Assembly: GCF_947036865.1 (NCBI RefSeq)
Contig: NZ_CAMQSF010000003.1
Location: forward strand, 62,001-126,000
Direction: 5' to 3'
DNA length: 64,000 nt
From: an uncultured Caulobacter sp.
Lineage (GTDB): Bacteria; Pseudomonadota; Alphaproteobacteria; Caulobacterales; Caulobacteraceae
Shown in pieces: positions 1-64,000 of this stretch (positions are counted from its first letter, which is position 1; each line of letters starts with the position of its first letter). The notes under the pieces were generated by a model. That model did no database searches. It was not told the origin of the DNA and saw nothing but the letters and a program-made list of their open reading frames with translations. The translations under genes were made by a program, and so were the position numbers.

Positions 1-640
1 ATGGCAGCTTCGACACCTGCACCGGGCCGGCGTGACCGAGGCGGTGGTCGTCACCGGTTTCCGCGCCGATCTGGTCGAGGCCGAGGTGGCGCGCTTGACC
101 TTGCCGGGCCTTACGATCCGCACGCTCTACAATCCGTTCTACAGCGTCACCGACAATCTCGCGACCTGCTGGCTGGCGCGCGAGGAAATGCGCGGCGGGC
201 CGTTCATGATCCTCAATGGCGACACCCTGTTCGAACCCGCCATCGCCGAGCGGCTGATCGGCGCGCCGCCGGCCCCGATCACCGTCACCGTCGATCGCAA
301 GGCCGAAGGCTATGACAGCGACGACATGAAGGTGCTGACCGACGGCGACGCCCTGCGCGCGATCGGCAAGACCATCCCCGAGTACGACGCAGAATCGATC
401 GGCTTCCTGCGCTTCGACACCGAAGGCTCGGCCCTGTTCGTCGAGACTCTGGAGAGGATCATGCGCGGGCCGGAAGGTCTCAAGCGCTGGTATCTCAGCG
501 TGATCCACGAGATCGCCCAGGCTCACGACGTCGTGCGGGTGCGCTCGATCGAAGGTCTGGACTGGGCCGAGATGGACTTTCCGGAGGACCTTGTCCGCAA
601 CCGCGCGCTGACCGCGCTGTGGGCGGCCGAGGCCGTTTAG
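1..640 (+). CDS. NTP transferase (sugar-phosphate/phosphoglycerate cytidylyltransferase type), 5'-truncated by window edge; candidate phosphoglycerate cytidylyltransferase of the ceramide head-group pathway (tentative cpgD by context)
   Basis: ORF 32..640 reads open upstream to the window edge (WQLRHLHRAGVTEAVVVTGFRAD...); motifs LNGDTLFEP, WAEMDFPEDL typical of nucleotidyltransferases. Confidence 0.75.
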   Translation, partial: WQLRHLHRAGVTEAVVVTGFRADLVEAEVARLTLPGLTIRTLYNPFYSVTDNLATCWLAREEMRGGPFMILNGDTLFEPAIAERLIGAPPAPITVTVDRKAEGYDSDDMKVLTDGDALRAIGKTIPEYDAESIGFLRFDTEGSALFVETLERIMRGPEGLKRWYLSVIHEIAQAHDVVRVRSIEGLDWAEMDFPEDLVRNRALTALWAAEAV

Positions 641-677
641 GCCAGGCTGGGGGCGACGAAGGGCGAGGCTTCGCGGC

Positions 678-1439
678 TCAAGCCTTCTCGCCGACGATCC
701 GCCGCACGAGGTCGAGGTCCGAGGGCTTGTCGACGTCCACCGCCGCCAGACCGTCGTGCGCCCGGACGGCGGCGGCCTTGACCCCCGCCAGGCGACCCAG
801 GCGCAGCACGGCCTCGTCCAGGGTCAGTCGGTTCAGGAGATAGCGGAAGAGGAACGAAGGCCCCAGCAGGGCTGCGATCTTCCAGGGCTGTTTGCGCATC
901 GCCTCGACCTTGCGCCAGACGTGGACGACGTTCAGCGCGGCCTCGTTGCGCAGGACGAAGAGGTTGCAGCCCGAATAGCGGCCGTCCTGGAAGCGCAGAT
1001 AGGTCCGCTGGGTCCCCGGCGCGGCGGCCTGGACCTTCTCCTCGGACGCCAGCAGCACGGCGACATCGGCCCAGTCGGGACAGTCCGCCAGGAAGCTCGT
1101 GATCCACTCGGGCTTGAGCAGCGCGTGGTCGACCGTGGTCACCAGCAGCGGAAAGCCCAGCGCGCCCGCGGCGGTCTCGACGCTCTGGCTGGGGCCGGAC
1201 GCGGGGGGGAGGATGACCACGTCGGCGTCCGCCAGGCGCGTCTTGATCGCCTCGTCATTGGCCGCGACGCCGATCGTCTCCGGCCCCGCCGCGCCGACCG
1301 CGCTCAGGACCCGGTCGAGCAGCGCGCGCCCCTCCAGCGTGATCAGCGCCTTGTGGCTCACCCCGGCATAGGCGGCGACGGGATCGACCTCGCCGCCGCG
1401 CGATCCGGCCAGGATCAGGGCCTTGAACCCTTGGTTCAA
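678..1439 (-). CDS. MobA-like NTP transferase domain protein
   Basis: ALILAGSRGGE...HKALITLEGRALLDRVL...LLVTTVDHALL; likely TTG start at 1439 overlapping the upstream stop codon. Confidence 0.75.
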   Translation of the reverse strand: MNQGFKALILAGSRGGEVDPVAAYAGVSHKALITLEGRALLDRVLSAVGAAGPETIGVAANDEAIKTRLADADVVILPPASGPSQSVETAAGALGFPLLVTTVDHALLKPEWITSFLADCPDWADVAVLLASEEKVQAAAPGTQRTYLRFQDGRYSGCNLFVLRNEAALNVVHVWRKVEAMRKQPWKIAALLGPSFLFRYLLNRLTLDEAVLRLGRLAGVKAAAVRAHDGLAAVDVDKPSDLDLVRRIVGEKA

Positions 1440-2593
1440 AGCGCCTTCTCGTAGATCCGATAGGTCTTGTAGTGCGTGCCGCCGACGTTCTCGGCGATGT
1501 GGGTCATCGCCTTGTTGTCCTCGAGCACCCACGAGATTTCATAGCGGTTGTAGCCGAGCGACATCGCCATATCGCGGCTGGCCTTCATCATCCAGAACGG
1601 CAGCATGCGGCCGCGCTGGGTGGACGAGAACTTGCGCTTGACCCCCATCAGCGGAATCCGCGCCGACTTCACGCCCTTGACCTTCAGTCGCCACAGCAGC
1701 TTGGCCCAGCCGAACGGCAACAGCTTGCCGTTCAGGTCGGCGATCGCCTCATTGACATTGGGCAGGAAGACGACGACGCCGGCGGCCTCGCCGTCGATCT
1801 CCGCGAACCAAACCAGGCGCTGGTCGATCACCTGCTTCAAGGCCTTGGCCAGTTGGCGGGTCTCGGCCTCGGTCGTGGGGGTGAAGCCCCAGTTGTCCTT
1901 CCAGGCGTCGTTCAGGATCTCGGTCAGGGTCTGGACCTCGGCGTCGTAGCGCTTCATGTCCAACTGGCGCAGCACGACGCCCGCCGGCAGGCCGCGCTTG
2001 ACGCGGCGCTGGGCGATCTCGGGGATGTCGCCGGTCTCGTCGGCCGTATAGGCGAAGATGTCCTTGGCCTTGGCGTAGCCCTGCTCCTCGACCCGCTTGC
2101 CCGTATAGATCGGATCATGACCCATCATCACCATGGGCGGCGTGTCGAAGCCCCAGACCAGCAGGCCGACCTCTTCGTTGATCGACAGGTTGAAGGGTCC
2201 GACGACATGGGTGCGGCCGCGGGCGCGCAGCCAGTCCTCGGCGCTGCGGAACAGGATCTGGAACACCGCCGGATCGTCCTCGGCGGCGATCATGCCGAAG
2301 TGCCCGTCCAGGCGACCGGGCGCGGGCTGCGGCGTCAGCTGGTCGATCTGGGCGCTGATCCGGCCGACGTCGCGGCCGCCGCGCGTGGCCAGGAACAGCT
2401 GCACCTCGGCGTGGGCGAAGAACGGATTGGTCTTCGGCGTCAGCGCCTCCAGCCGCTCCAGGGTCAGGGGCGTGATCCAGTTGGGATCCCTGGCGTTCAG
2501 GCGCGCGGGCAGGGCGACGAAGCGCTTGAGCTCGTCCTGCGTCTTGACGGGGATGACCGTCAGATCGGCGTTCGCGGAGTCGAAAGGCATCAC
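1436..2593 (-). CDS. bcerS: Bacterial ceramide synthase (GNAT-like N-acyltransferase)
   Basis: ~385 aa GNAT-like protein in the sphingolipid locus, matching the position and type of Caulobacter CC_1154; family recognition plus synteny. Confidence 0.75.
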   Translation of the reverse strand: MMPFDSANADLTVIPVKTQDELKRFVALPARLNARDPNWITPLTLERLEALTPKTNPFFAHAEVQLFLATRGGRDVGRISAQIDQLTPQPAPGRLDGHFGMIAAEDDPAVFQILFRSAEDWLRARGRTHVVGPFNLSINEEVGLLVWGFDTPPMVMMGHDPIYTGKRVEEQGYAKAKDIFAYTADETGDIPEIAQRRVKRGLPAGVVLRQLDMKRYDAEVQTLTEILNDAWKDNWGFTPTTEAETRQLAKALKQVIDQRLVWFAEIDGEAAGVVVFLPNVNEAIADLNGKLLPFGWAKLLWRLKVKGVKSARIPLMGVKRKFSSTQRGRMLPFWMMKASRDMAMSLGYNRYEISWVLEDNKAMTHIAENVGGTHYKTYRIYEKAL

Positions 2594-3651
2594 CCCTCCA
2601 GGGCTAAGAAGGCGCGGACGGCGAGCGCGCCGAAGATCGCGGGAGCGGCCCAGACGGCCAGGAACGGAGACAGGGCGCCCGACTCGCCCAGCGCGGTCAG
2701 CATGCCGTTGGCCACCAGGAAGAACAGGCCCGCCGCCAAGCCGGTGGTCAACAGCATCGCGCCTTGCCCGCTGCGGAAATTGGCCAGCGCCACCGGCGCG
2801 CTCAGCAGCAGCATCACCAAGGCCACGAACGGACCAGCGAACGCGGCCTGCAGATGGGTGGCGTAGAAGCTTTCGGGACGGTCCGAGCCGCCGTTCGCCA
2901 GCGCGCGACGGGCCGAGGCCGCGGTCGGCGCGGCGTCCTCGGCGAACAGGCCTTGCACGTCAGCGGGCCGAAGGGCGGTCGGCCAGGTGGTCGAGGTGGC
3001 GGTGGAGGTCTGGGCCAGGTCGCCGGCGAAGCGCGTCGTGCGCGGCTGATCCAGTGTCCAGGCTTCGTTGACGAACCGCGCGCGCGGCGCCTCGACCTTC
3101 TCGACCAGGATGCCCTTGTCGTTGCGGCGGAAGAGGGTCAGCGTGTCGATCGTGCGACCGTCCGCCGAGGCCTTGGCGGCGATCACGAGGTCGGCGCCCG
3201 CCCGGAAGGTGCGCGGCGGCGCGACCTTGCGCTGGGCGACGGGGGTCGTGTTCTTCCACCATTCGGCCAGGGTCGGGTCGGCGCGCGGGGCCAACACCTG
3301 GCCGCAGAGGACGTCCAGCAGCATCACCGCGACGGCCGCCGGCATGGCCATGGCCACGATGCGGTAGCCTGAAATGCCCGTGGCGCGCATGGCCACGACC
3401 GCGTTCTCGCGGGCCAGTTGCGAGAAGGCGAACAGGCCCCCTGCCAGGACCGACAGCGGCGCGACTTGCTCAAAAAGGCGCGGCAGACGCAGGGCCGCGT
3501 AGTAGAGGACCCCCGCGACGCCCAGGCCTCGGTCCAGAATGTCGGTCGTCACGTCCAGCAGATCCAGGATCTGCAGGATGGACATCAGGATCACGGCCGC
3601 GCCCAGGATATGCGTGGCCACGGTCCGCAGGACGTAGAGGTAAAGCTTCAT
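2590..3651 (-). CDS. LptG-like YjgP/YjgQ family permease (paralogue within sphingolipid locus)
   Basis: N-terminal TM, LLDVTTDILDRGLG..., central periplasmic domain, three C-terminal TMs; 4-nt overlaps with both neighbours. Confidence 0.8.
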   Translation of the reverse strand: MKLYLYVLRTVATHILGAAVILMSILQILDLLDVTTDILDRGLGVAGVLYYAALRLPRLFEQVAPLSVLAGGLFAFSQLARENAVVAMRATGISGYRIVAMAMPAAVAVMLLDVLCGQVLAPRADPTLAEWWKNTTPVAQRKVAPPRTFRAGADLVIAAKASADGRTIDTLTLFRRNDKGILVEKVEAPRARFVNEAWTLDQPRTTRFAGDLAQTSTATSTTWPTALRPADVQGLFAEDAAPTAASARRALANGGSDRPESFYATHLQAAFAGPFVALVMLLLSAPVALANFRSGQGAMLLTTGLAAGLFFLVANGMLTALGESGALSPFLAVWAAPAIFGALAVRAFLALEG

Positions 3652-4868
3652 GCGGGAAGTCGCTTCCGGGGCAAGGGTAGGGCGCGAACGACGCGCGTGA
3701 CCAGCTTGTTGATCCGGCGAACCAGACGCGACACCGGCGTGTCGCCGGGCCGCGTGCGGCTGCCGACGAACAGCCAGACCGCCAGGCCGGTGAAGATCAG
3801 GAACGGGACCCAGATGGCGGGCAGGGCCGCCACCTTGCCGGTCTTGGCCAGGCTCTGGCCCAGTTGCAGCGCGTGCTGGAAGGCGATCAGCAGCAGGCCC
3901 GCCATGATCAGGCCCGGCGCGCGATTGCCGCGCTTGGACGCCAGGCCCAGGGGGAAGGCCAGAAGCGGCAGGAACGGCAGAAACGCGGCCCGCGCCCAGC
4001 GGCCGTAGAACTCGCTCATCAGCGTGCCCTTGGAGACTACCGGGTGAGGCGACTTGGCCTGATCCAGCAGTTCGCCCATGGTCAGCTCGCGCTCGTCGCC
4101 GCCGCGCGCGCGCAGCAGAACGGCGGCGGCGGCCAGCGGAGTCTGGGTGGTCAGGCGGCTGAAGGCGAGGTTGCGATAGGCGCCCCCGCCGTCCATCGCG
4201 ATGCGGCGGCCGTCGCGCAGACCCATTGTCACGGTTTTGCCGTCCGCGTCGATCCGAAGATCGGCCGAGGCGGCGGTGATGATCTCTTCGTGGCCGCGCG
4301 CGTCCTTGCGGCGGATGAACACCCGCGTCAGCCGCTGGCCGGCGAGGTCGGCGCTGTCGGCGGTGAGCAGCGATCCGGAGTCGTCGATGAACGCGCCGCC
4401 GGCGAGCTTACCGTTCCATCCGGCGTTGATCGCGGCGTGCATGACCGCCCGGTAGGCGTAGCGGCTGTAGGGCTGCATGTAGCCGAACACCACGACGCTG
4501 AAGACGCTGAGGAAGACGGCGACGGCCAGGAAAGGCGCGGCGATCCGCTCCAGCGACTGACCGCTGGCCAGCAGGGCGTCGATCTCCGAGCCGTCCGAGA
4601 GCTTGGTGATCACGATGAACAGCGCCAGGAAGAACGCCATCGGCAGGGCCAGGCCCAGATAGTGCGGCACCAGGTTGAAGGCCAGCTGCGAGACGTAGTC
4701 GAACCGCGCGCTGCTTTGCGACAGCGCGTCCAGGAGCCGCAGGACGCGCTCCAGCAGCAGCGCGACGACGGTGACGCCCAGGCAGGCGATCAGCGGCCAG
4801 AACAGCAGGCGCAGCAGATAGCGGTCGATCAGGCGCCCCGGCGCGACCGTGAGGTCCTGAACGCTCAC
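3648..4868 (-). CDS. LptF-like YjgP/YjgQ family permease (paralogue within sphingolipid locus)
   Basis: GRLIDRYLLRLLFWPLIACLGVTVVALLLERVLRLLD, SDGSEIDALLASGQS; GTG start at 4868 overlapping upstream stop (GTGA). Confidence 0.82.
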   Translation of the reverse strand: MSVQDLTVAPGRLIDRYLLRLLFWPLIACLGVTVVALLLERVLRLLDALSQSSARFDYVSQLAFNLVPHYLGLALPMAFFLALFIVITKLSDGSEIDALLASGQSLERIAAPFLAVAVFLSVFSVVVFGYMQPYSRYAYRAVMHAAINAGWNGKLAGGAFIDDSGSLLTADSADLAGQRLTRVFIRRKDARGHEEIITAASADLRIDADGKTVTMGLRDGRRIAMDGGGAYRNLAFSRLTTQTPLAAAAVLLRARGGDERELTMGELLDQAKSPHPVVSKGTLMSEFYGRWARAAFLPFLPLLAFPLGLASKRGNRAPGLIMAGLLLIAFQHALQLGQSLAKTGKVAALPAIWVPFLIFTGLAVWLFVGSRTRPGDTPVSRLVRRINKLVTRVVRALPLPRKRLPA

Positions 4869-5302
4869 GCGCGCACCCAAGCCTCGGCCAGGCGTTCGGC
4901 CAGTTGTTCGACGGTTTCCGGCGACAGCTCCACGGCCGTGCTCAGCGCCGGAGCGGCGGGCCAGCCGGCGTCGGGGAACGACATGCCCGCGTGCTCGCGC
5001 GTCCCGGCGTAGCGCGGGATCACGTGAAAGTGGACGTCCCTGTCGACCATCATCAGCATCAGGTAGTTGATCTTCTCGTAGTCGACGGCGGCCTTGAGCA
5101 GGCGCTCGATCCCCGCGACCGCGACCTGGAGGTCGGCGAAAGCGGCGGGACTCACGTCGGAGAACGCCTGCGCCGCTTCCTTGCACACCAGCACCAAAGA
5201 CCCAAACGTCGGCTGCTTGGGGCGGACCAGAATCAGCCAGTGATCGGTCTCCGCGATCTTGGAGCGGGGATAGCCGAACGCGAGGGCCGTGGGATTGGTC
5301 AT
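4865..5302 (-). CDS. HIT family protein
   Basis: WLILVRPKQPTFGSLVLVCKE...VHFHVIPRY (HxHxxP-type motif). Confidence 0.8.
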   Translation of the reverse strand: MTNPTALAFGYPRSKIAETDHWLILVRPKQPTFGSLVLVCKEAAQAFSDVSPAAFADLQVAVAGIERLLKAAVDYEKINYLMLMMVDRDVHFHVIPRYAGTREHAGMSFPDAGWPAAPALSTAVELSPETVEQLAERLAEAWVRA

Positions 5303-5360
5303 GGGAAAGCCGGAACCGTGGGCGGACGTCGCCCTGGCGTAACAATAGGGACGCGGCCTT

Positions 5361-6296
5361 TTACAGGGAAGCACGATCCGTGTGGAGCGTCGCCTTCCTG
5401 GCCAGATCGACCAGGCTGTAGCGGCCAAGCTCCGCCAGCCCGTCGCGGCCCGGCTCGATCCCACGGACCACGATCCGCGCCCGCCGGCCGCCGTCGGGGC
5501 CGTCCTCGATCTCGATCGCGTGCCAGCGCGCGGGCGAATGACCGCCGGGGCGGGCCGAGGCCGAGGGGACGCCCAGCACCGGAATGACCGAGCCGTTCGG
5601 GCCGAGAACGGCGCCGACCAGGGCCTCGTGCGCGTGGCCGTGCAGGACGAGGTCGGCGCCCCTGCGCGCCAGCACGGCGCGCAGGGCGTCCTGGTCGTCG
5701 AGGGCCTTGCGCCTGGACACCGCGCCCTTCTGCGGCGGGTGGTGCAGCACCACGATCCGGAAGCGCTCGGCATGGACGGGATCGGCCAGGGCGGCGTCCA
5801 GGCGCTCCAACTGCTCGGCGCCCAGCCGGCCGGTGGCGAGGTGGGGCGCGGTCGGCACGGCAGAGCAGAGGTTGAAGATGGCCGCCGGCCCGCGCACGCG
5901 GACTTGCGGGAACGCCGCCTCGCCCGCGTCGCCCAGCCAGGGCGTCCAGGCGGCGAAACGCTCCGGGCCGCCCGCGCCGGCCAGGGCGTCGTGGTTGCCC
6001 GGACTGACCGTGAAATCGCTGGCCGGACCCAGCGATTCCAGCCAGGCGCGCGCCGCCATGATCTCCGTATGCGAAGCAAAGTTGGTGAGATCGCCGCTGA
6101 TCACCACATGGTCTGGGTTGGCGGCCTTGAGGTCGGCGACAAGGGCCGCCAGCACTTCGGGCCGGTGGACCTTGCGCTTCCTGCGCCAGGCGACGCGGCT
6201 CAGCAGGCGCTTGGTGACGACGTCCTTCCAGCCGAACGCGTCCGGCGGCGGCGGCAGATGGGGGTCCGAAAGGTGCGCGATGCGGTAAATGGACAA
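5361..6296 (-). CDS. Metallophosphoesterase
   Basis: AHLSDPHLP..., VVISGDLTN, SPGNHD, LHGHAHE calcineurin-like motifs. Confidence 0.9.
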   Translation of the reverse strand: MSIYRIAHLSDPHLPPPPDAFGWKDVVTKRLLSRVAWRRKRKVHRPEVLAALVADLKAANPDHVVISGDLTNFASHTEIMAARAWLESLGPASDFTVSPGNHDALAGAGGPERFAAWTPWLGDAGEAAFPQVRVRGPAAIFNLCSAVPTAPHLATGRLGAEQLERLDAALADPVHAERFRIVVLHHPPQKGAVSRRKALDDQDALRAVLARRGADLVLHGHAHEALVGAVLGPNGSVIPVLGVPSASARPGGHSPARWHAIEIEDGPDGGRRARIVVRGIEPGRDGLAELGRYSLVDLARKATLHTDRASL

Positions 6297-6453
6297 GAGG
6301 GCTCGGGTCGTTCTGGTGGAAGCGGTCGAAGCTGCTTATCAATCGCTCCGGGTTGCAAGGGTAGATCTGTCGTTGAGTAGTGGAAATCAAAGCCGAGCCA
6401 ACCTCGAGCCGCGCGCTCTGACGGTCGGGCGGGGCGGCGGCCGGATCTGGGGC

Positions 6454-7512
6454 ATGACCTCGCCCGAGCGCCTGTCGCGGATCTATCGGCGTATCGGCTT
6501 GATCGAGACGCCGGCCGTCGACCTGTCGCATGCGGTGGTCGCGGTCGACGCCGGCTGGGTGTTCGACGAGTCGCTGATCAAGGCGCTGGCGGGCCGAGAA
6601 GGCGCGGTGCTGGTCGACGAGGCTGGCCGCGCGGTGGCCGTCCACGCGCCGGCCGACCTGGCCTACGCGGCTTCGGACGCCCTGGCGGCGGGACAGGACC
6701 CCTCGACGCTGGATCCGCGACTGACGCGTCTGACCGCGCTGGAGCTGGGCTCGGCCTATAACAGCGCCCTCCGCAAGCGCGAGCCGCCGGTTCTGGAGCG
6801 GCTGACGCCCGAGACGGTCCGCGCCGTCGAGAAGCGCCTGTTCCAGGGCTCGTACAAGGGCGTCACCGACCTCGTCACCAAGTATGTCTGGCCGACGCCG
6901 GCGCGGATCGTCACCCGCTGGTGCGCGATCGCCAGGATGACGCCGAACCAGGTCACCGGGATCGGCTTTCTGCTGGTGCTGGCCGCCATGGCCCTGTTCT
7001 GGACCGGCCACTTCGGCTGGGGCCTGGTCTGCGCCTGGATCATGACCTTTCTCGACACCGTCGACGGCAAGCTGGCGCGGGTCACCCTGACCTCGTCCAA
7101 GTGGGGCAACGTCTTCGATCACGGCATAGACCTGCTGCATCCGCCGTTCTGGTGGTGGGCCTGGTTCGTCGGCGTCGGCGCGGTCGGTCAGACGATCCCG
7201 TACGCCAATCTCTGCCTGTTCATCGTGATCGCCGGCTATGTCGCCCAGCGCGTGGAGGAGGGGATCTTCCTGGCCCTCTTCAAGCTGGAGATGCATGCTT
7301 GGCGACCGTTCGACAGCTTCTTCCGCCTGATCACCGCGCGCCGCAATCCGAACCTGATCCTGCTGACCGCCTGCGCCTTGTTCGGGCGACCGGATCTTGG
7401 CTTCGTGCTGGTCACGGTCTGGACCGCCGCGTGCTTCGTGGTGCACGCTGTCCAGATCCTGCAAGGTTTGATCGCGCCGAAGGGCTCGATCCGCTCGTGG
7501 CTGTCGACATGA
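6454..7512 (+). CDS. CDP-alcohol phosphatidyltransferase family protein with N-terminal extension (tentative cpgC)
   Basis: DTVDGKLARVTLTSSKWGNVFDHGID matches the CDP-alcohol phosphotransferase motif DGxxAR(x8)GxxxDxxxD; multiple TMs. Confidence 0.88.
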   Translation: MTSPERLSRIYRRIGLIETPAVDLSHAVVAVDAGWVFDESLIKALAGREGAVLVDEAGRAVAVHAPADLAYAASDALAAGQDPSTLDPRLTRLTALELGSAYNSALRKREPPVLERLTPETVRAVEKRLFQGSYKGVTDLVTKYVWPTPARIVTRWCAIARMTPNQVTGIGFLLVLAAMALFWTGHFGWGLVCAWIMTFLDTVDGKLARVTLTSSKWGNVFDHGIDLLHPPFWWWAWFVGVGAVGQTIPYANLCLFIVIAGYVAQRVEEGIFLALFKLEMHAWRPFDSFFRLITARRNPNLILLTACALFGRPDLGFVLVTVWTAACFVVHAVQILQGLIAPKGSIRSWLST

Positions 7513-8426
7513 GGCGCATCGGGGTCGTTCGCAATCCGAGAAGCCACGGCAACCGGGTGCACCCGCCCGGCCCGCCGCCAGAGGGCGTGCGTCTCGTCGA
7601 GCCGCTGGGGCGCGACGCCTTGAGAGCCGAATTGGAGACCTTCGCGCGCGAGGGCCTGGACCTCCTGGTCATCGACGGCGGCGACGGCACGGTGCGCGAC
7701 GTCATCAGCCTCTTGCCGCACACGTTCGGCGAAGCGCCGCCGCTGCTGGCGGTGTTGCCGTCCGGCAAGACCAACGTGCTGGCCATCGATCTGGGAACGT
7801 CCGCCGCCTGGGGCCTGGAGCAGGCGCTGGCCGCCGCGCGCGGCGAAGAACCGCGCATCAAGTCGCGACCGCCGCTGCGGATCAGCTGGGCCGACGGGCG
7901 CCGCCCTTGCCTGCAGGGCTTCTTTTTCGGCGTCGGCGCTCCGGTCAAGGCGACCAGCCTGGCGCAGAAGGCCCACAAGGTGGGAGTCTTCCACAATTTC
8001 GCGGTCGGCCTGACCATCTTCACCGCGACGCTTGGCGCCCTGTTCGGCGGCGCGCGCGACGAGTGGCGCGAGGGCGTGCCGGCCAGGCTGGTGCTGGACG
8101 GCCAGGAGCAGCCTCCCGGCGAACGCTTCGCCGTGGTCGCCACGGCCCTCAAGCGCCTGCCGTTCGGACTCAAGCCGTTCGGCGATCCGCGCGAGGGGCT
8201 CAAGCTGCTGGACGTCGACGCCCCGCCGCGCCGGCTCTGGAAAGCGATGCCCCTGGTGCTCAGCGGCAAGGCCGAGCCGCGCCTCGAGGGGCTGGGCTAT
8301 CGACGTCGCGATCCCAGCGTCGTCGAACTGGGCGGCGGCGCGCCGTTCGTGCTGGACGGCGAGACCTTCGAGGGCGGCGACCTGACGATCGGCTTGGGTC
8401 CGTCGCTGCGGTTCCTGGTCGGATGA
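7509..8426 (+). CDS. cerK: Ceramide/diacylglycerol kinase-type lipid kinase
   Basis: DAGKc-like: VVRNPRSHGN, LLVIDGGDGTVRDV, LLAVLPSGKTNVLA; 4-nt overlap with upstream gene; same neighbourhood as Caulobacter CerK/CpgB. Confidence 0.82.
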   Translation: MRRIGVVRNPRSHGNRVHPPGPPPEGVRLVEPLGRDALRAELETFAREGLDLLVIDGGDGTVRDVISLLPHTFGEAPPLLAVLPSGKTNVLAIDLGTSAAWGLEQALAAARGEEPRIKSRPPLRISWADGRRPCLQGFFFGVGAPVKATSLAQKAHKVGVFHNFAVGLTIFTATLGALFGGARDEWREGVPARLVLDGQEQPPGERFAVVATALKRLPFGLKPFGDPREGLKLLDVDAPPRRLWKAMPLVLSGKAEPRLEGLGYRRRDPSVVELGGGAPFVLDGETFEGGDLTIGLGPSLRFLVG

Positions 8427-9301
8427 GCCGGCTGCGCGGCCTGGTCGCGGCCGAGCTCGGCGCCCCGACCCCCGCGCCGATCACCGCCTTCGCCGAGCGC
8501 TTGTCGCGCGTGTTTCCCGAAGCCCGCGCGGTGCTGTTCTACGGCTCGATCCTGCGGACCGGCGACCTGTCGGGGGTCCTGGACTACTACGTGCTGACCG
8601 AGCATCCGCCACGGGGGGTGCTTGGGGCCGTTTCGCGCGTCCTGTGGCCCGATGTCAGCTATCACGAGCTGACGCTGGACGGCCAGACGCTGCGCGCCAA
8701 GGTGGCGTCGATGACCCTGGCCCGGTTCCAGCGCGCGGCGAGCGGCGCCGGACTGGACACGACCATCTGGGCGCGTTTCGTGCAGCCCAGCGCCCTGGTC
8801 TGGGCGACCCCCGAGGCTCGCGGGACGGTGGTCGACGCGGTGACCGACGCCTGCCTTACAGCGGCGCGTTTCGCTCGCGCCCTCGGGCCGGTCGATGGAA
8901 CCGCGCAAGCGCTTTGGACGGCGCTGTTTCGCGAGACCTACAAGGCCGAGCTGCGGGTGGAGAAGGCCGGTCGGGAGGTCTCGATCCTGACCTTCGATCC
9001 AGAGCGCTACGAGGCCGTCATGGCGGCGGTCGAGGCCGACGACGGCCCCTTGTCGGCCGAGACCCGCGCGCGCCTGCTCGAGGCTTGGACGCCGCGAAGG
9101 CTGTTCGGCAAGCCGCTGAATGTCGCGCGGCTTATCAAGGCCGCCTTCACCTTCCGGGGCGCGTCGCGCTACGCGGCCTGGAAGATCGAGCGTCACACCG
9201 GCGTGCCGGTCGCCGTGACCCCCTGGCGCGAGCGTCATCCGATCCTGGCGGCGCCGGGCGTGCTGCTCAGGGTCTGGAGAAACCGGCGGCGGGCAGGCTG
9301 A
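8423..9301 (+). CDS. Nucleotidyltransferase-like protein of the ceramide head-group cluster (tentative cpgA)
   Basis: FYGSILRTGDLSGVLDYYVL (pol-beta-like GS..D.D pattern); ATGA-type overlap with the kinase ORF. Confidence 0.6.
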   Translation: MSRLRGLVAAELGAPTPAPITAFAERLSRVFPEARAVLFYGSILRTGDLSGVLDYYVLTEHPPRGVLGAVSRVLWPDVSYHELTLDGQTLRAKVASMTLARFQRAASGAGLDTTIWARFVQPSALVWATPEARGTVVDAVTDACLTAARFARALGPVDGTAQALWTALFRETYKAELRVEKAGREVSILTFDPERYEAVMAAVEADDGPLSAETRARLLEAWTPRRLFGKPLNVARLIKAAFTFRGASRYAAWKIERHTGVPVAVTPWRERHPILAAPGVLLRVWRNRRRAG

Positions 9302-9309
9302 AACGAAAA

Positions 9310-9332
9310 ACGCCCGGGCGAAGCCCGGGCGT
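9310..9332. terminator. Bidirectional intrinsic terminator between convergent head-group genes and spt
   Basis: Perfect stem ACGCCCGGGC-gaa-GCCCGGGCGT between convergent CDSs. Confidence 0.8.
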
Positions 9333-9355
9333 CTTCGTTCGGCGAGGCGAGGGCG

Positions 9356-10570
9356 TTACGCGCGGGCGCGCTTCAGCGGCTCGATCACGCCCAGGGCCGC
9401 GCCCACCTCGGCGAAGGTCTTCAGGACCGCGTCGATCTGGTCGTCGGTGTGGGCGGCGCTGACGCTGGCGCGCAGCAGCGGACGGCTGTCCGGCGTCGCG
9501 GGCGGCAGGGCCAGGTTCAGGTAGACGCCGGCCTGCAGCAGGCCGTTCCACATGGCTATGGCGCGCTCCTGGTCCGGCATGGCCGAGGCGACGACGGGGC
9601 TCGCCGTCGGGCCGGTGTGGAAGCCCAGCGCCGTGAGGCCGTCATAGAGGCGCTTGGCGTTGTGGTTCAGGCGATCGCGCAGCTGCGGCTGCTCGATCAT
9701 CCGGCGCAGGGCGGTGATGGTCGAGGCGACCACGGCCGGCGGCAGCGAGGCGGTGAACATGTAGGGGCGGCAGACGACGCGCATGACGTCGAAGTCGTCC
9801 AGGTTCGAGACGCAGAAGCCGCCGATGGCGCCCAGGCTCTTGGAGAAGGTGCCGACGATGAAGTCGACGTCGTCTTCCACGCCGGCGGCCTCGGCCAGGC
9901 CGCGGCCGGTCGCGCCGAGCACGCCCATCGAGTGGGCTTCGTCGACCAGCAGGTAACCGCCCAGCTCGCGCTTCACGGCGGCGATTTCCTTCAGCGGCGC
10001 GACGTCGCCGATCATCGAATAGACGCCCTCGACCACGATCAGGCGCTCGCCCGGCGCGTCGCCGAGGCGGCGCAGGCGCTTGGCCAGGTCCTCGGGGTCG
10101 TTGTGGCGGAAGCGGATGACCTCGGCCTGGCCCAGACGCGAGGCGTCATAGATCGAGGCGTGGCTGTCGGCGTCGAGGATCAGGTGGTCGCCGCGGCCGA
10201 CCAGCGTCGACAGCACGCCCAGATTGGCCTGGTAGCCGGTCGTGAAGACCATGGCGTGCTTGCGGCCGTAGAACTTGGCCAAATCGCGCTCGAGCTCGAC
10301 GTGCGCCTCGAACGAGCCGTTGGCGATGCGCGACCCGGTCGTGCCGGTGCCGCGTTCCTGGACGGCCTTGACGGAAGCGGCGATCGCCTCTTCGTCGAAG
10401 GTCAGGCCCAGATAGTTGTTGGTGCCGAGCAGGATCGTCGGACGACCCTCGACGACGCCTTCCGTTGGCGAATGCACCGCGTCGAAGCGGACCTTGAACG
10501 GGTCGGCGCCCGCTTGCTGGATGGCCTTGTACGCGTCGCGATAGGCCAGGTGCTTATCGAATAGCCCCAT
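9356..10570 (-). CDS. spt: Serine palmitoyltransferase (alpha-oxoamine synthase)
   Basis: TNNYLGL, GSRIANGSFEAHVELE, VDEAHSMGVLG, VGTFSKSLGAIGG (PLP lysine); followed by ACP. Confidence 0.92.
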   Translation of the reverse strand: MGLFDKHLAYRDAYKAIQQAGADPFKVRFDAVHSPTEGVVEGRPTILLGTNNYLGLTFDEEAIAASVKAVQERGTGTTGSRIANGSFEAHVELERDLAKFYGRKHAMVFTTGYQANLGVLSTLVGRGDHLILDADSHASIYDASRLGQAEVIRFRHNDPEDLAKRLRRLGDAPGERLIVVEGVYSMIGDVAPLKEIAAVKRELGGYLLVDEAHSMGVLGATGRGLAEAAGVEDDVDFIVGTFSKSLGAIGGFCVSNLDDFDVMRVVCRPYMFTASLPPAVVASTITALRRMIEQPQLRDRLNHNAKRLYDGLTALGFHTGPTASPVVASAMPDQERAIAMWNGLLQAGVYLNLALPPATPDSRPLLRASVSAAHTDDQIDAVLKTFAEVGAALGVIEPLKRARA

Positions 10571-10573
10571 TAG

Positions 10574-10825
10574 TTAAGCCCTAGTCCGGAGATCGTTGAT
10601 CAGTTTGGAAAGGTCGCCGGCGGTCTCGACAGAGGCCAGGCGGTCGAGCGGAATGGAGATATCGAAGGTGTCTTCGAGCTCCATGATGATGTTCATGAGG
10701 GCTAGCGAGTCCACGGCGAGGTCACGGCCGATGTGCGACTCTGCGCGAACCTCGACGGGTCGTCCCAGAACCTTGCTCGCAGCCACCCCGATCTCGCGCA
10801 AGCTGAGATCCGTCACCGTTTCCAT
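10574..10825 (-). CDS. acpR: Dedicated acyl carrier protein
   Basis: GRDLAVDSLALMNIIMELEDTF: DSL phosphopantetheine attachment site; adjacent to spt. Confidence 0.88.
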   Translation of the reverse strand: METVTDLSLREIGVAASKVLGRPVEVRAESHIGRDLAVDSLALMNIIMELEDTFDISIPLDRLASVETAGDLSKLINDLRTRA

Positions 10826-10880
10826 TCTAAATCAAACCTCCGGGAGCCCCACCCGTGACACTACTGTAACGGCGAGTCTG

Positions 10881-11852
10881 TCAGTTTTCCGCCGTTTTCG
10901 AACTCGGCGACGATAATTCGGGTAGCCAGCCTTGCTTTCGATACCAACCAACGGTGTGAGCAAACCCATCGGTCAAATCGAACCGGCTGGGTACTCCCTC
11001 CGACATCGGAGCGCTAGATAGGGACCAATCGCGGTGAAGCAACTCCCGAGCTTTGCCGGAACCAAAGACCGAAGGGGTTTTCGTAGCAGAAGACCAAGCA
11101 TCTGCAAGGGTTCCAGCGAATAACAGCACGCCGTCGGGTAAGCGAAACAGGCGCGGAGAGCGGCCCATCACCGCCCCCGCGGCGCTCATGATTTCCGACC
11201 AAGTGTATCCGTCGCGCCGCACATCGGACAGCTCCACAACCCCCGGAACGGGGGTTCGGGAGAAGGCGACCAGCTTGGCGGCGGCGTCCTCGACGTGAAT
11301 CATGGCGATCCGCGTGGCCGGGGAAAGGACGGGCAGAAGGGGGCTCTTGGCCGCCATCGCGAACAATCCCAGCGTCTCGGTGTCGCCCGGGCCGTAAATG
11401 GCTGGGGGCCGAACGATCAGCGCGCCGGGGTAGGCCTCCAGCACGGCCTCTTCGCCCGCCCGCTTGCTGGCGGCGTAGTTCGACAGCTGGGGCTCGCGCG
11501 CCGCCAGGCTGGAGACGAGGATGAACCGCGCCCCGGCGGCCTTGGCGGCGAGGGCGGCGGCTCGGGCGCCGTCTCGATTGATCAGATTGAAGGCGGCTAG
11601 CGACGCGGCCTTGATCAGGCCCGCGACGTGGATCACCACCTCCGCGCCTTGGCTGAGTCGGTCCAGTGCGCCAGGCGTATTGAGGTCGCCGACGACGATC
11701 TCGACCTCGATGTCCCGCCAGAGCGGATGGATCGGGTCGCGGCGGACCAGCACCCGCGGCCGCCAGCCGTCGTCCGCCAGGGCGCGCACCAGATGGCGGC
11801 CGAGGAAGCCGGTGGCTCCGGTGACGGCGACGATCCCCCTGTCGTGCGGCAT
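10881..11852 (-). CDS. cerR: NAD(P)-dependent epimerase/dehydratase family; ceramide reductase
   Basis: VTGATGFLGRHLVRAL, YAASKRAGEEAV (YxxxK); locus context. Confidence 0.82.
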   Translation of the reverse strand: MPHDRGIVAVTGATGFLGRHLVRALADDGWRPRVLVRRDPIHPLWRDIEVEIVVGDLNTPGALDRLSQGAEVVIHVAGLIKAASLAAFNLINRDGARAAALAAKAAGARFILVSSLAAREPQLSNYAASKRAGEEAVLEAYPGALIVRPPAIYGPGDTETLGLFAMAAKSPLLPVLSPATRIAMIHVEDAAAKLVAFSRTPVPGVVELSDVRRDGYTWSEIMSAAGAVMGRSPRLFRLPDGVLLFAGTLADAWSSATKTPSVFGSGKARELLHRDWSLSSAPMSEGVPSRFDLTDGFAHTVGWYRKQGWLPELSSPSSKTAEN

Positions 11853-11853
11853 G

Positions 11854-13572
11854 CTACTCGCCGTAGGCGCCGGACAGATACGCCGCCTTGGCCTTGGAGC
11901 GGCTCAGCTTGCCCGAAGATGTCTGGGGCAGGGCGTGGGCGCCGACCAGCTTCACCTTGGCCTCGACCCCGTGACGGGTGCGCAGCAGCGTGGCCACCGA
12001 CTCCGCGAGCGCCGCGCGGCTGTCGGCGTCGCCGCCGCGCGCCTGAACCAGCACGACGATCTGGTCTTCCGGCTCGGCGGGAATGGCGAAGGCGCAGACG
12101 TCGCCGCTGCGCAGGCCCTCGATCTCGTGATCCGCCGTCCATTCAAGGTCTTGCGGCCAGATGTTGCGGCCGTTGAGGATGATCAGGTCCTTGGCGCGGC
12201 CGGTGATCACGATCTCGCCCTCGATCACGAAACCGATGTCACCGGTGTCCAGCCAGCCGTCCGGCGACAGCACCCGGGCGGTCTCCTCGGGGTTGGCGAA
12301 ATAGCCGCTCATGACCGAGGGCCCCTTGGCGAAGATGCGGCCGACGCCGCGCTCGGGCAGGACCGCGCCGTTCTCATCGCGGACTTCGAGGAAGTGGTCG
12401 GGCAAGGCGGGACCGCAGCGGGCGAAGTCGCGGGCGCGCTCGGAGCCTTCCGGCGCGTCGACGGCCAGGTTGTCGCGCTCGAGCCGTTCGACGTCCAGCG
12501 TCTCGGCCCGCAGGCCCTTGCCCAGCGGGGCCATCGACAGGGCCAGGGTCGCCTCGGCCATGCCGTAGCTGGCGACGAAGGCCTTGTCCGAGAACCCGGC
12601 GGGGCCGAACGCTTCGACGAAGGCCTTCAGGGGCGGCATGCGGATCATGTCGCCGCCCAGGCCCGCGCTGCGCCAGTGGGCGAGGTCGTAATTCTCCAGC
12701 GACTGGCCCTGGACGCGGCGGGCGCACAGCTCGTAGCCGAAGGTCGGGCTGTAGGCGATCGTGGCCTTGTTGCGGGTGATCAGGTCGATCCACAGCAGCG
12801 GCCGGCGGACGAAGGCGCCGGTCGGCAGCAGGTCGACCGACATCTGGCAGGCCAGCGGGCTCAGCAGAAAGCCGATCAGGCCCATGTCGTGATAGAGCGG
12901 CAGCCACGAGATGGCGCGGTCGGACGGCTTGACCTGCAGGCCATCGCGCGTGATCGCCACGCAGTTGGCCATCAGCGCCTTGTGGCGGACCAGGACGCCG
13001 GTCGGTGTCCGGGTGCTGCCCGACGAGAACTGCAGATAACAGGGATCTTCCGGCGTGATCGCGGGCAGCGCCGCGCCGCCGTCCTCCGGCAGGTCGGCCA
13101 GGACGCCGGCGAAGTCGAGGCCGGCGCGGGCGCCGATCTCGGCGACGAAATCCTTCAGACCGACCGGGCCGATCAGGATCCGCGCCTGGGCGGAGCGGGC
13201 CAGATTGGCGATCTGCTCGATATAGGCCTCGCGACCGCCCAGCGGGGTGGGCAACGCCATCGGGGCGGGCAGCAGGCCCGCGTATTGGCAGGCGAAGAAG
13301 GCGCGAACGAAGTCGCCGTCGGTCTCGGCCAGCAGGGCGACGCTGTCGCCGACCTTGGCGCCCGTGGCCAGCAGGCGGCGGGCCAGGACCTGTGCCTCCT
13401 CACGCAGCGTGGCGTACGGCAGGGCCTCGACCAACTCGCCGCGCAGCGAATGGAGGTTGATCCCCGTCTCGCCCGTGGCGGCGAAGTCCAGGGCCTCGGT
13501 CAGGGTCGGGAAGTCGGCGAACCGGACAGTACGCTCAGACGCCGTGGGGGTGATCATAGGATAGTCTTTCAT
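11854..13572 (-). CDS. aasR: Fatty acyl-AMP ligase / acyl-ACP(CoA) synthetase of the ceramide pathway
   Basis: LQFSSGSTRTPTGVLV, YHDMGLIGFLLSPL, DLIILNGRNIWPQDLEW: FAAL-type motifs; locus context. Confidence 0.82.
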   Translation of the reverse strand: MKDYPMITPTASERTVRFADFPTLTEALDFAATGETGINLHSLRGELVEALPYATLREEAQVLARRLLATGAKVGDSVALLAETDGDFVRAFFACQYAGLLPAPMALPTPLGGREAYIEQIANLARSAQARILIGPVGLKDFVAEIGARAGLDFAGVLADLPEDGGAALPAITPEDPCYLQFSSGSTRTPTGVLVRHKALMANCVAITRDGLQVKPSDRAISWLPLYHDMGLIGFLLSPLACQMSVDLLPTGAFVRRPLLWIDLITRNKATIAYSPTFGYELCARRVQGQSLENYDLAHWRSAGLGGDMIRMPPLKAFVEAFGPAGFSDKAFVASYGMAEATLALSMAPLGKGLRAETLDVERLERDNLAVDAPEGSERARDFARCGPALPDHFLEVRDENGAVLPERGVGRIFAKGPSVMSGYFANPEETARVLSPDGWLDTGDIGFVIEGEIVITGRAKDLIILNGRNIWPQDLEWTADHEIEGLRSGDVCAFAIPAEPEDQIVVLVQARGGDADSRAALAESVATLLRTRHGVEAKVKLVGAHALPQTSSGKLSRSKAKAAYLSGAYGE

Positions 13573-14917
13573 CGTCTGTGCCGGGGCGCGCGGAGCCTTC
13601 CTCCGCCGCGAGTCGGGCGAGCCGGTGGCGCGCCATGAAATACATTCCAACCGCCATGGCCAGGGCTGACGCCACCAGAGCGGCGCCCGCGCCGGCCAGG
13701 CCGAACGCCTTGATAAGCGGCGCGAGCGTCGCGAGATAGGCGATAACGACCACAAGGCGAACCGCCAAGGCGGCGCCCGCCGCGCGCATGGAGACCAGCA
13801 TCGGCTCCAGCGGCAGGGTCACCACGCCGACGGCCGCGGCGGCGACCTGCCAGTTCATCACGTCGGCGGCGGCGCCGAACGCCTGGCCCATCACCAGCTC
13901 CAGGATGGGGCGGCCGGCCAGCAGGCTGACCAGCAGAAGGACGCCCGCCGCCGCGCCGCCGATCAAGGCGATCTGGACGGCCAGCCGGGTCATGGCCTGC
14001 TGGCCGCCGGCGGCGCGCATCTTGGCCAGTTCGGGATAGAGGGCCGGAATCATCAGGCGCGCGGGCTTGGCCATGCCGTCGGCCACCTGCTTGCCGACCC
14101 GCCAATAAGCGGCTTGCACGGGTCCCAGGATCGCGCCGACCACCAGGGTCAGCACGTGGGTGAAGCCGACGTCGATCGTGCTGGAAAAGTTCGTGGCGAT
14201 CGCGAACCGCCAGACGCCGGGCAGCCCCTCGGCCAACGGGCCCACCAGGCTGAAGCCCTTCAGGAGGCCGCGCGCGCGAAGATCCCAGACCGCGATGACG
14301 GCGATGTAGAGGAACGAGACGATGGTCCCGGCCGCCCAGGCCATCAGGAACCATTGGATCTCGGCGTGCAGGAGCGCGCAGATCGCGCAGCCGATCATCC
14401 GCACCAGCGAGCTCACCGCCTGCTCGGCGGCCAGATAGCGGAAGCGGTCGAAGAGTCGCAGGAGCCCGACGCCGGTGGCCGAGGTCATGACCCCGATCGA
14501 CAGCGCGTAGAGCGCGCCGTAGCCGCTCATGCCGGGCGGCCATTTCAGCGCTTGCCAGAACAGGAACGCCCCGGCCACGCCCAGGGCGACGCCGAGCAGG
14601 CCGCTGATCAGGTCCAGCAGCAGCGACAGGCGCAGCACCTGCTGGAACTTGGGCCGGTCGCCGTCGAGGGCGGGCCCGGCGCCGAAGGTGATCAGGGTCT
14701 GCCAGGACTGGAAATGGGCCACCTCGCCGAGGAATTGGGCGAAGGCGTTGATCAGCACGACCACGCCCATCAGCTCCTCGCCCAGGCTGCGCGCGGTCAA
14801 GGCGATATAGGCCAGGCCGACCACGGCGTTGACGACGCGGCCGCTCAGCAACTGACCGGCGTTGCCCAGCACCTTGGCCAGCGGACCGGGCGGGGTCTCG
14901 GAAGGCGCGCCGGTCAC
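13535..14917 (-). CDS. Oligosaccharide/lipid flippase (Wzx/MATE-like, MOP superfamily)
   Basis: ~460 aa, many TMs, N-terminal KVLGNAGQLLSGRVVNAVVGLAYIALTARSLG typical of polysaccharide flippases; GTG start overlapping the stop of the 49-aa ORF. Confidence 0.78.
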   Translation of the reverse strand: MTGAPSETPPGPLAKVLGNAGQLLSGRVVNAVVGLAYIALTARSLGEELMGVVVLINAFAQFLGEVAHFQSWQTLITFGAGPALDGDRPKFQQVLRLSLLLDLISGLLGVALGVAGAFLFWQALKWPPGMSGYGALYALSIGVMTSATGVGLLRLFDRFRYLAAEQAVSSLVRMIGCAICALLHAEIQWFLMAWAAGTIVSFLYIAVIAVWDLRARGLLKGFSLVGPLAEGLPGVWRFAIATNFSSTIDVGFTHVLTLVVGAILGPVQAAYWRVGKQVADGMAKPARLMIPALYPELAKMRAAGGQQAMTRLAVQIALIGGAAAGVLLLVSLLAGRPILELVMGQAFGAAADVMNWQVAAAAVGVVTLPLEPMLVSMRAAGAALAVRLVVVIAYLATLAPLIKAFGLAGAGAALVASALAMAVGMYFMARHRLARLAAEEGSARPGTDDERLSYDHPHGV

Positions 14918-15063
14918 CCCGCGCGCTCCGGCTTGTCGACAATGGCGCGCGCCGCGCGCCGTCCGGCCGGAACGCCGGCCATGGCCGCGGCCACCGACGG
15001 GCCGTGCCAGACCTGATGGTGTCGCGCGATATAGAGAAAGCAGACGCGTTCGCCGTCGATCAC
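14914..15063 (-). CDS. Short 49-aa ORF, possibly a truncated N-terminal fragment of a larger transferase
   Basis: GTG start just downstream of the lptC-like stop; MIDGERVCFLYIARHHQVWHGPSVAAAMAGVPAGRRAARAIVDKPERAG; stop overlaps the flippase start (GTGA). Below the ORF track cutoff; read manually. Confidence 0.5.
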   Translation of the reverse strand: MIDGERVCFLYIARHHQVWHGPSVAAAMAGVPAGRRAARAIVDKPERAG

Positions 15064-15064
15064 G

Positions 15065-15730
15065 TCAGCGTCCGGACTCAAGCCGCGTGCGCACGCGGCC
15101 CTTCAGCACGACCCGGTCGCCCTTGTCCGTGACTTGATAGCTGTTGGCCTTGGTGCTGCCCTTGGGACCCGCGCCGGCGATCCCGGACTGGCCGCTGACC
15201 TCGCCCGTGCGCATGTCGATCAAGGCGCTGGGCGCGTCGAAGTCGTAGCCGTCGCTGCTGGTGATCTGGACGTCGTCCTGCAGCAGCAGGGTGTGCTCGG
15301 CCTCGCGGAACAGGCCGGTCTTGGCGGTCGCCTGGCTGGGATTGGGCGCGCCGTAGCCGCGAACGAGGACGGGCGTGACCAGATGCAGAAGGTTCTCGTC
15401 CTTGGCGTCGCGCTCGGCGCTCTGGGCCGTGATCAGGAAGGCGCGGCCGTCCTTCAACACGCCGGTGAAGCGCGGCTTGTCCAGTTGCAGCGGCGTCTTG
15501 GCGGCCTGGGTCTGCACCTTGTTCGAGGCGAGCCCGCGCCAGGAGGCCTGGACGACCACCGCCAGGCCGATGCCGATCGCGAACACGGCCAGCCCCAGGC
15601 GCAGCCGGCGGACCGGCTCGCGGCGGCGATTGCGCGCCCGCTCCGCGGCGCTTTCGGTGGGGGGAGCGGCGCGAGCGCCTTCGGTCTGGGTGAGCATCGG
15701 CGAATGAAATAGTCCCGCGTCGTCGATCAC
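15065..15730 (-). CDS. LptC-like periplasmic lipid export protein (paralogue within sphingolipid locus)
   Basis: Single N-terminal TM, then LDKPRFTGVLKDGRAFLITAQSAERD...LLLQDDVQITSSDGYDFDAPSALIDMRTGEVSG: LptC/OstA-like repeat character. Confidence 0.82.
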   Translation of the reverse strand: MIDDAGLFHSPMLTQTEGARAAPPTESAAERARNRRREPVRRLRLGLAVFAIGIGLAVVVQASWRGLASNKVQTQAAKTPLQLDKPRFTGVLKDGRAFLITAQSAERDAKDENLLHLVTPVLVRGYGAPNPSQATAKTGLFREAEHTLLLQDDVQITSSDGYDFDAPSALIDMRTGEVSGQSGIAGAGPKGSTKANSYQVTDKGDRVVLKGRVRTRLESGR

Positions 15731-15851
15731 CCAAGACCTTTGTTTCCCGGGCGCGCGCTACACACCGCCCGGTCGTCTCTCGGCGCGGGCTCCGCTGGGC
15801 GGCCCGGAGAAGCGCGTGATCCGCCGTCGCGAGGCGTGTAAGGTCGCCGCC

Positions 15852-16916
15852 ATGTTCGATCGCCCCGCCCAGCACAAGGATTTCGGCGTCTTCCTGCCGG
15901 TGGCCAACGGCGGCTGGATCGTCTCGAAGGCCACGCCCGTCCTGGACGGCCTCTATGCCCAGAACCGCGCCGCGGCGGTCGCCGCCGACCGGATCGGCAT
16001 GGATTTCGTGATGTCGATGGGCAAGTTTCGCGGCTTCGGCGGCGAGACCGACCACTGGGGGACCTCGCTGGAGTCGGTCACGCTGATGGCCGCGATCGCC
16101 GAGGCGACCCGCCGGGTGCGCATCTGGGCCACCGTGCATCCCCTGCTGCAGAACCCCGCCGTCGCCGCCAAGATGGTCGCCACCCTGGACCACATCAGCG
16201 GCGGTCGCGCGGGTCTCAACATCGTCGCCGGCGCCTACAAGGCCGAGTTCGACCAGATGAGCGCCTGGGACGACTCGCTGTCGCATGACGATCGCTATGC
16301 CCTGGCCGAGGAGTGGACCACGATCGTCAAACGCCTCTGGGCCGAGGACAGCGTCGACTTCGCCGGCCGTTACTTCACGATGAAGGACTGCCAGTCCAAG
16401 CCCAAGCCACTGTCTCGGCCGCGTCCCGAGCTGATCTGCGCCGGCATGTCGGATCGCGGGTTCCAGTTTTCCGTGCGCGAGGCCGACGCGTGCTTCATCG
16501 GCGGCCGCTCGCGGGCCGGGCATCGCGACGCCTCTCGCCGCGCCAAGGCCCTGGCGGCGGCGCTGGGCAAGTCGGTTCGCGTCTACGCCATGTGCACGAT
16601 CATCCACGCCGAAAGCGACGCCGGCGCCGAGGCCCGGGTCCGCCGCTACGCCGACGGCGCGGATATCGGCGCGATCCTGTCCATGCTGGCCAGCTGGGGC
16701 GTGCCCGCCGATCGCCTCGACGCGACGGCCAAGGCGCAGGGTCCGTTCATGACCGAGACCGTTATCGGCTCGCCCGCCACCTGCCGCGAGCGGGTCGAGA
16801 GCTTCATGACCGAGTGCGAGCTGGACGGCTTGATGCTGATCTTCCCCGACTATGACGAGGGCCTGGCCATGTTCGGCGGCGAGATCCTGCCCGGCCTGCG
16901 CGCGGTGTTCTCGTGA
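15852..16916 (+). CDS. LLM-class flavin-dependent monooxygenase, RutA-like
   Basis: FGVFLPVANGGWIVS..., MSMGKFRGFGGETDHWGTSLESVTLMA, ISGGRAGLNIV: RutA-type pattern. Confidence 0.82.
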   Translation: MFDRPAQHKDFGVFLPVANGGWIVSKATPVLDGLYAQNRAAAVAADRIGMDFVMSMGKFRGFGGETDHWGTSLESVTLMAAIAEATRRVRIWATVHPLLQNPAVAAKMVATLDHISGGRAGLNIVAGAYKAEFDQMSAWDDSLSHDDRYALAEEWTTIVKRLWAEDSVDFAGRYFTMKDCQSKPKPLSRPRPELICAGMSDRGFQFSVREADACFIGGRSRAGHRDASRRAKALAAALGKSVRVYAMCTIIHAESDAGAEARVRRYADGADIGAILSMLASWGVPADRLDATAKAQGPFMTETVIGSPATCRERVESFMTECELDGLMLIFPDYDEGLAMFGGEILPGLRAVFS

Positions 16917-17536
16917 GCCTGAAGGCCTGGATCGCCCCGGCGCGAACCGCGCTGTTGATCGTCGACATGCAGGTCGATTTCGCCTCGCCCCAGGGGGCGG
17001 CGGGCCGCTGGGGCCTGGACCTTTCCACGGTTCCTGAAGCGCTGGCGGCGGCCGAACGCTTGGCCGGCGCCGCTCGCGCGGCGGGTGTTCCGGTGATCTT
17101 CGCCGGCCTGTTCACGACGGCGGAGACCGACTCACCGGCCTTGATCGAACGTCTGCGCCGTCGCGGCGACGCGATCGACGCCGATGTCGCCATCTGCCGC
17201 GCGGACGCCTCCGGAAGCGACTTCGTCGGGCCGCTGCCCGCGCCGGGCGAGACGGTGATCCGCAAGACGCGCTACAGCGCCTTCTGGCGGACCGAGCTGG
17301 ATGCCCGCCTGCGCGTGTTGGGCGTCGACACCCTCGTCCTGGCCGGCCTGACCACCGAATGCTGCCTCGCCGACACCGCGCGTGACGCCTTCAGCCACGA
17401 CTACCACGTGTTCGTCGCCGCCGACGCCTGCGCGGCGTATGAGCCGGACCTGCACGCCGGCGCGTTGAAGATGCTCGACCTGAACACGGCGATCCTGACC
17501 GACACGGCCAGCGTCGCGCGGGCCTGGACGGCCTAG
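16913..17536 (+). CDS. Isochorismatase-family cysteine hydrolase, RutB-like
   Basis: ALLIVDMQVDF, VIRKTRYSAFWRTELD, LVLAGLTTECCLADTARDAF. Confidence 0.85.
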   Translation: MSLKAWIAPARTALLIVDMQVDFASPQGAAGRWGLDLSTVPEALAAAERLAGAARAAGVPVIFAGLFTTAETDSPALIERLRRRGDAIDADVAICRADASGSDFVGPLPAPGETVIRKTRYSAFWRTELDARLRVLGVDTLVLAGLTTECCLADTARDAFSHDYHVFVAADACAAYEPDLHAGALKMLDLNTAILTDTASVARAWTA

Positions 17537-18849
17537 GCGGTCGCGGGCGCCATCGCCGCGCGGATGTCCTCTTCCAGCATCCACAAGCGGTCCTGGCCCC
17601 AATGGGCCTCGTACCCGCTGACGCGGACCGTCGGCGCGCCCCAAAGACCGGCGTCGAGCAGGGCGGCGCGGTTGGTCTCGGCGCGGTCACGCCAGCTTTC
17701 GTCGGCCAGAGCGGCCGTGGTCTGGTCGTCGGTCAGGCCCGCGCGCCGCGCGGCTTCGTAAAGACCCTCGTCCTCGGCCAGGGCGATTCCGTCGGCGAAG
17801 GCGGCTTTCAGGCCCGACTCCGCGAACGCCTCGCCGAGCCCCAGGTCGATGGCGTGATGCAGCACCGCCAGCGCCCGCTCGGCCCCGGCCCCGACCGGGT
17901 CGACGATCCTGCCGAATGGCAGGCCCAGCCGCTCGGCTTCGCGCTTGCAGTCCAGCGTGATGTAGAAGGTCTTGATGCGAGGCACGGCCAGGCCGCGCAT
18001 GACCATCGGCAGGATCGGCCGCAGCTCGAGCCGGGCGCGATGGGCCCGCGCCAGCTCGCGAATGCGCGGCATGAAGAGCCACGAATAGGGGCTGCGGAAC
18101 GAGAACCAGGCCTCGATCGTCGGACCCGGGCCTTCGTGCGACGGGATGAGACTCGGCTCGAACGCGGGCGCCAGCGGCGGGACGCCGGCCTCGCGATCCA
18201 GGCCGCGCGCCGCCAGGCGGCTTTCCAGCCAGCCCAGGCGGTCGACGCCCCAGAACCACTCGCCCTCGAAATGGAACATGCCGCCGAGATAGTGGCCAAG
18301 CTGCTCGCGGCGCGCCTCGCCCGCGCTCAGCAACCGGTCGGGTAGGGCAGGGTCCTGGGCGCTGGTCGCGGCGGCCATGCGGGCCAGGCTCTTGTCGTCG
18401 CCGGACCACAGGGCCGCGCCCGCCGCCGAGGCGATATCCGCGAAGCGGTCGCGTTGCAGAGCATCGGCCAGCACGGCCTGCAACTGGCGTACGGCGCTCG
18501 CGTCCGGCAGCTTGGCCCCCGCGGGGAAGCCGAGACCGCGCGCCTTGGCCAGCCGGGCCGCGTCCCCCAGGCCGTAGGCGCGAAGCCGCTCGCGATCGGG
18601 CGCGGCCGAGTCCGCCGGCGGCGGGACCAGAAAGATCTCGACATCCACGGCGTAGCGGTCGCGCAGGCGCGGCAGGACCTGGGCGGCCAGATGGGAGTAG
18701 GGGTCGTCGGCCTGATGGAAATAGCGAACGGTCGGCCGCTCGCCGCGCAGCCTCGCGTCCAGCGCGGCGAAGTCGCGCGCCATCCGGCGTCGGGTGGGGC
18801 TGGTCATGGCGCTGGTCACGGTTCGCATGATCTGGGTGCGCAGGGACAT
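17533..18849 (-). CDS. Protein with two DsbA-family (2-hydroxychromene-2-carboxylate isomerase-like) thioredoxin domains
   Basis: VRYFHQADDPYSHLA and IEAWFSFRSPYSWLFMPRI, ending LWGAPTVRVSGYEAHWGQDRLWMLEEDI. Confidence 0.72.
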   Translation of the reverse strand: MSLRTQIMRTVTSAMTSPTRRRMARDFAALDARLRGERPTVRYFHQADDPYSHLAAQVLPRLRDRYAVDVEIFLVPPPADSAAPDRERLRAYGLGDAARLAKARGLGFPAGAKLPDASAVRQLQAVLADALQRDRFADIASAAGAALWSGDDKSLARMAAATSAQDPALPDRLLSAGEARREQLGHYLGGMFHFEGEWFWGVDRLGWLESRLAARGLDREAGVPPLAPAFEPSLIPSHEGPGPTIEAWFSFRSPYSWLFMPRIRELARAHRARLELRPILPMVMRGLAVPRIKTFYITLDCKREAERLGLPFGRIVDPVGAGAERALAVLHHAIDLGLGEAFAESGLKAAFADGIALAEDEGLYEAARRAGLTDDQTTAALADESWRDRAETNRAALLDAGLWGAPTVRVSGYEAHWGQDRLWMLEEDIRAAMAPATA

Positions 18850-18936
18850 TCGAAGACGCCTCCATCGGTCGCGCGATGACATCTAGCGGCACGGTGAATG
18901 TCAATATATGGTTTGGGTAACGAGAGGGAGGCGTGC

Positions 18937-20589
18937 ATGAAGGCCTGGAAGGTTCTCGCGACGATCGTCGTCGCGCTGGTCGTCGCCGGCGCGGCGGCCT
19001 GGCATTTCCGCTTCGACCTGATCATTCTGCTGGCCAAGTCCAAGCAGCCGAAGATCGAGGCCAACCATCCGGTGACCTGGGCCAAGGGCCCCGAGGCGCC
19101 CGCGCCGGGTCCCCGTCCGCCGAACGTGGTGTTCATCCTGGCCGACGACCTTGGCTATAACGACATCACGCTGAATGGCGGCGGCGTGGCGAACGGCGCG
19201 GTGCCGACGCCGAACATCGACTCCATCGCCCATCAGGGCGTGACCTTCGCCAACGGCTACGCCGGCAACGCTACCTGCGCGCCCTCGCGCGCGGCGATCA
19301 TGACCGGCCGCTACGCCACCCGCTTCGGGTTCGAGTTCACCCCGACCCCCGTGGCCTTCTCGCGTGTCGTGGGCGGTCATGGCGGGGATCCGCTGCATCC
19401 CTCGCGCTTCAACGCCGGCGAGGTGAAGAACGCGCCGAGGGACGACAACACCGAGGCGGTGCCCTCGACCGAGATCACCATCGCCGAGGCGCTGAAGACC
19501 AAGGGCTATCACACGATCCATCTGGGCAAGTGGCACCTGGGCGGCGTCAAGGGCTCGCGGCCCGAGGACCAGGGCTTCGACGAGAGCCTCGGGTTCATGG
19601 CCGGCGCCTCGCTGTTCGCGCCGGTCGGCGACCCCTCGGTCGAGGAATCCCGCCAGGACTTCGACCCGATCGACAAGTTCCTGTGGGGCGCGCTGCCTTA
19701 CGCCGTGCAGTACAACGGCTCGAAGATGTTCCACCCCAACGCCTACATGACCGACTATCTGACGGACGAGGCGGTCAAGTCGATCGGGGCCAACCGCAAC
19801 CGGCCGTTCTTCATGTACCTGGCCTATAATGCGGTGCACACGCCGCTGCAGGCGCCGAAGGCCGACTTCGACGCGCTTTCGGGGATCAAGGATCACCGCC
19901 TGCGGGTGTACGGCGCGATGGTGCGCAATCTCGACCGCAACATCGGCCGCGTGCTGCGGGCGCTGAAGGATCAGGGGCTGGACGACAACACCCTGGTGAT
20001 CTTCACCTCCGACAACGGGGGCGCGAACTATATCGGCCTGCCGGACATCAACCGGCCGTATCGCGGTTGGAAGGCGACCTTCTTCGAGGGCGGCATCCAC
20101 GTGCCGTTCCTGCTGCGCTGGCCGTCGCAACTGCCGGCGGGCGCGGTCTATCGCAGCCCGGTCGGTCACGTCGACATCTTCGCCACCGCCGCCGGCGCGG
20201 CCGGCGCGGCCACGCCCAAGGATCGGGTGGTGGACGGCGTCGACCTGGTTCCCTTCGTGAAGGGCAAGGCCTCGGGCGACCCGCACAAGGCCATGTACTG
20301 GCGCTCGGGCCGTTACAAGGTGGTGCTGGCCGGCGGCTGGAAGCTGCAGGTGGCCGAGGAGCCCGATCGCGTCTGGCTGTTCGACCTGTCGGCCGATCCG
20401 ACCGAGCGGCATGACCTGTCCAGGAGCCGGCCCGACAAGGTCAGGGAACTGCGGGCGACGCTCGCGCAGCTGGACGGCCAAATGGCCAAGCCGGCCTGGC
20501 CGTCGCTGCTGTCGGGCGCGATCTATGTCGACCACCCCGGCGGCGTGAAGGCCACGCCCAGCGACGAGTACATCTATTGGGACAACTGA
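18937..20589 (+). CDS. Type I (Cys-type) sulfatase, membrane-anchored
   Basis: N-terminal TM; FILADDLGYNDI; CAPSRAAIMTGRY (CxPSR...TGR sulfatase signature); HLGKWHLGG; FTSDNGG. Confidence 0.92.
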   Translation: MKAWKVLATIVVALVVAGAAAWHFRFDLIILLAKSKQPKIEANHPVTWAKGPEAPAPGPRPPNVVFILADDLGYNDITLNGGGVANGAVPTPNIDSIAHQGVTFANGYAGNATCAPSRAAIMTGRYATRFGFEFTPTPVAFSRVVGGHGGDPLHPSRFNAGEVKNAPRDDNTEAVPSTEITIAEALKTKGYHTIHLGKWHLGGVKGSRPEDQGFDESLGFMAGASLFAPVGDPSVEESRQDFDPIDKFLWGALPYAVQYNGSKMFHPNAYMTDYLTDEAVKSIGANRNRPFFMYLAYNAVHTPLQAPKADFDALSGIKDHRLRVYGAMVRNLDRNIGRVLRALKDQGLDDNTLVIFTSDNGGANYIGLPDINRPYRGWKATFFEGGIHVPFLLRWPSQLPAGAVYRSPVGHVDIFATAAGAAGAATPKDRVVDGVDLVPFVKGKASGDPHKAMYWRSGRYKVVLAGGWKLQVAEEPDRVWLFDLSADPTERHDLSRSRPDKVRELRATLAQLDGQMAKPAWPSLLSGAIYVDHPGGVKATPSDEYIYWDN

Positions 20590-21590
20590 GGGCGCTGCCG
20601 ATCCTGATGGTCCTGGCGCTGGCGGGCTGCGGCAAGCCGGCGCCGAAGGCCTGTCTCGTCGGCCAGCCGGTCGCCGATCCGGCTCATCCCACCGCCGGCA
20701 TGGTCCGCCTGGCCGGCCGCGACTTCCAGATGGGCGCGGCGCCGATGCGCGCCGAGGAGGGGCCGCCCCAGACGGTGAAGGTCGCGCCGTTCTGGATCGA
20801 CCGCACCGAGGTCACCAACGCCGCCTTCGCGCGGTTCGTGGCGGCCACCGGCTATCGCACCCTGGCCGAACGTCCGCTGGATTCCGGCCGCTACCCCCAG
20901 CTGACCGAGGCGCAGCGGCGTCCGGCCTCGCTGGTCTTCGTGGGGGCGAAGGGCGCGCGGTCGGACGATCCCTCGCAATGGTGGCGGGTGATCCCCGGGG
21001 CCGACTGGCGTCACCCAGAGGGCCCAGGCTCGAACATCCGCGGCCGCGAGGCCTGGCCGGTCGTGCACATCGCCTGGGAGGACGCCATGGCCTATGCGCG
21101 ATGGCTGGGCCGCGACCTGCCGACCGAGGCCGAGTGGGAATACGCCGCGCGGGGTGGCCTGGTCGGCAAGCGCTATGCCTGGGGCGACCAGCCGCAGGAC
21201 GCCAAGCATCCGCGCGCCAACACCTGGCAGGGCGTCTTCCCGGCCCAGGATCTCGGCACGGACGGCTTCAAGGCCAGCCCCGCGCCCGTCGGCTGCTTCC
21301 CGCCGAACGGCTATGGCCTGGTCGACATGGCCGGCAATGTCTGGGAGTGGACCAAGGACTGGTTCAAGCCGGGCCTGGCCCCCGCCAGCGTCCTGGAGAC
21401 CGGCGGTCCGCCCGAGATCCGCGCCCTTGACCCCGAGGAGCCGAACGCCCCCAAGCATGTGATCAAGGGCGGTTCGTTCCTGTGCGCCGACGACTACTGC
21501 TTCCGCTACCGGCCCGCGGCCCGAACGCCTGGGCCGCCCGACAGCGGGGCCTCGCATATCGGCTTCCGGACGGTCTATCGCGCGCGCTAG
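20577..21590 (+). CDS. Formylglycine-generating enzyme (SUMF1/FGE) with lipoprotein signal peptide
   Basis: LALAGC lipobox; WIDRTEVTNAAFARFV; DLPTEAEWEYAARGG; GGSFLCADDYCFRYRPAAR carries the two FGE cysteines. Confidence 0.9.
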   Translation: MGQLRALPILMVLALAGCGKPAPKACLVGQPVADPAHPTAGMVRLAGRDFQMGAAPMRAEEGPPQTVKVAPFWIDRTEVTNAAFARFVAATGYRTLAERPLDSGRYPQLTEAQRRPASLVFVGAKGARSDDPSQWWRVIPGADWRHPEGPGSNIRGREAWPVVHIAWEDAMAYARWLGRDLPTEAEWEYAARGGLVGKRYAWGDQPQDAKHPRANTWQGVFPAQDLGTDGFKASPAPVGCFPPNGYGLVDMAGNVWEWTKDWFKPGLAPASVLETGGPPEIRALDPEEPNAPKHVIKGGSFLCADDYCFRYRPAARTPGPPDSGASHIGFRTVYRAR

Positions 21591-22003
21591 AAGCCCGCCG
21601 CCGGCTTGGTGCGGATGTTCAGCTGACCCGCCAGCCCCGCCTTGCGGTGGTGCTCGATGGCGTGCATCTCGGGCGACAGGGCCATCTTCTGGAAGGCGGC
21701 CAGAGACGGATATTCGGCCAGGGCCACGGCGTCCCACAGCTCCTCGACCTCGCCGATCATCAGGCCGGTGACGGGCCCGCTGTAGCGGATCTTGCCGCCC
21801 AGGGCGGTGACCAGCTTGGCCACCTCGGCGCCGTAGCGCGCATAGGCCTCGCGCCCGGACAGTTCTGGCTCAGAGCCATCCTCGTACTCGGCCTTCTCCT
21901 TGAACTTCAGCAGGTTGACCATCACGAACGGCCCATCCTCGGGCGCGCCGAAGAAGGCCTGGAACTGCTCGGGCGTCGGGAAGACGGTGTTGACGACTTT
22001 CAT
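21587..22003 (-). CDS. DUF1330-like protein
   Basis: FVMVNLLKFKEKA...GREAYARYGAEVAKLV...WDAVALAEYPSLAAFQKM pattern. Confidence 0.65.
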   Translation of the reverse strand: MKVVNTVFPTPEQFQAFFGAPEDGPFVMVNLLKFKEKAEYEDGSEPELSGREAYARYGAEVAKLVTALGGKIRYSGPVTGLMIGEVEELWDAVALAEYPSLAAFQKMALSPEMHAIEHHRKAGLAGQLNIRTKPAAGF

Positions 22004-22015
22004 GGCGCGGGACTC

Positions 22016-22918
22016 CTAGGCCAGGGACGCGACGAGGCCGTCCAGCAGGGCGGCGATTTCGGCGGGGCTGTCTTCCTGGATGAAGTGGCCGCCCTTGAGC
22101 GTTGTGTGAGCGGCCTTTTTCGCGCCCGGCACGCGCGCCTGGAACGGCGCCTCGCCGCCGCGCGTGATCGCGTCGGCGTCGCTGAAGGCGGTGACGAAGG
22201 GCTTGTCGAACCGTTCCAGCACCGCCCAGGCCGCCTTGTTCTCGGCGACCGAGGCGTGTTCCGGAGTGATCGGCACCAGGGTGGGGAACTGCCGCGCGCC
22301 TTCCTTGTAGGTCTCGTCCGGGAACGGGGCCTCGTAGGCGGCGCGCTCGGCGTCCGACAGGTCGCGGGCCGTGCCGCCGTTCAGGATGAAGCCGATCGGC
22401 AGCTCCGGCACATTCTGGCTGAAGTTCAGCCAGGCCTCGAACCCGTCGGTCTTGCCGACCCCGGTCGGCAGGCCGGTGTTGGAGACCACCACGCCCGCGA
22501 ACCGCTCGGGGAAGGCCGCCACCAGGCGCAAACCGATCAGGCCGCCCCAGTCCTGGCAGAACAGCACGATGTCCTTCAGGTCGTTCTGGACCAGCCAGTC
22601 GCTCATCCAGGCCACGTGACGCTCGTAGGTGTAGTCGGTGCGCTTGGCCGGCTTGTCCGAACGGCCAAAGCCCACCAGGTCGGGCGCCACGGCGCGGCGG
22701 CTGCGCTGGACGAGATCGGCGATCACCTTGCGATAGAGATAGGCCCAGGACGGCTCGCCGTGCATCAGCAGGATCGGCCGCTCATCGCGGGGACCCTCGT
22801 CGACGTGGTGGAGTCGCAGCGTCGCCCCGTCGGCGTCGCGCACCTCGGTATAGTGGGGCGCGTAGGGCCAGTCGGCCAAGCCCTCGAAGCGTTCGTCCGG
22901 CGTGCGCAACACGTCCAT
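22016..22918 (-). CDS. Haloalkane dehalogenase-like alpha/beta hydrolase
   Basis: [28 protein letters not shown] (Asp nucleophile plus Trp), GGHFIQED catalytic His. Confidence 0.85.
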
Positions 22919-22952
22919 GGCGTCCTCCCTGTCATCCGTCGCGGATTTGTAT

Positions 22953-22969
22953 TGACACTATGAGTGTCA
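22953..22969. promoter_or_regulatory. Operator-like palindrome in divergent promoter region
   Basis: Perfect 7-bp arms TGACACT-ATG-AGTGTCA between the divergent dehalogenase and MBL genes. Confidence 0.6.
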
Positions 22970-23008
22970 TTATGGAGCCTGTCGGTCAAGATCGAGCGGG
23001 AGGCGAAC

Positions 23009-24106
23009 GTGCGGAAGGTGTGGATCGGGCTAGGGACGGTGGTCGGTCTGTTGGTCGTGGGCCTTGGCCTCGCCTGGCTCTTCCGCGACCGCATCGCGCT
23101 GGTGGGGATGCGCAAGGCCTACGAACAGATCCTGGCCAGCGATCCCGTGGCCGAGCTGCCGGACGGGCTGCACGTCGGTCTGTGCGGCTCCGGCTCGCCG
23201 ATGGCCGATCCCACGCGGGCCGGGCCGTGCGTCGTCGTGGTGGCGGGCAAGGACGAGTTCGTCGTCGACAGTGGTCCCGGCTCGACGCGCAACCTGCTGC
23301 TGATGAACCTGCCGCCGCCGCGCGTCTCGGCGGCCTTCATCACCCACTACCACTCCGACCATATCGGCGATCTGGGCGAGCTGATGCTGCAGCGCTGGGC
23401 CGGCGGGGCGGCGAAGACGCCGCTGCCGATCTATGGCCCCCAGGGGCTGGACGGGGTCGTAAAGGGCTTCGAGGCCGCCTACCAGCTGGATCGCGGCTAC
23501 CGCATCGCCCACCACGGCGAAAAGGTCGTGCCGCCCTCGGGCTTCGGCGGCGCGCCTCACGCCTTCACCGCCGATCCGGACGGTCAGGACGTGCTGGTGC
23601 TCGAAAAGCCCGGCCTCAAGGTCTTCGCCTTTCCGGTCATGCACCATCCGGTGGAAGGCGCGGTCGGCTATCGGTTCGAGTACAAGGGCCGCAGCGTCGT
23701 GATCAGCGGCGACACCGGCCCCTCCGAACGCCTGGTCCGCGCGGCCAAGAACGTCGACCTCCTGGTCCACGAGGGGTTGGCGCCGAACCTGGTGGCCGTC
23801 CAGCAGGATGTGGCGACCAAGGCTGGCAAGACCAACTACGCCCACATCTTCCACGACATTCTGACCTACCACACCGCGCCCGAGACGGCGGCGCGCGAGG
23901 CCAAGACCGCGGGCGTGAAGGCGGTGCTGTTCTATCACATCATCCCGCCGCTGCCGGTCCGGGCGCTGGAGGGGCCGTTCCTGGGCCGCTCGCGCGAGAT
24001 CTTCGGCGGCCCAATGAGGGTCGGTCACGACGGCGATTTCGTTTCGCTGCCCGTCGGGTCGAAGGCGATGCATTGGTCGGACCGGCTGGCGCTGTTGAAG
24101 CTTTGA
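23009..24106 (+). CDS. Membrane-anchored metallo-beta-lactamase-fold hydrolase
   Basis: N-terminal TM; FITHYHSDHIGDLGELM (HxHxDH); VISGDTGPSERL. Confidence 0.85.
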   Translation: MRKVWIGLGTVVGLLVVGLGLAWLFRDRIALVGMRKAYEQILASDPVAELPDGLHVGLCGSGSPMADPTRAGPCVVVVAGKDEFVVDSGPGSTRNLLLMNLPPPRVSAAFITHYHSDHIGDLGELMLQRWAGGAAKTPLPIYGPQGLDGVVKGFEAAYQLDRGYRIAHHGEKVVPPSGFGGAPHAFTADPDGQDVLVLEKPGLKVFAFPVMHHPVEGAVGYRFEYKGRSVVISGDTGPSERLVRAAKNVDLLVHEGLAPNLVAVQQDVATKAGKTNYAHIFHDILTYHTAPETAAREAKTAGVKAVLFYHIIPPLPVRALEGPFLGRSREIFGGPMRVGHDGDFVSLPVGSKAMHWSDRLALLKL

Positions 24107-24166
24107 GGTGGTCGGGGGCGCGCCGGCGGTCTAAGCAGTCGGGCTGAACAGGGAGAGTCCCAGCCC

Positions 24167-24826
24167 GTGGAACCCGCCGCGCGTTATCTTCGTCGTAGCG
24201 ACGTCGACAAGGACGAGCCCCTCGTCGACGGCCGCCGGCGCCGCTCGCAGGACAGCCGGGCGCGGATCGTTCAGGCCATGCTCGACTTGGTTCGCGAGGG
24301 GGGCGTTTCGCCCTCGGCCGAACTGGTCGCCGCCCGCGCCGACGTAGGGCTGCGCACCGTCTTCCGGCACTTCAACGACCTCGACAGCCTGTATCGCGAG
24401 ATGTCGGCGGTCATCGAGTCGGAGCTGATGGCCCTGGTCCACACCCCCTTCAAGGGAACCACGTGGCAGGCGCGGGTGCTGGAACTGGTCGAGCGGCGGG
24501 CCTGGGCCTACGAGAAGATCGGCCCGTTCAAGCGCGCGTCGGAAGTGCACCGCCACCAGTCGCCGCCCCTGGCCGCCGACCACGCCCGCATGGTCGAAAT
24601 CTCGCGCGAGATCCTGCGTCAGCAGCTGCCGACGGAGCTGGCCAAGGACCGGGTGCGCTTCGAGGCCATCGACATGCTGCTGAGCTTCGACGCCTGGAAC
24701 CGGCTGCGCCGGGACCAGGACCTGTCCCCCAAGCGCGCGACCGAAGTGCTGCAGGCGGTCATCGCCGGTCTGCTGGAGGTCGCCGCCGACGTTCCTGGGA
24801 AGGTCACGGCGCCGGGCGAGGGTTAG
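24167..24826 (+). CDS. TetR family transcriptional regulator
   Basis: RARIVQAMLDLVREGG...AARADVGLRTVFRHFNDLDSLYREM HTH. Confidence 0.85.
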   Translation: MEPAARYLRRSDVDKDEPLVDGRRRRSQDSRARIVQAMLDLVREGGVSPSAELVAARADVGLRTVFRHFNDLDSLYREMSAVIESELMALVHTPFKGTTWQARVLELVERRAWAYEKIGPFKRASEVHRHQSPPLAADHARMVEISREILRQQLPTELAKDRVRFEAIDMLLSFDAWNRLRRDQDLSPKRATEVLQAVIAGLLEVAADVPGKVTAPGEG

Positions 24827-24976
24827 ACGCGAAGGGCTTGCGGTTCGGCTCCTGCCACGCGGTGTCAGGAGCCGCGTCGCGGTTCCTTGTCAGTCGCGCG
24901 GGGAACACCGAAGTTCTGGGAACGTTGTCGTCGCCTGGGCCTCGACAAGGCGCCGCTAAAGCCGACGGGGGGCCGT

Positions 24977-27142
24977 ATGATTCCGGACGAAACGCTTGCC
25001 ATTGACTGGTCCACGGCGCCGGGCGAGATCCTGCTGGAGCGCTATCACGCCGTTCGCCGCCGCACCGAGACGCTGGCCGCGCCGCTGTCGCCCGAGGACC
25101 AGGCGGCGCAGTCGATGCCGGACGCCAGTCCGACCAAATGGCACCGCGGGCACACGACCTGGTTCTTCGAGACCTTTCTGCTGACGCCTTATCTGCCCGG
25201 ATACGCGGTCTATGACGAGCGCTTCGGTTATCTGTTCAATTCCTATTACGAGGCGGCCGGGCCGCGTCAGCCGAGGCCCCAGCGCGGCCTGCTGACGCGC
25301 CCGTCGGCCCAGGTGGTCGGGGCCTATCGCGCCCACGTCGACGCCGCCATGGCGCGGTTGCTGGCCGGTCCGCTGACGCCGGAGATCCGCGAACGGCTCG
25401 AGCTTGGCCTGAACCACGAGGAGCAGCATCAGGAGCTGATCCTGATGGATATTCTCCACCTCTTCGCCCAGTCGCCGCTGAGCCCGGCCTACCAGCCCGG
25501 CCCGGGCCCGGCGCGGCCGGATCCTGGACCCCAGCGCTTCCACCGCTTCGCCGGCGGGCTGGTCGAGATCGGGGCCGGGGAGGCGGGCTTCGCCTTCGAC
25601 AACGAACGTCCGCGCCACAAGACCTTCGTCGCCCCTTTCCGCCTGGCCGATCGCCTCGTCACGAACGGCGAGTGGCTGGCCTTCATCGAGGCGGGCGGCT
25701 ACGCCCGCGCCGACCTCTGGCTGTCCGAAGGCTGGGCCAGGGTTCAAGCCGAGGGCTGGGAGGCGCCCGCCTATTGGCGACGCGAGGCCGACGGCGCCTG
25801 GACCACCATGACCCTGCGGGGCCGCCATCCGGTCGATCCGCACGCTCCGGTCCTTCACGTCAGCTATTACGAGGCCGCCGCCTACGCCGCCTGGGCGGGC
25901 CGGCGCCTGCCGACCGAGGCCGAGTGGGAAGCCGCCGCCACGGCCAGCGGCATGTCCGCGGCGCTCCGCCAGCTGTGCGGCGCGGCCTGGCAGTGGACCG
26001 CCAGCGCCTACAGCCCCTATCCCGGTTTCAAGCCGGGGGGCGGCGCGCTGGGCGAGTACAACGGCAAGTTCATGGTCAGCCAGATGGTGCTGCGCGGCGG
26101 CTGCGAGGCCACGCCGCCGGGCCATTCCCGCGCCACCTATCGCAACTTCTTCTATCCCGGCAGCCGCTGGATGTTCGGCGGCGTGCGCCTGGCCGACGAC
26201 GACCGCCTGGCCGAGGTGACGCCGGGCAACACCTTCCTCGACGAGGTGGTCGCGGGCCTATCCGCCACGCCCAAGACCCTGCCGGCCAAGTACTTCTACG
26301 ACGCCGAGGGCTCGCGCCTGTTCGAGGCCATCTGCGATCTGCCCGAATACTACCTGACCCGCACCGAGACGGCGCTGCTGCGCCGCGTCGCGCCGGAGAT
26401 CGCCGCGCGCATTCCGCAAGGGGCCGCCCTGGTGGAGTTTGGCAGCGGGGCCAGCACCAAGACCCGCATCGTGCTCGACGCCGCGCCCCAGATCGCCGTT
26501 TACGCTCCGGTGGACATCAGTCCCACGGCGCTCGACGAGGCCGCCGCGCGCTTGCGCGAGGCCTATCCGGATCTGGTCGTGGCGCCGCTGGTCGAGGACT
26601 TCACCAAGGCCATGACCCTGCCGGAAGGCGCTCAGGGCCATACGCCCGTCGGCTTCTTCCCCGGCTCGACGATCGGCAACTTCGCCCCGGCGGAGGCCGA
26701 GGCGCTGCTGCGGCAGGCGCGACTGTTGCTGGGCGAGGGCTCGCTGTTCATCGTCGGCGCCGACGTCGCCAAGGACCCGGCCGTCCTGATCCCGGCCTAT
26801 GACGACGCGCAAGGCGTCACCGCCGCGTTCAACCGCAACGTCCTGGTCCACATCAATCGCGAGCTGGGCGGCACGTTCGACCCCATGGCCTTCGCGCACA
26901 AGGCGGTGTGGAACGCCGAGGAAAGCCGCGTCGAAATGCATCTGGAAAGCCGGCGCGACCAGATCGTCATGGTCGGCGACTACGGCTTCCGGTTCGCGGC
27001 GGGCGAGACCATCCACACCGAGAACTCGTACAAATATCCGTCCGAAGCCTTCGAGACCATCGCGCGGCGGGCGGGTTGGACGGTCGCCCAGCGCTGGATC
27101 AGCGAGGATCCGACCTTCGCGATCTACGCCCTCACCGCATAG
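24977..27142 (+). CDS. Fused EgtB (sulfoxide synthase)-EgtD (histidine N-methyltransferase) ergothioneine biosynthesis protein
   Basis: EgtB part: KWHRGHTTWFFETFLL, LGLNHEEQHQELILMD, YRNFFYPGSRWMFGGVRLA; EgtD part in the same frame: SATPKTLPAKYFYDAEGSRLFEAICDLPEYYLTRTE, VEFGSGASTKTRIVLD. Confidence 0.88.
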   Translation: MIPDETLAIDWSTAPGEILLERYHAVRRRTETLAAPLSPEDQAAQSMPDASPTKWHRGHTTWFFETFLLTPYLPGYAVYDERFGYLFNSYYEAAGPRQPRPQRGLLTRPSAQVVGAYRAHVDAAMARLLAGPLTPEIRERLELGLNHEEQHQELILMDILHLFAQSPLSPAYQPGPGPARPDPGPQRFHRFAGGLVEIGAGEAGFAFDNERPRHKTFVAPFRLADRLVTNGEWLAFIEAGGYARADLWLSEGWARVQAEGWEAPAYWRREADGAWTTMTLRGRHPVDPHAPVLHVSYYEAAAYAAWAGRRLPTEAEWEAAATASGMSAALRQLCGAAWQWTASAYSPYPGFKPGGGALGEYNGKFMVSQMVLRGGCEATPPGHSRATYRNFFYPGSRWMFGGVRLADDDRLAEVTPGNTFLDEVVAGLSATPKTLPAKYFYDAEGSRLFEAICDLPEYYLTRTETALLRRVAPEIAARIPQGAALVEFGSGASTKTRIVLDAAPQIAVYAPVDISPTALDEAAARLREAYPDLVVAPLVEDFTKAMTLPEGAQGHTPVGFFPGSTIGNFAPAEAEALLRQARLLLGEGSLFIVGADVAKDPAVLIPAYDDAQGVTAAFNRNVLVHINRELGGTFDPMAFAHKAVWNAEESRVEMHLESRRDQIVMVGDYGFRFAAGETIHTENSYKYPSEAFETIARRAGWTVAQRWISEDPTFAIYALTA

Positions 27143-27147
27143 GGGCG

Positions 27148-27187
27148 CAAAAAAACGCGCCGGCTCCGAGGGGATGGAGCCGACGCG
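27148..27187 (-). terminator. Intrinsic terminator for the minus-strand KGG-protein gene
   Basis: GC stem CGCG(T)CGGCTCC...GGAGCCGGCGCG read on minus strand, followed by TTTTTTT. Confidence 0.75.
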
Positions 27188-27208
27188 TCGAATTCGGGGG
27201 CGATCGCC

Positions 27209-27415
27209 TTAAAGCCCGCGTTCGCCGGGGCGGCCGCCGCGCGAGGAAGATCCGCCCTTGCGACCGGCGTTGGCCGCCAGATCGCGGTCCTTGGCGAAGC
27301 TGCGCTTTTCGCTGGGCACGCTAGCTCCGCCCTTCCTGGCGATTTCGCGGCGGCGTTCCGGGTCCATGGCGGCGAAACCGCGACGACCGCGGGGACGTTC
27401 GCTATCGGTGTCCAT
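27209..27415 (-). CDS. KGG-repeat stress-induced small protein (Con-10/GsiB type)
   Basis: RRGFAAMDPERRREIARKGGASV...NAGRKGGSSSRGG. Confidence 0.8.
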   Translation of the reverse strand: MDTDSERPRGRRGFAAMDPERRREIARKGGASVPSEKRSFAKDRDLAANAGRKGGSSSRGGRPGERGL

Positions 27416-27424
27416 GTGGGGCTC

Positions 27425-27649
27425 CTAGTCGGGACTGGTCACGGGCGGTACGGGCGAGAAGGCGGCGCCGTAGGGACGATCGTCCCCTGGATCGACCGGC
27501 GGCGAGGCGGGGGGCTCCTCGACCGGGATGACGCCGGGCTCGTACTCGGGCGGTTGAGGCTCGGTCGGAGGCGGGGCGTCTGGGTCGGTCACTGGCGTCG
27601 TTTCCTGCACGTTCCGGTGAAGTAACCAGCGAAGGCGCTTTCGGTTCAC
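27425..27649 (-). CDS. Small Pro-rich hypothetical protein
   Basis: 74-aa ORF, Pro/Glu/Asp-rich; upstream of the KGG gene on the same strand. Confidence 0.4.
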   Translation of the reverse strand: MNRKRLRWLLHRNVQETTPVTDPDAPPPTEPQPPEYEPGVIPVEEPPASPPVDPGDDRPYGAAFSPVPPVTSPD

Positions 27650-27710
27650 CGTGAAACCGCACTAATTACGCCGCACCGGGACGAGCCGGGCGTGAGGGAG
27701 TCGTCGGAGA

Positions 27711-28379
27711 ATGCCTCGTAAGACCAAGAAGATGGTCGCTGGCGCGGTCGCTCATTGGCGTCTCGCCGCCGGCGTGGCGACGGGCCTCGTCGTCTGGTCG
27801 GCCGCGAAATATCTCGGCGCGCCGCGCGGCGCTCATCTTTTGTTGGGCTGGGACAGCGGGGCCATCGTCTATCTGCTGACGATGTGGACGCTGTTTCTGA
27901 CGGCGGACGAAGCCGAGGTGCGATCCCGCGCCGCCCGCGAGGACGAGGGCGTTCCCGTCCTGATGCTGATCATCATGGCCGCGATCGTCGCCAGCCTGGG
28001 GGCGGTGGTCGACGCCATGATGGCCGTCAAGAACGCCGGCGCCGCGACCAAGTTCTTCATCGGCGCCTGCGCCGGCGCGACCTTGGTGCTGTCGTGGCTG
28101 GTGCTGCAGTCGGTGTTCGTTCTGCATTACGCCCATCGCAACTTCGGCGACGGCAGCACCAAGCAGGGGATCCAGTTTCCCGGCGAACCGCCGACCTGCT
28201 ACATGGACTTCGCCTATCTGGCGTTCAGCGTGGGGGCGACGTTCCAGGTCTCGGACAACAGCATCCTGACATCCAAGCTGCGCAAGCTGGTCACCGCTCA
28301 CGCGGCCACCGCCTATTTCTACAACACGGCGATCCTGGCGCTGGGCATCAACATCATCGCCAGCCTCGTCGGCGGCTAA
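27711..28379 (+). CDS. DUF1345 family membrane protein
   Basis: Multiple TMs; FPGEPPTCYMDFAYLAFSVGATFQVSDNSI, a DUF1345 hallmark. Confidence 0.85.
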   Translation: MPRKTKKMVAGAVAHWRLAAGVATGLVVWSAAKYLGAPRGAHLLLGWDSGAIVYLLTMWTLFLTADEAEVRSRAAREDEGVPVLMLIIMAAIVASLGAVVDAMMAVKNAGAATKFFIGACAGATLVLSWLVLQSVFVLHYAHRNFGDGSTKQGIQFPGEPPTCYMDFAYLAFSVGATFQVSDNSILTSKLRKLVTAHAATAYFYNTAILALGINIIASLVGG

Positions 28380-29113
28380 GACGGACGGCCGCCGCCCCGG
28401 CCGCCGCGCCCGCCCCCCGGTAAGGGGCCCGGGCGCCCGCCGCCTTCGACGGCGGCCTGGGACGGGGTCTTGGGGAGCTCCTCCAGGGTCAGCTTGCCGT
28501 CCTTGTTGACGTCGAGCAGCGCGAAGCGGGTCTTGGCCGCCTTGACCGCCTCGGCCTTGCTGACGCGGCGATCGAAGTCGCCGTCGGCCGCCATCACGGG
28601 CTCGGGTTCGGCGATCAGGCCGTAGAGCGCCGCGCCTTGCAGTACATTGGACCCTCGCGGCCGAGGCGGTCGATCCCCGCCGCCGTCCTCCTGGCCCCGC
28701 GGACCGCCACGCATCGCGCCCGGCGCGACGCCGCCTATGATCTCCGGCGCGATATGCTGCTCGTAGTTCGAGACCTCGAACCCGTCGATGATCCCGTCGT
28801 GGTCGGTGTCGAGCACGGCGAAGAAGCGCAGGGCGTCGGCGACGAACTCATCGCGGCTCAGGGCGCCGTCGTGATCGGCGTCGGCGCCGGAAAACCACGC
28901 GGCGACGGGATAGGGCGCCCCGGCCGGCGCGCGGAACGGCTCGCCGGCGGGGCTGATGAACAGCTGAGGCCCGCGAGGGCGGCCTTCGCCGGGCGGCCCC
29001 TGGCGGGCGTCCGGGCCGGGCGGGCCTTTCGGCGCGGCGGCGCCGGCGGCCAAGGCGGCGGTGATCACGGCGGTCAGGCCCAGCGAGCGAAGCATCATGC
29101 GCGAAGTCTCCAT
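28376..29113 (-). CDS. Secreted EF-hand protein
   Basis: Signal peptide; EF-hand-like loops DADHDGALSRDEF, DTDHDGIIDGFEV, DVNKDGKLTLEEL plus one degenerate (DFDRRVSKAEA). Confidence 0.82.
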   Translation of the reverse strand: METSRMMLRSLGLTAVITAALAAGAAAPKGPPGPDARQGPPGEGRPRGPQLFISPAGEPFRAPAGAPYPVAAWFSGADADHDGALSRDEFVADALRFFAVLDTDHDGIIDGFEVSNYEQHIAPEIIGGVAPGAMRGGPRGQEDGGGDRPPRPRGSNVLQGAALYGLIAEPEPVMAADGDFDRRVSKAEAVKAAKTRFALLDVNKDGKLTLEELPKTPSQAAVEGGGRPGPLPGGGRGGRGGGRPS

Positions 29114-29220
29114 GCGGCCAAGCTTTGAAGCGCCGGCCCATGGCGCGACGATGTCATCACGATCGGACGCGTTTGCCGGGCCGCAACAAAGCCGCCCCTT
29201 TCGGCCTCAATCCCCGACGA

Positions 29221-30636
29221 TCAGGCCGGCAGGCGCACGCTCGCGCGAAGGCCGCCGCCGGGACGGTTCTGCAAGGTCACGTCGCCGCCGTGGGCGCGCG
29301 CCAAAGAGCGCACGACCGCGAGACCCAGGCCGATCCCGCCGGTCTCGCGATTCCGGGAGGGCTCGCCCCGATAGAAGGGCTCGAACACGCGCTCCAGCTC
29401 CGCGGTCGGCACGCCGGGGCCATCGTCGTCGACCTCGATGATCGCCATGTCGCCGTCGCCATAGACCTGGCCTCGCGCCGAGCCGCCGTACTTCAGGGCG
29501 TTCTCGACGAGATTGGAGACCAGGCGCTTCAGGGCCACGGGGTCGCCTTCGATCACCACCTTTTCGGCGCGCTCGACCGAGGCCTGGCCTCCGGTTTCGG
29601 CGGCCTCGTCCATGACGCTCTCCAGCAGCGAGGAGAGCTCCAGCTTCGTCCGCTCGGCCGGACGATTGGTGTCGCGGACGAAGCCGAGGGTGGCGGCGAT
29701 CATCGCCTCCATCTGGTCGATATCGGCCGCGAGCTTCGGGCGGATGTCGTCGGGCGTGGCCTCGATGCGAAACTTCAGCCGGGTCAAGGGCGTGCGCAGA
29801 TCGTGCGCGATGGCCCCGACCATGGCCGTACGGTCCTCGACATAGCGACGCAGGCGTTCCTGCATCATGTTGAAGGCGGTGGCCGCCGCCACGACCTCGC
29901 CGGAACCCGTGATGCTGAGCGGCGGGGTGCGCGGGTCCTTGCCCAGGCGCTCGGCGGCGTCCGCGAAGGCGGTGATGGGCTGCGCCAGGCGTCGGGCGAA
30001 GAGCCAGGCCAGCGGCGTCACCGCGATCACCGACAGCAACAGGATCAGCAGGATCCGCTGCTGCCAGTTGTCGAAGCGAAAGGTCGGCTTCGGCTCGACC
30101 ACCAGCCACCGCCCGTCGCTCTGGCGCACGCCCAGCTTGAAGTCTCCGAAGATCAGGGGCTCATCGCGGCCCTGCGCGCGGGCGCCGCCGGGCGCGCCAT
30201 TGCCGGGCTCCCGCGCGAACGGTTCGCGCGGACCGGAGCCGCCACGCGGCGGGTCATCGCTGGTCTTCGGCGGCGTCACGGGCGTGCGGCGGACGAAGAA
30301 GCGGGGGCCGTTGTCGATCTGCAGCTCGACGCGATCGGCGGGCACGCCGATCGCCCGGCCGATGCCCGCCTTGAAGTCGGCGCGGCGCGGGCTGTCGGGG
30401 CCGACCGAGTGAAGGGAGCCGCGTTGCTTGACCACCAGCAGGCGTCCGTCGCGGGGCTGCACGGGCTGACCGGTCTTCAGCGCCTTCACGATCTCGGCCG
30501 AGCGATAGAACTCGGGCGGCGGCGGGGGCAGGGTGAAGATGACGGCGATGGCGACGAGCTGCGCCGCCACCAGGGTGACGATCACCAGGCCGAGGGCCTG
30601 TACGAACAGCGGGGTGCCGCGCCGAACCGGCGTCAT
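29221..30636 (-). CDS. Sensor histidine kinase
   Basis: HAMP region; GAIAHDLRTPLTRLK (H-box), NALKYGGS, DDGPGVP, GGIGLGLAVV. Confidence 0.93.
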   Translation of the reverse strand: MTPVRRGTPLFVQALGLVIVTLVAAQLVAIAVIFTLPPPPPEFYRSAEIVKALKTGQPVQPRDGRLLVVKQRGSLHSVGPDSPRRADFKAGIGRAIGVPADRVELQIDNGPRFFVRRTPVTPPKTSDDPPRGGSGPREPFAREPGNGAPGGARAQGRDEPLIFGDFKLGVRQSDGRWLVVEPKPTFRFDNWQQRILLILLLSVIAVTPLAWLFARRLAQPITAFADAAERLGKDPRTPPLSITGSGEVVAAATAFNMMQERLRRYVEDRTAMVGAIAHDLRTPLTRLKFRIEATPDDIRPKLAADIDQMEAMIAATLGFVRDTNRPAERTKLELSSLLESVMDEAAETGGQASVERAEKVVIEGDPVALKRLVSNLVENALKYGGSARGQVYGDGDMAIIEVDDDGPGVPTAELERVFEPFYRGEPSRNRETGGIGLGLAVVRSLARAHGGDVTLQNRPGGGLRASVRLPA

Positions 30637-31397
30637 GGCGTGCGCACGACCTTGGCGGTGAACATGTAGCCTTCGCTGCGGATGGTGCGGATCAGCTCGC
30701 TGCCGCCGCCGTCGTCCAGCTTGCGCCGCAGGCGGCTGATCTGCACGTCGATGGCGCGGTCATAGGCGTCGCTGTCGCGGCCGCGCGCCAGGTCCAGCAG
30801 CTGGTCGCGGGTCAGCACGCGCTGGGGCCGCTCGACGAAGGCCCGCAACAGCGAGAACTCGCCGCTGGAAAGGTTGACCACCACCGACTGCGGGGAGCGC
30901 AGTTCGCGACGCACCAGATCCAGGCGCCAGCCGGCGAACTCGCAGGCCGCGCCCATGGCGTCGTCGCTCGCGCGCGGCTCCTGGCGACGCCGCAGAATGG
31001 CGCGCACGCGGGCCAGCAGCTCGCGCGGATTGCAGGGCTTGGGCAGATAGTCGTCGGCGCCCAGTTCCAGCCCGACGATGCGGTCGGTGTCCTCGCCCAT
31101 GGCCGAGAGCATGATGATCGCCGGACCGTCGCTGGCGGACGACAGACGTCGGCAGATCGCCAGGCCGTCCTCGCCGGGCAGCATGACGTCGAGCACGATC
31201 AGGTCGATCGGCCCGCGCGCCAGCGCCTGCTCCATGGTGCGCGCGTCTTGGGCGGTCTCGACGGCGTAGCCATGACGCGACAGGAAGTCCGACACCACGT
31301 CGCGAATCCCCGGGTCGTCGTCAACGATCAGAATGCGCGGCGCGGCGCCGCGGGGCGCGTCGAGATCGGCCTGAGCGCTGTTTTGGGCGTTTTCCAT
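30633..31397 (-). CDS. OmpR-family response regulator
   Basis: ILIVDDDPGIRDVV, LIVLDVMLPGEDG, winged-helix C-terminus; overlaps the HK. Confidence 0.93.
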   Translation of the reverse strand: MENAQNSAQADLDAPRGAAPRILIVDDDPGIRDVVSDFLSRHGYAVETAQDARTMEQALARGPIDLIVLDVMLPGEDGLAICRRLSSASDGPAIIMLSAMGEDTDRIVGLELGADDYLPKPCNPRELLARVRAILRRRQEPRASDDAMGAACEFAGWRLDLVRRELRSPQSVVVNLSSGEFSLLRAFVERPQRVLTRDQLLDLARGRDSDAYDRAIDVQISRLRRKLDDGGGSELIRTIRSEGYMFTAKVVRTP

Positions 31398-31408
31398 GCG
31401 AATTTCCT

Positions 31409-31438
31409 GTCACGCCCCCGTCACGGTCAGATTTCACG
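31409..31438. promoter_or_regulatory. Putative tandem response-regulator binding repeats
   Basis: GTCACG at 31409-31414 and 31420-31425 (11-bp period), TTCACG at 31433-31438, just upstream of the regulator gene. Confidence 0.4.
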
Positions 31439-31582
31439 CCTGAAACAGCGGCGCAACCCCGTCGTGCGATTCCGCGTCGCGCCGGCGGCGGGCTTCCCCC
31501 CTTTTTGCCAGTCGACGGCCTCCGGGATCCGGTTTGTCGTCCCCCCCTGTACGGCCGGGTCCCGGGATCTCCTCGCCTCGGA

Positions 31583-32299
31583 TCAGCCCGGCGAGTGGTT
31601 CTTGGGCGCCTGATAGGCCTCGCCCTGCGCCCGCATCGCCGCGACGACGCGATCGCCGACGAAGGGATTGGACCGCCGCTCCGCGCCGAAGGTCGACATC
31701 GGGCCGTGGCCGGGCACGAAGCGGACGTCGTCGCCCAGCGGCCAGAGCTTGCCGGTGATCGCGTCGATCAGATCCTGATGGTTGCCGAGGGGGAAATCGG
31801 TCCGGCCGATCGAGCCCTGGAACAGCACGTCGCCGACCTGGGCGAACTTGGTCTCGCGGTGGAAGAACACCACGTGGCCGGGCGTGTGGCCGGGGCAGTG
31901 GAAGACCTCGAATTCGGTCTCGCCCAGAGTGACGGTGTCGCCGTCCTTGAGCCAGCGGTCGGTGACGAAGATGCGCGCCTCGGGCATGCCGTACATCTCG
32001 CCGGACTGCTGGATGCGGTCGATCCAGAACTGGTCGTCCTCGTGCGGGCCTTCGATGGGGACGCCGGCGCGGGCCTTCAGCTCGGCCGCGCCGCCGGCGT
32101 GGTCCATGTGGCCGTGGGTGATCCAGATCTTCTCCAGGGTCAGGCCCTTGTCGGCGATCGCCTTCAAGAGGCGGTCGACCTCGCCGCCCGGATCGATCAC
32201 GGCGGCCTTCATCGTCTTGGCGCACCAGACGATCGTGCAGTTCTGCTGCAGCGGCGTGACCGGGGCGATGACGGCGCCGATCGGCATGGCCTGGCTCAT
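31583..32299 (-). CDS. MBL-fold hydrolase, glyoxalase II-like
   Basis: IWITHGHMDHAGG (THxHxDH-type), HCPGHTPGHVVFF, GDVLFQGSIGRTDFPLG. Confidence 0.88.
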   Translation of the reverse strand: MSQAMPIGAVIAPVTPLQQNCTIVWCAKTMKAAVIDPGGEVDRLLKAIADKGLTLEKIWITHGHMDHAGGAAELKARAGVPIEGPHEDDQFWIDRIQQSGEMYGMPEARIFVTDRWLKDGDTVTLGETEFEVFHCPGHTPGHVVFFHRETKFAQVGDVLFQGSIGRTDFPLGNHQDLIDAITGKLWPLGDDVRFVPGHGPMSTFGAERRSNPFVGDRVVAAMRAQGEAYQAPKNHSPG

Positions 32300-32313
32300 G
32301 AGCGGGCTCCAAG

Positions 32314-32345
32314 GAAAAAGGGCGGGAGCCGAAGCGCCCGCCCTT
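32314..32345 (-). terminator. Intrinsic terminator downstream of permease (minus strand)
   Basis: AAGGGCGGG-N10-CCCGCCCTT followed on the minus strand by TTT. Confidence 0.75.
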
Positions 32346-32371
32346 CCGACCTAGCGGCTATCGGCCGAAGA

Positions 32372-33991
32372 TCAAGAACGCTCTTCCGTCGAACCCGGCG
32401 CCGGCGCGCCCGGCATCGGGGCGACGCCGGTGGCCGGAGCGTTCGGATCGAGCTCCGGCACGTCCACCACGCCCTTGCGCACGTTCGACTGCCAGAAGCC
32501 GTAGACGAAGTAGAACAGCAGCCCGATCGCGGTCCAGACGTAGAACACCGTCTTGGATTCCTTGCCGAGGCTCAGGAACAGCACCACGCAGCCGATGATC
32601 GACAGCGGCGCCACCACGAACAGCAGCGGCGTCCGGAACGGGCGCGCGCGGTTCTTGTCGGTGAAGCGCAGGATCATCACGCCCAGCGACACCGCCGCGA
32701 AGGCGAACAGCGTGCCCGAGTTTGAGTAGTCCGCCAGCTGGCCGACCGGCAGGAACGCCGCGGCGACCGCGACGGCCACGCCGGTGATCAGGGTGATGAT
32801 CCACGGCGTCTTGAACTTGGCGTGGACGGCGCTGAGGCCCTTGGGCAGCAGGCCGTCGCGCGCCATCACGAAGAAGATGCGGGTCTGGCCGTACATCATC
32901 AGCAGCACGACCGAGGGCAGGGCGATCGTCGCCGCCAGGCCCACCGTGTAGCCGGCCAGCGGGTGGCCGACCTCGCGCAGGACGTGAGCCAGAGCCTCCT
33001 TCGAGCAGACCAGCGGCGCGTGCGCGCTGGTGCAGGCGGCGCTGGCGTAGAGGGCGGGCGAGCCGTCGGCGAAAGGCAGGCCGGTCGCCGGGTCGACCAG
33101 CGGCTGGGCGCCGAACGAACCGATCACGCCGCCCGCGACCAGCAGGTAGAAGATCGTGCAGATCAGCAGGCTGGCGATCAGGCCGATCGGAACGTTGCGT
33201 TGCGGGTTCTTGGTTTCCTCGGCCGCCGTCGAGACGGCGTCGAAGCCGACATAGGCGAAGAAGATCGAAGCGGCCGCGCCCAGCACGCCGGTGCCCGACG
33301 ACCCCAGCGGATTGCCCCAGCCGCGGGGCGTGAAGGGGTGGAAGTTCGCGCCGTGACCCAGGGCGATCGGCAGGGTGATGATCACGAACAGCGACAGGGC
33401 CGCGACCTTCACGGCCACCAGGATCGCATTGAAATTGGCGCTTTCCTTGGTGCCCAGGATCAGCAGGGCGGTCACGACCGCCGTGATCACCACGGCGGGC
33501 AGGTTGACCACGCCGCCGACCTCGCCGCCTTGGATGAAGCCGCCGATGGAGATCTTCGGGCCGACCGTCAAGGCATGGGGTATGTGTACGCCTATGGCGT
33601 CGAGGAAGCCCACGATGTGGCCGGACCAGCCGACCGCGACGGCGCTGGCGCCCAGCGCGTATTCAAGGATCAGCGCCCAACCGACCAGCCAGGCGACCAC
33701 CTCGCCCATGACCGCGTACGAATAGGTATAGGCCGAGCCGGCGACCGGCACCATCGAGGCGAGTTCGGAGTAGCAGAGCGCGGCGACCGCGCAGACCAGA
33801 CCGGCGATGATGAACGAGATCATCATGCCGGGGCCGGCTTTTTGAGCGGCGGTGGCGGTCAGGACGAAGATGCCCGTGCCGATCACCGCGCCGATTCCCA
33901 GCAGCGTCAGCTGGACGGGACCTAGCGAGCGGTGCAGGGATTTTTTCTCAGCCGTCGCCAGGATCGCATCAAGCGATTTTACGCGCCACAT
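32372..33991 (-). CDS. APC-family amino acid permease
   Basis: 12+ TMs; LLGIGAVIGTGIFVLTA; FAYVGFDAVSTAAEETKNPQRNVPIGL. Confidence 0.9.
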   Translation of the reverse strand: MWRVKSLDAILATAEKKSLHRSLGPVQLTLLGIGAVIGTGIFVLTATAAQKAGPGMMISFIIAGLVCAVAALCYSELASMVPVAGSAYTYSYAVMGEVVAWLVGWALILEYALGASAVAVGWSGHIVGFLDAIGVHIPHALTVGPKISIGGFIQGGEVGGVVNLPAVVITAVVTALLILGTKESANFNAILVAVKVAALSLFVIITLPIALGHGANFHPFTPRGWGNPLGSSGTGVLGAAASIFFAYVGFDAVSTAAEETKNPQRNVPIGLIASLLICTIFYLLVAGGVIGSFGAQPLVDPATGLPFADGSPALYASAACTSAHAPLVCSKEALAHVLREVGHPLAGYTVGLAATIALPSVVLLMMYGQTRIFFVMARDGLLPKGLSAVHAKFKTPWIITLITGVAVAVAAAFLPVGQLADYSNSGTLFAFAAVSLGVMILRFTDKNRARPFRTPLLFVVAPLSIIGCVVLFLSLGKESKTVFYVWTAIGLLFYFVYGFWQSNVRKGVVDVPELDPNAPATGVAPMPGAPAPGSTEERS

Positions 33992-34171
33992 AGTTCCTCC
34001 TCGATAGGCAAGACTCCCCCCGGGGGTCGCCTTTAGAAAATTTTGCGGACCGTGACCCTTTTATGAGCATGGGGTCAAGGCCAACTGGTGAATGGGCGTA
34101 AATGTTCTCCGGAGGCGCGGCGCGTCCAGTCCTCCTTGGCGACGCGGCCCCGCGCCGGTAAAGCGGGCGCG

Positions 34172-36613
34172 ATGTTGCCCATTTTCGAGGCCATGCCGGC
34201 GCTGAAAGACGCCTTGAGCGCGCGGGAGAGCGCCGTTCTCGTCGCGCCGCCCGGCGCGGGCAAGACCACGGCGGTCCCGCTGGCCCTGCTGCACCAGCCT
34301 TGGGCGGCCGGCCGCAAGATCATCGTGCTGGAGCCCCGGCGCCTGGCCGCGCGCGCCGCCGCCGCGCGCATGGCCGCCAATCTGGGCGAGAGCGTCGGCG
34401 ACACGGTCGGCTTCCGGGTCCGCCTCCAGTCCAAGGTCTCGGCCAGGACGCGGATCGAGGTCGTCACCGAGGGCGTCTTCACGCGGATGATTCTGGACGA
34501 TCCGGGGCTGGACGGCGTCGCCGCCGTGCTGTTCGACGAGTTCCACGAGCGCAGCCTCGACGCCGACCTTGGCCTGGCCTTCGCGCGCGACGCGCAGGGG
34601 CTGCTGCGCGACGACCTGCGCCTCCTGGTCATGTCGGCGACCCTGGACGGCGCGCGCGTCTCGGCCCTGCTTGGCGAGGCGCCGGTCGTCGAGAGCCAGG
34701 GGCGGATGTTCCCCGTCGACACCCGCTATCTCGGGCGCGACGAGCGCCAGCGGCTGGAGGAACGCGTCGGCCGCGCGGTCGAGCGGGCGCTGGCCGAGGA
34801 GACCGGTTCGATCCTGGTGTTCCTGCCGGGCCAGGGCGAGATCCGCCGCGCCGAAAGCTGGCTGAACGAGCGCCTGCGCCGGCCGGAGGTCGACATCGCG
34901 CCGCTCTATGGCGCCTTGGAGCCCGCCGCCCAGGACCGCGCCATCTCGCCCGCGTCGGCGGGGCGTCGCAAGGTGGTGTTGGCCACCTCGATCGCGGAGA
35001 CCAGTCTGACCATCGAGGGCGTGCGGGTGGTGATCGACGCCGGCCTGGCGCGCGTGCCGCGCTATGACCCCGCCTCGGGCATCACGCGGCTGGAGACGGT
35101 GCGCGTCAGCCGCGCCGCCGCCGACCAGCGCCGGGGCCGCGCCGGCCGCGTCGAGCCCGGCGTCTGCTATCGTCTGTGGGACGAGCCGGAGACCCGCTCG
35201 CTGCCCGCCTTCGCGCGGCCGGAGATCCTGGAGGCGGACCTGTCGCGCCTGGCGCTCGACTTGGCCCGCTGGGGCGCGCGCGATCCCTCGGGCCTGACCT
35301 TCCTGGATCCGCCGCCGGCCGCCGCCTTCGCCGAGGCGCGCGCCTTGCTGACCCGCGTCCAGGCGCTCGACGCCCAGGGCGACCTGACCGCCCACGGCCG
35401 GGCCCTGGCCGACATGCCGCTGCCGCCGCGCCTGGCCCACATGGTCGTGCGCGCCGCCGCCTCGGGCCAGGCGCGCGAGGCCGCCGAGATCGCCGCCGTC
35501 CTGACCGAGCAGGGCTTGGGCGGCAGGGATGTCGACCTGCGCCGGCGGCTGGAGAACCTGCACCGCGACCGCTCGCCGAGGGGACGCGACGCCATGGCCT
35601 TGGTCGAGCGCTGGGCCCGCGCGGCCGGCCGGGGGGCCGGCGCCAAGACCTTGGAGATCGGCGCGATGCTGGCCGAGGCCTATCCGGAGCGTGTGGCCAA
35701 GGCGCGCGGCAAGCCCGGCGAGTTCCAGCTGGCCGGCGGGCGCGGGGTCTATCTGGAGCCGACCGATCCCCTGGCGCGCGAGCCCTGGCTGGCCGTCGGC
35801 GAACTGGGCGGCGGCGAGGCCCGCGACCGCATCCTCCTGGCCGCCGCCGTCGACGAGGCCGATCTGCGCGAGACCTTCGCCGACCGGCTGGTGGCCGAGG
35901 ATCGGCTGGAAACGTCGGGCGGCAAGGTCCGCGCCAAGCGGCTGCTGCGCCTGGGTAGACTCGTGCTCGAGGAGCGGCTGATCGACAGTCCCGATCCGGC
36001 CATGATCTCCGGCGCGCTGCTGGACCAGGTCCGCGCCGAGGGTCTCTCGGCGCTGCGCCTGGGCGAGCGGGGCAGGGCGCTGCTGGATCGCGTGGCGTTC
36101 CTGCACGAAGTCGATGGCGAGGAATGGCCCGACCTGTCCGAGCCCGCCCTGATCGCGAGGCTGGACGAGTGGCTAGAGCCGCTGCTGGCCGGCCGCTCGT
36201 CGCTGGCGAGCCTGGACGAGGGGACCTTGCATGACGCCCTGAAGACGCTGGTGCCCTGGGACCTGCAGCGGAAGATGGACGCGCTGCTGCCCGCCCGCTT
36301 CGAGGCGCCGACCGGCAACACCTTCGCCATCGACTATTCCGCTGAAGGGGGACCGCGCGTCGAGGTGCGGGTCGGCGAACTCTATGGCCTGGCCGAACAT
36401 CCCAGCGTGGCCGGCGGTAAGGTGCCGCTGACGCTCGCGCTGCTCTCGCCCGCCCACCGCCCGATCCAGATCACCAAGGACCTGCCGCGCTTCTGGAAAG
36501 GCTCGTGGCGCGAGGTGAAGGTCGAGATGAAGGGCCGCTATCCGAGGCATGTCTGGCCGGATGATCCGGCCAGCGCCGCGCCGGTGACAAGAGCGAAGCC
36601 TCGGGGGACTTGA
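34172..36613 (+). CDS. hrpB: ATP-dependent helicase HrpB
   Basis: APPGAGKTTAVPLAL, FDEFHERSLDADLGL, QRRGRAGRVEPGVCYRLW, HrpB C-terminal PRHVWPDDP. Confidence 0.93.
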   Translation: MLPIFEAMPALKDALSARESAVLVAPPGAGKTTAVPLALLHQPWAAGRKIIVLEPRRLAARAAAARMAANLGESVGDTVGFRVRLQSKVSARTRIEVVTEGVFTRMILDDPGLDGVAAVLFDEFHERSLDADLGLAFARDAQGLLRDDLRLLVMSATLDGARVSALLGEAPVVESQGRMFPVDTRYLGRDERQRLEERVGRAVERALAEETGSILVFLPGQGEIRRAESWLNERLRRPEVDIAPLYGALEPAAQDRAISPASAGRRKVVLATSIAETSLTIEGVRVVIDAGLARVPRYDPASGITRLETVRVSRAAADQRRGRAGRVEPGVCYRLWDEPETRSLPAFARPEILEADLSRLALDLARWGARDPSGLTFLDPPPAAAFAEARALLTRVQALDAQGDLTAHGRALADMPLPPRLAHMVVRAAASGQAREAAEIAAVLTEQGLGGRDVDLRRRLENLHRDRSPRGRDAMALVERWARAAGRGAGAKTLEIGAMLAEAYPERVAKARGKPGEFQLAGGRGVYLEPTDPLAREPWLAVGELGGGEARDRILLAAAVDEADLRETFADRLVAEDRLETSGGKVRAKRLLRLGRLVLEERLIDSPDPAMISGALLDQVRAEGLSALRLGERGRALLDRVAFLHEVDGEEWPDLSEPALIARLDEWLEPLLAGRSSLASLDEGTLHDALKTLVPWDLQRKMDALLPARFEAPTGNTFAIDYSAEGGPRVEVRVGELYGLAEHPSVAGGKVPLTLALLSPAHRPIQITKDLPRFWKGSWREVKVEMKGRYPRHVWPDDPASAAPVTRAKPRGT

Positions 36614-36657
36614 GGTGGAAGGGAGGTCTTTGCTCATCAGCGGATCTTTAAATCCTC

Positions 36658-36789
36658 CGTCATTCCCGCCCTTGTGGCGGGAACCTCTCTCTACGCCGCA
36701 GGTGCGGGAGGGGCGGACCGCTAAGCAGTCCGCTGGTGTCTCACGTGTGAGCTGAACCAGGGGTTCCCGCCACGAGGGCGGGAATGACG
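36658..36789. repeat. Intergenic inverted repeat (REP/BIME-like)
   Basis: 28-bp arms CGTCATTCCCGCCCTTGTGGCGGGAACC / GGTTCCCGCCACGAGGGCGGGAATGACG (27/28 complementary) with nested GCGGAC...GTCCGC. Confidence 0.8.
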
Positions 36790-36842
36790 GTTGGTATGGG
36801 AGCGGTGCAGCGCCGACTTACGCCTGTGCCGCCGCTCGCGCG

Positions 36843-37634
36843 CTACCCGGTCACCGTATAGATCATGATGCCCGTGGCCACCGACAGGTTCAGGCTGTCC
36901 GCCCGGCCGCGCATCGGGATCTTCACATTCACATCGCACGCCGCCGCCAGCTCCGGCGGCAGGCCCTGTTGCTCGTTGCCCATCAGGATCAGCGAGGGCT
37001 TCACATAGTCGGCGGACTTGTGGTCGACGGTGGCGGTCAGCAGGGTGCCCACCACGCTGCCGGGCCAGGTCTCGCGCCAGGCCAGGAACTCCGGGATCGT
37101 GGCCTTGGCTATCTTCACCGCGAAGATCGAGCCCATGGTCGCGCGGACGCCCTCGACCGAATAGGGGTCGACGCAGTCGCCGACCAGGATCACCCCGCCG
37201 CAGCCGGCCGCATCGGCGGTGCGGATGACGGTGCCGAGGTTGCCGGGGTCGCGGACGGCCTGCATGGCCACCCAGCAAGGCGCGCTTTCGGGAACGATCG
37301 CCGACAGCGGCGTGAACACCTGCCTGAACACCGCGACCACGGCCTGCGGGTTGTCGCGGCGCGAGACCTTCTCGAGGATCTCGCGATTGACCTCGATGAC
37401 TTCGCCGCCGGCCTTCAGGCACGCGGCGACGGCCTTCTTCAGCATCGGATGGTCGGCGGCGTCGGGGCCGTACATGACGATCTTGGGCGCGTGGCCGCAG
37501 TCGATCGCCTCGATGACGATCTTCAGGCCCTCGGCCAGGAACAGGCCGCTCTCCTCGCGCTCCTTGCGCATGTGCAGGGCGCGGACCGCCTTGACTGTGT
37601 TGTTGGTCAGGGAGGTGACGGTCTTGGTGTTCAT
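36843..37634 (-). CDS. TrmH/SpoU-family RNA methyltransferase
   Basis: VRDPGNLGTVIRTADAAGCGGVIL, LILMGNEQQGLP, IPMRGRADSLNLSVATGIMIY. Confidence 0.9.
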   Translation of the reverse strand: MNTKTVTSLTNNTVKAVRALHMRKEREESGLFLAEGLKIVIEAIDCGHAPKIVMYGPDAADHPMLKKAVAACLKAGGEVIEVNREILEKVSRRDNPQAVVAVFRQVFTPLSAIVPESAPCWVAMQAVRDPGNLGTVIRTADAAGCGGVILVGDCVDPYSVEGVRATMGSIFAVKIAKATIPEFLAWRETWPGSVVGTLLTATVDHKSADYVKPSLILMGNEQQGLPPELAAACDVNVKIPMRGRADSLNLSVATGIMIYTVTG

Positions 37635-37639
37635 GTCGC

Positions 37640-38563
37640 TTAGCCCTCCCCAGAAACATCAGAAGACCAGCGCGCGAAGAACGACAGGCCGATCTGGCGG
37701 TCGCCCCTTTCCTCGACCAAGGCCAGTTCGCCCCAGTCGATGACGCCACCGCGCCCCTGAAGCTCCTGCGCTAGCAGACCCGACATCGCCGCGCCCGAAA
37801 CCCGCGCGGCATAGGCGTTCATCAGCAGGAAGGAGGCGTCGTCCGACAGCAGCGTCGCGCAGTCCTTGGTCAGGGCGGCCAGGTCTTCGAACAGGCGCCA
37901 GACCTCGCCGTCGGCGCCGCGGCCGAACTTCGGCGGGTCCAGGATGATCCCGTCATAGCGGTTGCCGCGCCGCACCTCGCGGGCCACGAACTTGCGGGCG
38001 TCCTCGACGATCCAGCGGATCGGCTTGTCGGCCAGGCCGGCGAAGGCGGCGTTCTCGCGCGCGAAGCCCACCGACTTCTTGGAGGCGTCGACATGGGTGA
38101 CGGCCGCGCCGGCGGCGGCGCAGACCAGCGAGGCGACGCCGGTATAGCCGAACAGATTCAGGATCTTGGGCTGGCCCTCTGAGGCCTTGTTGAAGGCGCG
38201 GACCCGTTCGTCCTGCCACGCCCAGTTGGCCGCCTGCTCGGGGAAGAAGGCCAGGTGCCGGAAGGGCGTGAACTGGCCGTGGAACTTGGCCTGGCCCCAG
38301 GCCAGGTCGAACTTCTCGATCGGCTTGCCCTTGAAGCGCCAGCGGCCGGCCTCGTCCTCGTCGGTGGGATCGAAGACGGCGTCGGCGTTCTCCCACACCC
38401 TCTGGTCCAGGCGCGGCTTCCAGAAGCACTGCGGCTCGGGCCGCACCACGGTGTAGCGGCCGTAGCGCTCCAGCTTCTTGCCGTCGCCGCTGTCCAGCAG
38501 GGCGTAGTCGGCCCAGCCGGGGGTGCGCATGACGATGGGGGCGGGGGCGATCTTCGGGGCCAT
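37640..38563 (-). CDS. Class I SAM-dependent rRNA methyltransferase (RlmI/RlmK type)
   Basis: ILNLFGYTGVASLVCAAAGAAVTHVDASKKSV, YDGIILDPPKFGRG. Confidence 0.88.
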   Translation of the reverse strand: MAPKIAPAPIVMRTPGWADYALLDSGDGKKLERYGRYTVVRPEPQCFWKPRLDQRVWENADAVFDPTDEDEAGRWRFKGKPIEKFDLAWGQAKFHGQFTPFRHLAFFPEQAANWAWQDERVRAFNKASEGQPKILNLFGYTGVASLVCAAAGAAVTHVDASKKSVGFARENAAFAGLADKPIRWIVEDARKFVAREVRRGNRYDGIILDPPKFGRGADGEVWRLFEDLAALTKDCATLLSDDASFLLMNAYAARVSGAAMSGLLAQELQGRGGVIDWGELALVEERGDRQIGLSFFARWSSDVSGEG

Positions 38564-38580
38564 CGCCCGCCCATACCGCC

Positions 38581-40002
38581 TTAGGGCGCCGGGCGTCCAG
38601 AGCGCGGGGCGTGCAGCGTCTTGTCCCAGCGGTGCGGGGCGGTGACGAATTGATAGAGGGCCTTGGCGGCCGCCAAGCTCTGCAGGATCCAGTAGCCGGC
38701 CATGCCGAACAGGTGCAGCGCCTTCGGCTGGCCGCCGGCGCGGACCATGCCGCGCGCGCCGGCCACGACCGCCGAGCCCCAGCCCAGGCCGTAGAGCATC
38801 AGATCCCAGATCGGGATCTCGAACCGGCCGTCCGGCACGTAGTCGATCGCCGCCAGGCCTATGGCCACAGCCATCACCGGCCCGTGCAGGTGCGACGACG
38901 CCACCGACTGCGCCAGCGTCAGGATCAGGGCGACGGCGTTGCGCGGCTGGCGCGGAATCTGGCCGCGCGCGTGGACGGCCAGGGTCTGCATGTGGCCCTT
39001 GATCCAGCGGGCGCGTTGCGGAAACCACTGGGCCGAGGTGGTCGGGGCGGTCTCCCAGGTGGGCCGGCCGATCACGCCCAGCCGATAGCCCGCGGCGGCG
39101 AGCCGGAAGCCGACGTCCGCGTCCTCGGTCACGTTGTAGGCGTCCCACGCGCCGACCTTTCTCAAGGCGGCCGTCTTGAAGTGATTGCTGGTGCCGCCCA
39201 GCGGGAAGGCCAGCCCCCAGCGGGCCAGGGCCAGCAGCAGCACCTCGAAGTGGGCGGCGTATTCCAACCGGAACTGCGAGGGCAGGAAGAGCGGGAAGGC
39301 CGGCTCCTCGATCCGCAGCGGCGCTTGCAGGCAGGCCAGGCGCGGATCCGAGGCGGCGAAGCGCGCGGCGGCCTCGCGCAGCTGACCGGGGTCGGGCATG
39401 TCCTCGGCGTCGTAGATGACGACGAGGTCGCCGCGCGCCCGCTCCAGCGCGAAATTGCACGCGCGCGGCTTGGTCTTCGGCGTCCCCGGCGGGGCGATCA
39501 GCACTTGCACGAAGGTCGGCAGGCGAAGGCGGCGAACCGCCGCCAGGGTGGTCTCGTCGTCGGCCTCCAGCACGATCAGCGCCTGGAGTCGCTCGCGCGG
39601 GTAGTCGATCGCCGAAAGGCTCGCGACCAGTTCGGCGACGACCTCGGCCTCCCGGTAAAGCGGCACGATGATCGTGTAGGCGGGGAGCGCCTCTTCGTCG
39701 AGCGGCGGCGGCTCGGCGGCCGGCAACGGCGTGCAGGCCGCGGCCAGCCGCGTGACCCCGCCCAGCAGGAACACGGCGAAGAACGCGTGGTGCGCCACGA
39801 TCAGCGCGCCCGTCGGATCCAGCGCGACGCCGATGGCGGCCAGCAGGCCGCTGATGGCCACCGTCGCCGCCTGGGCCTGGCTCAGGGTCTGGTGCGCGCC
39901 GTCGCGGCTCGCCGCCGCGCCCCACGGCGCGTCCCGTTCGATCGCCGCGGGTCCGACCGCCGGCGCGATCGCCGGTTCAAGTCGTCTGTCTTCGCGCGCC
40001 AT
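38581..40002 (-). CDS. Processive family 2 glycosyltransferase (membrane, BcsA/PgaC-like)
   Basis: YTIIVPLYREAEVVAELVASLSAIDYP, VIYDAEDMPDP, TEDADVGFRL, QRARWIKGH. Confidence 0.88.
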   Translation of the reverse strand: MAREDRRLEPAIAPAVGPAAIERDAPWGAAASRDGAHQTLSQAQAATVAISGLLAAIGVALDPTGALIVAHHAFFAVFLLGGVTRLAAACTPLPAAEPPPLDEEALPAYTIIVPLYREAEVVAELVASLSAIDYPRERLQALIVLEADDETTLAAVRRLRLPTFVQVLIAPPGTPKTKPRACNFALERARGDLVVIYDAEDMPDPGQLREAAARFAASDPRLACLQAPLRIEEPAFPLFLPSQFRLEYAAHFEVLLLALARWGLAFPLGGTSNHFKTAALRKVGAWDAYNVTEDADVGFRLAAAGYRLGVIGRPTWETAPTTSAQWFPQRARWIKGHMQTLAVHARGQIPRQPRNAVALILTLAQSVASSHLHGPVMAVAIGLAAIDYVPDGRFEIPIWDLMLYGLGWGSAVVAGARGMVRAGGQPKALHLFGMAGYWILQSLAAAKALYQFVTAPHRWDKTLHAPRSGRPAP

Positions 40003-40203
40003 GGATGGCTCCCGATCCGCCGCTCGCCCCAACGGCGGCAGATAACGGAATCACAACCGAAGGGTGTCAATAGCCAAAAATGCGCGTTTTACGCTTGCGC
40101 CTCGCGCGCGCGAGCCTGAATTCTCCTGCCACGCACGTTCTTGCGACGGCTGAGTGATTCCCGTTTAGTGTCGGGCGGGGGAAATGAAGGGGAAGCCAGG
40201 TTC

Positions 40204-40839
40204 GTGAGCGTCGCACTGAAAAAGCCTCAGAAGTCAGCCAGAAAACCCAAGGGCGACGGGCACTTGCGACGGGGCGAGATCCTGGCCGCGGCCGAGCGGA
40301 TCTTCATCGCCGAGGGCTATTCCGGCGCGACGATCCGCAAGATCGCCGACGCCGTCGGGGTCTCGTCGACCGCGCTCTACATGCACTTTCGAGACAAGGA
40401 TCAAATTCTGCTCGAGATCAGCAACGACGCCATCGAGCGCTTGCTGGAGCTGAACACCCAGATCGCCTCGCGGCCCATCGACCCGGTCTCGCGCGTCCGG
40501 CTGATGCTGGAGGCGTACATGCGGTTCGCCCTCGACAACCCCAACACCTACCAGCTCGTCTTCTGCACGACCGGCGATCACATCTCGTCGGACAAGGTCG
40601 GCGACACCATGGCCCTGGGCGATCGCTGCTTCGAGAAGTTCAGCGAACCCGTCCATCAGATCGCCGCCCAGGGGCGCCTCCGCTCCGGCTCCGCGGTCCA
40701 GGCGGCCGAGGTGCTGTGGAGCGGCTGTCACGGCCTCGTCTCGCTGCTGATCACCAAGCCGTCGCGCACCTGGTCGGACGCCGAGGGGCTGATGAAGGTC
40801 ATGCTGGACGGCCTTCTGCACGGCCTGGTGACGGACTGA
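40204..40839 (+). CDS. TetR family transcriptional regulator
   Basis: GEILAAAERIFIAEGYSGATIRKIADAVGVSSTALYMHFRDKDQIL. Confidence 0.9.
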   Translation: MSVALKKPQKSARKPKGDGHLRRGEILAAAERIFIAEGYSGATIRKIADAVGVSSTALYMHFRDKDQILLEISNDAIERLLELNTQIASRPIDPVSRVRLMLEAYMRFALDNPNTYQLVFCTTGDHISSDKVGDTMALGDRCFEKFSEPVHQIAAQGRLRSGSAVQAAEVLWSGCHGLVSLLITKPSRTWSDAEGLMKVMLDGLLHGLVTD

Positions 40840-40843
40840 CGGC

Positions 40844-41650
40844 GTGAGTGCGGCCAGGGTCTTGCGCGCCCTCGCGGCGGCGCTGGCGTTCGCGCCGGTC
40901 TCGGCCGCGGCCGCGCCGCGCGTGATGTCGCTGGACTCCTGCGCCGACCAATACGTGCTGGCGCTGGCCCCGCGCCAGACCATCGTCGGCCTCTCGTATC
41001 GCGCGGTGGCGGCCGACAGCTATATGCGCGCTTCGGCCGGGGGCCTGCCGCTTCGGCGCGCGACCTTCGAAACGCTCGTGGCCGCCAAGCCGGACGTGGT
41101 CGTGCGCCTATGGGGCGGCGACGCGCGGCTGGTCCGGGCCTTGGACCACAAGGGCGTGCTGACCGTCACGCTCGACGACGCCAGCGATTTCAACGGCTTG
41201 CGCGCCAATGTCCGCAAGGTGGCGGCCGCGCTGAACCGTCGGCCGCAGGGCGAGGCGCTGGTCGCGCGGATGGACGCGCAACTCACCCAAGCGGCCGGGG
41301 CGGGACGAGGGCGGCCTGCGCTCTATCTGACGCCGGGCGGCTTCACGACGGGCTCCGGGACGCTGATCGACGCCCTGCTGAAAGCGGCGGGCTATGCGAA
41401 CGCGGCCAAGGGCGCGTCCTACGCCCCGGTCTCGCTGGAGGGGCTCGTGATGGCGCCGCCAGCGGCGGTGGTGCTGGGCCTGTTCGATCTGGCGCGCGCC
41501 GGGGCCGACCGCTGGGGGCCCGGCCGTCACGCCGCGCTCCAGGCCGCGATCCGCGACCGCACCGTCGCCTCCATGCCGGCCAAGCTGGTCGGCTGCCCCG
41601 GCTGGTTCGCCGCCGAGGGCGCCCTGGATCTGGCCAAGGCGTCGCGATGA
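40844..41650 (+). CDS. BtuF-like ABC transporter substrate-binding protein
   Basis: Signal peptide; RVMSLDSCADQYVLALAP..., FETLVAAKPDVVV; followed by permease and ATPase. Confidence 0.82.
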   Translation: MSAARVLRALAAALAFAPVSAAAAPRVMSLDSCADQYVLALAPRQTIVGLSYRAVAADSYMRASAGGLPLRRATFETLVAAKPDVVVRLWGGDARLVRALDHKGVLTVTLDDASDFNGLRANVRKVAAALNRRPQGEALVARMDAQLTQAAGAGRGRPALYLTPGGFTTGSGTLIDALLKAAGYANAAKGASYAPVSLEGLVMAPPAAVVLGLFDLARAGADRWGPGRHAALQAAIRDRTVASMPAKLVGCPGWFAAEGALDLAKASR

Positions 41651-42633
41651 GCCTTCCTCGCCTTTGCCTCGCGATGATCCTGGCCCTGAGCGGCGTCGCG
41701 GTCGTCGCCATTTGCCTGGGAGAGACACCGCTTACCCTGGCGCAGTACGCCCAGGCGCTCGCGCACCCGGCCTCGCCGCCGGGCGAGGTGCTGTGGAGCA
41801 TCCGCGCGCCCCGCGTCCTCGTCGCGGCCCTGGTCGGCGCGGCGCTGGGCCTTTCGGGCGCGACCATGCAAGGCCTGCTGCGCAACCCGCTCGCCGATCC
41901 CGGCGTACTGGGCGTCTCCGCCGTCTCCGGCCTGGGCGCGGCGCTGGCCATTTCCATGGGCCTGGCGGTTCTGCCGGGCGCGATCGAGCTCGCGGCCCTG
42001 GCGGGCGCCTTGGTCGCTGGCGCGCTGGTCGTCGTTCTGGCCGCGCGGTTCCGCGAGCCCGAGGCGCTGATCCTGTTCGGCGTGGCGCTGTCGGCGCTGG
42101 GCGGCGCGCTGACCGCCCTGGTCTTCAACCTCTCGCCCTCGCCGGTGGCGACGGCCGAGGTGATGGCCTGGCTGATGGGCTCGGTGCAGAACCGCGACGC
42201 GCTCGACGCCTTGCGCGCCCTGGTTCCGATGACGATCGGCGCGATCCTCTGCGCGCGCGCGGGCCGGGGCCTTCGCATGCTGACCCTCGGCGAGGAGGTC
42301 GCTCGGATGTCGGGCCTGCCGATGGCCAGGCTTCGGGTCCAGGCCGTCGCCGGCTCGGCGCTGCTGACCGGCGCGGCCGTCGCGGCGGCGGGGGTGATCG
42401 GCTTCGTGGGCCTCGCCGCGCCGCACCTGGTTCGCGCGCTGGTGCGGGACGATCCCAAGCGCCTCCTCTGGCCCTCGGCCCTGGCCGGCGCGCTGTTGCT
42501 GGTGCTGGCCGACCTCGCGGCGCGTGTGATCCCGACCGAGCAGGAGCTGAAGCTCGGCGTGGTCACGGCCCTGTTCGGCGCCCCGGCCTTCGCCCTGCTG
42601 GCCTGGCGCGCCTCGCGGAGCTGGCGGTCATGA
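41647..42633 (+). CDS. FecCD/BtuC-type ABC permease
   Basis: LRAPRVLVAALVGAALGLSGATMQGLLRNPLADPGVLGVS motif. Confidence 0.92.
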   Translation: MSLPRLCLAMILALSGVAVVAICLGETPLTLAQYAQALAHPASPPGEVLWSIRAPRVLVAALVGAALGLSGATMQGLLRNPLADPGVLGVSAVSGLGAALAISMGLAVLPGAIELAALAGALVAGALVVVLAARFREPEALILFGVALSALGGALTALVFNLSPSPVATAEVMAWLMGSVQNRDALDALRALVPMTIGAILCARAGRGLRMLTLGEEVARMSGLPMARLRVQAVAGSALLTGAAVAAAGVIGFVGLAAPHLVRALVRDDPKRLLWPSALAGALLLVLADLAARVIPTEQELKLGVVTALFGAPAFALLAWRASRSWRS

Positions 42634-43385
42634 GCGCGCCCTGGGTCCTCAGCGAGGTCGCGACGCGGCACGGCGCGAACACCGTGCTGAACGGCGCGTC
42701 GCTGACCGTCGCCGCTGGCGAGGTGGTGGGGGTGGTCGGGCCGAACGGCGCCGGCAAGACCAGCCTGCTGCGCGCGGGACTTGGCCTCCTGCCGCTCGCC
42801 GCCGGGGAGGCGAGACTGGCGGGCATGAGCGTGGCGACCCTGACGCCGGGGGCGCGCGCCCGTCTCGCCGGTTACCTGCCGCAGGACCGCCGCGTCGCCT
42901 GGAACCTGCCGGCCCGCATGATCGCCGCGCTGGGCGCCGCCGACCTCGCCGAGGACGCCGCCGACGCGCGGGCCCTGGACGCTCTGGCGCGCGTCGGCGC
43001 TGATCATCTCGCCGACCGAGGCGCGCTGGACATGTCCGGCGGCGAGCGGGCCCGGGTGCTGCTGGCGCGCCTCTTGGCGACGCGCGCGCCGCTGCTGATC
43101 GCCGACGAGCCGGTGGCGGGGCTCGATCCCGACGCCCAGCTCCTGACCCTGGACCTGCTGCGCGCCGAGGCCGCCAAGGGCGCGGCCGTGGTGGCGACCC
43201 TGCACGACCTTGGCTTGGCCGCCCGGTGCTGCGACCGGATCATCGTCCTCAGCCATGGCCGCATCGTCGCCGAGGGCCCGCCCCGCGAGGCGCTGTCGCG
43301 CTTCATCCTCAGCCATGTCTTCCGACTGGACGGCGAGTTGGTGGAGACCAGCGCCGGACCCGTGCTGGCCGCGCGACGGATCTAG
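42630..43385 (+). CDS. BtuD/FecE-type ABC ATPase
   Basis: VGPNGAGKTSLLRAGLGLL, LDMSGGERARVLLARLLAT, LLIADEPVAGLD. Confidence 0.93.
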   Translation: MSAPWVLSEVATRHGANTVLNGASLTVAAGEVVGVVGPNGAGKTSLLRAGLGLLPLAAGEARLAGMSVATLTPGARARLAGYLPQDRRVAWNLPARMIAALGAADLAEDAADARALDALARVGADHLADRGALDMSGGERARVLLARLLATRAPLLIADEPVAGLDPDAQLLTLDLLRAEAAKGAAVVATLHDLGLAARCCDRIIVLSHGRIVAEGPPREALSRFILSHVFRLDGELVETSAGPVLAARRI

Positions 43386-43411
43386 CCTCGGGCGGCGAAA
43401 CCTCGCGCCTA

Positions 43412-43476
43412 GACAAGCTCGGGATGAGGTTTTCAGGACGGCGCGACGTTGAACAAGCCCTCACCCCGAGCTTGTC
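43412..43476. repeat. Intergenic inverted repeat (REP-like)
   Basis: GACAAGCTCGGGATGAGG / CCTCACCCCGAGCTTGTC, 17/18 complementary, between convergent genes. Confidence 0.75.
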
Positions 43477-43496
43477 GAAGGGCGAGGGCTCGGCGC

Positions 43497-45614
43497 CTAG
43501 GGCTGCGCCGTCGGCGTATAGGCCGCCGCCACCGACGGCGTGTAGACATAGCCGCCGCGCTTGAGGTCGGCCGACAGGGTCAGCGGCGCGACGCCGCCGT
43601 TCAGTCGAGCGCGGTAGACCATCGTCGTCTCCATGGTCCGCATCACGTAGTTGCGGGTCTCGGAGAACGGGATGCACTCGATGAAATCCAAGGGATCGGT
43701 GGCCGCGCCGCGCGGGTCGCCGCACAGGCCCGCCCACTGCGCCGGACGACCTGGGCCGGCGTTGTAGGCGGCCGAGGCCATGATGTACGAGCCGCTGAAG
43801 CTGTTGATCATGTCGCCCAGATAAACCGAGCCCAGGCGCATGTTGTACGAGGCGTCGGTCAGCCGGTCGATGCTGTGCGGCTCGCCCAGCTTGCGGGCGA
43901 CGATCGCGGCGGTGGCCGGCATCAGCTGCATCATGCCGCGCGCGCCGACGCCCGAGCGGGCGGCCGGGTCGAAATTGCTCTCCTGCCGCGAGATGGAATA
44001 GACGAAGGCCGTCTCGGCCGCGCCGGGGCCCGGCGTGAAGTGATGGTCCAGCAGCGGATAGCCGCGCTCGGGCAGGATGAAGCCGCGCTGGGCGGCCGTG
44101 CGCACGGCGCGCATGGCCAGGTCCTGGTCGCCATAGCCGCGCGCCAGGTCGACGAGCAGGGCGCTCTCCTCGGCGTTAGGGAGGGTGTCGTCGATATAGA
44201 GCACCAGGCTGCGGAACAGGTCGCGATTGCCGATGTCGGCCAGGATCCGCGCCGCGCGGATCTGCTCGCGACCGAAGAAGCGGGCGCGGTCGGCCTGGGT
44301 GATCGCCGGGTCGCGATCCAGGCGCAGTTCCTTTATCCCCGCCTTCTCCGCCGAGAGCTGTCCGTAGAAGGTCGTGATGTAGCGCGCGCCCTCGCCATAG
44401 AAGGCCTGGGCGGCGATCAGGTCGCCCTGCGCCTCGGCCGCGCGGCCCTGCCAATAGAGCGCCCGGCCCTTGGTGATCGGCGAAGCGCCGACGGCGGCGA
44501 TCTGGGCGAAGTGGGCGGCCGCGGCGTCGGGGTTCTTCAGTCGGGTCAGGGCGATCCAGCCGGCGTAGAACTCGCTCTCGGCGATGTCGGCGGGGGCCAG
44601 GGCCTGGGCGTTGTTGGCCGCGGCATAGGCGCCGACGCTGTCGCCCGCCTTCAGCGCCGCGACGACGAGTTGCTTGCGCTCCTTCCAGATCGCGGCCGAG
44701 GCCTCTTCGTTCGGCGGGACGGGGAAGTTGACGACCATCGGCAGCGCCAGGGTCTCCATGCCCTTACGGCGCAGATAGGCGGCGCGCTCGAAGACGACGC
44801 CCGGCGAGGCCTGCTGGTCCGGCGTCAGGTCGTTATAGAGCGTGTTGGCGTTGGCCGAGTTGGCGCGATAGGCCATCCGCACCCGGGCGGCGGCCTGCTG
44901 GGTGTCGGACAGCATGGCGACGATGTCGCGCGCGGCCGGACCCTGCTGGCCGTACAGAAGAATGTCGGCGCGACGGTTGTAGTCGTCGGGCGTCAGCATG
45001 GCGCCGAAGCGCGCGATCATCGCGCGCTGGGCGTCGGCCTCGAACACCTTGTCGCGGAAGGTGCGGCGGATCAGATCCGTCGCCTGCTGGTTCTGACCCA
45101 GGGCCTGATAGGCCGAGGCGAGGGTCATCGCGCCCTCGGCCGTGGCGGGCTGGGCGCCGCCGAACCAGGCGACGATCCTTGCCGGGTCGAGGCCCGAGGT
45201 CGACAGGGCCTTCTCGGCGGCGCTGTCGCGGCGCGCGCTCCGCGGCCAGCCGGCCAGGTCGCGGCGGGCGGCGTCGAGTTCGAAGAAGCTCATCGCCTCG
45301 GCGTTGCCATCGACCAAGGCCCACTGGGCGATCTTCCGGGCGATCGGATCCTGCAGGCTGTCCATGGCCATGCGCGCGCCGGAGACGTCGCCGCGCTTGG
45401 CGGCCGCCAGGGCCGTCTGCAGGTTGGCCGAGTCGGTGTCGGAGAGGGCGGCCGGGACGGCGGTCGGCGGCGTGGTGATCAGGCCGGGCGCGCTTTGCGA
45501 GGGCGAGGCGTAAGGCGACGCCGTCTGGGCGTCGGCGGTCCCGAACACGACCGCGATCAAGGCTCCCCCGAGCAGAATGCGACGCGCTGCTGAAGCCAAA
45601 ACGCTCTCCTTCAT
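43497..45614 (-). CDS. Soluble lytic murein transglycosylase
   Basis: SLT domain: SISRQESNFDPAARSGVGARGMMQLMPATA, AAYNAGPGRPAQW; long TPR-like N-terminal part. Confidence 0.92.
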   Translation of the reverse strand: MKESVLASAARRILLGGALIAVVFGTADAQTASPYASPSQSAPGLITTPPTAVPAALSDTDSANLQTALAAAKRGDVSGARMAMDSLQDPIARKIAQWALVDGNAEAMSFFELDAARRDLAGWPRSARRDSAAEKALSTSGLDPARIVAWFGGAQPATAEGAMTLASAYQALGQNQQATDLIRRTFRDKVFEADAQRAMIARFGAMLTPDDYNRRADILLYGQQGPAARDIVAMLSDTQQAAARVRMAYRANSANANTLYNDLTPDQQASPGVVFERAAYLRRKGMETLALPMVVNFPVPPNEEASAAIWKERKQLVVAALKAGDSVGAYAAANNAQALAPADIAESEFYAGWIALTRLKNPDAAAAHFAQIAAVGASPITKGRALYWQGRAAEAQGDLIAAQAFYGEGARYITTFYGQLSAEKAGIKELRLDRDPAITQADRARFFGREQIRAARILADIGNRDLFRSLVLYIDDTLPNAEESALLVDLARGYGDQDLAMRAVRTAAQRGFILPERGYPLLDHHFTPGPGAAETAFVYSISRQESNFDPAARSGVGARGMMQLMPATAAIVARKLGEPHSIDRLTDASYNMRLGSVYLGDMINSFSGSYIMASAAYNAGPGRPAQWAGLCGDPRGAATDPLDFIECIPFSETRNYVMRTMETTMVYRARLNGGVAPLTLSADLKRGGYVYTPSVAAAYTPTAQP

Positions 45615-45845
45615 CGACCCCCGAGGGGCCTTGTAACCGACTCTCACCTCAGGCCCTATGCGGCGATTCAGGCCTCAATAGGGTTTTAAGTCCGGTTGGC
45701 GGGCTTGACCGCGACCGGTCGGCCCCTCAAATCCGCACCCTCGTCCCACGCGCCGGTTGCGGTGCGACGGGGCAGCAACATATTGTCCGCCCCCATCCTC
45801 CTGCCGCAACACCACGCGGCGCTTCCTCACGGCAATTTGCAGGTC

Positions 45846-46733
45846 ATGGTCCAGTCTCACTTCAAGGGCGTCATCCCGGCCCTCGTCACGCCGTTCCGCG
45901 ACGGTGAGGTGGACGAGAAAGCCTTCGTGTCGCTGGTCGAGCGCCAGATCGCCGGCGGCGTGCACGGCCTGGTGCCGGTCGGCACCACCGGCGAGACCTC
46001 GACCCTGTCGCACGACGAGCACAAGCGGGTCGTCGAGCTCTGCGTGAAGACCGCCGCCGGCCGCGTGCCGGTGATCGCCGGCGCGGGGTCCAACTCGACC
46101 GCCGAGGCCATCGAGCTGACGGCGCACGCCAAGGCCGTCGGCGCCGACGCCGTGCTGGTCGTGACGCCGTACTACAACCGCCCGAGCCAGGAGGGGATGT
46201 ATCAGCACTACAAGGCGATCAACGACGCCGTGGAGCTGCCCGTCTTCGTCTACAACGTGCCCGGCCGCACGGGCGTCGATATCTCGAACGACACCCTGGC
46301 GCGTCTGGCCAAGCTGCCCAATATCGTCGGGATCAAGGACGCGACGGGCGACCTGACCCGCATCAGCCTGCAGCGCCTGATGTGCGGTCCGGACTGGGTG
46401 CTGTTGACCGGCGATGATCCCACGGCGCTGGGCTATATGGCGCACGGCGGCCACGGCGTGATCTCGGTCACCTCGAACGTCGCGCCGGACGCCTGCGCGG
46501 CCTTCATGAACGCCTGCATGCAGGGCCAGTGGGAAACCGCTCGCTACTGGCAGGATCGCCTGGTGCGCCTGCACAAGGCGCTGTTCCTGGACAGCTCGCC
46601 GGCCCCGACCAAGTTCGCCATGGCGCAGCTGGGCCTCTGCTCGGACGAGGCGCGTCTGCCGATCACGCCCTGCGCGGACGCGGTGCGTCCGGCGATCCTG
46701 GACGCCATGCGCGAGGCTGGCCTGCGGGAATGA
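45846..46733 (+). CDS. dapA: 4-hydroxy-tetrahydrodipicolinate synthase
   Basis: [63 protein letters not shown]. Confidence 0.95.
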
Positions 46734-47185
46734 CCAAGCCGATCGCTGAAAATCGGCGCGCGCGCTTCGACTACTTCATCGAGGAGACGTTCGAGGCCGG
46801 GATCATGCTGACCGGCACCGAGGTCAAGAGCCTGCGGACCGGACGCGCCAACATCGCCGAATCCTACGCCTCGGTCGAAGGCCGCGAGATCGTGCTGGTC
46901 AATGCGGACATCCCGCCCTACGGCCACGCCAACCGCTTCAATCACGAGCCGCGCCGTCACCGGAAGCTGCTGCTCCATCGCCGCCAGATCGACAAGCTGA
47001 TCGGCGCGGTGCAGCGCGAGGGCCGCACGCTGATCCCGATCAAGCTCTATTGGAACGACAAGGGCCTGGCCAAGCTCGAGGTCGGCCTGGCCAAGGGCAA
47101 GAAGCTGCACGACAAGCGCGAAACCGAAGCCGCCCGCGACTGGCAGCGCGACAAGGCGCGTCTGATGAAGGGCGATCGCGACTAG
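46730..47185 (+). CDS. smpB: SsrA-binding protein SmpB
   Basis: [43 protein letters not shown]-terminal [12 protein letters not shown]. Confidence 0.96.
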
Positions 47186-47193
47186 AGCTCTCG

Positions 47194-47223
47194 GGCCCCA
47201 TGACTTGGAAATGGGGCCGTTTC
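47194..47223 (+). terminator. Probable terminator downstream of smpB
   Basis: GGCCCCAT-N9-ATGGGGCC followed by a short GTTTC. Confidence 0.5.
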
Positions 47224-47288
47224 GCTGGCTTCATCCAAGCCAGACAGGCTCCAGGCGCGCCTTCTCTGACCACGCCGCCCTGGGCGGC

Positions 47289-47375
47289 CTAGAAATGGAT
47301 GCCAAGCCCGATCAGGAGACCAAGGCAAAACGCGACACCCATGATGGTGACGTAGACCCGCAGACCTTTCGGCAT
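47289..47375 (-). CDS. Candidate 28-aa single-TM microprotein
   Basis: ATG ORF MPKGLRVYVTIMGVAFCLGLLIGLGIHF*, below the ORF track cutoff; TM-like hydrophobic core after a basic N-terminus. Confidence 0.4.
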   Translation of the reverse strand: MPKGLRVYVTIMGVAFCLGLLIGLGIHF

Positions 47376-47386
47376 GGTCGACGTTC

Positions 47387-47725
47387 TCAGCAACGGAACT
47401 GGCTTCTCAGGCCGCGCCTGAGGAACATGTGCGCGCGATCGGTGAGCGCCCAGCCCTTGGCGCTGACGGTAATCATCTCCGGCAGCCGCAGCTGGGCCGC
47501 GTAGCCGCGATGGAGGTCGAGGGCCATGGCCAGTTCGGCGATCAGAGCCGGGGAGGCGCGCTGGCCTCCGCGACGCCGGGCCACGGTGTCGGCCACCACT
47601 CCGGCGCTGGCCACGCCGCCCGAAGCGAGCAGCGCCTCGACGATCTCGCCAATCAGAGGAGAGGCCAGGCCCTGGCTGACCAAGCGTCGGTGTCGCGCGG
47701 CGGCGATCTCGTTCGTCTCCGTCAC
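47387..47725 (-). CDS. Hypothetical protein
   Basis: GTG-start ORF TETNEIAAARHRRLVSQGLASPLIGEIVEALL...; no recognised family. Confidence 0.45.
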   Translation of the reverse strand: MTETNEIAAARHRRLVSQGLASPLIGEIVEALLASGGVASAGVVADTVARRRGGQRASPALIAELAMALDLHRGYAAQLRLPEMITVSAKGWALTDRAHMFLRRGLRSQFRC

Positions 47726-47733
47726 GGCTGTGC

Positions 47734-47925
47734 TCAGGCCGCCTTCGCCAGCTGGCAAACGCGCGAATGGACGCCGCGCTCGAAGAGTTCCGCGCATAGC
47801 GCCAGGGCGTGCTGGTAGGCCTTTTCGACGGACTCGAACTGGTTCAGCGGTTCCCCCGCCTGACGAACCTGCCAGCCGTCACCGACCGGCGCGACCTCGA
47901 TATTCTGGCAGAGCGCTTCCCTCAT
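47734..47925 (-). CDS. Small hypothetical protein (DUF2188-like feel)
   Basis: NIEVAPVGDGWQVRQAGEPLNQFESVEKAYQHALAL. Confidence 0.5.
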   Translation of the reverse strand: MREALCQNIEVAPVGDGWQVRQAGEPLNQFESVEKAYQHALALCAELFERGVHSRVCQLAKAA

Positions 47926-48103
47926 AGCGCGTTCTCCATGCTACGCACGACCGGTGGCGGTGGTCGTGAAGCATGCATAACGCCTCGGGCGCTTTATTCA
48001 TTGTCAATCAATGTAAACAGTGGTCGGACGTTCTCGTCTTGCGCGAATTCTCCAGCAGACTGTCCGTTGCTGTAACTTTCCGGGCACGTTTCGCGAGCGC
48101 TGC

Positions 48104-49096
48104 CTAGTTTTCCAGCGCCAACAGCGCGTAGGTCGCCAGCCAGTGCTCGCCCATATAGTCACCGGAGACGTGCGGAATCGCCGCCGCCAGATGGTTCAGC
48201 GCCGCGCTGATCGCGTGCGGCTTGGCCGGGTCGGCTTCGGACATGGCGCTGGCCAGCAGCCGCCAGCACCAGGCGCGCGACAGGTTTAGGCCGTCCAGAT
48301 GCGCGATCTTGCCGTCGCTTCGGTCCGTGACCCGCGCGGGGTTGAAGAGCGTCGCCGGGCGCTTTTCTGCGAGATCGGGCAGGAAGCGCGGGAACCAGAC
48401 GTCGAAGCTCTCGCGCGGCAGCAGCCGGCGCATGGCCTCGGCCTCGATCAGGGCGGGCGAGAGGAAATCGTCCCCCGACGGCTCCCACGCCTGGCAGGCC
48501 GCGTCCTGGCCGTACCAGGTGACGGCGCGGTTTTGCAGCAGTCCGAACAGGGCCGCGTCGTCGGTCATCACCGCGTATTCGCTGGCCAGAACCAGCGCGA
48601 AGGCGGTGTTGTAGTGGGTTCCCGCCCGCACGGGGTAGTCCGCGATCGGCAGGAAGGCCTGGAACCGCTGGACGAACGCCTCGGCCAGAGGCGCGTGAAC
48701 GCCCGCCCAGGCGCGGTCGTGACGCAGCAGCTCGGCCTGCAGCATCAGGCTCCAGGCCCAGCCGTAGGGGCGCTCGAACCCGCGGCTTTCCGGGCGCGCC
48801 AGATAGGCGACCTCGAGCGCGACCTTTTCGGCGGTGAAGGCGTCGTCGAACAGGCGGACGATCGCTTCGGCTTCCGGCATGTCGGGCCGCAGCCGCAGAA
48901 GCGTCGCCAGCAGCCAATAGCCATGCACGCAGGAGTGCCAGTCGAAGCTTCCGAAGAAGATCGGGTGCAGATCGCGCGGGGACCGAACATCGTCCGCGCC
49001 GCCCATGACATGGTCCAGCTTGTTCGGATATTCGCGGGTGAGGTGGCCGAGCGCGATCTTGGCGAAGTCGGAAGCCGTGGAGCGCGCCAGGCTCAT
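48104..49096 (-). CDS. DUF2891 family protein
   Basis: LTREYPNKLDHVM...HPIFFGSFDWHSCVHGYWLLATLLR; YDVWFPRFLP-like region; C-terminal YMGEHWLATYALLAL. Confidence 0.85.
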   Translation of the reverse strand: MSLARSTASDFAKIALGHLTREYPNKLDHVMGGADDVRSPRDLHPIFFGSFDWHSCVHGYWLLATLLRLRPDMPEAEAIVRLFDDAFTAEKVALEVAYLARPESRGFERPYGWAWSLMLQAELLRHDRAWAGVHAPLAEAFVQRFQAFLPIADYPVRAGTHYNTAFALVLASEYAVMTDDAALFGLLQNRAVTWYGQDAACQAWEPSGDDFLSPALIEAEAMRRLLPRESFDVWFPRFLPDLAEKRPATLFNPARVTDRSDGKIAHLDGLNLSRAWCWRLLASAMSEADPAKPHAISAALNHLAAAIPHVSGDYMGEHWLATYALLALEN

Positions 49097-50049
49097 CGGT
49101 GGAAGGCCAGAAGGTTCATCAGCGCCACATTCAGAGCCAGCATCACGAACGCCGTCGGCGCCTGGGCGCGGATCACGGCGTAGCGGTCCTTCAACCGCAG
49201 CAGGGCGGCCGGGACAAGGTTGAAATTGGCGGCCAGCGGGGTCAGCAGGGTGCCGCAGAAGCCCGACAGCATGCCGATGGCGCAGACCACGGCCGGATCG
49301 CCGTGAAACCGGCCGATCACCAGGGGCAGGGCGATCCCGCCCGTCATGACGGGGAAGGCCGCGAACGCGTTGCCCATCATCGCCGTGAAGGCGGCCATGC
49401 CCACGCAATAGGCCGCGACCGCCGCGAACCGACTGTCGACCGGCGTGATCATCACCGCCAGCTCCCCGACGCTCTTGCCGACTCCGGCCAGCGCGAACAC
49501 CGCGCCCAGCGCCGCCAGCATCTGCGGCAGCAGCGCCGCCCAGCCGACCAGGTCCATCAGCCGGCGCCCCTCCTGGATCGGCGCGCTCGGCGGCTGCCGG
49601 AACATCACGCTGGCCAGGATCGCGGCGACGATCGCGGCGAAGGCCAGCGAGATCAGTGTCGCCTGCTTGGGATCCGCCAGCGGCGCGCCATGGATCGTAA
49701 GGCGCTTCAGGACCAGCGAGCCCGCCAACACCATGACGGGAATGACGAGGGCCGGGATGAACAGGCGCGGGCCGTGGCGCGTCGCCAGGGCTTCGCGCGT
49801 TTCGTCCGTCGTCGTCCTCGGCGCGCCGAGGCCGAGCCGACCGGCCCCGGCGATCACGGCCAGCAACAGGGCCAGGACGCCGTTACCGAGATCGCCAAGG
49901 CGGTCGCCGAACAGGAAGCTCACCGCGAACAGCCCCCAGAACGCGGCGTTGCCGAAACGCTTGGCGTTGTCGCGATCCGCGGCGCTCAGCCCCGCGAAGG
50001 CGGCGAACATCAATCCGGCCAGCAGATAGACGAGCGGCAGGCCGATCAT
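49093..50049 (-). CDS. DUF979 family membrane protein
   Basis: IGLPLVYLLAGLMFAAFA..., AFTAMMGNAFAAFPVMTGGIALPLVI, FCGTLLTPLAANFNLVPAALL; paired with DUF969. Confidence 0.88.
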   Translation of the reverse strand: MIGLPLVYLLAGLMFAAFAGLSAADRDNAKRFGNAAFWGLFAVSFLFGDRLGDLGNGVLALLLAVIAGAGRLGLGAPRTTTDETREALATRHGPRLFIPALVIPVMVLAGSLVLKRLTIHGAPLADPKQATLISLAFAAIVAAILASVMFRQPPSAPIQEGRRLMDLVGWAALLPQMLAALGAVFALAGVGKSVGELAVMITPVDSRFAAVAAYCVGMAAFTAMMGNAFAAFPVMTGGIALPLVIGRFHGDPAVVCAIGMLSGFCGTLLTPLAANFNLVPAALLRLKDRYAVIRAQAPTAFVMLALNVALMNLLAFHR

Positions 50050-50705
50050 GCGGCGTCCCTGGTCTTCGCCAACCGGCGATCGAACAACAGCAGGCGGGCG
50101 CCATGGACGACGAAGGCGCAGACCGCCGTCGGGATCGCCCAGACCGACAAGGCGAGCGGCTCGACGGTAATGCCGCTCTGGTCCAGGAAGCCGACGATCA
50201 GCAGGATCGAGCCGATCGCCAGGAAGATGTCCTCGCCGAAGAACAGGCCGACATTGTCGGTGGCCGCGCTCATCGCCCGGACGCGTTGCCGCGCGTCGTC
50301 GGCCAGGGGCTCGGCGGCGGCCTCGGCCATCGGCGCCAGCAGCGGCCGCACGGTCTGGGCCTGGCCGGCCGCCTGGGTCAGGCCCAGGGCCGCCGCGATC
50401 TGGCGCAAGGCCAGATAGGCCAGCAGGATGCGGCCCGCGCTCGCGCCCTTCAGGCCCTGGATCGTCCGCCGCGCCTGTTCCTTCAGACCCGCGCGCTCCA
50501 GCACGCCGATCGCCGGCAGCACCAGCCAGGCCGCGCTGACATAGCGGTTGGTGTTGAAGGCCTTGCCGAACGCGGCCAGCACCTCGGTCGGCGACAGCCC
50601 CGCCGCCAGACCCGAGGTCATGGCGGCGGCGATGACCACGAGCAGCGGGTTGAAGCGCAGGGCGAAGCCCAGCACGATCACCGCCACCCCCAGCAAGGTC
50701 AGCAT
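50046..50705 (-). CDS. DUF969 family membrane protein
   Basis: LLGVAVIVLGFALRFNPLLVV, AFGKAFNTNRYVSAAWLVLPAIGVLERAGL. Confidence 0.88.
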   Translation of the reverse strand: MLTLLGVAVIVLGFALRFNPLLVVIAAAMTSGLAAGLSPTEVLAAFGKAFNTNRYVSAAWLVLPAIGVLERAGLKEQARRTIQGLKGASAGRILLAYLALRQIAAALGLTQAAGQAQTVRPLLAPMAEAAAEPLADDARQRVRAMSAATDNVGLFFGEDIFLAIGSILLIVGFLDQSGITVEPLALSVWAIPTAVCAFVVHGARLLLFDRRLAKTRDAA

Positions 50706-50849
50706 CCGCCGCGACTCCCCTTGTTCGCGACGACGGTCGGGCGCCGCACGCCGGCTGGCAAGTGCGCGCGCGGCGATGGTCCCTCTTGACGACCTTTCGC
50801 CTCGGCGCGACCCTCAACTCAACAATGATAACCTATCGGGAGGCCCCAC

Positions 50850-51626
50850 ATGGCCGACGGTGCTCTGCCCATCTCGTCTCTCAAGGGCAAGGTCAGCGAC
50901 GCGGAATGGCAGGCGCGCGTCGACTTGGCGGCTCTTTATCGTCTCGTGGCCCTGCACGGCTGGGACGACATGATCTTCACCCACATCTCGGCCCGGGTGC
51001 CGGGGCCTGAGCATCACTTCCTGATCAACCCATACGGCATGTTCTTCGGGGAGATCACGGCCTCGAGCCTGGTCAAGGTCGACCTTGACGGCAACGTCGT
51101 CGACAAGACGCCGTACTACATCAATCCGGCGGGCTTCACGATCCACTCGGCCATCCACGCCGCGCGCGAGGACGCCCACTACGTCATGCACCTGCACAGC
51201 GACCAGGGCGTGGCGGTGTCCGCGCACAAGGAAGGCCTGCTGCCGCTGACGCAACACGCGCTTATCGTCTTGCCTCAACTCGCCTATCACGACTATGAAG
51301 GCATTGCTCTCAACTTGGACGAGCGAGAACGGCTGGTCGCCGATCTCGGCCCGACCAAGAGGCTGATGATGCTGCGCAACCACGGCACCCTGTCGGTGGG
51401 CGGCACGGCGGCCGAGTGCTGGTTGGGGATGTTCTTCCTGGAGCGAGCGTGCGCGCAGCAGGTGATGGCTCTGTCGATCGGACGCGACAACGTCCTTCTG
51501 GCCCCGGACGCGGCCCAGGACGAAGTGCGCAAGCAGACCGGCATGGGCATGGGCATGATCGGCGGCTTGGCCTGGCCGGGCTGCCTGCGAAAACTGGACC
51601 GCGAGCTGCCCGGCTACGCGGACTAG
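50850..51626 (+). CDS. Class II aldolase/adducin family protein
   Basis: LYRLVALHGWDDMIFTHISARVPG, VMHLHSDQGVAV, LRNHGTLSVGGT. Confidence 0.9.
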   Translation: MADGALPISSLKGKVSDAEWQARVDLAALYRLVALHGWDDMIFTHISARVPGPEHHFLINPYGMFFGEITASSLVKVDLDGNVVDKTPYYINPAGFTIHSAIHAAREDAHYVMHLHSDQGVAVSAHKEGLLPLTQHALIVLPQLAYHDYEGIALNLDERERLVADLGPTKRLMMLRNHGTLSVGGTAAECWLGMFFLERACAQQVMALSIGRDNVLLAPDAAQDEVRKQTGMGMGMIGGLAWPGCLRKLDRELPGYAD

Positions 51627-51634
51627 GCGCGCCT

Positions 51635-52414
51635 ATCGCCGTTTCGAAAGCCGCCGCGATCCTGGCGATCGCGGCGGCTTTTTCGTGCCTGGGGGCGGGA
51701 GCGGCGTGGGCCGGCGCCTGGGCCATGGCGCCGGGACGGACCCAGGTCATCGCGAAATACGAGGGGACCGCCGCCGACCAGGGCTTTGGGCCGGAGTCGA
51801 CGCTCGCCGACATCGACCATCGCCGCGACGAGAGCCTTTCGGTCTTCGTCGAACACGGCGTAACGCCGCGCCTGACCTTGCAGGCCAAGGCCGGCCTGAC
51901 GCGGGGCAGGGATCGTTGGGCGGACTATTCGGGACGCGGCCTGACGGAGCTGGGCCTGCGCTGGACGGTTCGACGCGACGAGCGCTCGTCGCTGGCCGTG
52001 TACCTGGGCGCTGGCGAGGCCGGCGCCGGCCGCAACGCCGGCTACGCCGCGCCGGGGCAGGGGAGTCTCGATCTCGAGGCGCGGGTGCTTTACGGCCGCG
52101 CCGGCGCGTGGCGCGGTCGCCAGGCCTTCTTCGACCTCGAGGTCGCGCGGCTGAAGCGGCGGGGTCTGGCCGACGAAACGCGGTTCGATGCGACCTTCGG
52201 CCTTCGACCTGGGCGCGACTGGCTGCTGCTGGCCCAGACCTACGCGGGCGAGGCCGATCGCCGTCCGATCCGCTCGCGCTGGCTCAAGTCCGACCTGTCG
52301 GTTGTTCGAACGTTTGGCGACTGGAGCGTCCAGGCCGGCTGGCGCGAGACGCTTTCGGGGCGGGAGACCGCCCGCGATCGCGGCGTCGTGCTGGCGACGT
52401 GGCGCAGGTTCTAG
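51635..52414 (+). CDS. Putative exported/outer-membrane protein, start codon unclear
   Basis: Signal peptide-like VSKAAAILAIAAAFSCLGAGAAWAG, then beta-strand-rich sequence ending in WRRF; no ATG/GTG/TTG immediately before the signal sequence. Confidence 0.5.
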   Translation: MAVSKAAAILAIAAAFSCLGAGAAWAGAWAMAPGRTQVIAKYEGTAADQGFGPESTLADIDHRRDESLSVFVEHGVTPRLTLQAKAGLTRGRDRWADYSGRGLTELGLRWTVRRDERSSLAVYLGAGEAGAGRNAGYAAPGQGSLDLEARVLYGRAGAWRGRQAFFDLEVARLKRRGLADETRFDATFGLRPGRDWLLLAQTYAGEADRRPIRSRWLKSDLSVVRTFGDWSVQAGWRETLSGRETARDRGVVLATWRRF

Positions 52415-52532
52415 CGTGTTTCAGGCCTGCAATAGTCAGTCATCCTGGTGTCACTAGACGTCGCTTTAGGCTGCGGTCATATCTCGCCGCACCCTAGACC
52501 GCGCCGAATCCGCTTGGCGCCTGGAGCCTCTC

Positions 52533-53675
52533 TTGATCCGTCGGCACTTCTTCCTCGTGGTGGCCCTGATCGCCGTCGTTGTGATGCTAGTCGTGGGGGG
52601 ACTGAAGCTGGCGTTCGGGGGCAAGGACGCCGCCAAGGCGGGCGGTGGCGGTGGCGGTCGCGCCACGGCGGTCACGCAACTGGTCGTGGGCGAGCGGCCG
52701 TTCATGGACCGGATCGAGGTGCTGGGCGCCGCCAAGGGCCGCCAGTCGGTGACGATCACCTCCAACACCGCCGAACTGATCACGGCCGTGCGCTTCCGCG
52801 ACGGCGAGACGGTGCGCAAGGGCCAGGTGCTGGTCGAGCTGAAGGCCGACGCCGAGGACGCCAACATCGTCGAGGCCAAGGCGCGTCTGGCCCAGGCCGA
52901 GCGGGACTATCAGCGCTGGAAGACCCTGGCCGACAAGGGCATCGCGCCGCGCGCGACCGCCGAGCAGTATCTGGCCAGCGTCGAGACCACGCGCGCCGCC
53001 GTCGCCTCGGCCCAGGCCAATAAGCTGGATCGCGTGCTTCGCGCGCCGTTCTCCGGGCGAGTCGGCATCTCGGACGTCGCGCCCGGGACGCTGGTCGCCG
53101 CCGGCACGCCGATCGTCAGCCTCGACGACATCTCGGTGATCCGCGTCGATTTCGCCGTTCCGGACCGCTACCTGACCACGCTGCGCGTCGGCCTGCCGAT
53201 CATCGCGCGGCCAGACGCCCTGCCGGGCGAGGTGTTCCAGGGCCGGGTCGCTCAGATCGACACCCGCATCGACCCCGCCACACGCGCCATCAAGGCGCGG
53301 GCCGAGTTCCCCAACGCCAACGGTCGCCTGCGGCCTGGCATGCTGGTCAAGGTCGCCATCGACCAAGGCGTCCGCACCGGGGTGGCGGTTCCCGAGCCGG
53401 CGGTGCAGTTCGAGGGCAACCAGGCCTCGGTGTACCGGATCGTCAAGGGTCCCAAGGGCATGGTCGCGCGCCGCACGGACGTCGACACGGGGATCAGCGC
53501 CGACGGCTTCATCGAGATCCGGAACGGCCTGAAGAAAGGCGACAAGATCGTCGCCGACGGCCTGAACCGCATCCAGGACGGCGCGCCGGTCGGCGGGGGG
53601 AAGCCCGGCGGCAAGGGCGGCGACGATAAGGGCAGCCATGGACAACGAGGCGGCGCCGACCGCAAGGCCGGCTGA
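52533..53675 (+). CDS. RND efflux periplasmic adaptor (MFP)
   Basis: N-terminal TM, VRFRDGETVRKGQVLVEL, LRAPFSGRVGISDVAPGTLV. Confidence 0.92.
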   Translation: MIRRHFFLVVALIAVVVMLVVGGLKLAFGGKDAAKAGGGGGGRATAVTQLVVGERPFMDRIEVLGAAKGRQSVTITSNTAELITAVRFRDGETVRKGQVLVELKADAEDANIVEAKARLAQAERDYQRWKTLADKGIAPRATAEQYLASVETTRAAVASAQANKLDRVLRAPFSGRVGISDVAPGTLVAAGTPIVSLDDISVIRVDFAVPDRYLTTLRVGLPIIARPDALPGEVFQGRVAQIDTRIDPATRAIKARAEFPNANGRLRPGMLVKVAIDQGVRTGVAVPEPAVQFEGNQASVYRIVKGPKGMVARRTDVDTGISADGFIEIRNGLKKGDKIVADGLNRIQDGAPVGGGKPGGKGGDDKGSHGQRGGADRKAG

Positions 53676-56600
53676 TGCTGTCCGATCTTTCCGTCCGTCG
53701 CCCCGTCTTCGCCGCCGTCGCGGCGATCATCCTCTGCGTCATCGGCCTGGCGGCCTTCTCGTCGCTGCCGGTGCGCGAGCTGCCCAGCGTCGATCCGCCG
53801 GTCGTGTCGATTTCCACGTCCTATCGCGGCGCCTCGGCCGAGGTCATCGAGGAGCGGATCACCCAGGTGATCGAGCGCCAGGTCGCGGGCATCCAGGGCA
53901 TCGACCGCGTCAACAGCTCCTCGCGCGACGGCCGCTCGCAGATCACCATCACCTTCAACCTGGACCGCGATCTCGACGCGGCGGCCAACGACGTGCGCGA
54001 CGCGGTCAGCCGCGTGACGTCCAACCTGCCCGACCAGGCCGATCCGCCGCAGATCGCCAAGGCCAACGCCGACGCCTCGCCGATCATCATCCTGAACCTG
54101 ACCTCGACCACGCTGGACCCGCTGCAACTGGCCGACTACGCCGACCGCTATCTGGTCGAGCGGATGTCGACCATCGACGGCGTGGCTCAGGCCAACCTGT
54201 TCGGCGCCAAGATCTACGCCATGCGGATCTGGCTCGACGCCAACGAGATGGCCGCGCGCGGGATCTCGGTGGATGACGTCGAGAACGCCCTGAATTCGCA
54301 GAACCTTGAACTGCCGGCCGGCTCCCTGGAAAGCTCCGCCAAGGACTTCACGATCCGGGTGGCCCGCACCTACGCCAAGCCCGAGGACTTCGCCCGCCTG
54401 CCGCTGAAGCCGGCGGACGCCAGCGGCTACGTGCTGCGGCTGGGCGACGTGGCCCGCATCGAAGAAGGGCCGGACGAGCGCCGCAAGCTGTTCCGCGGCA
54501 ACGGCGTCGATCAGGTCGGCATCGGCCTGACCCGCCAATCCCAGGCCAATGACGTCGCCATCTCCAAGGCCGTCCGCAAGGAGGTCGAGGCGATCAACCA
54601 GTCGCTGCCGCCAGGCACCAAGATGGTCGTCGCCGTCGACAACTCGGTCTTCACCGCCGAGGCGATCCGCGAGGTCTGGATCACCATGGCCCTGTCGATC
54701 GGGCTGGTGGTGCTGGTCAATCTGCTGTTCCTGGGCAGCTGGCGCTCGGCCCTGATCCCGTCGGTGGTCGCGCCGATCTGCATCCTGTCGACCTTCATCG
54801 TCCTGGCGCCGCTGGGCTTCTCGCTGAACCTCTTGACCCTGCTGGCCCTGGTGCTCGCCGTGGGCCTCGTCGTCGACGACGCCATCGTGGTGGTCGAGAA
54901 CATCCAGCGCCGCGTGGACGAAGGCGAGCCGGCCCTGGTGGCGGCCGAGCGCGGCACGCGCCAGGTGTTCTTCGCCGTCGTGGCCACCACGATCGTGCTG
55001 ATCTCGGTGTTCGCGCCGCTGATGTTCCTGCCCGGCTATATCGGCCGCCTGTTCGTCGAGCTGGCGGTGGCCATCGCCGCCGCCGTCGGCTTCTCGGCCC
55101 TGCTGGCGCTGACCCTGTCGCCGATGATGGCCTCCAAGCTGCTGCGGCCGGCCCATGGCGAGGGCTTCATCGCCCGCCGTGTCGACGCGGCCATGGAGGC
55201 GCTCAAGAACTCCTACCGCGCCTCGCTGGAAGGCATTCTGGGGGGCTGGTCGGCGGCGATCGCCGGCGGTCTGGTGGTCATCCTGGCCGCCTTCGCCGCG
55301 CTGCTGTTCGTCAGTCTGCCCAAGGAGCTGGTGCCGCAGGAAGACCGCGGTCGGGTCGATGTTTCCATCAGCGGTCCGGAAGGCGCGGGCTATGACTACA
55401 CCCTGGGCATCGGCCTGAAGATCGAGAAGATCGTCGCCCGGTATCGCGAGGAAGGCATCGCCGACCGCATCCTGCTGACCATTCCGCGCTTCGGCGGCAA
55501 CTCGTTCAACAGCGGCAACAGCGTCGTCGTGATGAAGCCGTGGGGCGAGCGCAAGAAGACCGCCGACGAGGTCGCCGCGGAGCTGAACAAGAGTCTGTCG
55601 AAGATCACCGGCGTGCGCGCCGTCGCCAGCGTGCGCGGGCCGTTCCAGCGGAACGGCGGCGGCGGCGGGGGCGGCACCAATGTCGACCTGATCGCCGTCG
55701 GCAACGACTATGTCCAGCTGGCTGCCTGGCTGAAGCCGATCCTGGACGCGGCCCAGGACAACCCCGGCCTGTCGCGGCCGCGCCTGGACTACGAGCCGAC
55801 CTCGCCGCGACTGTCGGTGCAGATCAATCAGGACAAGGCCGCTAGCCTGGGCGTCTCGGCCCAGTCGATCGGCCGAGCGCTGGAGACCATGTTCGGCTCG
55901 CGCAGGGCCACGACCTACATCAAGAACGGCCAGGAGTACGACGTCATCCTGCAGACCAACCTCGACCAGCGACGCAGCGTCGAGGACCTGAACCGGCTGC
56001 AGGTGCGCACCAGCTCCGGCGCGCTGGTGCCGCTGTCGACCGTGGTGTCCACGCAACTGCGCGGCGACACGCCCGATCGTCCGCGCGTCGACCGTCTGCG
56101 CTCGGTGACCCTGACGACCCAGCTCAATCCGGGCTACACCGTCGGCGACGCCGTCAAGTTCTTCCGCGAGCAAGCCGACGAGCGCCAAGCCCCTGGGGTC
56201 AGCATCAAGTGGGGCGGCCAGGCCAAGGACTATCTGGAGGGCTCGGGCGGCATCGCCGTGGCGTTCGGTCTAGCCCTGCTGCTGGTGTTCCTGGTGCTGG
56301 CGGCCCAGTTCGAGAGCTGGATCCACCCGGCGGTGATCATGCTGACCGTGCCGCTCGCGGCGCTGGGCGGCCTGTTCGGCCTGCTGGTGATGGGCTCGAC
56401 GATCAACACCTACAGCCAGATCGGCCTGATCATCCTGGTCGGCATCGCCACCAAGAACGGCATCCTGATCGTCGAGTTCGCCAACCAACTGCGCGACGAG
56501 GGCCTGACCGTCCGCGAGGCGGTGATCGAGGCGGCGGCCCTGCGCCTGCGCCCGATCATCATGACCTCGATCTCGGCCGCCATGGGCGCCTTGCCGCTGA

Positions 56601-56815
56601 TGCTGTGGGCCGGGGCCGGCGCGGGCAGCCGCAAGACGATCGGGGCGGTGATCTTCACTGGCGCGATCTTCGCCACCCTGCTGACTTTGTTCATCGTTCC
56701 GGTCTTCTACGACCTTCTGGCGCGCTTCACGAAGTCGCCGGAGTGGACGGCCCGCCAGATCGAAGAGTATGAAGCCCAGGAAAAGGCGGGCGAGGGGCAA
56801 ACCTCACCCGCATAG
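53675..56815 (+). CDS. RND efflux inner-membrane pump (AcrB/HAE1-like)
   Basis: LSVRRPVFAAVAAIILCVIGLAAF, LVVDDAIVVVENIQRR, GLIILVGIATKNGILIVEFANQ. Confidence 0.95.
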   Translation: MLSDLSVRRPVFAAVAAIILCVIGLAAFSSLPVRELPSVDPPVVSISTSYRGASAEVIEERITQVIERQVAGIQGIDRVNSSSRDGRSQITITFNLDRDLDAAANDVRDAVSRVTSNLPDQADPPQIAKANADASPIIILNLTSTTLDPLQLADYADRYLVERMSTIDGVAQANLFGAKIYAMRIWLDANEMAARGISVDDVENALNSQNLELPAGSLESSAKDFTIRVARTYAKPEDFARLPLKPADASGYVLRLGDVARIEEGPDERRKLFRGNGVDQVGIGLTRQSQANDVAISKAVRKEVEAINQSLPPGTKMVVAVDNSVFTAEAIREVWITMALSIGLVVLVNLLFLGSWRSALIPSVVAPICILSTFIVLAPLGFSLNLLTLLALVLAVGLVVDDAIVVVENIQRRVDEGEPALVAAERGTRQVFFAVVATTIVLISVFAPLMFLPGYIGRLFVELAVAIAAAVGFSALLALTLSPMMASKLLRPAHGEGFIARRVDAAMEALKNSYRASLEGILGGWSAAIAGGLVVILAAFAALLFVSLPKELVPQEDRGRVDVSISGPEGAGYDYTLGIGLKIEKIVARYREEGIADRILLTIPRFGGNSFNSGNSVVVMKPWGERKKTADEVAAELNKSLSKITGVRAVASVRGPFQRNGGGGGGGTNVDLIAVGNDYVQLAAWLKPILDAAQDNPGLSRPRLDYEPTSPRLSVQINQDKAASLGVSAQSIGRALETMFGSRRATTYIKNGQEYDVILQTNLDQRRSVEDLNRLQVRTSSGALVPLSTVVSTQLRGDTPDRPRVDRLRSVTLTTQLNPGYTVGDAVKFFREQADERQAPGVSIKWGGQAKDYLEGSGGIAVAFGLALLLVFLVLAAQFESWIHPAVIMLTVPLAALGGLFGLLVMGSTINTYSQIGLIILVGIATKNGILIVEFANQLRDEGLTVREAVIEAAALRLRPIIMTSISAAMGALPLMLWAGAGAGSRKTIGAVIFTGAIFATLLTLFIVPVFYDLLARFTKSPEWTARQIEEYEAQEKAGEGQTSPA

Positions 56816-56830
56816 AACGGGCGAGGAAGC

Positions 56831-59185
56831 ATGGCCGACGGCTCTCTGACGGCGAAGCGGCAGGAAATAGCGCTGCTGCGTCGCCTGGAGGAACGGATTC
56901 TCTGGCTGGCCGCGTGGACGATCCACAACGCCAACCATATCCGCCCCAGCCGCGACGGTCTGAAGGTCGGCGGCCATCAGGCGTCCAGCGCCTCTCTGAC
57001 CACGATCATGACGGCGCTCTACATGAAGGCGCTGCGGCCGCAGGACCGCGTGGCGGTCAAGCCGCACGCCAGCCCCGTCTTCCACGCCATCCAGCACCTG
57101 TTCGGCCGCCAGAGCCTGGAGAACCTCAAGCGGTTCCGCGCCATGGGCGGGGCTCAGTCCTACCCGTCGCGGACCAAGGACGTCGACGACGTCGACTTCT
57201 CCACGGGCTCGGTCGGTCTTGGCGTCGCCATGACCGCCTTCGCCTCGCTGGCCCAGGACTATCTGGCCGCGCGGGGCTCGGTGAAGCCCGAGAAGATGGG
57301 CAGGATGATCTCGCTGCTGGGCGACGCCGAGCTGGACGAGGGCAACATCTACGAAGCCCTGATCGAGGCCTGCAAGCACGACATCCGCAACACCTGGTGG
57401 ATCGTCGACTACAACCGCCAGAGCCTGGACGCCACGACCCAGGACCGGATGTTCACGCGCTACGGCGAGATCTTCGAGGCGGCCGGCTGGGCGGTCGAGA
57501 CGCTGAAATGGTCCAAGCGCCAGCGAGAGGCCTTCGCCAAGCCCGGCGGCGACAAGCTGCGCGCGTGGATCGAGACGGCGCCGAACGACCTCTTCTCGGC
57601 CCTGACCTATCAGGGCGGCGCGGCCTGGCGCGAGCGGCTGAACGCCGACCTGGCGGGCGACGCCGACGCCTTGGCCCTGATCGCGGCCTACAAGGACGTC
57701 GACCTGGCCGAACTGATGACCCAGCTGGGCGGTCACTGCCTGGAGACCCTGCTGGAGGCCTTCGAGAAGGCCGGCCAGGACGACCGCCCGCGCTTCTTCA
57801 TCGCCTATACGGTCAAGGGCCTGCGTCTGCCGTTCCAGGGGCACAAGGACAACCACGCCGGCCTGATGACGCCGGCCCAGATCGCCGAGCTGCGCGCGCG
57901 GCTCGGCGTCGTCGAGGGGGAGGAGTGGGATCCGCTGTCGGGCCTGTCGGCCGCCGAGCGCACGGCGCTGAAGGGCCTGATCGCCCGCGCGCCGTTCGCC
58001 GCCGAGGTCGAGCGCGAGCACGTGGCGCCGATCATCCCCACGCCGACCGCCGACGAACTGCTGGCCGCCGTCGCCGGCGGCGGCGAGCAGTCGACCCAGG
58101 CCGCGTTCGGCAAGGTGATGTTCGAGATCGCCGCCCGCAAGGACGAGTTCGCCGGCCACGTGGTGACGACCTCGCCCGACGTGACGGTCTCGACCAATCT
58201 CGGCGGCTTCGTGAACCGCCGGGGCGTGTTCCAGCGCCGCGCCCACGAGGACGTGTTCAAGCGCCGCCGCATCCCGTCGGCCCAGGTCTGGTCCAAGGCC
58301 GAGACCGGCCAGCACGTCGAGCTGGGCATCGCCGAGAACAATCTGTTCATCGCCCTGGCGGCCCTGGGGCTGACCGCGCCGCTGTTCGGCGAGCGGCTAT
58401 TCCCGGTGGGGACGCTGTACGACCCCTTCATCGCCCGCGGCCTCGATGCCCTGAACTATGCCTGCTACCAGGACGCCCGCTTCCTGCTGGTCGCCACGCC
58501 GTCCGGCCTGACCCTGGCGCCGGAGGGCGGCGCGCACCAGTCGATCAACGCCCCGGTGATCGGCATGGCCCAGCCCGGCCTCGACACCTATGAGCCGGCC
58601 TTCGCCGACGAGACCGCGGTGCTGATGGCGCACGCCTTCGACCGCATCCAGGCCGCGGACGGCGCCTCGACCTATCTGCGGCTCTCGACCCGGGTCATCG
58701 CCCAGCCCGACCGCCAGGACGACGCCTGGCGCCAGGGCGTCATCGACGGCGCCTATTGGCTGAAGCCCCCCGCGCCCGGCGCGCGGCTGGCTCTGGTCTA
58801 CAGCGGCGCCCTGGCGCCCGAAGCGCTCGCGGCCTTCGAGGCGCTGTCGGAGGACATGCCCGAGGCGGGCCTGCTGGCCGTCACCTCCGCGGACCTGCTG
58901 CACCGGAACTGGACGGCCGCCGGACGGTCGCGCTGGACGGGGCAGGGGACCCGCGCGTCGACGATCGAGACGCTGCTGGCGCCGCTGGACCGAGATGCTG
59001 GCCTGGTGACGCTGACCGACGGCGCGCCGCTGGCGCTGTCCTGGCTCGGCTCGGTGCGCGGGCAGAGAGTGCGGGCGCTGGGCCTCGAGGCCTTCGGTCA
59101 GTCGGGCGATCTGCCGGACCTCTACGCGCGATACCGTCTGGACGCCGACGCCGTGCTCGACGCCTGCGCCGACCTGCTGAGCTAG
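56831..59185 (+). CDS. Transketolase-like thiamine-diphosphate enzyme (homodimeric PDH E1/transketolase type)
   Basis: GGHQASSASLTTIMTALYM, LLGDAELDEGNIYEALIEA (ThDP motif), HVELGIAENNLFIALAALG. Confidence 0.88.
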   Translation: MADGSLTAKRQEIALLRRLEERILWLAAWTIHNANHIRPSRDGLKVGGHQASSASLTTIMTALYMKALRPQDRVAVKPHASPVFHAIQHLFGRQSLENLKRFRAMGGAQSYPSRTKDVDDVDFSTGSVGLGVAMTAFASLAQDYLAARGSVKPEKMGRMISLLGDAELDEGNIYEALIEACKHDIRNTWWIVDYNRQSLDATTQDRMFTRYGEIFEAAGWAVETLKWSKRQREAFAKPGGDKLRAWIETAPNDLFSALTYQGGAAWRERLNADLAGDADALALIAAYKDVDLAELMTQLGGHCLETLLEAFEKAGQDDRPRFFIAYTVKGLRLPFQGHKDNHAGLMTPAQIAELRARLGVVEGEEWDPLSGLSAAERTALKGLIARAPFAAEVEREHVAPIIPTPTADELLAAVAGGGEQSTQAAFGKVMFEIAARKDEFAGHVVTTSPDVTVSTNLGGFVNRRGVFQRRAHEDVFKRRRIPSAQVWSKAETGQHVELGIAENNLFIALAALGLTAPLFGERLFPVGTLYDPFIARGLDALNYACYQDARFLLVATPSGLTLAPEGGAHQSINAPVIGMAQPGLDTYEPAFADETAVLMAHAFDRIQAADGASTYLRLSTRVIAQPDRQDDAWRQGVIDGAYWLKPPAPGARLALVYSGALAPEALAAFEALSEDMPEAGLLAVTSADLLHRNWTAAGRSRWTGQGTRASTIETLLAPLDRDAGLVTLTDGAPLALSWLGSVRGQRVRALGLEAFGQSGDLPDLYARYRLDADAVLDACADLLS

Positions 59186-59538
59186 AACCCGCTCAGGATC
59201 GTCATCCCCGATAGCAGGCCGTCTCGGAAGTGATAGACCAGCCGCGCCCGGCTATCGGTCCAGACGCGACCGTCGGCGGTCTTGACCGAGTACTGGGCCT
59301 CGATCAGCAACGCGTCTGGGGTCTCCTCGAGGACTTCGATCAGCTCGATATCCGCGTCGATCGTGGCGAACACCCGCGCGAAGTGGCCGAGGACCGCTTC
59401 CTTGCCGCTCAAGGGTTGGCCCATGTCCAAGGTGTTGGGCCAGACGGCCTTGGGATGAATCAGTGGGCGCAGGCGTGGCAGATCGCGCGCGTTGAAGGCC
59501 GCGTAGGCTTTTTCCAGCACGGCCCGCGGCGTTTCCAT
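59182..59538 (-). CDS. SnoaL/NTF2-like protein
   Basis: VLEKAYAAFNARDLPRLRPLIHPKAVWPN... typical SnoaL-like fold sequence. Confidence 0.8.
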   Translation of the reverse strand: METPRAVLEKAYAAFNARDLPRLRPLIHPKAVWPNTLDMGQPLSGKEAVLGHFARVFATIDADIELIEVLEETPDALLIEAQYSVKTADGRVWTDSRARLVYHFRDGLLSGMTILSGF

Positions 59539-59692
59539 GGCGCGTCAACCCCAGTGCTATCCGCCAGGCAAGCCGGCGTCCCGTCGGCCTCGCCGCCGGG
59601 ATCGCCATGCATGCGCCAGAACGCGCCGCGGCGACGTGTGTCACAATGCCGCAGGTACGGGTTCGATCAAGAGCGGTTCGCGGCCTTCGGGA

Positions 59693-60211
59693 TTACGGGG
59701 CCGGCTTGTACCCCGTCTCGACCATCAGGTAGGCGATCAGATCCGTGCGATCCTTGGGATCGTGCAGGCCCGCATAGGTCATCTTGGTGCCCGGCAGGAA
59801 CTCGCGCGGGTTGTTCAGCCACTTGTCCAGATGCTCGGCGTCCCAGGTGAAGCCCGCCGCCTTCAGCGCGTCCGAATAGGCATAGCCCGCCTTGGAGCCG
59901 ACCTTGCGGCCGAACACGCCGTAAAGGTTCGGACCGGTCAGGTCCGGACCGCCTTGGGTCGCGGTGTGGCAGGAGCGGCAGAAGGCGAACTTGCTCTGGC
60001 CATTCGAAACGTCGGCGGTGTTGTACGGCGCGGGGAGGGCGGCGACCGCCGCCGCCTTGGCCGCGTCGGACGGCGCGGCGGCGGGGGCCGACGCGGTCGC
60101 GGGCGCGTCGGCCGGGGCCGAGGCCGGCGCCTCGCTGGAGCTTCCGCCATCCTTCGAACAGGCCGAAACGGCCACACAAAGCGCCGCGACGGCGAGGTTC
60201 AACACGCGCAT
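59693..60211 (-). CDS. Lipoprotein c-type cytochrome with Ala/Pro-rich linker
   Basis: Lipobox VSAC; CRSCH haem motif; PNLYGVFGRKVGSKAGYAYSDALK; distal Met in PGTKM. Confidence 0.9.
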   Translation of the reverse strand: MRVLNLAVAALCVAVSACSKDGGSSSEAPASAPADAPATASAPAAAPSDAAKAAAVAALPAPYNTADVSNGQSKFAFCRSCHTATQGGPDLTGPNLYGVFGRKVGSKAGYAYSDALKAAGFTWDAEHLDKWLNNPREFLPGTKMTYAGLHDPKDRTDLIAYLMVETGYKPAP

Positions 60212-60346
60212 GGTGATCCCTGACAGACGTTTAGCCGCACGGTGTGCGACCGCGCGACGCATTGCAAGTCCTTATAAAATCAGGCCCCGCGCCCTGTCAC
60301 GGAACGGCGGTCCTTAAGGTGTCGCGCGCGGTGACGCTGCGACAAT

Positions 60347-60438
60347 TGTGGATATCCCTGTGATTCTCCTTGTGAAAAGTGGAACCGCAAACCGTGGGTC
60401 TGCACATAACGGTTTGACGGATGTTAACCATAAATTTT
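60347..60438 (+). promoter_or_regulatory. gcrA upstream regulatory region: DnaA-box-like, GANTC and CtrA-like motifs
   Basis: TGTGGATAT 60347-60355 (1 mismatch to DnaA box); GATTC 60362-60366; TTAA-N7-TTTT 60424-60438 near TTAA-N7-TTAA. Confidence 0.55.
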
Positions 60439-60490
60439 ACCCCTTTTTCCAGGGAGCGGGCTGGCTCCGATTTGGCTGGGAAACAGGATC

Positions 60491-60994
60491 ATGGACTGGA
60501 GCGAGGAACGCACCGCGACGCTCAAGAAGCTGTGGCTGGAAGGCCTCAGCGCGAGCCAGGTGGCCCGTCAATTGGGCGGCGTCAGCCGCAGCGCGGTGAT
60601 CGGCAAGGTCCATCGCCTGGGCATCACCGTCCGCGAGGTTCCCGTCCGTCAACGGACGACCGGCGCGCGCTCGCCCTCGCGGATCCAGGCGCGCCGTCCG
60701 AGCCGCGAGACCACGGTCGCGCCGCGTGTCGCGCCGCGCCCCGAGCGCGTCGAGGAGGAGCTGCCGCCGACCTCGGGCATCCTCGACCTCGGCGCCCACT
60801 CGTGCCGCTGGCCGATCGGCAATCCCGAGGGCGATGATTTCGGCTTCTGCGGTCGGCCCAAGCTGAGCACGCGCGGCGCCTATTGCGAACAGCACACCGC
60901 CGGCGCCTTCCGCCGCCTCGCGGGCGGCGCGGCCGTCGAGACCTGGGCGCTCCAGGGCGTCAAGGAAAGGCGTGTCCTGCCGCGCCAGATCTGA
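60491..60994 (+). CDS. gcrA: GcrA cell cycle regulator
   Basis: MDWSEERTATLKKLWLEGLSASQVARQLGGVSRSAVIGKVHRLG; C-terminal CRWPIGNP...FCGRP...YCEQH. Confidence 0.97.
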   Translation: MDWSEERTATLKKLWLEGLSASQVARQLGGVSRSAVIGKVHRLGITVREVPVRQRTTGARSPSRIQARRPSRETTVAPRVAPRPERVEEELPPTSGILDLGAHSCRWPIGNPEGDDFGFCGRPKLSTRGAYCEQHTAGAFRRLAGGAAVETWALQGVKERRVLPRQI

Positions 60995-61051
60995 CCGTCT
61001 CGGCGCAGACCCTTCGCGATGTCCCTTCATTTCTAGATCACCGAGTCTCCC

Positions 61052-61261
61052 ATGAACATGGTCCTGATCGAGAACGCCGCCGGCAGCAGCCAAGTGATCA
61101 CCATCATCGAGGAGTTCGCCGGCCACTCGGTGTCGCGCGACCTCAACCCGGGCGACCACGCCCGCATCCCGGTGACCCAGTTCAAGTCGATCACGGTGCG
61201 CGAGACCTATCCCGACGACTGGCTTACCCGCGGCCGAAGCCGCAATCGCGCCGCCGCCTGA
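61052..61261 (+). CDS. Small 69-aa hypothetical protein
   Basis: MNMVLIENAAGSSQVITIIEEFAGHSVSRDLNPGDHARIPVTQFKSITVRETYPDDW; followed by a strong terminator. Confidence 0.6.
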   Translation: MNMVLIENAAGSSQVITIIEEFAGHSVSRDLNPGDHARIPVTQFKSITVRETYPDDWLTRGRSRNRAAA

Positions 61262-61288
61262 AACGCGGGCATGGATCGCCCCCGACAA

Positions 61289-61315
61289 CCCCGCGAAGCC
61301 CTTCGCGGGGTTTTT
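61289..61315 (+). terminator. Intrinsic terminator
   Basis: Perfect 10-bp stem CCCCGCGAAG-cc-CTTCGCGGGG followed by TTTTT. Confidence 0.92.
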
Positions 61316-61398
61316 CATGTCCTCCGCGAGCGCCGTAGATTGCGCGCGCGTTAACCTTGTGAGACACAGAGCGCCGTTTTTGGGGGCGGAAGCGGATC

Positions 61399-61926
61399 AT
61401 GGGCGAGGGGGACGAGCGGGCGGACGTGGCCGACGACCACGCGCTGCCGCTGCCGAGCTATCTCAGTTACTTGCTTTACCAGACCGAGCAGCATCGTCGC
61501 GCGGCGGCGGCGGATCTTCTGGCGCGGCACGGGCTGACCTTCGCCAAGTGGGTGGCGATGATCTCGCTGAGGCGGTTCGGCGACCTGTCGATGACGCGCC
61601 TCGCCAAGTTGGCCGCCACCGACCGCACCACCCTGACCCGCTCGATCGACGGCCTGATCGCCGACGGTCTCGTGGTTCGCGGCGCCTCGAGCCGGGATCG
61701 CCGGATCGTGGTGATCCGCCTGACCGACGAGGGCCGTGATCTGCTGGAGCGCATCCGCGCCGAGATCCGGCCGCTGAACCGCGACATCTGCTCCAATCTG
61801 ACGACGGAAGAGCAGGCGGCCATGACCCGCTACCTGCAGAAGATGCTGACCGGGCTGATCGTCGAGCCGGACTGGAAACAGGACGTCATCGGCTTTTCCG
61901 CCCCGGCCCCGCCGGAGACGGCTTAA
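61399..61926 (+). CDS. MarR family transcriptional regulator
   Basis: MTRLAKLAATDRTTLTRSIDGLIADGLVVRGASSRDRRIVVIRLTDEGRDLLERI. Confidence 0.92.
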   Translation: MGEGDERADVADDHALPLPSYLSYLLYQTEQHRRAAAADLLARHGLTFAKWVAMISLRRFGDLSMTRLAKLAATDRTTLTRSIDGLIADGLVVRGASSRDRRIVVIRLTDEGRDLLERIRAEIRPLNRDICSNLTTEEQAAMTRYLQKMLTGLIVEPDWKQDVIGFSAPAPPETA

Positions 61927-61941
61927 GGCCGCCACCGGCGC

Positions 61942-62373
61942 CTAGTCGTCGAACTTGACCCGCCCGCGCCCCGACTTCACGGTGGATCGCTTCGACTTGC
62001 CGTCCAGCCTCTTCAGCTTGCTGGAATAGGTCGGCTTGGTCGCCTTGCGCGGCTTGGGCTTTTCGGTGGCGCGGCGGATCAGGTCGACCAGGCGCTCCAG
62101 CGCGTCCTGGCGGTTCATTTCCTGGGACCGGCTCCCCTGGGCGAACAGCACCAGCACGCCGTCCTGGGTCAGGCGGCTGCCGGCCAGGGCCTCCAGCCGC
62201 GCCTTGACGTCGTCGGGCAGCGCCGGCGAGTTGCGCACGTCGAACCGCAGCTCGATCGCCGTCGAGGTCTTGTTGACGTGCTGGCCGCCCGGACCCGAGG
62301 CGCGCGTCGCCTTCCAGACGAGTTCGTCCTCGTCGATCCGCAGCCAGGAGGTGATCTCGATCATCTGCGGCAT
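61942..62373 (-). CDS. arfB: Alternative ribosome-rescue peptidyl-tRNA hydrolase ArfB
   Basis: FKATRASGPGGQHVNKTSTAIELRFDV (GGQ); basic C-terminal tail. Confidence 0.92.
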   Translation of the reverse strand: MPQMIEITSWLRIDEDELVWKATRASGPGGQHVNKTSTAIELRFDVRNSPALPDDVKARLEALAGSRLTQDGVLVLFAQGSRSQEMNRQDALERLVDLIRRATEKPKPRKATKPTYSSKLKRLDGKSKRSTVKSGRGRVKFDD

Positions 62374-62378
62374 GGCCT

Positions 62379-62840
62379 TTAGCGTGGCGCCGCGCGCTTG
62401 GCCTTGACCACCAGCTGGTCCAGGGCCTGCAGGAACCGCGACCGGTCCGCGTTCGAGAAGGCCGCCGGACCCTTGGTCACTTCGCCCATAGAGCGCAGGT
62501 GCTCGCCGATCGAGCGCGAGGCCAGGGCCGAGCCGATCATGTCGGGCGTGAACATCCGCCCGTTGGGCGCCACCGCCGCGCCGCCGGCCTTCAGCACCCG
62601 GTCGGCCAGGGGGATGTCGTTGGTCACCACCACGTCGCCGCGACCGACGCGCTCGGCGATCCAGTCGTCGGCGAGATCGGGGCCCGCGTCGACGACGATT
62701 TGCTCGATGACCGGCGTCTGGGGCACGCGGATCCAGCTGTTGGAGACCACGAAGGTCTTGAAGCCATGGCGCGCGGCGACCTTGTAGGCCTCGTCCTTCA
62801 CGGGGCAGGCGTCGGCGTCGATGAAGAGGGTCGCGGCCAT
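62379..62840 (-). CDS. YaiI/YqxD family (DUF188) protein
   Basis: LFIDADACPVKDEAYKVAARHG...VVTNDIPLADRVL...SIGEHLRSMG. Confidence 0.92.
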   Translation of the reverse strand: MAATLFIDADACPVKDEAYKVAARHGFKTFVVSNSWIRVPQTPVIEQIVVDAGPDLADDWIAERVGRGDVVVTNDIPLADRVLKAGGAAVAPNGRMFTPDMIGSALASRSIGEHLRSMGEVTKGPAAFSNADRSRFLQALDQLVVKAKRAAPR

Positions 62841-62872
62841 CGCCTTGCGCCTTGGAAAACGCCCGAGGAAAG

Positions 62873-62947
<75 letters not shown>

Positions 62948-63015
62948 GCGGGCTGGAGGCCCGAGGTCAGGGCTTATGCCGTCTGCGGGGGTGAAGGGCA
63001 AGGGCGGCCCCGCCG

Positions 63016-63120
63016 TGCGTCCTTCGAGGCTCACCTTCGGCTCGCACCTCAGGATGAGGAATGCACTACAGAGAGCCTCATCCTGAGGTGCGCGCTCTTG
63101 AGCGCGCCTCGAAGGACGCA
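63016..63120. repeat. Intergenic inverted repeat (REP-like)
   Basis: TGCGTCCTTCGAGGC...CACCTCAGGATGAGG / CCTCATCCTGAGGTG...GCCTCGAAGGACGCA. Confidence 0.8.
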
Positions 63121-63125
63121 GAGCC

Positions 63126-64000
63126 TCACAAATCGAACCGCACCCCCTGCGCCAGCGGCAAGGCGCCGGAATAGTTCACCGTCGCGGTCTGGCGGCGCAT
63201 GTACTGTTTCCAGCTGTCGGAGCCGCTCTCGCGGCCGCCGCCGGTTTCCTTCTCGCCGCCGAAAGCGCCGCCGATCTCGGCGCCCGAGGGGCCGATATTG
63301 ACGTTGGCGATGCCGCAGTCGCTGCCGGCCGCCGACAGGAAGGTCTCGGCCTCGCGCACGTCGTTGGTCATGACGCAGGACGACAGGCCCTGCGGAACGT
63401 CGTTCTGGATCGACAATGCGGTATCAAAGGACGTGTACGGAACAACGTGCAGCAGCGGGGCGAAGGTCTCGCTTTGCATGCACGGCGCGGGGGTGGGAAG
63501 GCGCGCCAGGGCGGGACGGACATAGTAGGCGTCGGGACGCTCGTCGGCCAGCAGCCGCTCGCCGCCGCTGACCGTTCCGCCCTCGGCGCGAACCGCGTTC
63601 ATGGCCTCGACGAAGGCGTCGTGGGCGGCCTTGTCGATCAGCGGCCCCAGCAGCGTCTCGGGAGCGCGCGGGTCGCCGACGGGCAGGCGCTGGAACGCGG
63701 TCTCGACCGCGTCGGCCAGGGTGTCGACCAGGCTCTCGTGGACGATCAGGCGGCGCAGGGACGTGCAGCGCTGGCCGGCCGTGCCGGCGGCCGAGAAGAC
63801 GATGGCCCGCAAGGCCAGGGAAAGGTCCGCCGACGGCGTGACGATCATGGCGTTGTTGCCGCCCAGCTCCAGGATCGAGCGGCCGAAGCGCTCGGCGACC
63901 AGCGGCGCGACGGCGCGGCCCATCCGCGTGGAGCCGGTCGCGCTGACCAGCGGGATGCGCGGATCGCGCGTCAGGCGCTCGCCGGCGTCGCGCCCGCCTT
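63126..64000 (-). CDS. Aldehyde dehydrogenase (ALDH7 / piperideine-6-carboxylate dehydrogenase type), truncated by window edge
   Basis: LELGGNNAMIV, GTAGQRCTSLRRLIVHE, GGAFGGEKETGGGRESGSDSWKQYMRRQT. Confidence 0.9.
   Translation of the reverse strand, partial: GGRDAGERLTRDPRIPLVSATGSTRMGRAVAPLVAERFGRSILELGGNNAMIVTPSADLSLALRAIVFSAAGTAGQRCTSLRRLIVHESLVDTLADAVETAFQRLPVGDPRAPETLLGPLIDKAAHDAFVEAMNAVRAEGGTVSGGERLLADERPDAYYVRPALARLPTPAPCMQSETFAPLLHVVPYTSFDTALSIQNDVPQGLSSCVMTNDVREAETFLSAAGSDCGIANVNIGPSGAEIGGAFGGEKETGGGRESGSDSWKQYMRRQTATVNYSGALPLAQGVRFDL

Follow-up and report, generated by a model that had tools for sequence, protein, structure and literature searches.

The locus described here, in an uncultured Caulobacter sp., is the ortholog of the Caulobacter crescentus CC_1152–CC_1168 sphingolipid cluster, and its head-group genes fall into two separable modules: one of cerK, cpgC and a MobA-like nucleotidyltransferase gene (NT2), the other of cpgD and cpgA. 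Within the window, by which we mean the whole 64,000-nucleotide stretch of DNA that was analysed, homologues of cerS, spt, cerK, cpgA, cpgC, cpgD, CC_1153, CC_1158, lptF2 and lptG2 are all present together and, by analogy with Caulobacter-type clusters, the locus is predicted to make both CPG and CPG2. We assign a rough probability of 0.6 to the overall reading, a Caulobacter-type CPG/CPG2 pathway in which the head group is built by two modules through the steps set out below. The cluster itself is already known, and the refinements added here are modest but testable. Caulobacter lipids from this cluster have been published as making life without LPS possible and as setting polymyxin sensitivity. 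An earlier sequence-only reading of this DNA rightly recognized that the cluster builds a CDP-activated anionic head group on ceramide, in the manner of Caulobacter, a conclusion that was already in print (PMC11324152, PMC10331486, PMC12275187).

All the genes named in that reading are found where it placed them, as intact frames backed by Pfam or by structure. The edge of the window truncates cpgD, so the NTP transferase reported at 1 to 640 is present, but as only the 3′ part of its gene. The features are as follows.

1 to 640, plus strand: CpgD (CC_1152 ortholog), CTP:phosphoglycerate cytidylyltransferase; its 5′ end starts 112 bases upstream, outside the window
678 to 1439, minus strand: NT2 (CC_1153 ortholog), MobA-like nucleotidyltransferase (Pfam NTP_transf_3, E 2.3e-14)
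1436 to 2593, minus strand: bacterial ceramide synthase CerS (CC_1154 ortholog), assigned from cluster position and the family of close homologues; weak GNAT match
2590 to 3651, minus strand: LptG2, LptF/LptG-type permease (PF03739, E 2.6e-72)
3648 to 4868, minus strand: LptF2, LptF/LptG-type permease (PF03739, E 4.9e-64)
4865 to 5302, minus strand: HIT-domain protein (CC_1157 ortholog), optional member (PF01230, E 9.6e-05)
5361 to 6296, minus strand: metallophosphoesterase (CC_1158 ortholog; PF00149, E 7e-14)
6454 to 7512, plus strand: CpgA (CC_1159 ortholog), CDP-alcohol phosphotransferase with a predicted AF2299-type N-terminal cytidylyltransferase-like domain (motif, AF2 model)
6454 to 6804, plus strand: N-terminal extension of CpgA, residues 1–117, within the full-length AF2299 match
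7509 to 8426, plus strand: CpgB/CerK, ceramide kinase (CC_1160 ortholog; DAGK_cat, E 8.9e-10; GGDGT motif)
8423 to 9301, plus strand: CpgC (CC_1161 ortholog), Tam41-like nucleotidyltransferase, predicted CTP:ceramide-1-phosphate cytidylyltransferase (AF2 model, fold)
9356 to 10570, minus strand: serine palmitoyltransferase Spt (PF00155, E 1.2e-53)
10881 to 11852, minus strand: CerR (Epimerase and 3-beta-HSD Pfam matches)
Between Spt and CerR: AcpR-type acyl carrier protein, a frame with a DSLAL motif

Coupled overlaps had been described for the last three head-group genes, and these are real at cpgA/cerK and cerK/cpgC, but overlaps of four bases also occur at HIT/lptF2, lptF2/lptG2, lptG2/cerS and cerS/NT2; because the six junctions involve plus- and minus-strand genes alike, coupling is found on both strands. 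A gene of about 260 amino acids that relatives carry between lptG2 and cerS was considered as a head-group enzyme and dismissed, as it encodes a fatty acid hydroxylase (PF04116); a search of this genome, run without a positive control, returned no match to it.

The division into modules emerges from co-occurrence counted in 190 genomes of the class. Every genome with CerK also has CpgC and vice versa (21/21), and CpgA and CpgD likewise share an identical set of 13 genomes (13/13), pairings that are not due to chance. NT2 is present in 20 of the 21 genomes with CerK and CpgC and has no strong homologue elsewhere among the 190; all 13 CpgA/CpgD genomes fall inside these 20, and the seven genomes that have CerS, CerK and CpgC without CpgA/CpgD all keep NT2, inside the cluster in five. 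Two of the 20 (G039 and G167) have only divergent NT2 copies located outside the sphingolipid cluster, which counts against the scheme. Parsimony on gene trees gives five changes of state for the CpgA/CpgD pair on the CpgC tree and four on the CerS tree, and the pairing therefore probably reflects more than one event; strongly supported branches alone force two and one changes, respectively. Whether homologues are routine in genomes without spt/bcerS, a question raised by the sequence-only reading, was asked of the 165 genomes that lack bCerS: strong homologues numbered none for NT2, CpgA and CpgD, one for CpgC, three for the phosphoesterase and five for the HIT protein.

In the first module, CerK would phosphorylate ceramide, a reaction demonstrated biochemically for the C. 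crescentus ortholog (PMC10331486), and CpgC would act as a Tam41-type enzyme, transferring CMP from CTP onto ceramide-1-phosphate to give CDP-ceramide. The five PDB entries closest to the AF2 model of CpgC (pLDDT 91.8) are all Tam41 structures (probability 1.00, E between 2.5e-06 and 5e-05); they reach a TM score of about 0.5, whereas the next family scores about 0.3. D54, after the YGS motif, is the lone invariant acid near that motif, and there is no D-x-D. Because CpgC combines the Tam41 fold with a single-acid active site, the model favours CDP-ceramide as the intermediate. A TM score no higher than about 0.5 and faint similarity at the sequence level weigh against the scheme: a sequence search of the PDB gave no match to Tam41, and just two of 20 CpgC members match PF09139 (Tam41_Mmp37), one above the cut-off and one just below, the window's CpgC not being among them. 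The idea of a CDP-DAG synthase has appeared in print for CpgC, as a guess; the literature searched contained no mention of CDP-ceramide as an activated sphingolipid intermediate.

Conversion of CDP-ceramide to CPG would then fall to a CDP-alcohol transferase encoded outside the cluster, which would add glycerate or phosphoglycerate. We know of no enzyme for this conversion, which counts against the scheme. PF01066 proteins in this genome are limited to CpgA and PgsA. A dedicated transferase in CpgA-less clusters was sought and rejected: none was found in those loci, nor genome-wide in G026, G158 and G159, which hold just two PF01066 proteins each (in G026 and G158 these read as PgsA and PssA). 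The same observations speak for CpgC not making CDP-ceramide at all, since CpgA-less genomes encode no such transferase beside it; CpgC might instead place a nucleotide on another target, or might itself join glycerate directly to ceramide-1-phosphate, as Zik and colleagues first proposed. We regard this as doubtful, as the direct condensation is energetically unfavourable (PMC11324152) and the fold and single acid of CpgC fit Tam41, which moves CMP to a lipid phosphate. The fullest form of the CDP-ceramide route, in which a Tam41-type enzyme makes CDP-ceramide, the housekeeping PgsA converts it to CPG and NT2 supplies an activated compound to this same first step, is unlikely to hold in every part.

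NT2 is predicted from its sequence to be an intact nucleotidyltransferase. It begins with a TTG codon overlapping the cerS stop, scores 54.3 bits against NTP_transf_3 (cut-off 27), carries the invariant residues R14, K30, D104, D235 and D237, and is a full-length relative of Thermus TTHA0179 (2dpw, E 1.1e-37), its best match among solved proteins. Similarity to 3-phospho-D-glycerate guanylyltransferase (7p97) is marginal (E 0.03), and an identity as the CofC 2-phospho-L-lactate guanylyltransferase was discarded (TIGR03552, 14.9 bits, far under the cut-off of 105). The family also occurs far from sphingolipid makers, in Thermus and Bacillota. Thermus and Deinococcus lipids contain glycerate; a link between NT2 and these lipids was dropped, as 80 neighbourhoods of the TTHA0179 family in Thermus, Deinococcales and Bacillota contained no homologue of CpgA, CpgC or CerK and no CDP-alcohol transferase motif.

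The view that no role can be assigned to this MobA-like transferase has been superseded, as a lipid phenotype of the CC_1153 mutant has been published: deletion abolishes CPG2, raises CPG and greatly raises ceramide, and complementation restores CPG2 (PMC11324152). Taken alone, the retention of CPG with loss of CPG2 places NT2 in the second step and counts against our scheme, and the same study has NT2 activating phosphorylated CPG. For that placement to stand, genomes without CpgA/CpgD would have to use NT2 for another second decoration, which a fold reused in Thermus and Bacillota would allow; yet the clusters of these genomes show no replacement head-group gene. Moreover, ceramide is much raised in the CC_1159/1160 mutant, as in the CC_1153 mutant, whereas the CC_1152 mutant contains less of it than wild type (PMC11324152). 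We treat second-step action as a tentative possibility. NT2 tracks CerK and CpgC even where CpgA and CpgD are absent, and by distribution it therefore belongs with the first head-group step, where it would work with these two proteins.

In the second module, CpgD would convert CTP and 2-phosphoglycerate to CDP-glycerate, as shown for its ortholog; CpgB and CpgD are both characterized enzymes. The full gene (L002:5888-6640) encodes 250 amino acids, begins with MQPVKTL, matching the published C. crescentus primer, and retains all nine checked CTP, Mg and active-site residues at the same numbers (G12, R16, K26, T88, N90, T93, G111, D112 and W201; reference residues from PMC12275187 and PMC13228409). 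CpgA, in a step supported by its co-occurrence with CpgD, would move phosphoglycerate from CDP-glycerate to CPG, yielding CPG2. Its motif at residues 201–226 is complete (D201-x2-D204-G-x2-AR-x8-G-x3-D222-x3-D226) and invariant in 12 orthologs, and its AF2 model best matches AF2299 (4o6n; E 5.2e-09, TM 0.67/0.70 over 347 columns), followed by IPCT-DIPPS. The match is full length and includes the N-terminal domain joined to the six-helix domain, which assigns CpgA to the AF2299 type. The extension that had been noted without a role is thus present and accounted for: residues 1–117, which match no Pfam family above cut-off, are modelled as a cytidylyltransferase-like domain lacking the nucleotide-binding loop, and AF2299 carries the same domain (PMC4634129). 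AF2299 binds and accepts CDP-glycerol (PMC4634129), which by analogy fits CDP-glycerate from CpgD as the CpgA donor.

The six-helix architecture is linked to soluble acceptors (PMC4634129), and our scheme requires a lipid-anchored one, a point against it. Together with the soluble substrates of AF2299 and IPCT-DIPPS and the divergent phosphoesterase gene adjoining cpgA, this would suit a route in which CpgA joins CDP-glycerate to soluble phosphoglycerate, in the style of DIPP synthase acting on inositol phosphate, and the phosphoesterase strips the terminal phosphate. Such a route seems decidedly improbable: CPG accumulates in step-2 mutants and therefore looks like the acceptor, one locus (L165) has the phosphoesterase beside ceramide genes without CerK, CpgC or NT2, and the presence of the phosphoesterase does not follow that of CpgA (10/13 genomes with CpgA, 4/7 without, p = 0.61). 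The same distribution gives no support to the phosphoesterase as a step-2 gene.

The phosphoesterase would be an accessory member and the HIT protein an optional one. The former has complete metal-site motifs (DxH/GD/GNHD/HH/GHxH) and is present in 14 of the 20 NT2-positive genomes; it too had been listed as lacking an assignable role, a statement overtaken by the published CC_1158 mutant, in which CPG2 is partly lowered (PMC11324152). The HIT protein is only loosely linked (9/13 CpgA/CpgD genomes, 0/7 first-module-only genomes, five genomes without the pathway), and CC_1157 has been called probably unrelated (PMC11324152). The suggested roles in nucleotide recycling or head-group trimming are guesses. 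Export of the final lipid would be carried out by LptF2/G2, as has been proposed in print.

The distribution shows where to look: CpgA and CpgD form a self-contained pair, and NT2 goes with CerK and CpgC, against its current placement in step 2. If CpgC makes CDP-ceramide, sphingolipids would share a CDP-lipid branch point with glycerophospholipids.

Compared with C. crescentus CC_1152–CC_1168 (CCNA_01210 onward), the cluster belongs to another species and has the same genes; in both, cpgA-cpgB-cpgC diverges from lptF2-lptG2-cerS-NT2, whose genes share a strand, and no difference was found among the parts examined. In NT2 the catalytic R, K and D residues of the MobA/CofC-like fold of TTHA0179 (2dpw) are conserved; TTHA0179 was deposited as a hypothetical protein. 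CpgC shares a whole-length fold and the YGS motif with the mitochondrial and bacterial CDP-DAG synthase Tam41/TAMM41 (PF09139; 6ig4, 7ecd), at about 11% identity, and Tam41 has likewise been described as having a single active-site acid where NTases usually have three; CTP-dependent activation of a lipid phosphate would be common to both, the substrate being phosphatidic acid for Tam41 and, as predicted, ceramide-1-phosphate for CpgC. CpgA resembles the Archaeoglobus proteins AF2299 and IPCT-DIPPS in joining a six-helix CDP-alcohol transferase to an N-terminal cytidylyltransferase-like domain; their donor is CDP-glycerol or CDP-inositol, whereas that of CpgA is predicted to be CDP-glycerate and its acceptor is presumed to be a ceramide lipid. 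CpgD is the counterpart of the active cytidylyltransferase half of IPCT-DIPPS: on the bifunctional profile NF041135 it aligns to positions 34–216 and CpgA to 206–406, the two being encoded here by separate genes and not as one fused protein.

The sphingolipid cluster of the window agrees gene for gene, over the part examined, with the published CC_1152-CC_1168 region of C. crescentus (PMC11324152), and all the genes named in the sequence-only reading, which had proposed a cluster building a CDP-activated anionic ceramide head group, were found in the window. The cluster itself is known, and the additions made here are modest: a split into modules, a placement for NT2, Tam41 and AF2299 assignments and an elimination argument concerning PgsA, which recast open pathway steps as specific assays.

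Members of the sphingolipid cluster
L002:5888-6640 (the window's own locus plus flank): CpgD (CC_1152), full gene; the window starts inside it
678-1439, minus strand: NT2 (CC_1153), MobA-like nucleotidyltransferase
In the window: CerS, LptG2, LptF2, HIT protein (CC_1157), phosphoesterase (CC_1158), CpgA
In the window: CerK/CpgB, CpgC, Spt, AcpR, CerR, AasR, flippase-like protein
15065-15730, far end of cluster: probable LptC2 (CC_1168 counterpart), named solely from the published gene order and the character of its sequence

Stop/start overlaps of 4 bases link the genes within each of the two divergent runs, HIT-lptF2-lptG2-cerS-NT2 and cpgA-cerK-cpgC. Directly before cpgD, just upstream of the window, the minus strand encodes a GT4-type glycosyltransferase and an LPG_synthase_TM protein (L002:3390-5593), possibly glyco-sphingolipid or other envelope genes. 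A luciferase-type monooxygenase gene and, next after it, one for an isochorismatase-type hydrolase (window 15816-17536) resemble, by eye, RutA/RutB of pyrimidine catabolism. In 13 relatives a fatty acid hydroxylase gene (PF04116) lies between lptG2 and cerS or adjoins cerS (L146:13286-14110 and 12 other loci); it is absent from the window's cluster, and a search run without a positive control gave no match in the window's genome.

In C. crescentus, ceramide with one phosphoglycerate addition (CPG) requires CerK and CpgC, while the second addition (CPG2) requires CC_1159 (CpgA), CC_1152 and CC_1153, with a contribution from CC_1158; the claim of no assignable role for NT2 and the phosphoesterase is thus outdated, and CC_1157 is considered probably unrelated (PMC11324152). 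Ceramide kinase activity belongs to CpgB (PMC10331486) and CDP-glycerate is the product of CpgD (PMC12275187), whose nine checked CTP, Mg and active-site residues occupy the same positions here as in PMC12275187 and PMC13228409.

Genes were counted by strong hits in the same 190 genomes of the class in every search, with thresholds for CpgA, CpgD, NT2 and CpgC picked by eye at clear E-value gaps; CerK matches weaken in divergent genomes, down to 1e-10. CerS occurs in 25 genomes, CerK and CpgC in an identical 21, and NT2 in 20, every one within the CerK/CpgC and CerS genomes. CpgA and CpgD share exactly the same 13, all among NT2's 20, a match with a chance of 1.3e-5 under independence if CpgD's 13 are a random draw from those 20. 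The genomes are not independent, so changes were counted on gene trees: the pair demands five on the CpgC tree and four on the CerS tree, where many forks are weak, and strongly supported branches alone demand only two and one, respectively. By distribution CpgA and CpgD act as one unit, as expected if the CDP-glycerate of CpgD is the donor for CpgA, which supports the published proposal. Two genes associate more loosely: the HIT protein occurs in 9 of the 20 NT2 genomes, all with CpgA/CpgD, and in five others, and the phosphoesterase in 14 of the 20 and in four others. The latter occurs in CpgA-less genomes and at one locus (L165) adjoins Spt and CerS without CerK, CpgC or NT2, and so is not tied to CPG2. 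An ortholog of CC_1158 was reported absent from Zymomonas and Sphingomonas (PMC11324152); in two CpgA-less genomes, G158 (2.0 Mb) and G026 (2.5 Mb), the cluster includes a phosphoesterase with 38% identity.

The distribution of NT2 is at odds with a purely second-step role. It is retained with CerK and CpgC where CpgA and CpgD are absent, and lies inside the sphingolipid cluster in five such genomes (G026, G123, G131, G158 and G159); the copies of G039 and G167, outside the cluster and without some family residues, may be paralogs. Published ceramide levels also place CC_1153 among the first-step genes: ceramide rises strongly when CC_1153 is mutated and falls under wild type in the CC_1152 mutant (PMC11324152). 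NT2 comes last in its series of overlapping genes, which makes polarity on the others in that series unlikely. NT2 and CpgD are possibly redundant in the first step. Relatives of NT2 (the TTHA0179 family) occur widely among Thermus, Deinococcales and Bacillota, with no sphingolipid genes in the neighbourhoods covered (L181-L260).

A CDP-DAG-synthase-type domain in CC_1161 (CpgC) has already been pointed out, and NDP-ceramide speculated (PMC11324152). The confident AlphaFold2 model of CpgC (pLDDT 91.8, pTM 0.89) has Tam41 structures, including bacterial 7ecd, as its five best PDB matches (TM about 0.5), followed by aminoglycoside nucleotidyltransferases (TM about 0.3); E-values barely separate these families, so the argument rests on TM and Pfam, where two CpgC orthologs match PF09139, one above cut-off. 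D54 is the only invariant acid past the YGS motif and there is no D-x-D; Tam41, according to a review, retains one of three acids (PMC11646218). Since Tam41 transfers CMP from CTP onto phosphatidic acid at the membrane (PMC7018664), CDP-ceramide is, by analogy, the likeliest product of CpgC. The published cpgA mutant keeps making CPG (PMC11324152), so if CDP-ceramide is the intermediate, CPG must be made by PgsA or by an enzyme of another family. The window's genome encodes two PF01066 proteins, one being CpgA and the other of PgsA type, and three NT2/CpgC genomes without CpgA encode two each, of PgsA and PssA type in G026 and G158.

In four relatives the sphingolipid cluster contains a second CpgA-like CDP-alcohol transferase, 35-38% identical and with a complete motif, which could be a dedicated enzyme for another step.

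Second CpgA-like transferase, between lptG2 and the hydroxylase gene
L155:10013-10948
L156:13372-14277
L157:9042-9998
L158:6478-7476

The transferase motif of CpgA itself is complete and invariant. Its model matches AF2299 first (347 columns, TM 0.67/0.70), with IPCT-DIPPS next, and chimeras carrying the AF2299 domain also match it at full length; the extension of about 117 residues is thus assigned as the AF2299-type cytidylyltransferase-like domain. AF2299 has been shown to accommodate CDP-glycerol, not lipids (PMC4634129). In the bifunctional IPCT/DIPPS model, the two halves are matched by CpgD and CpgA.
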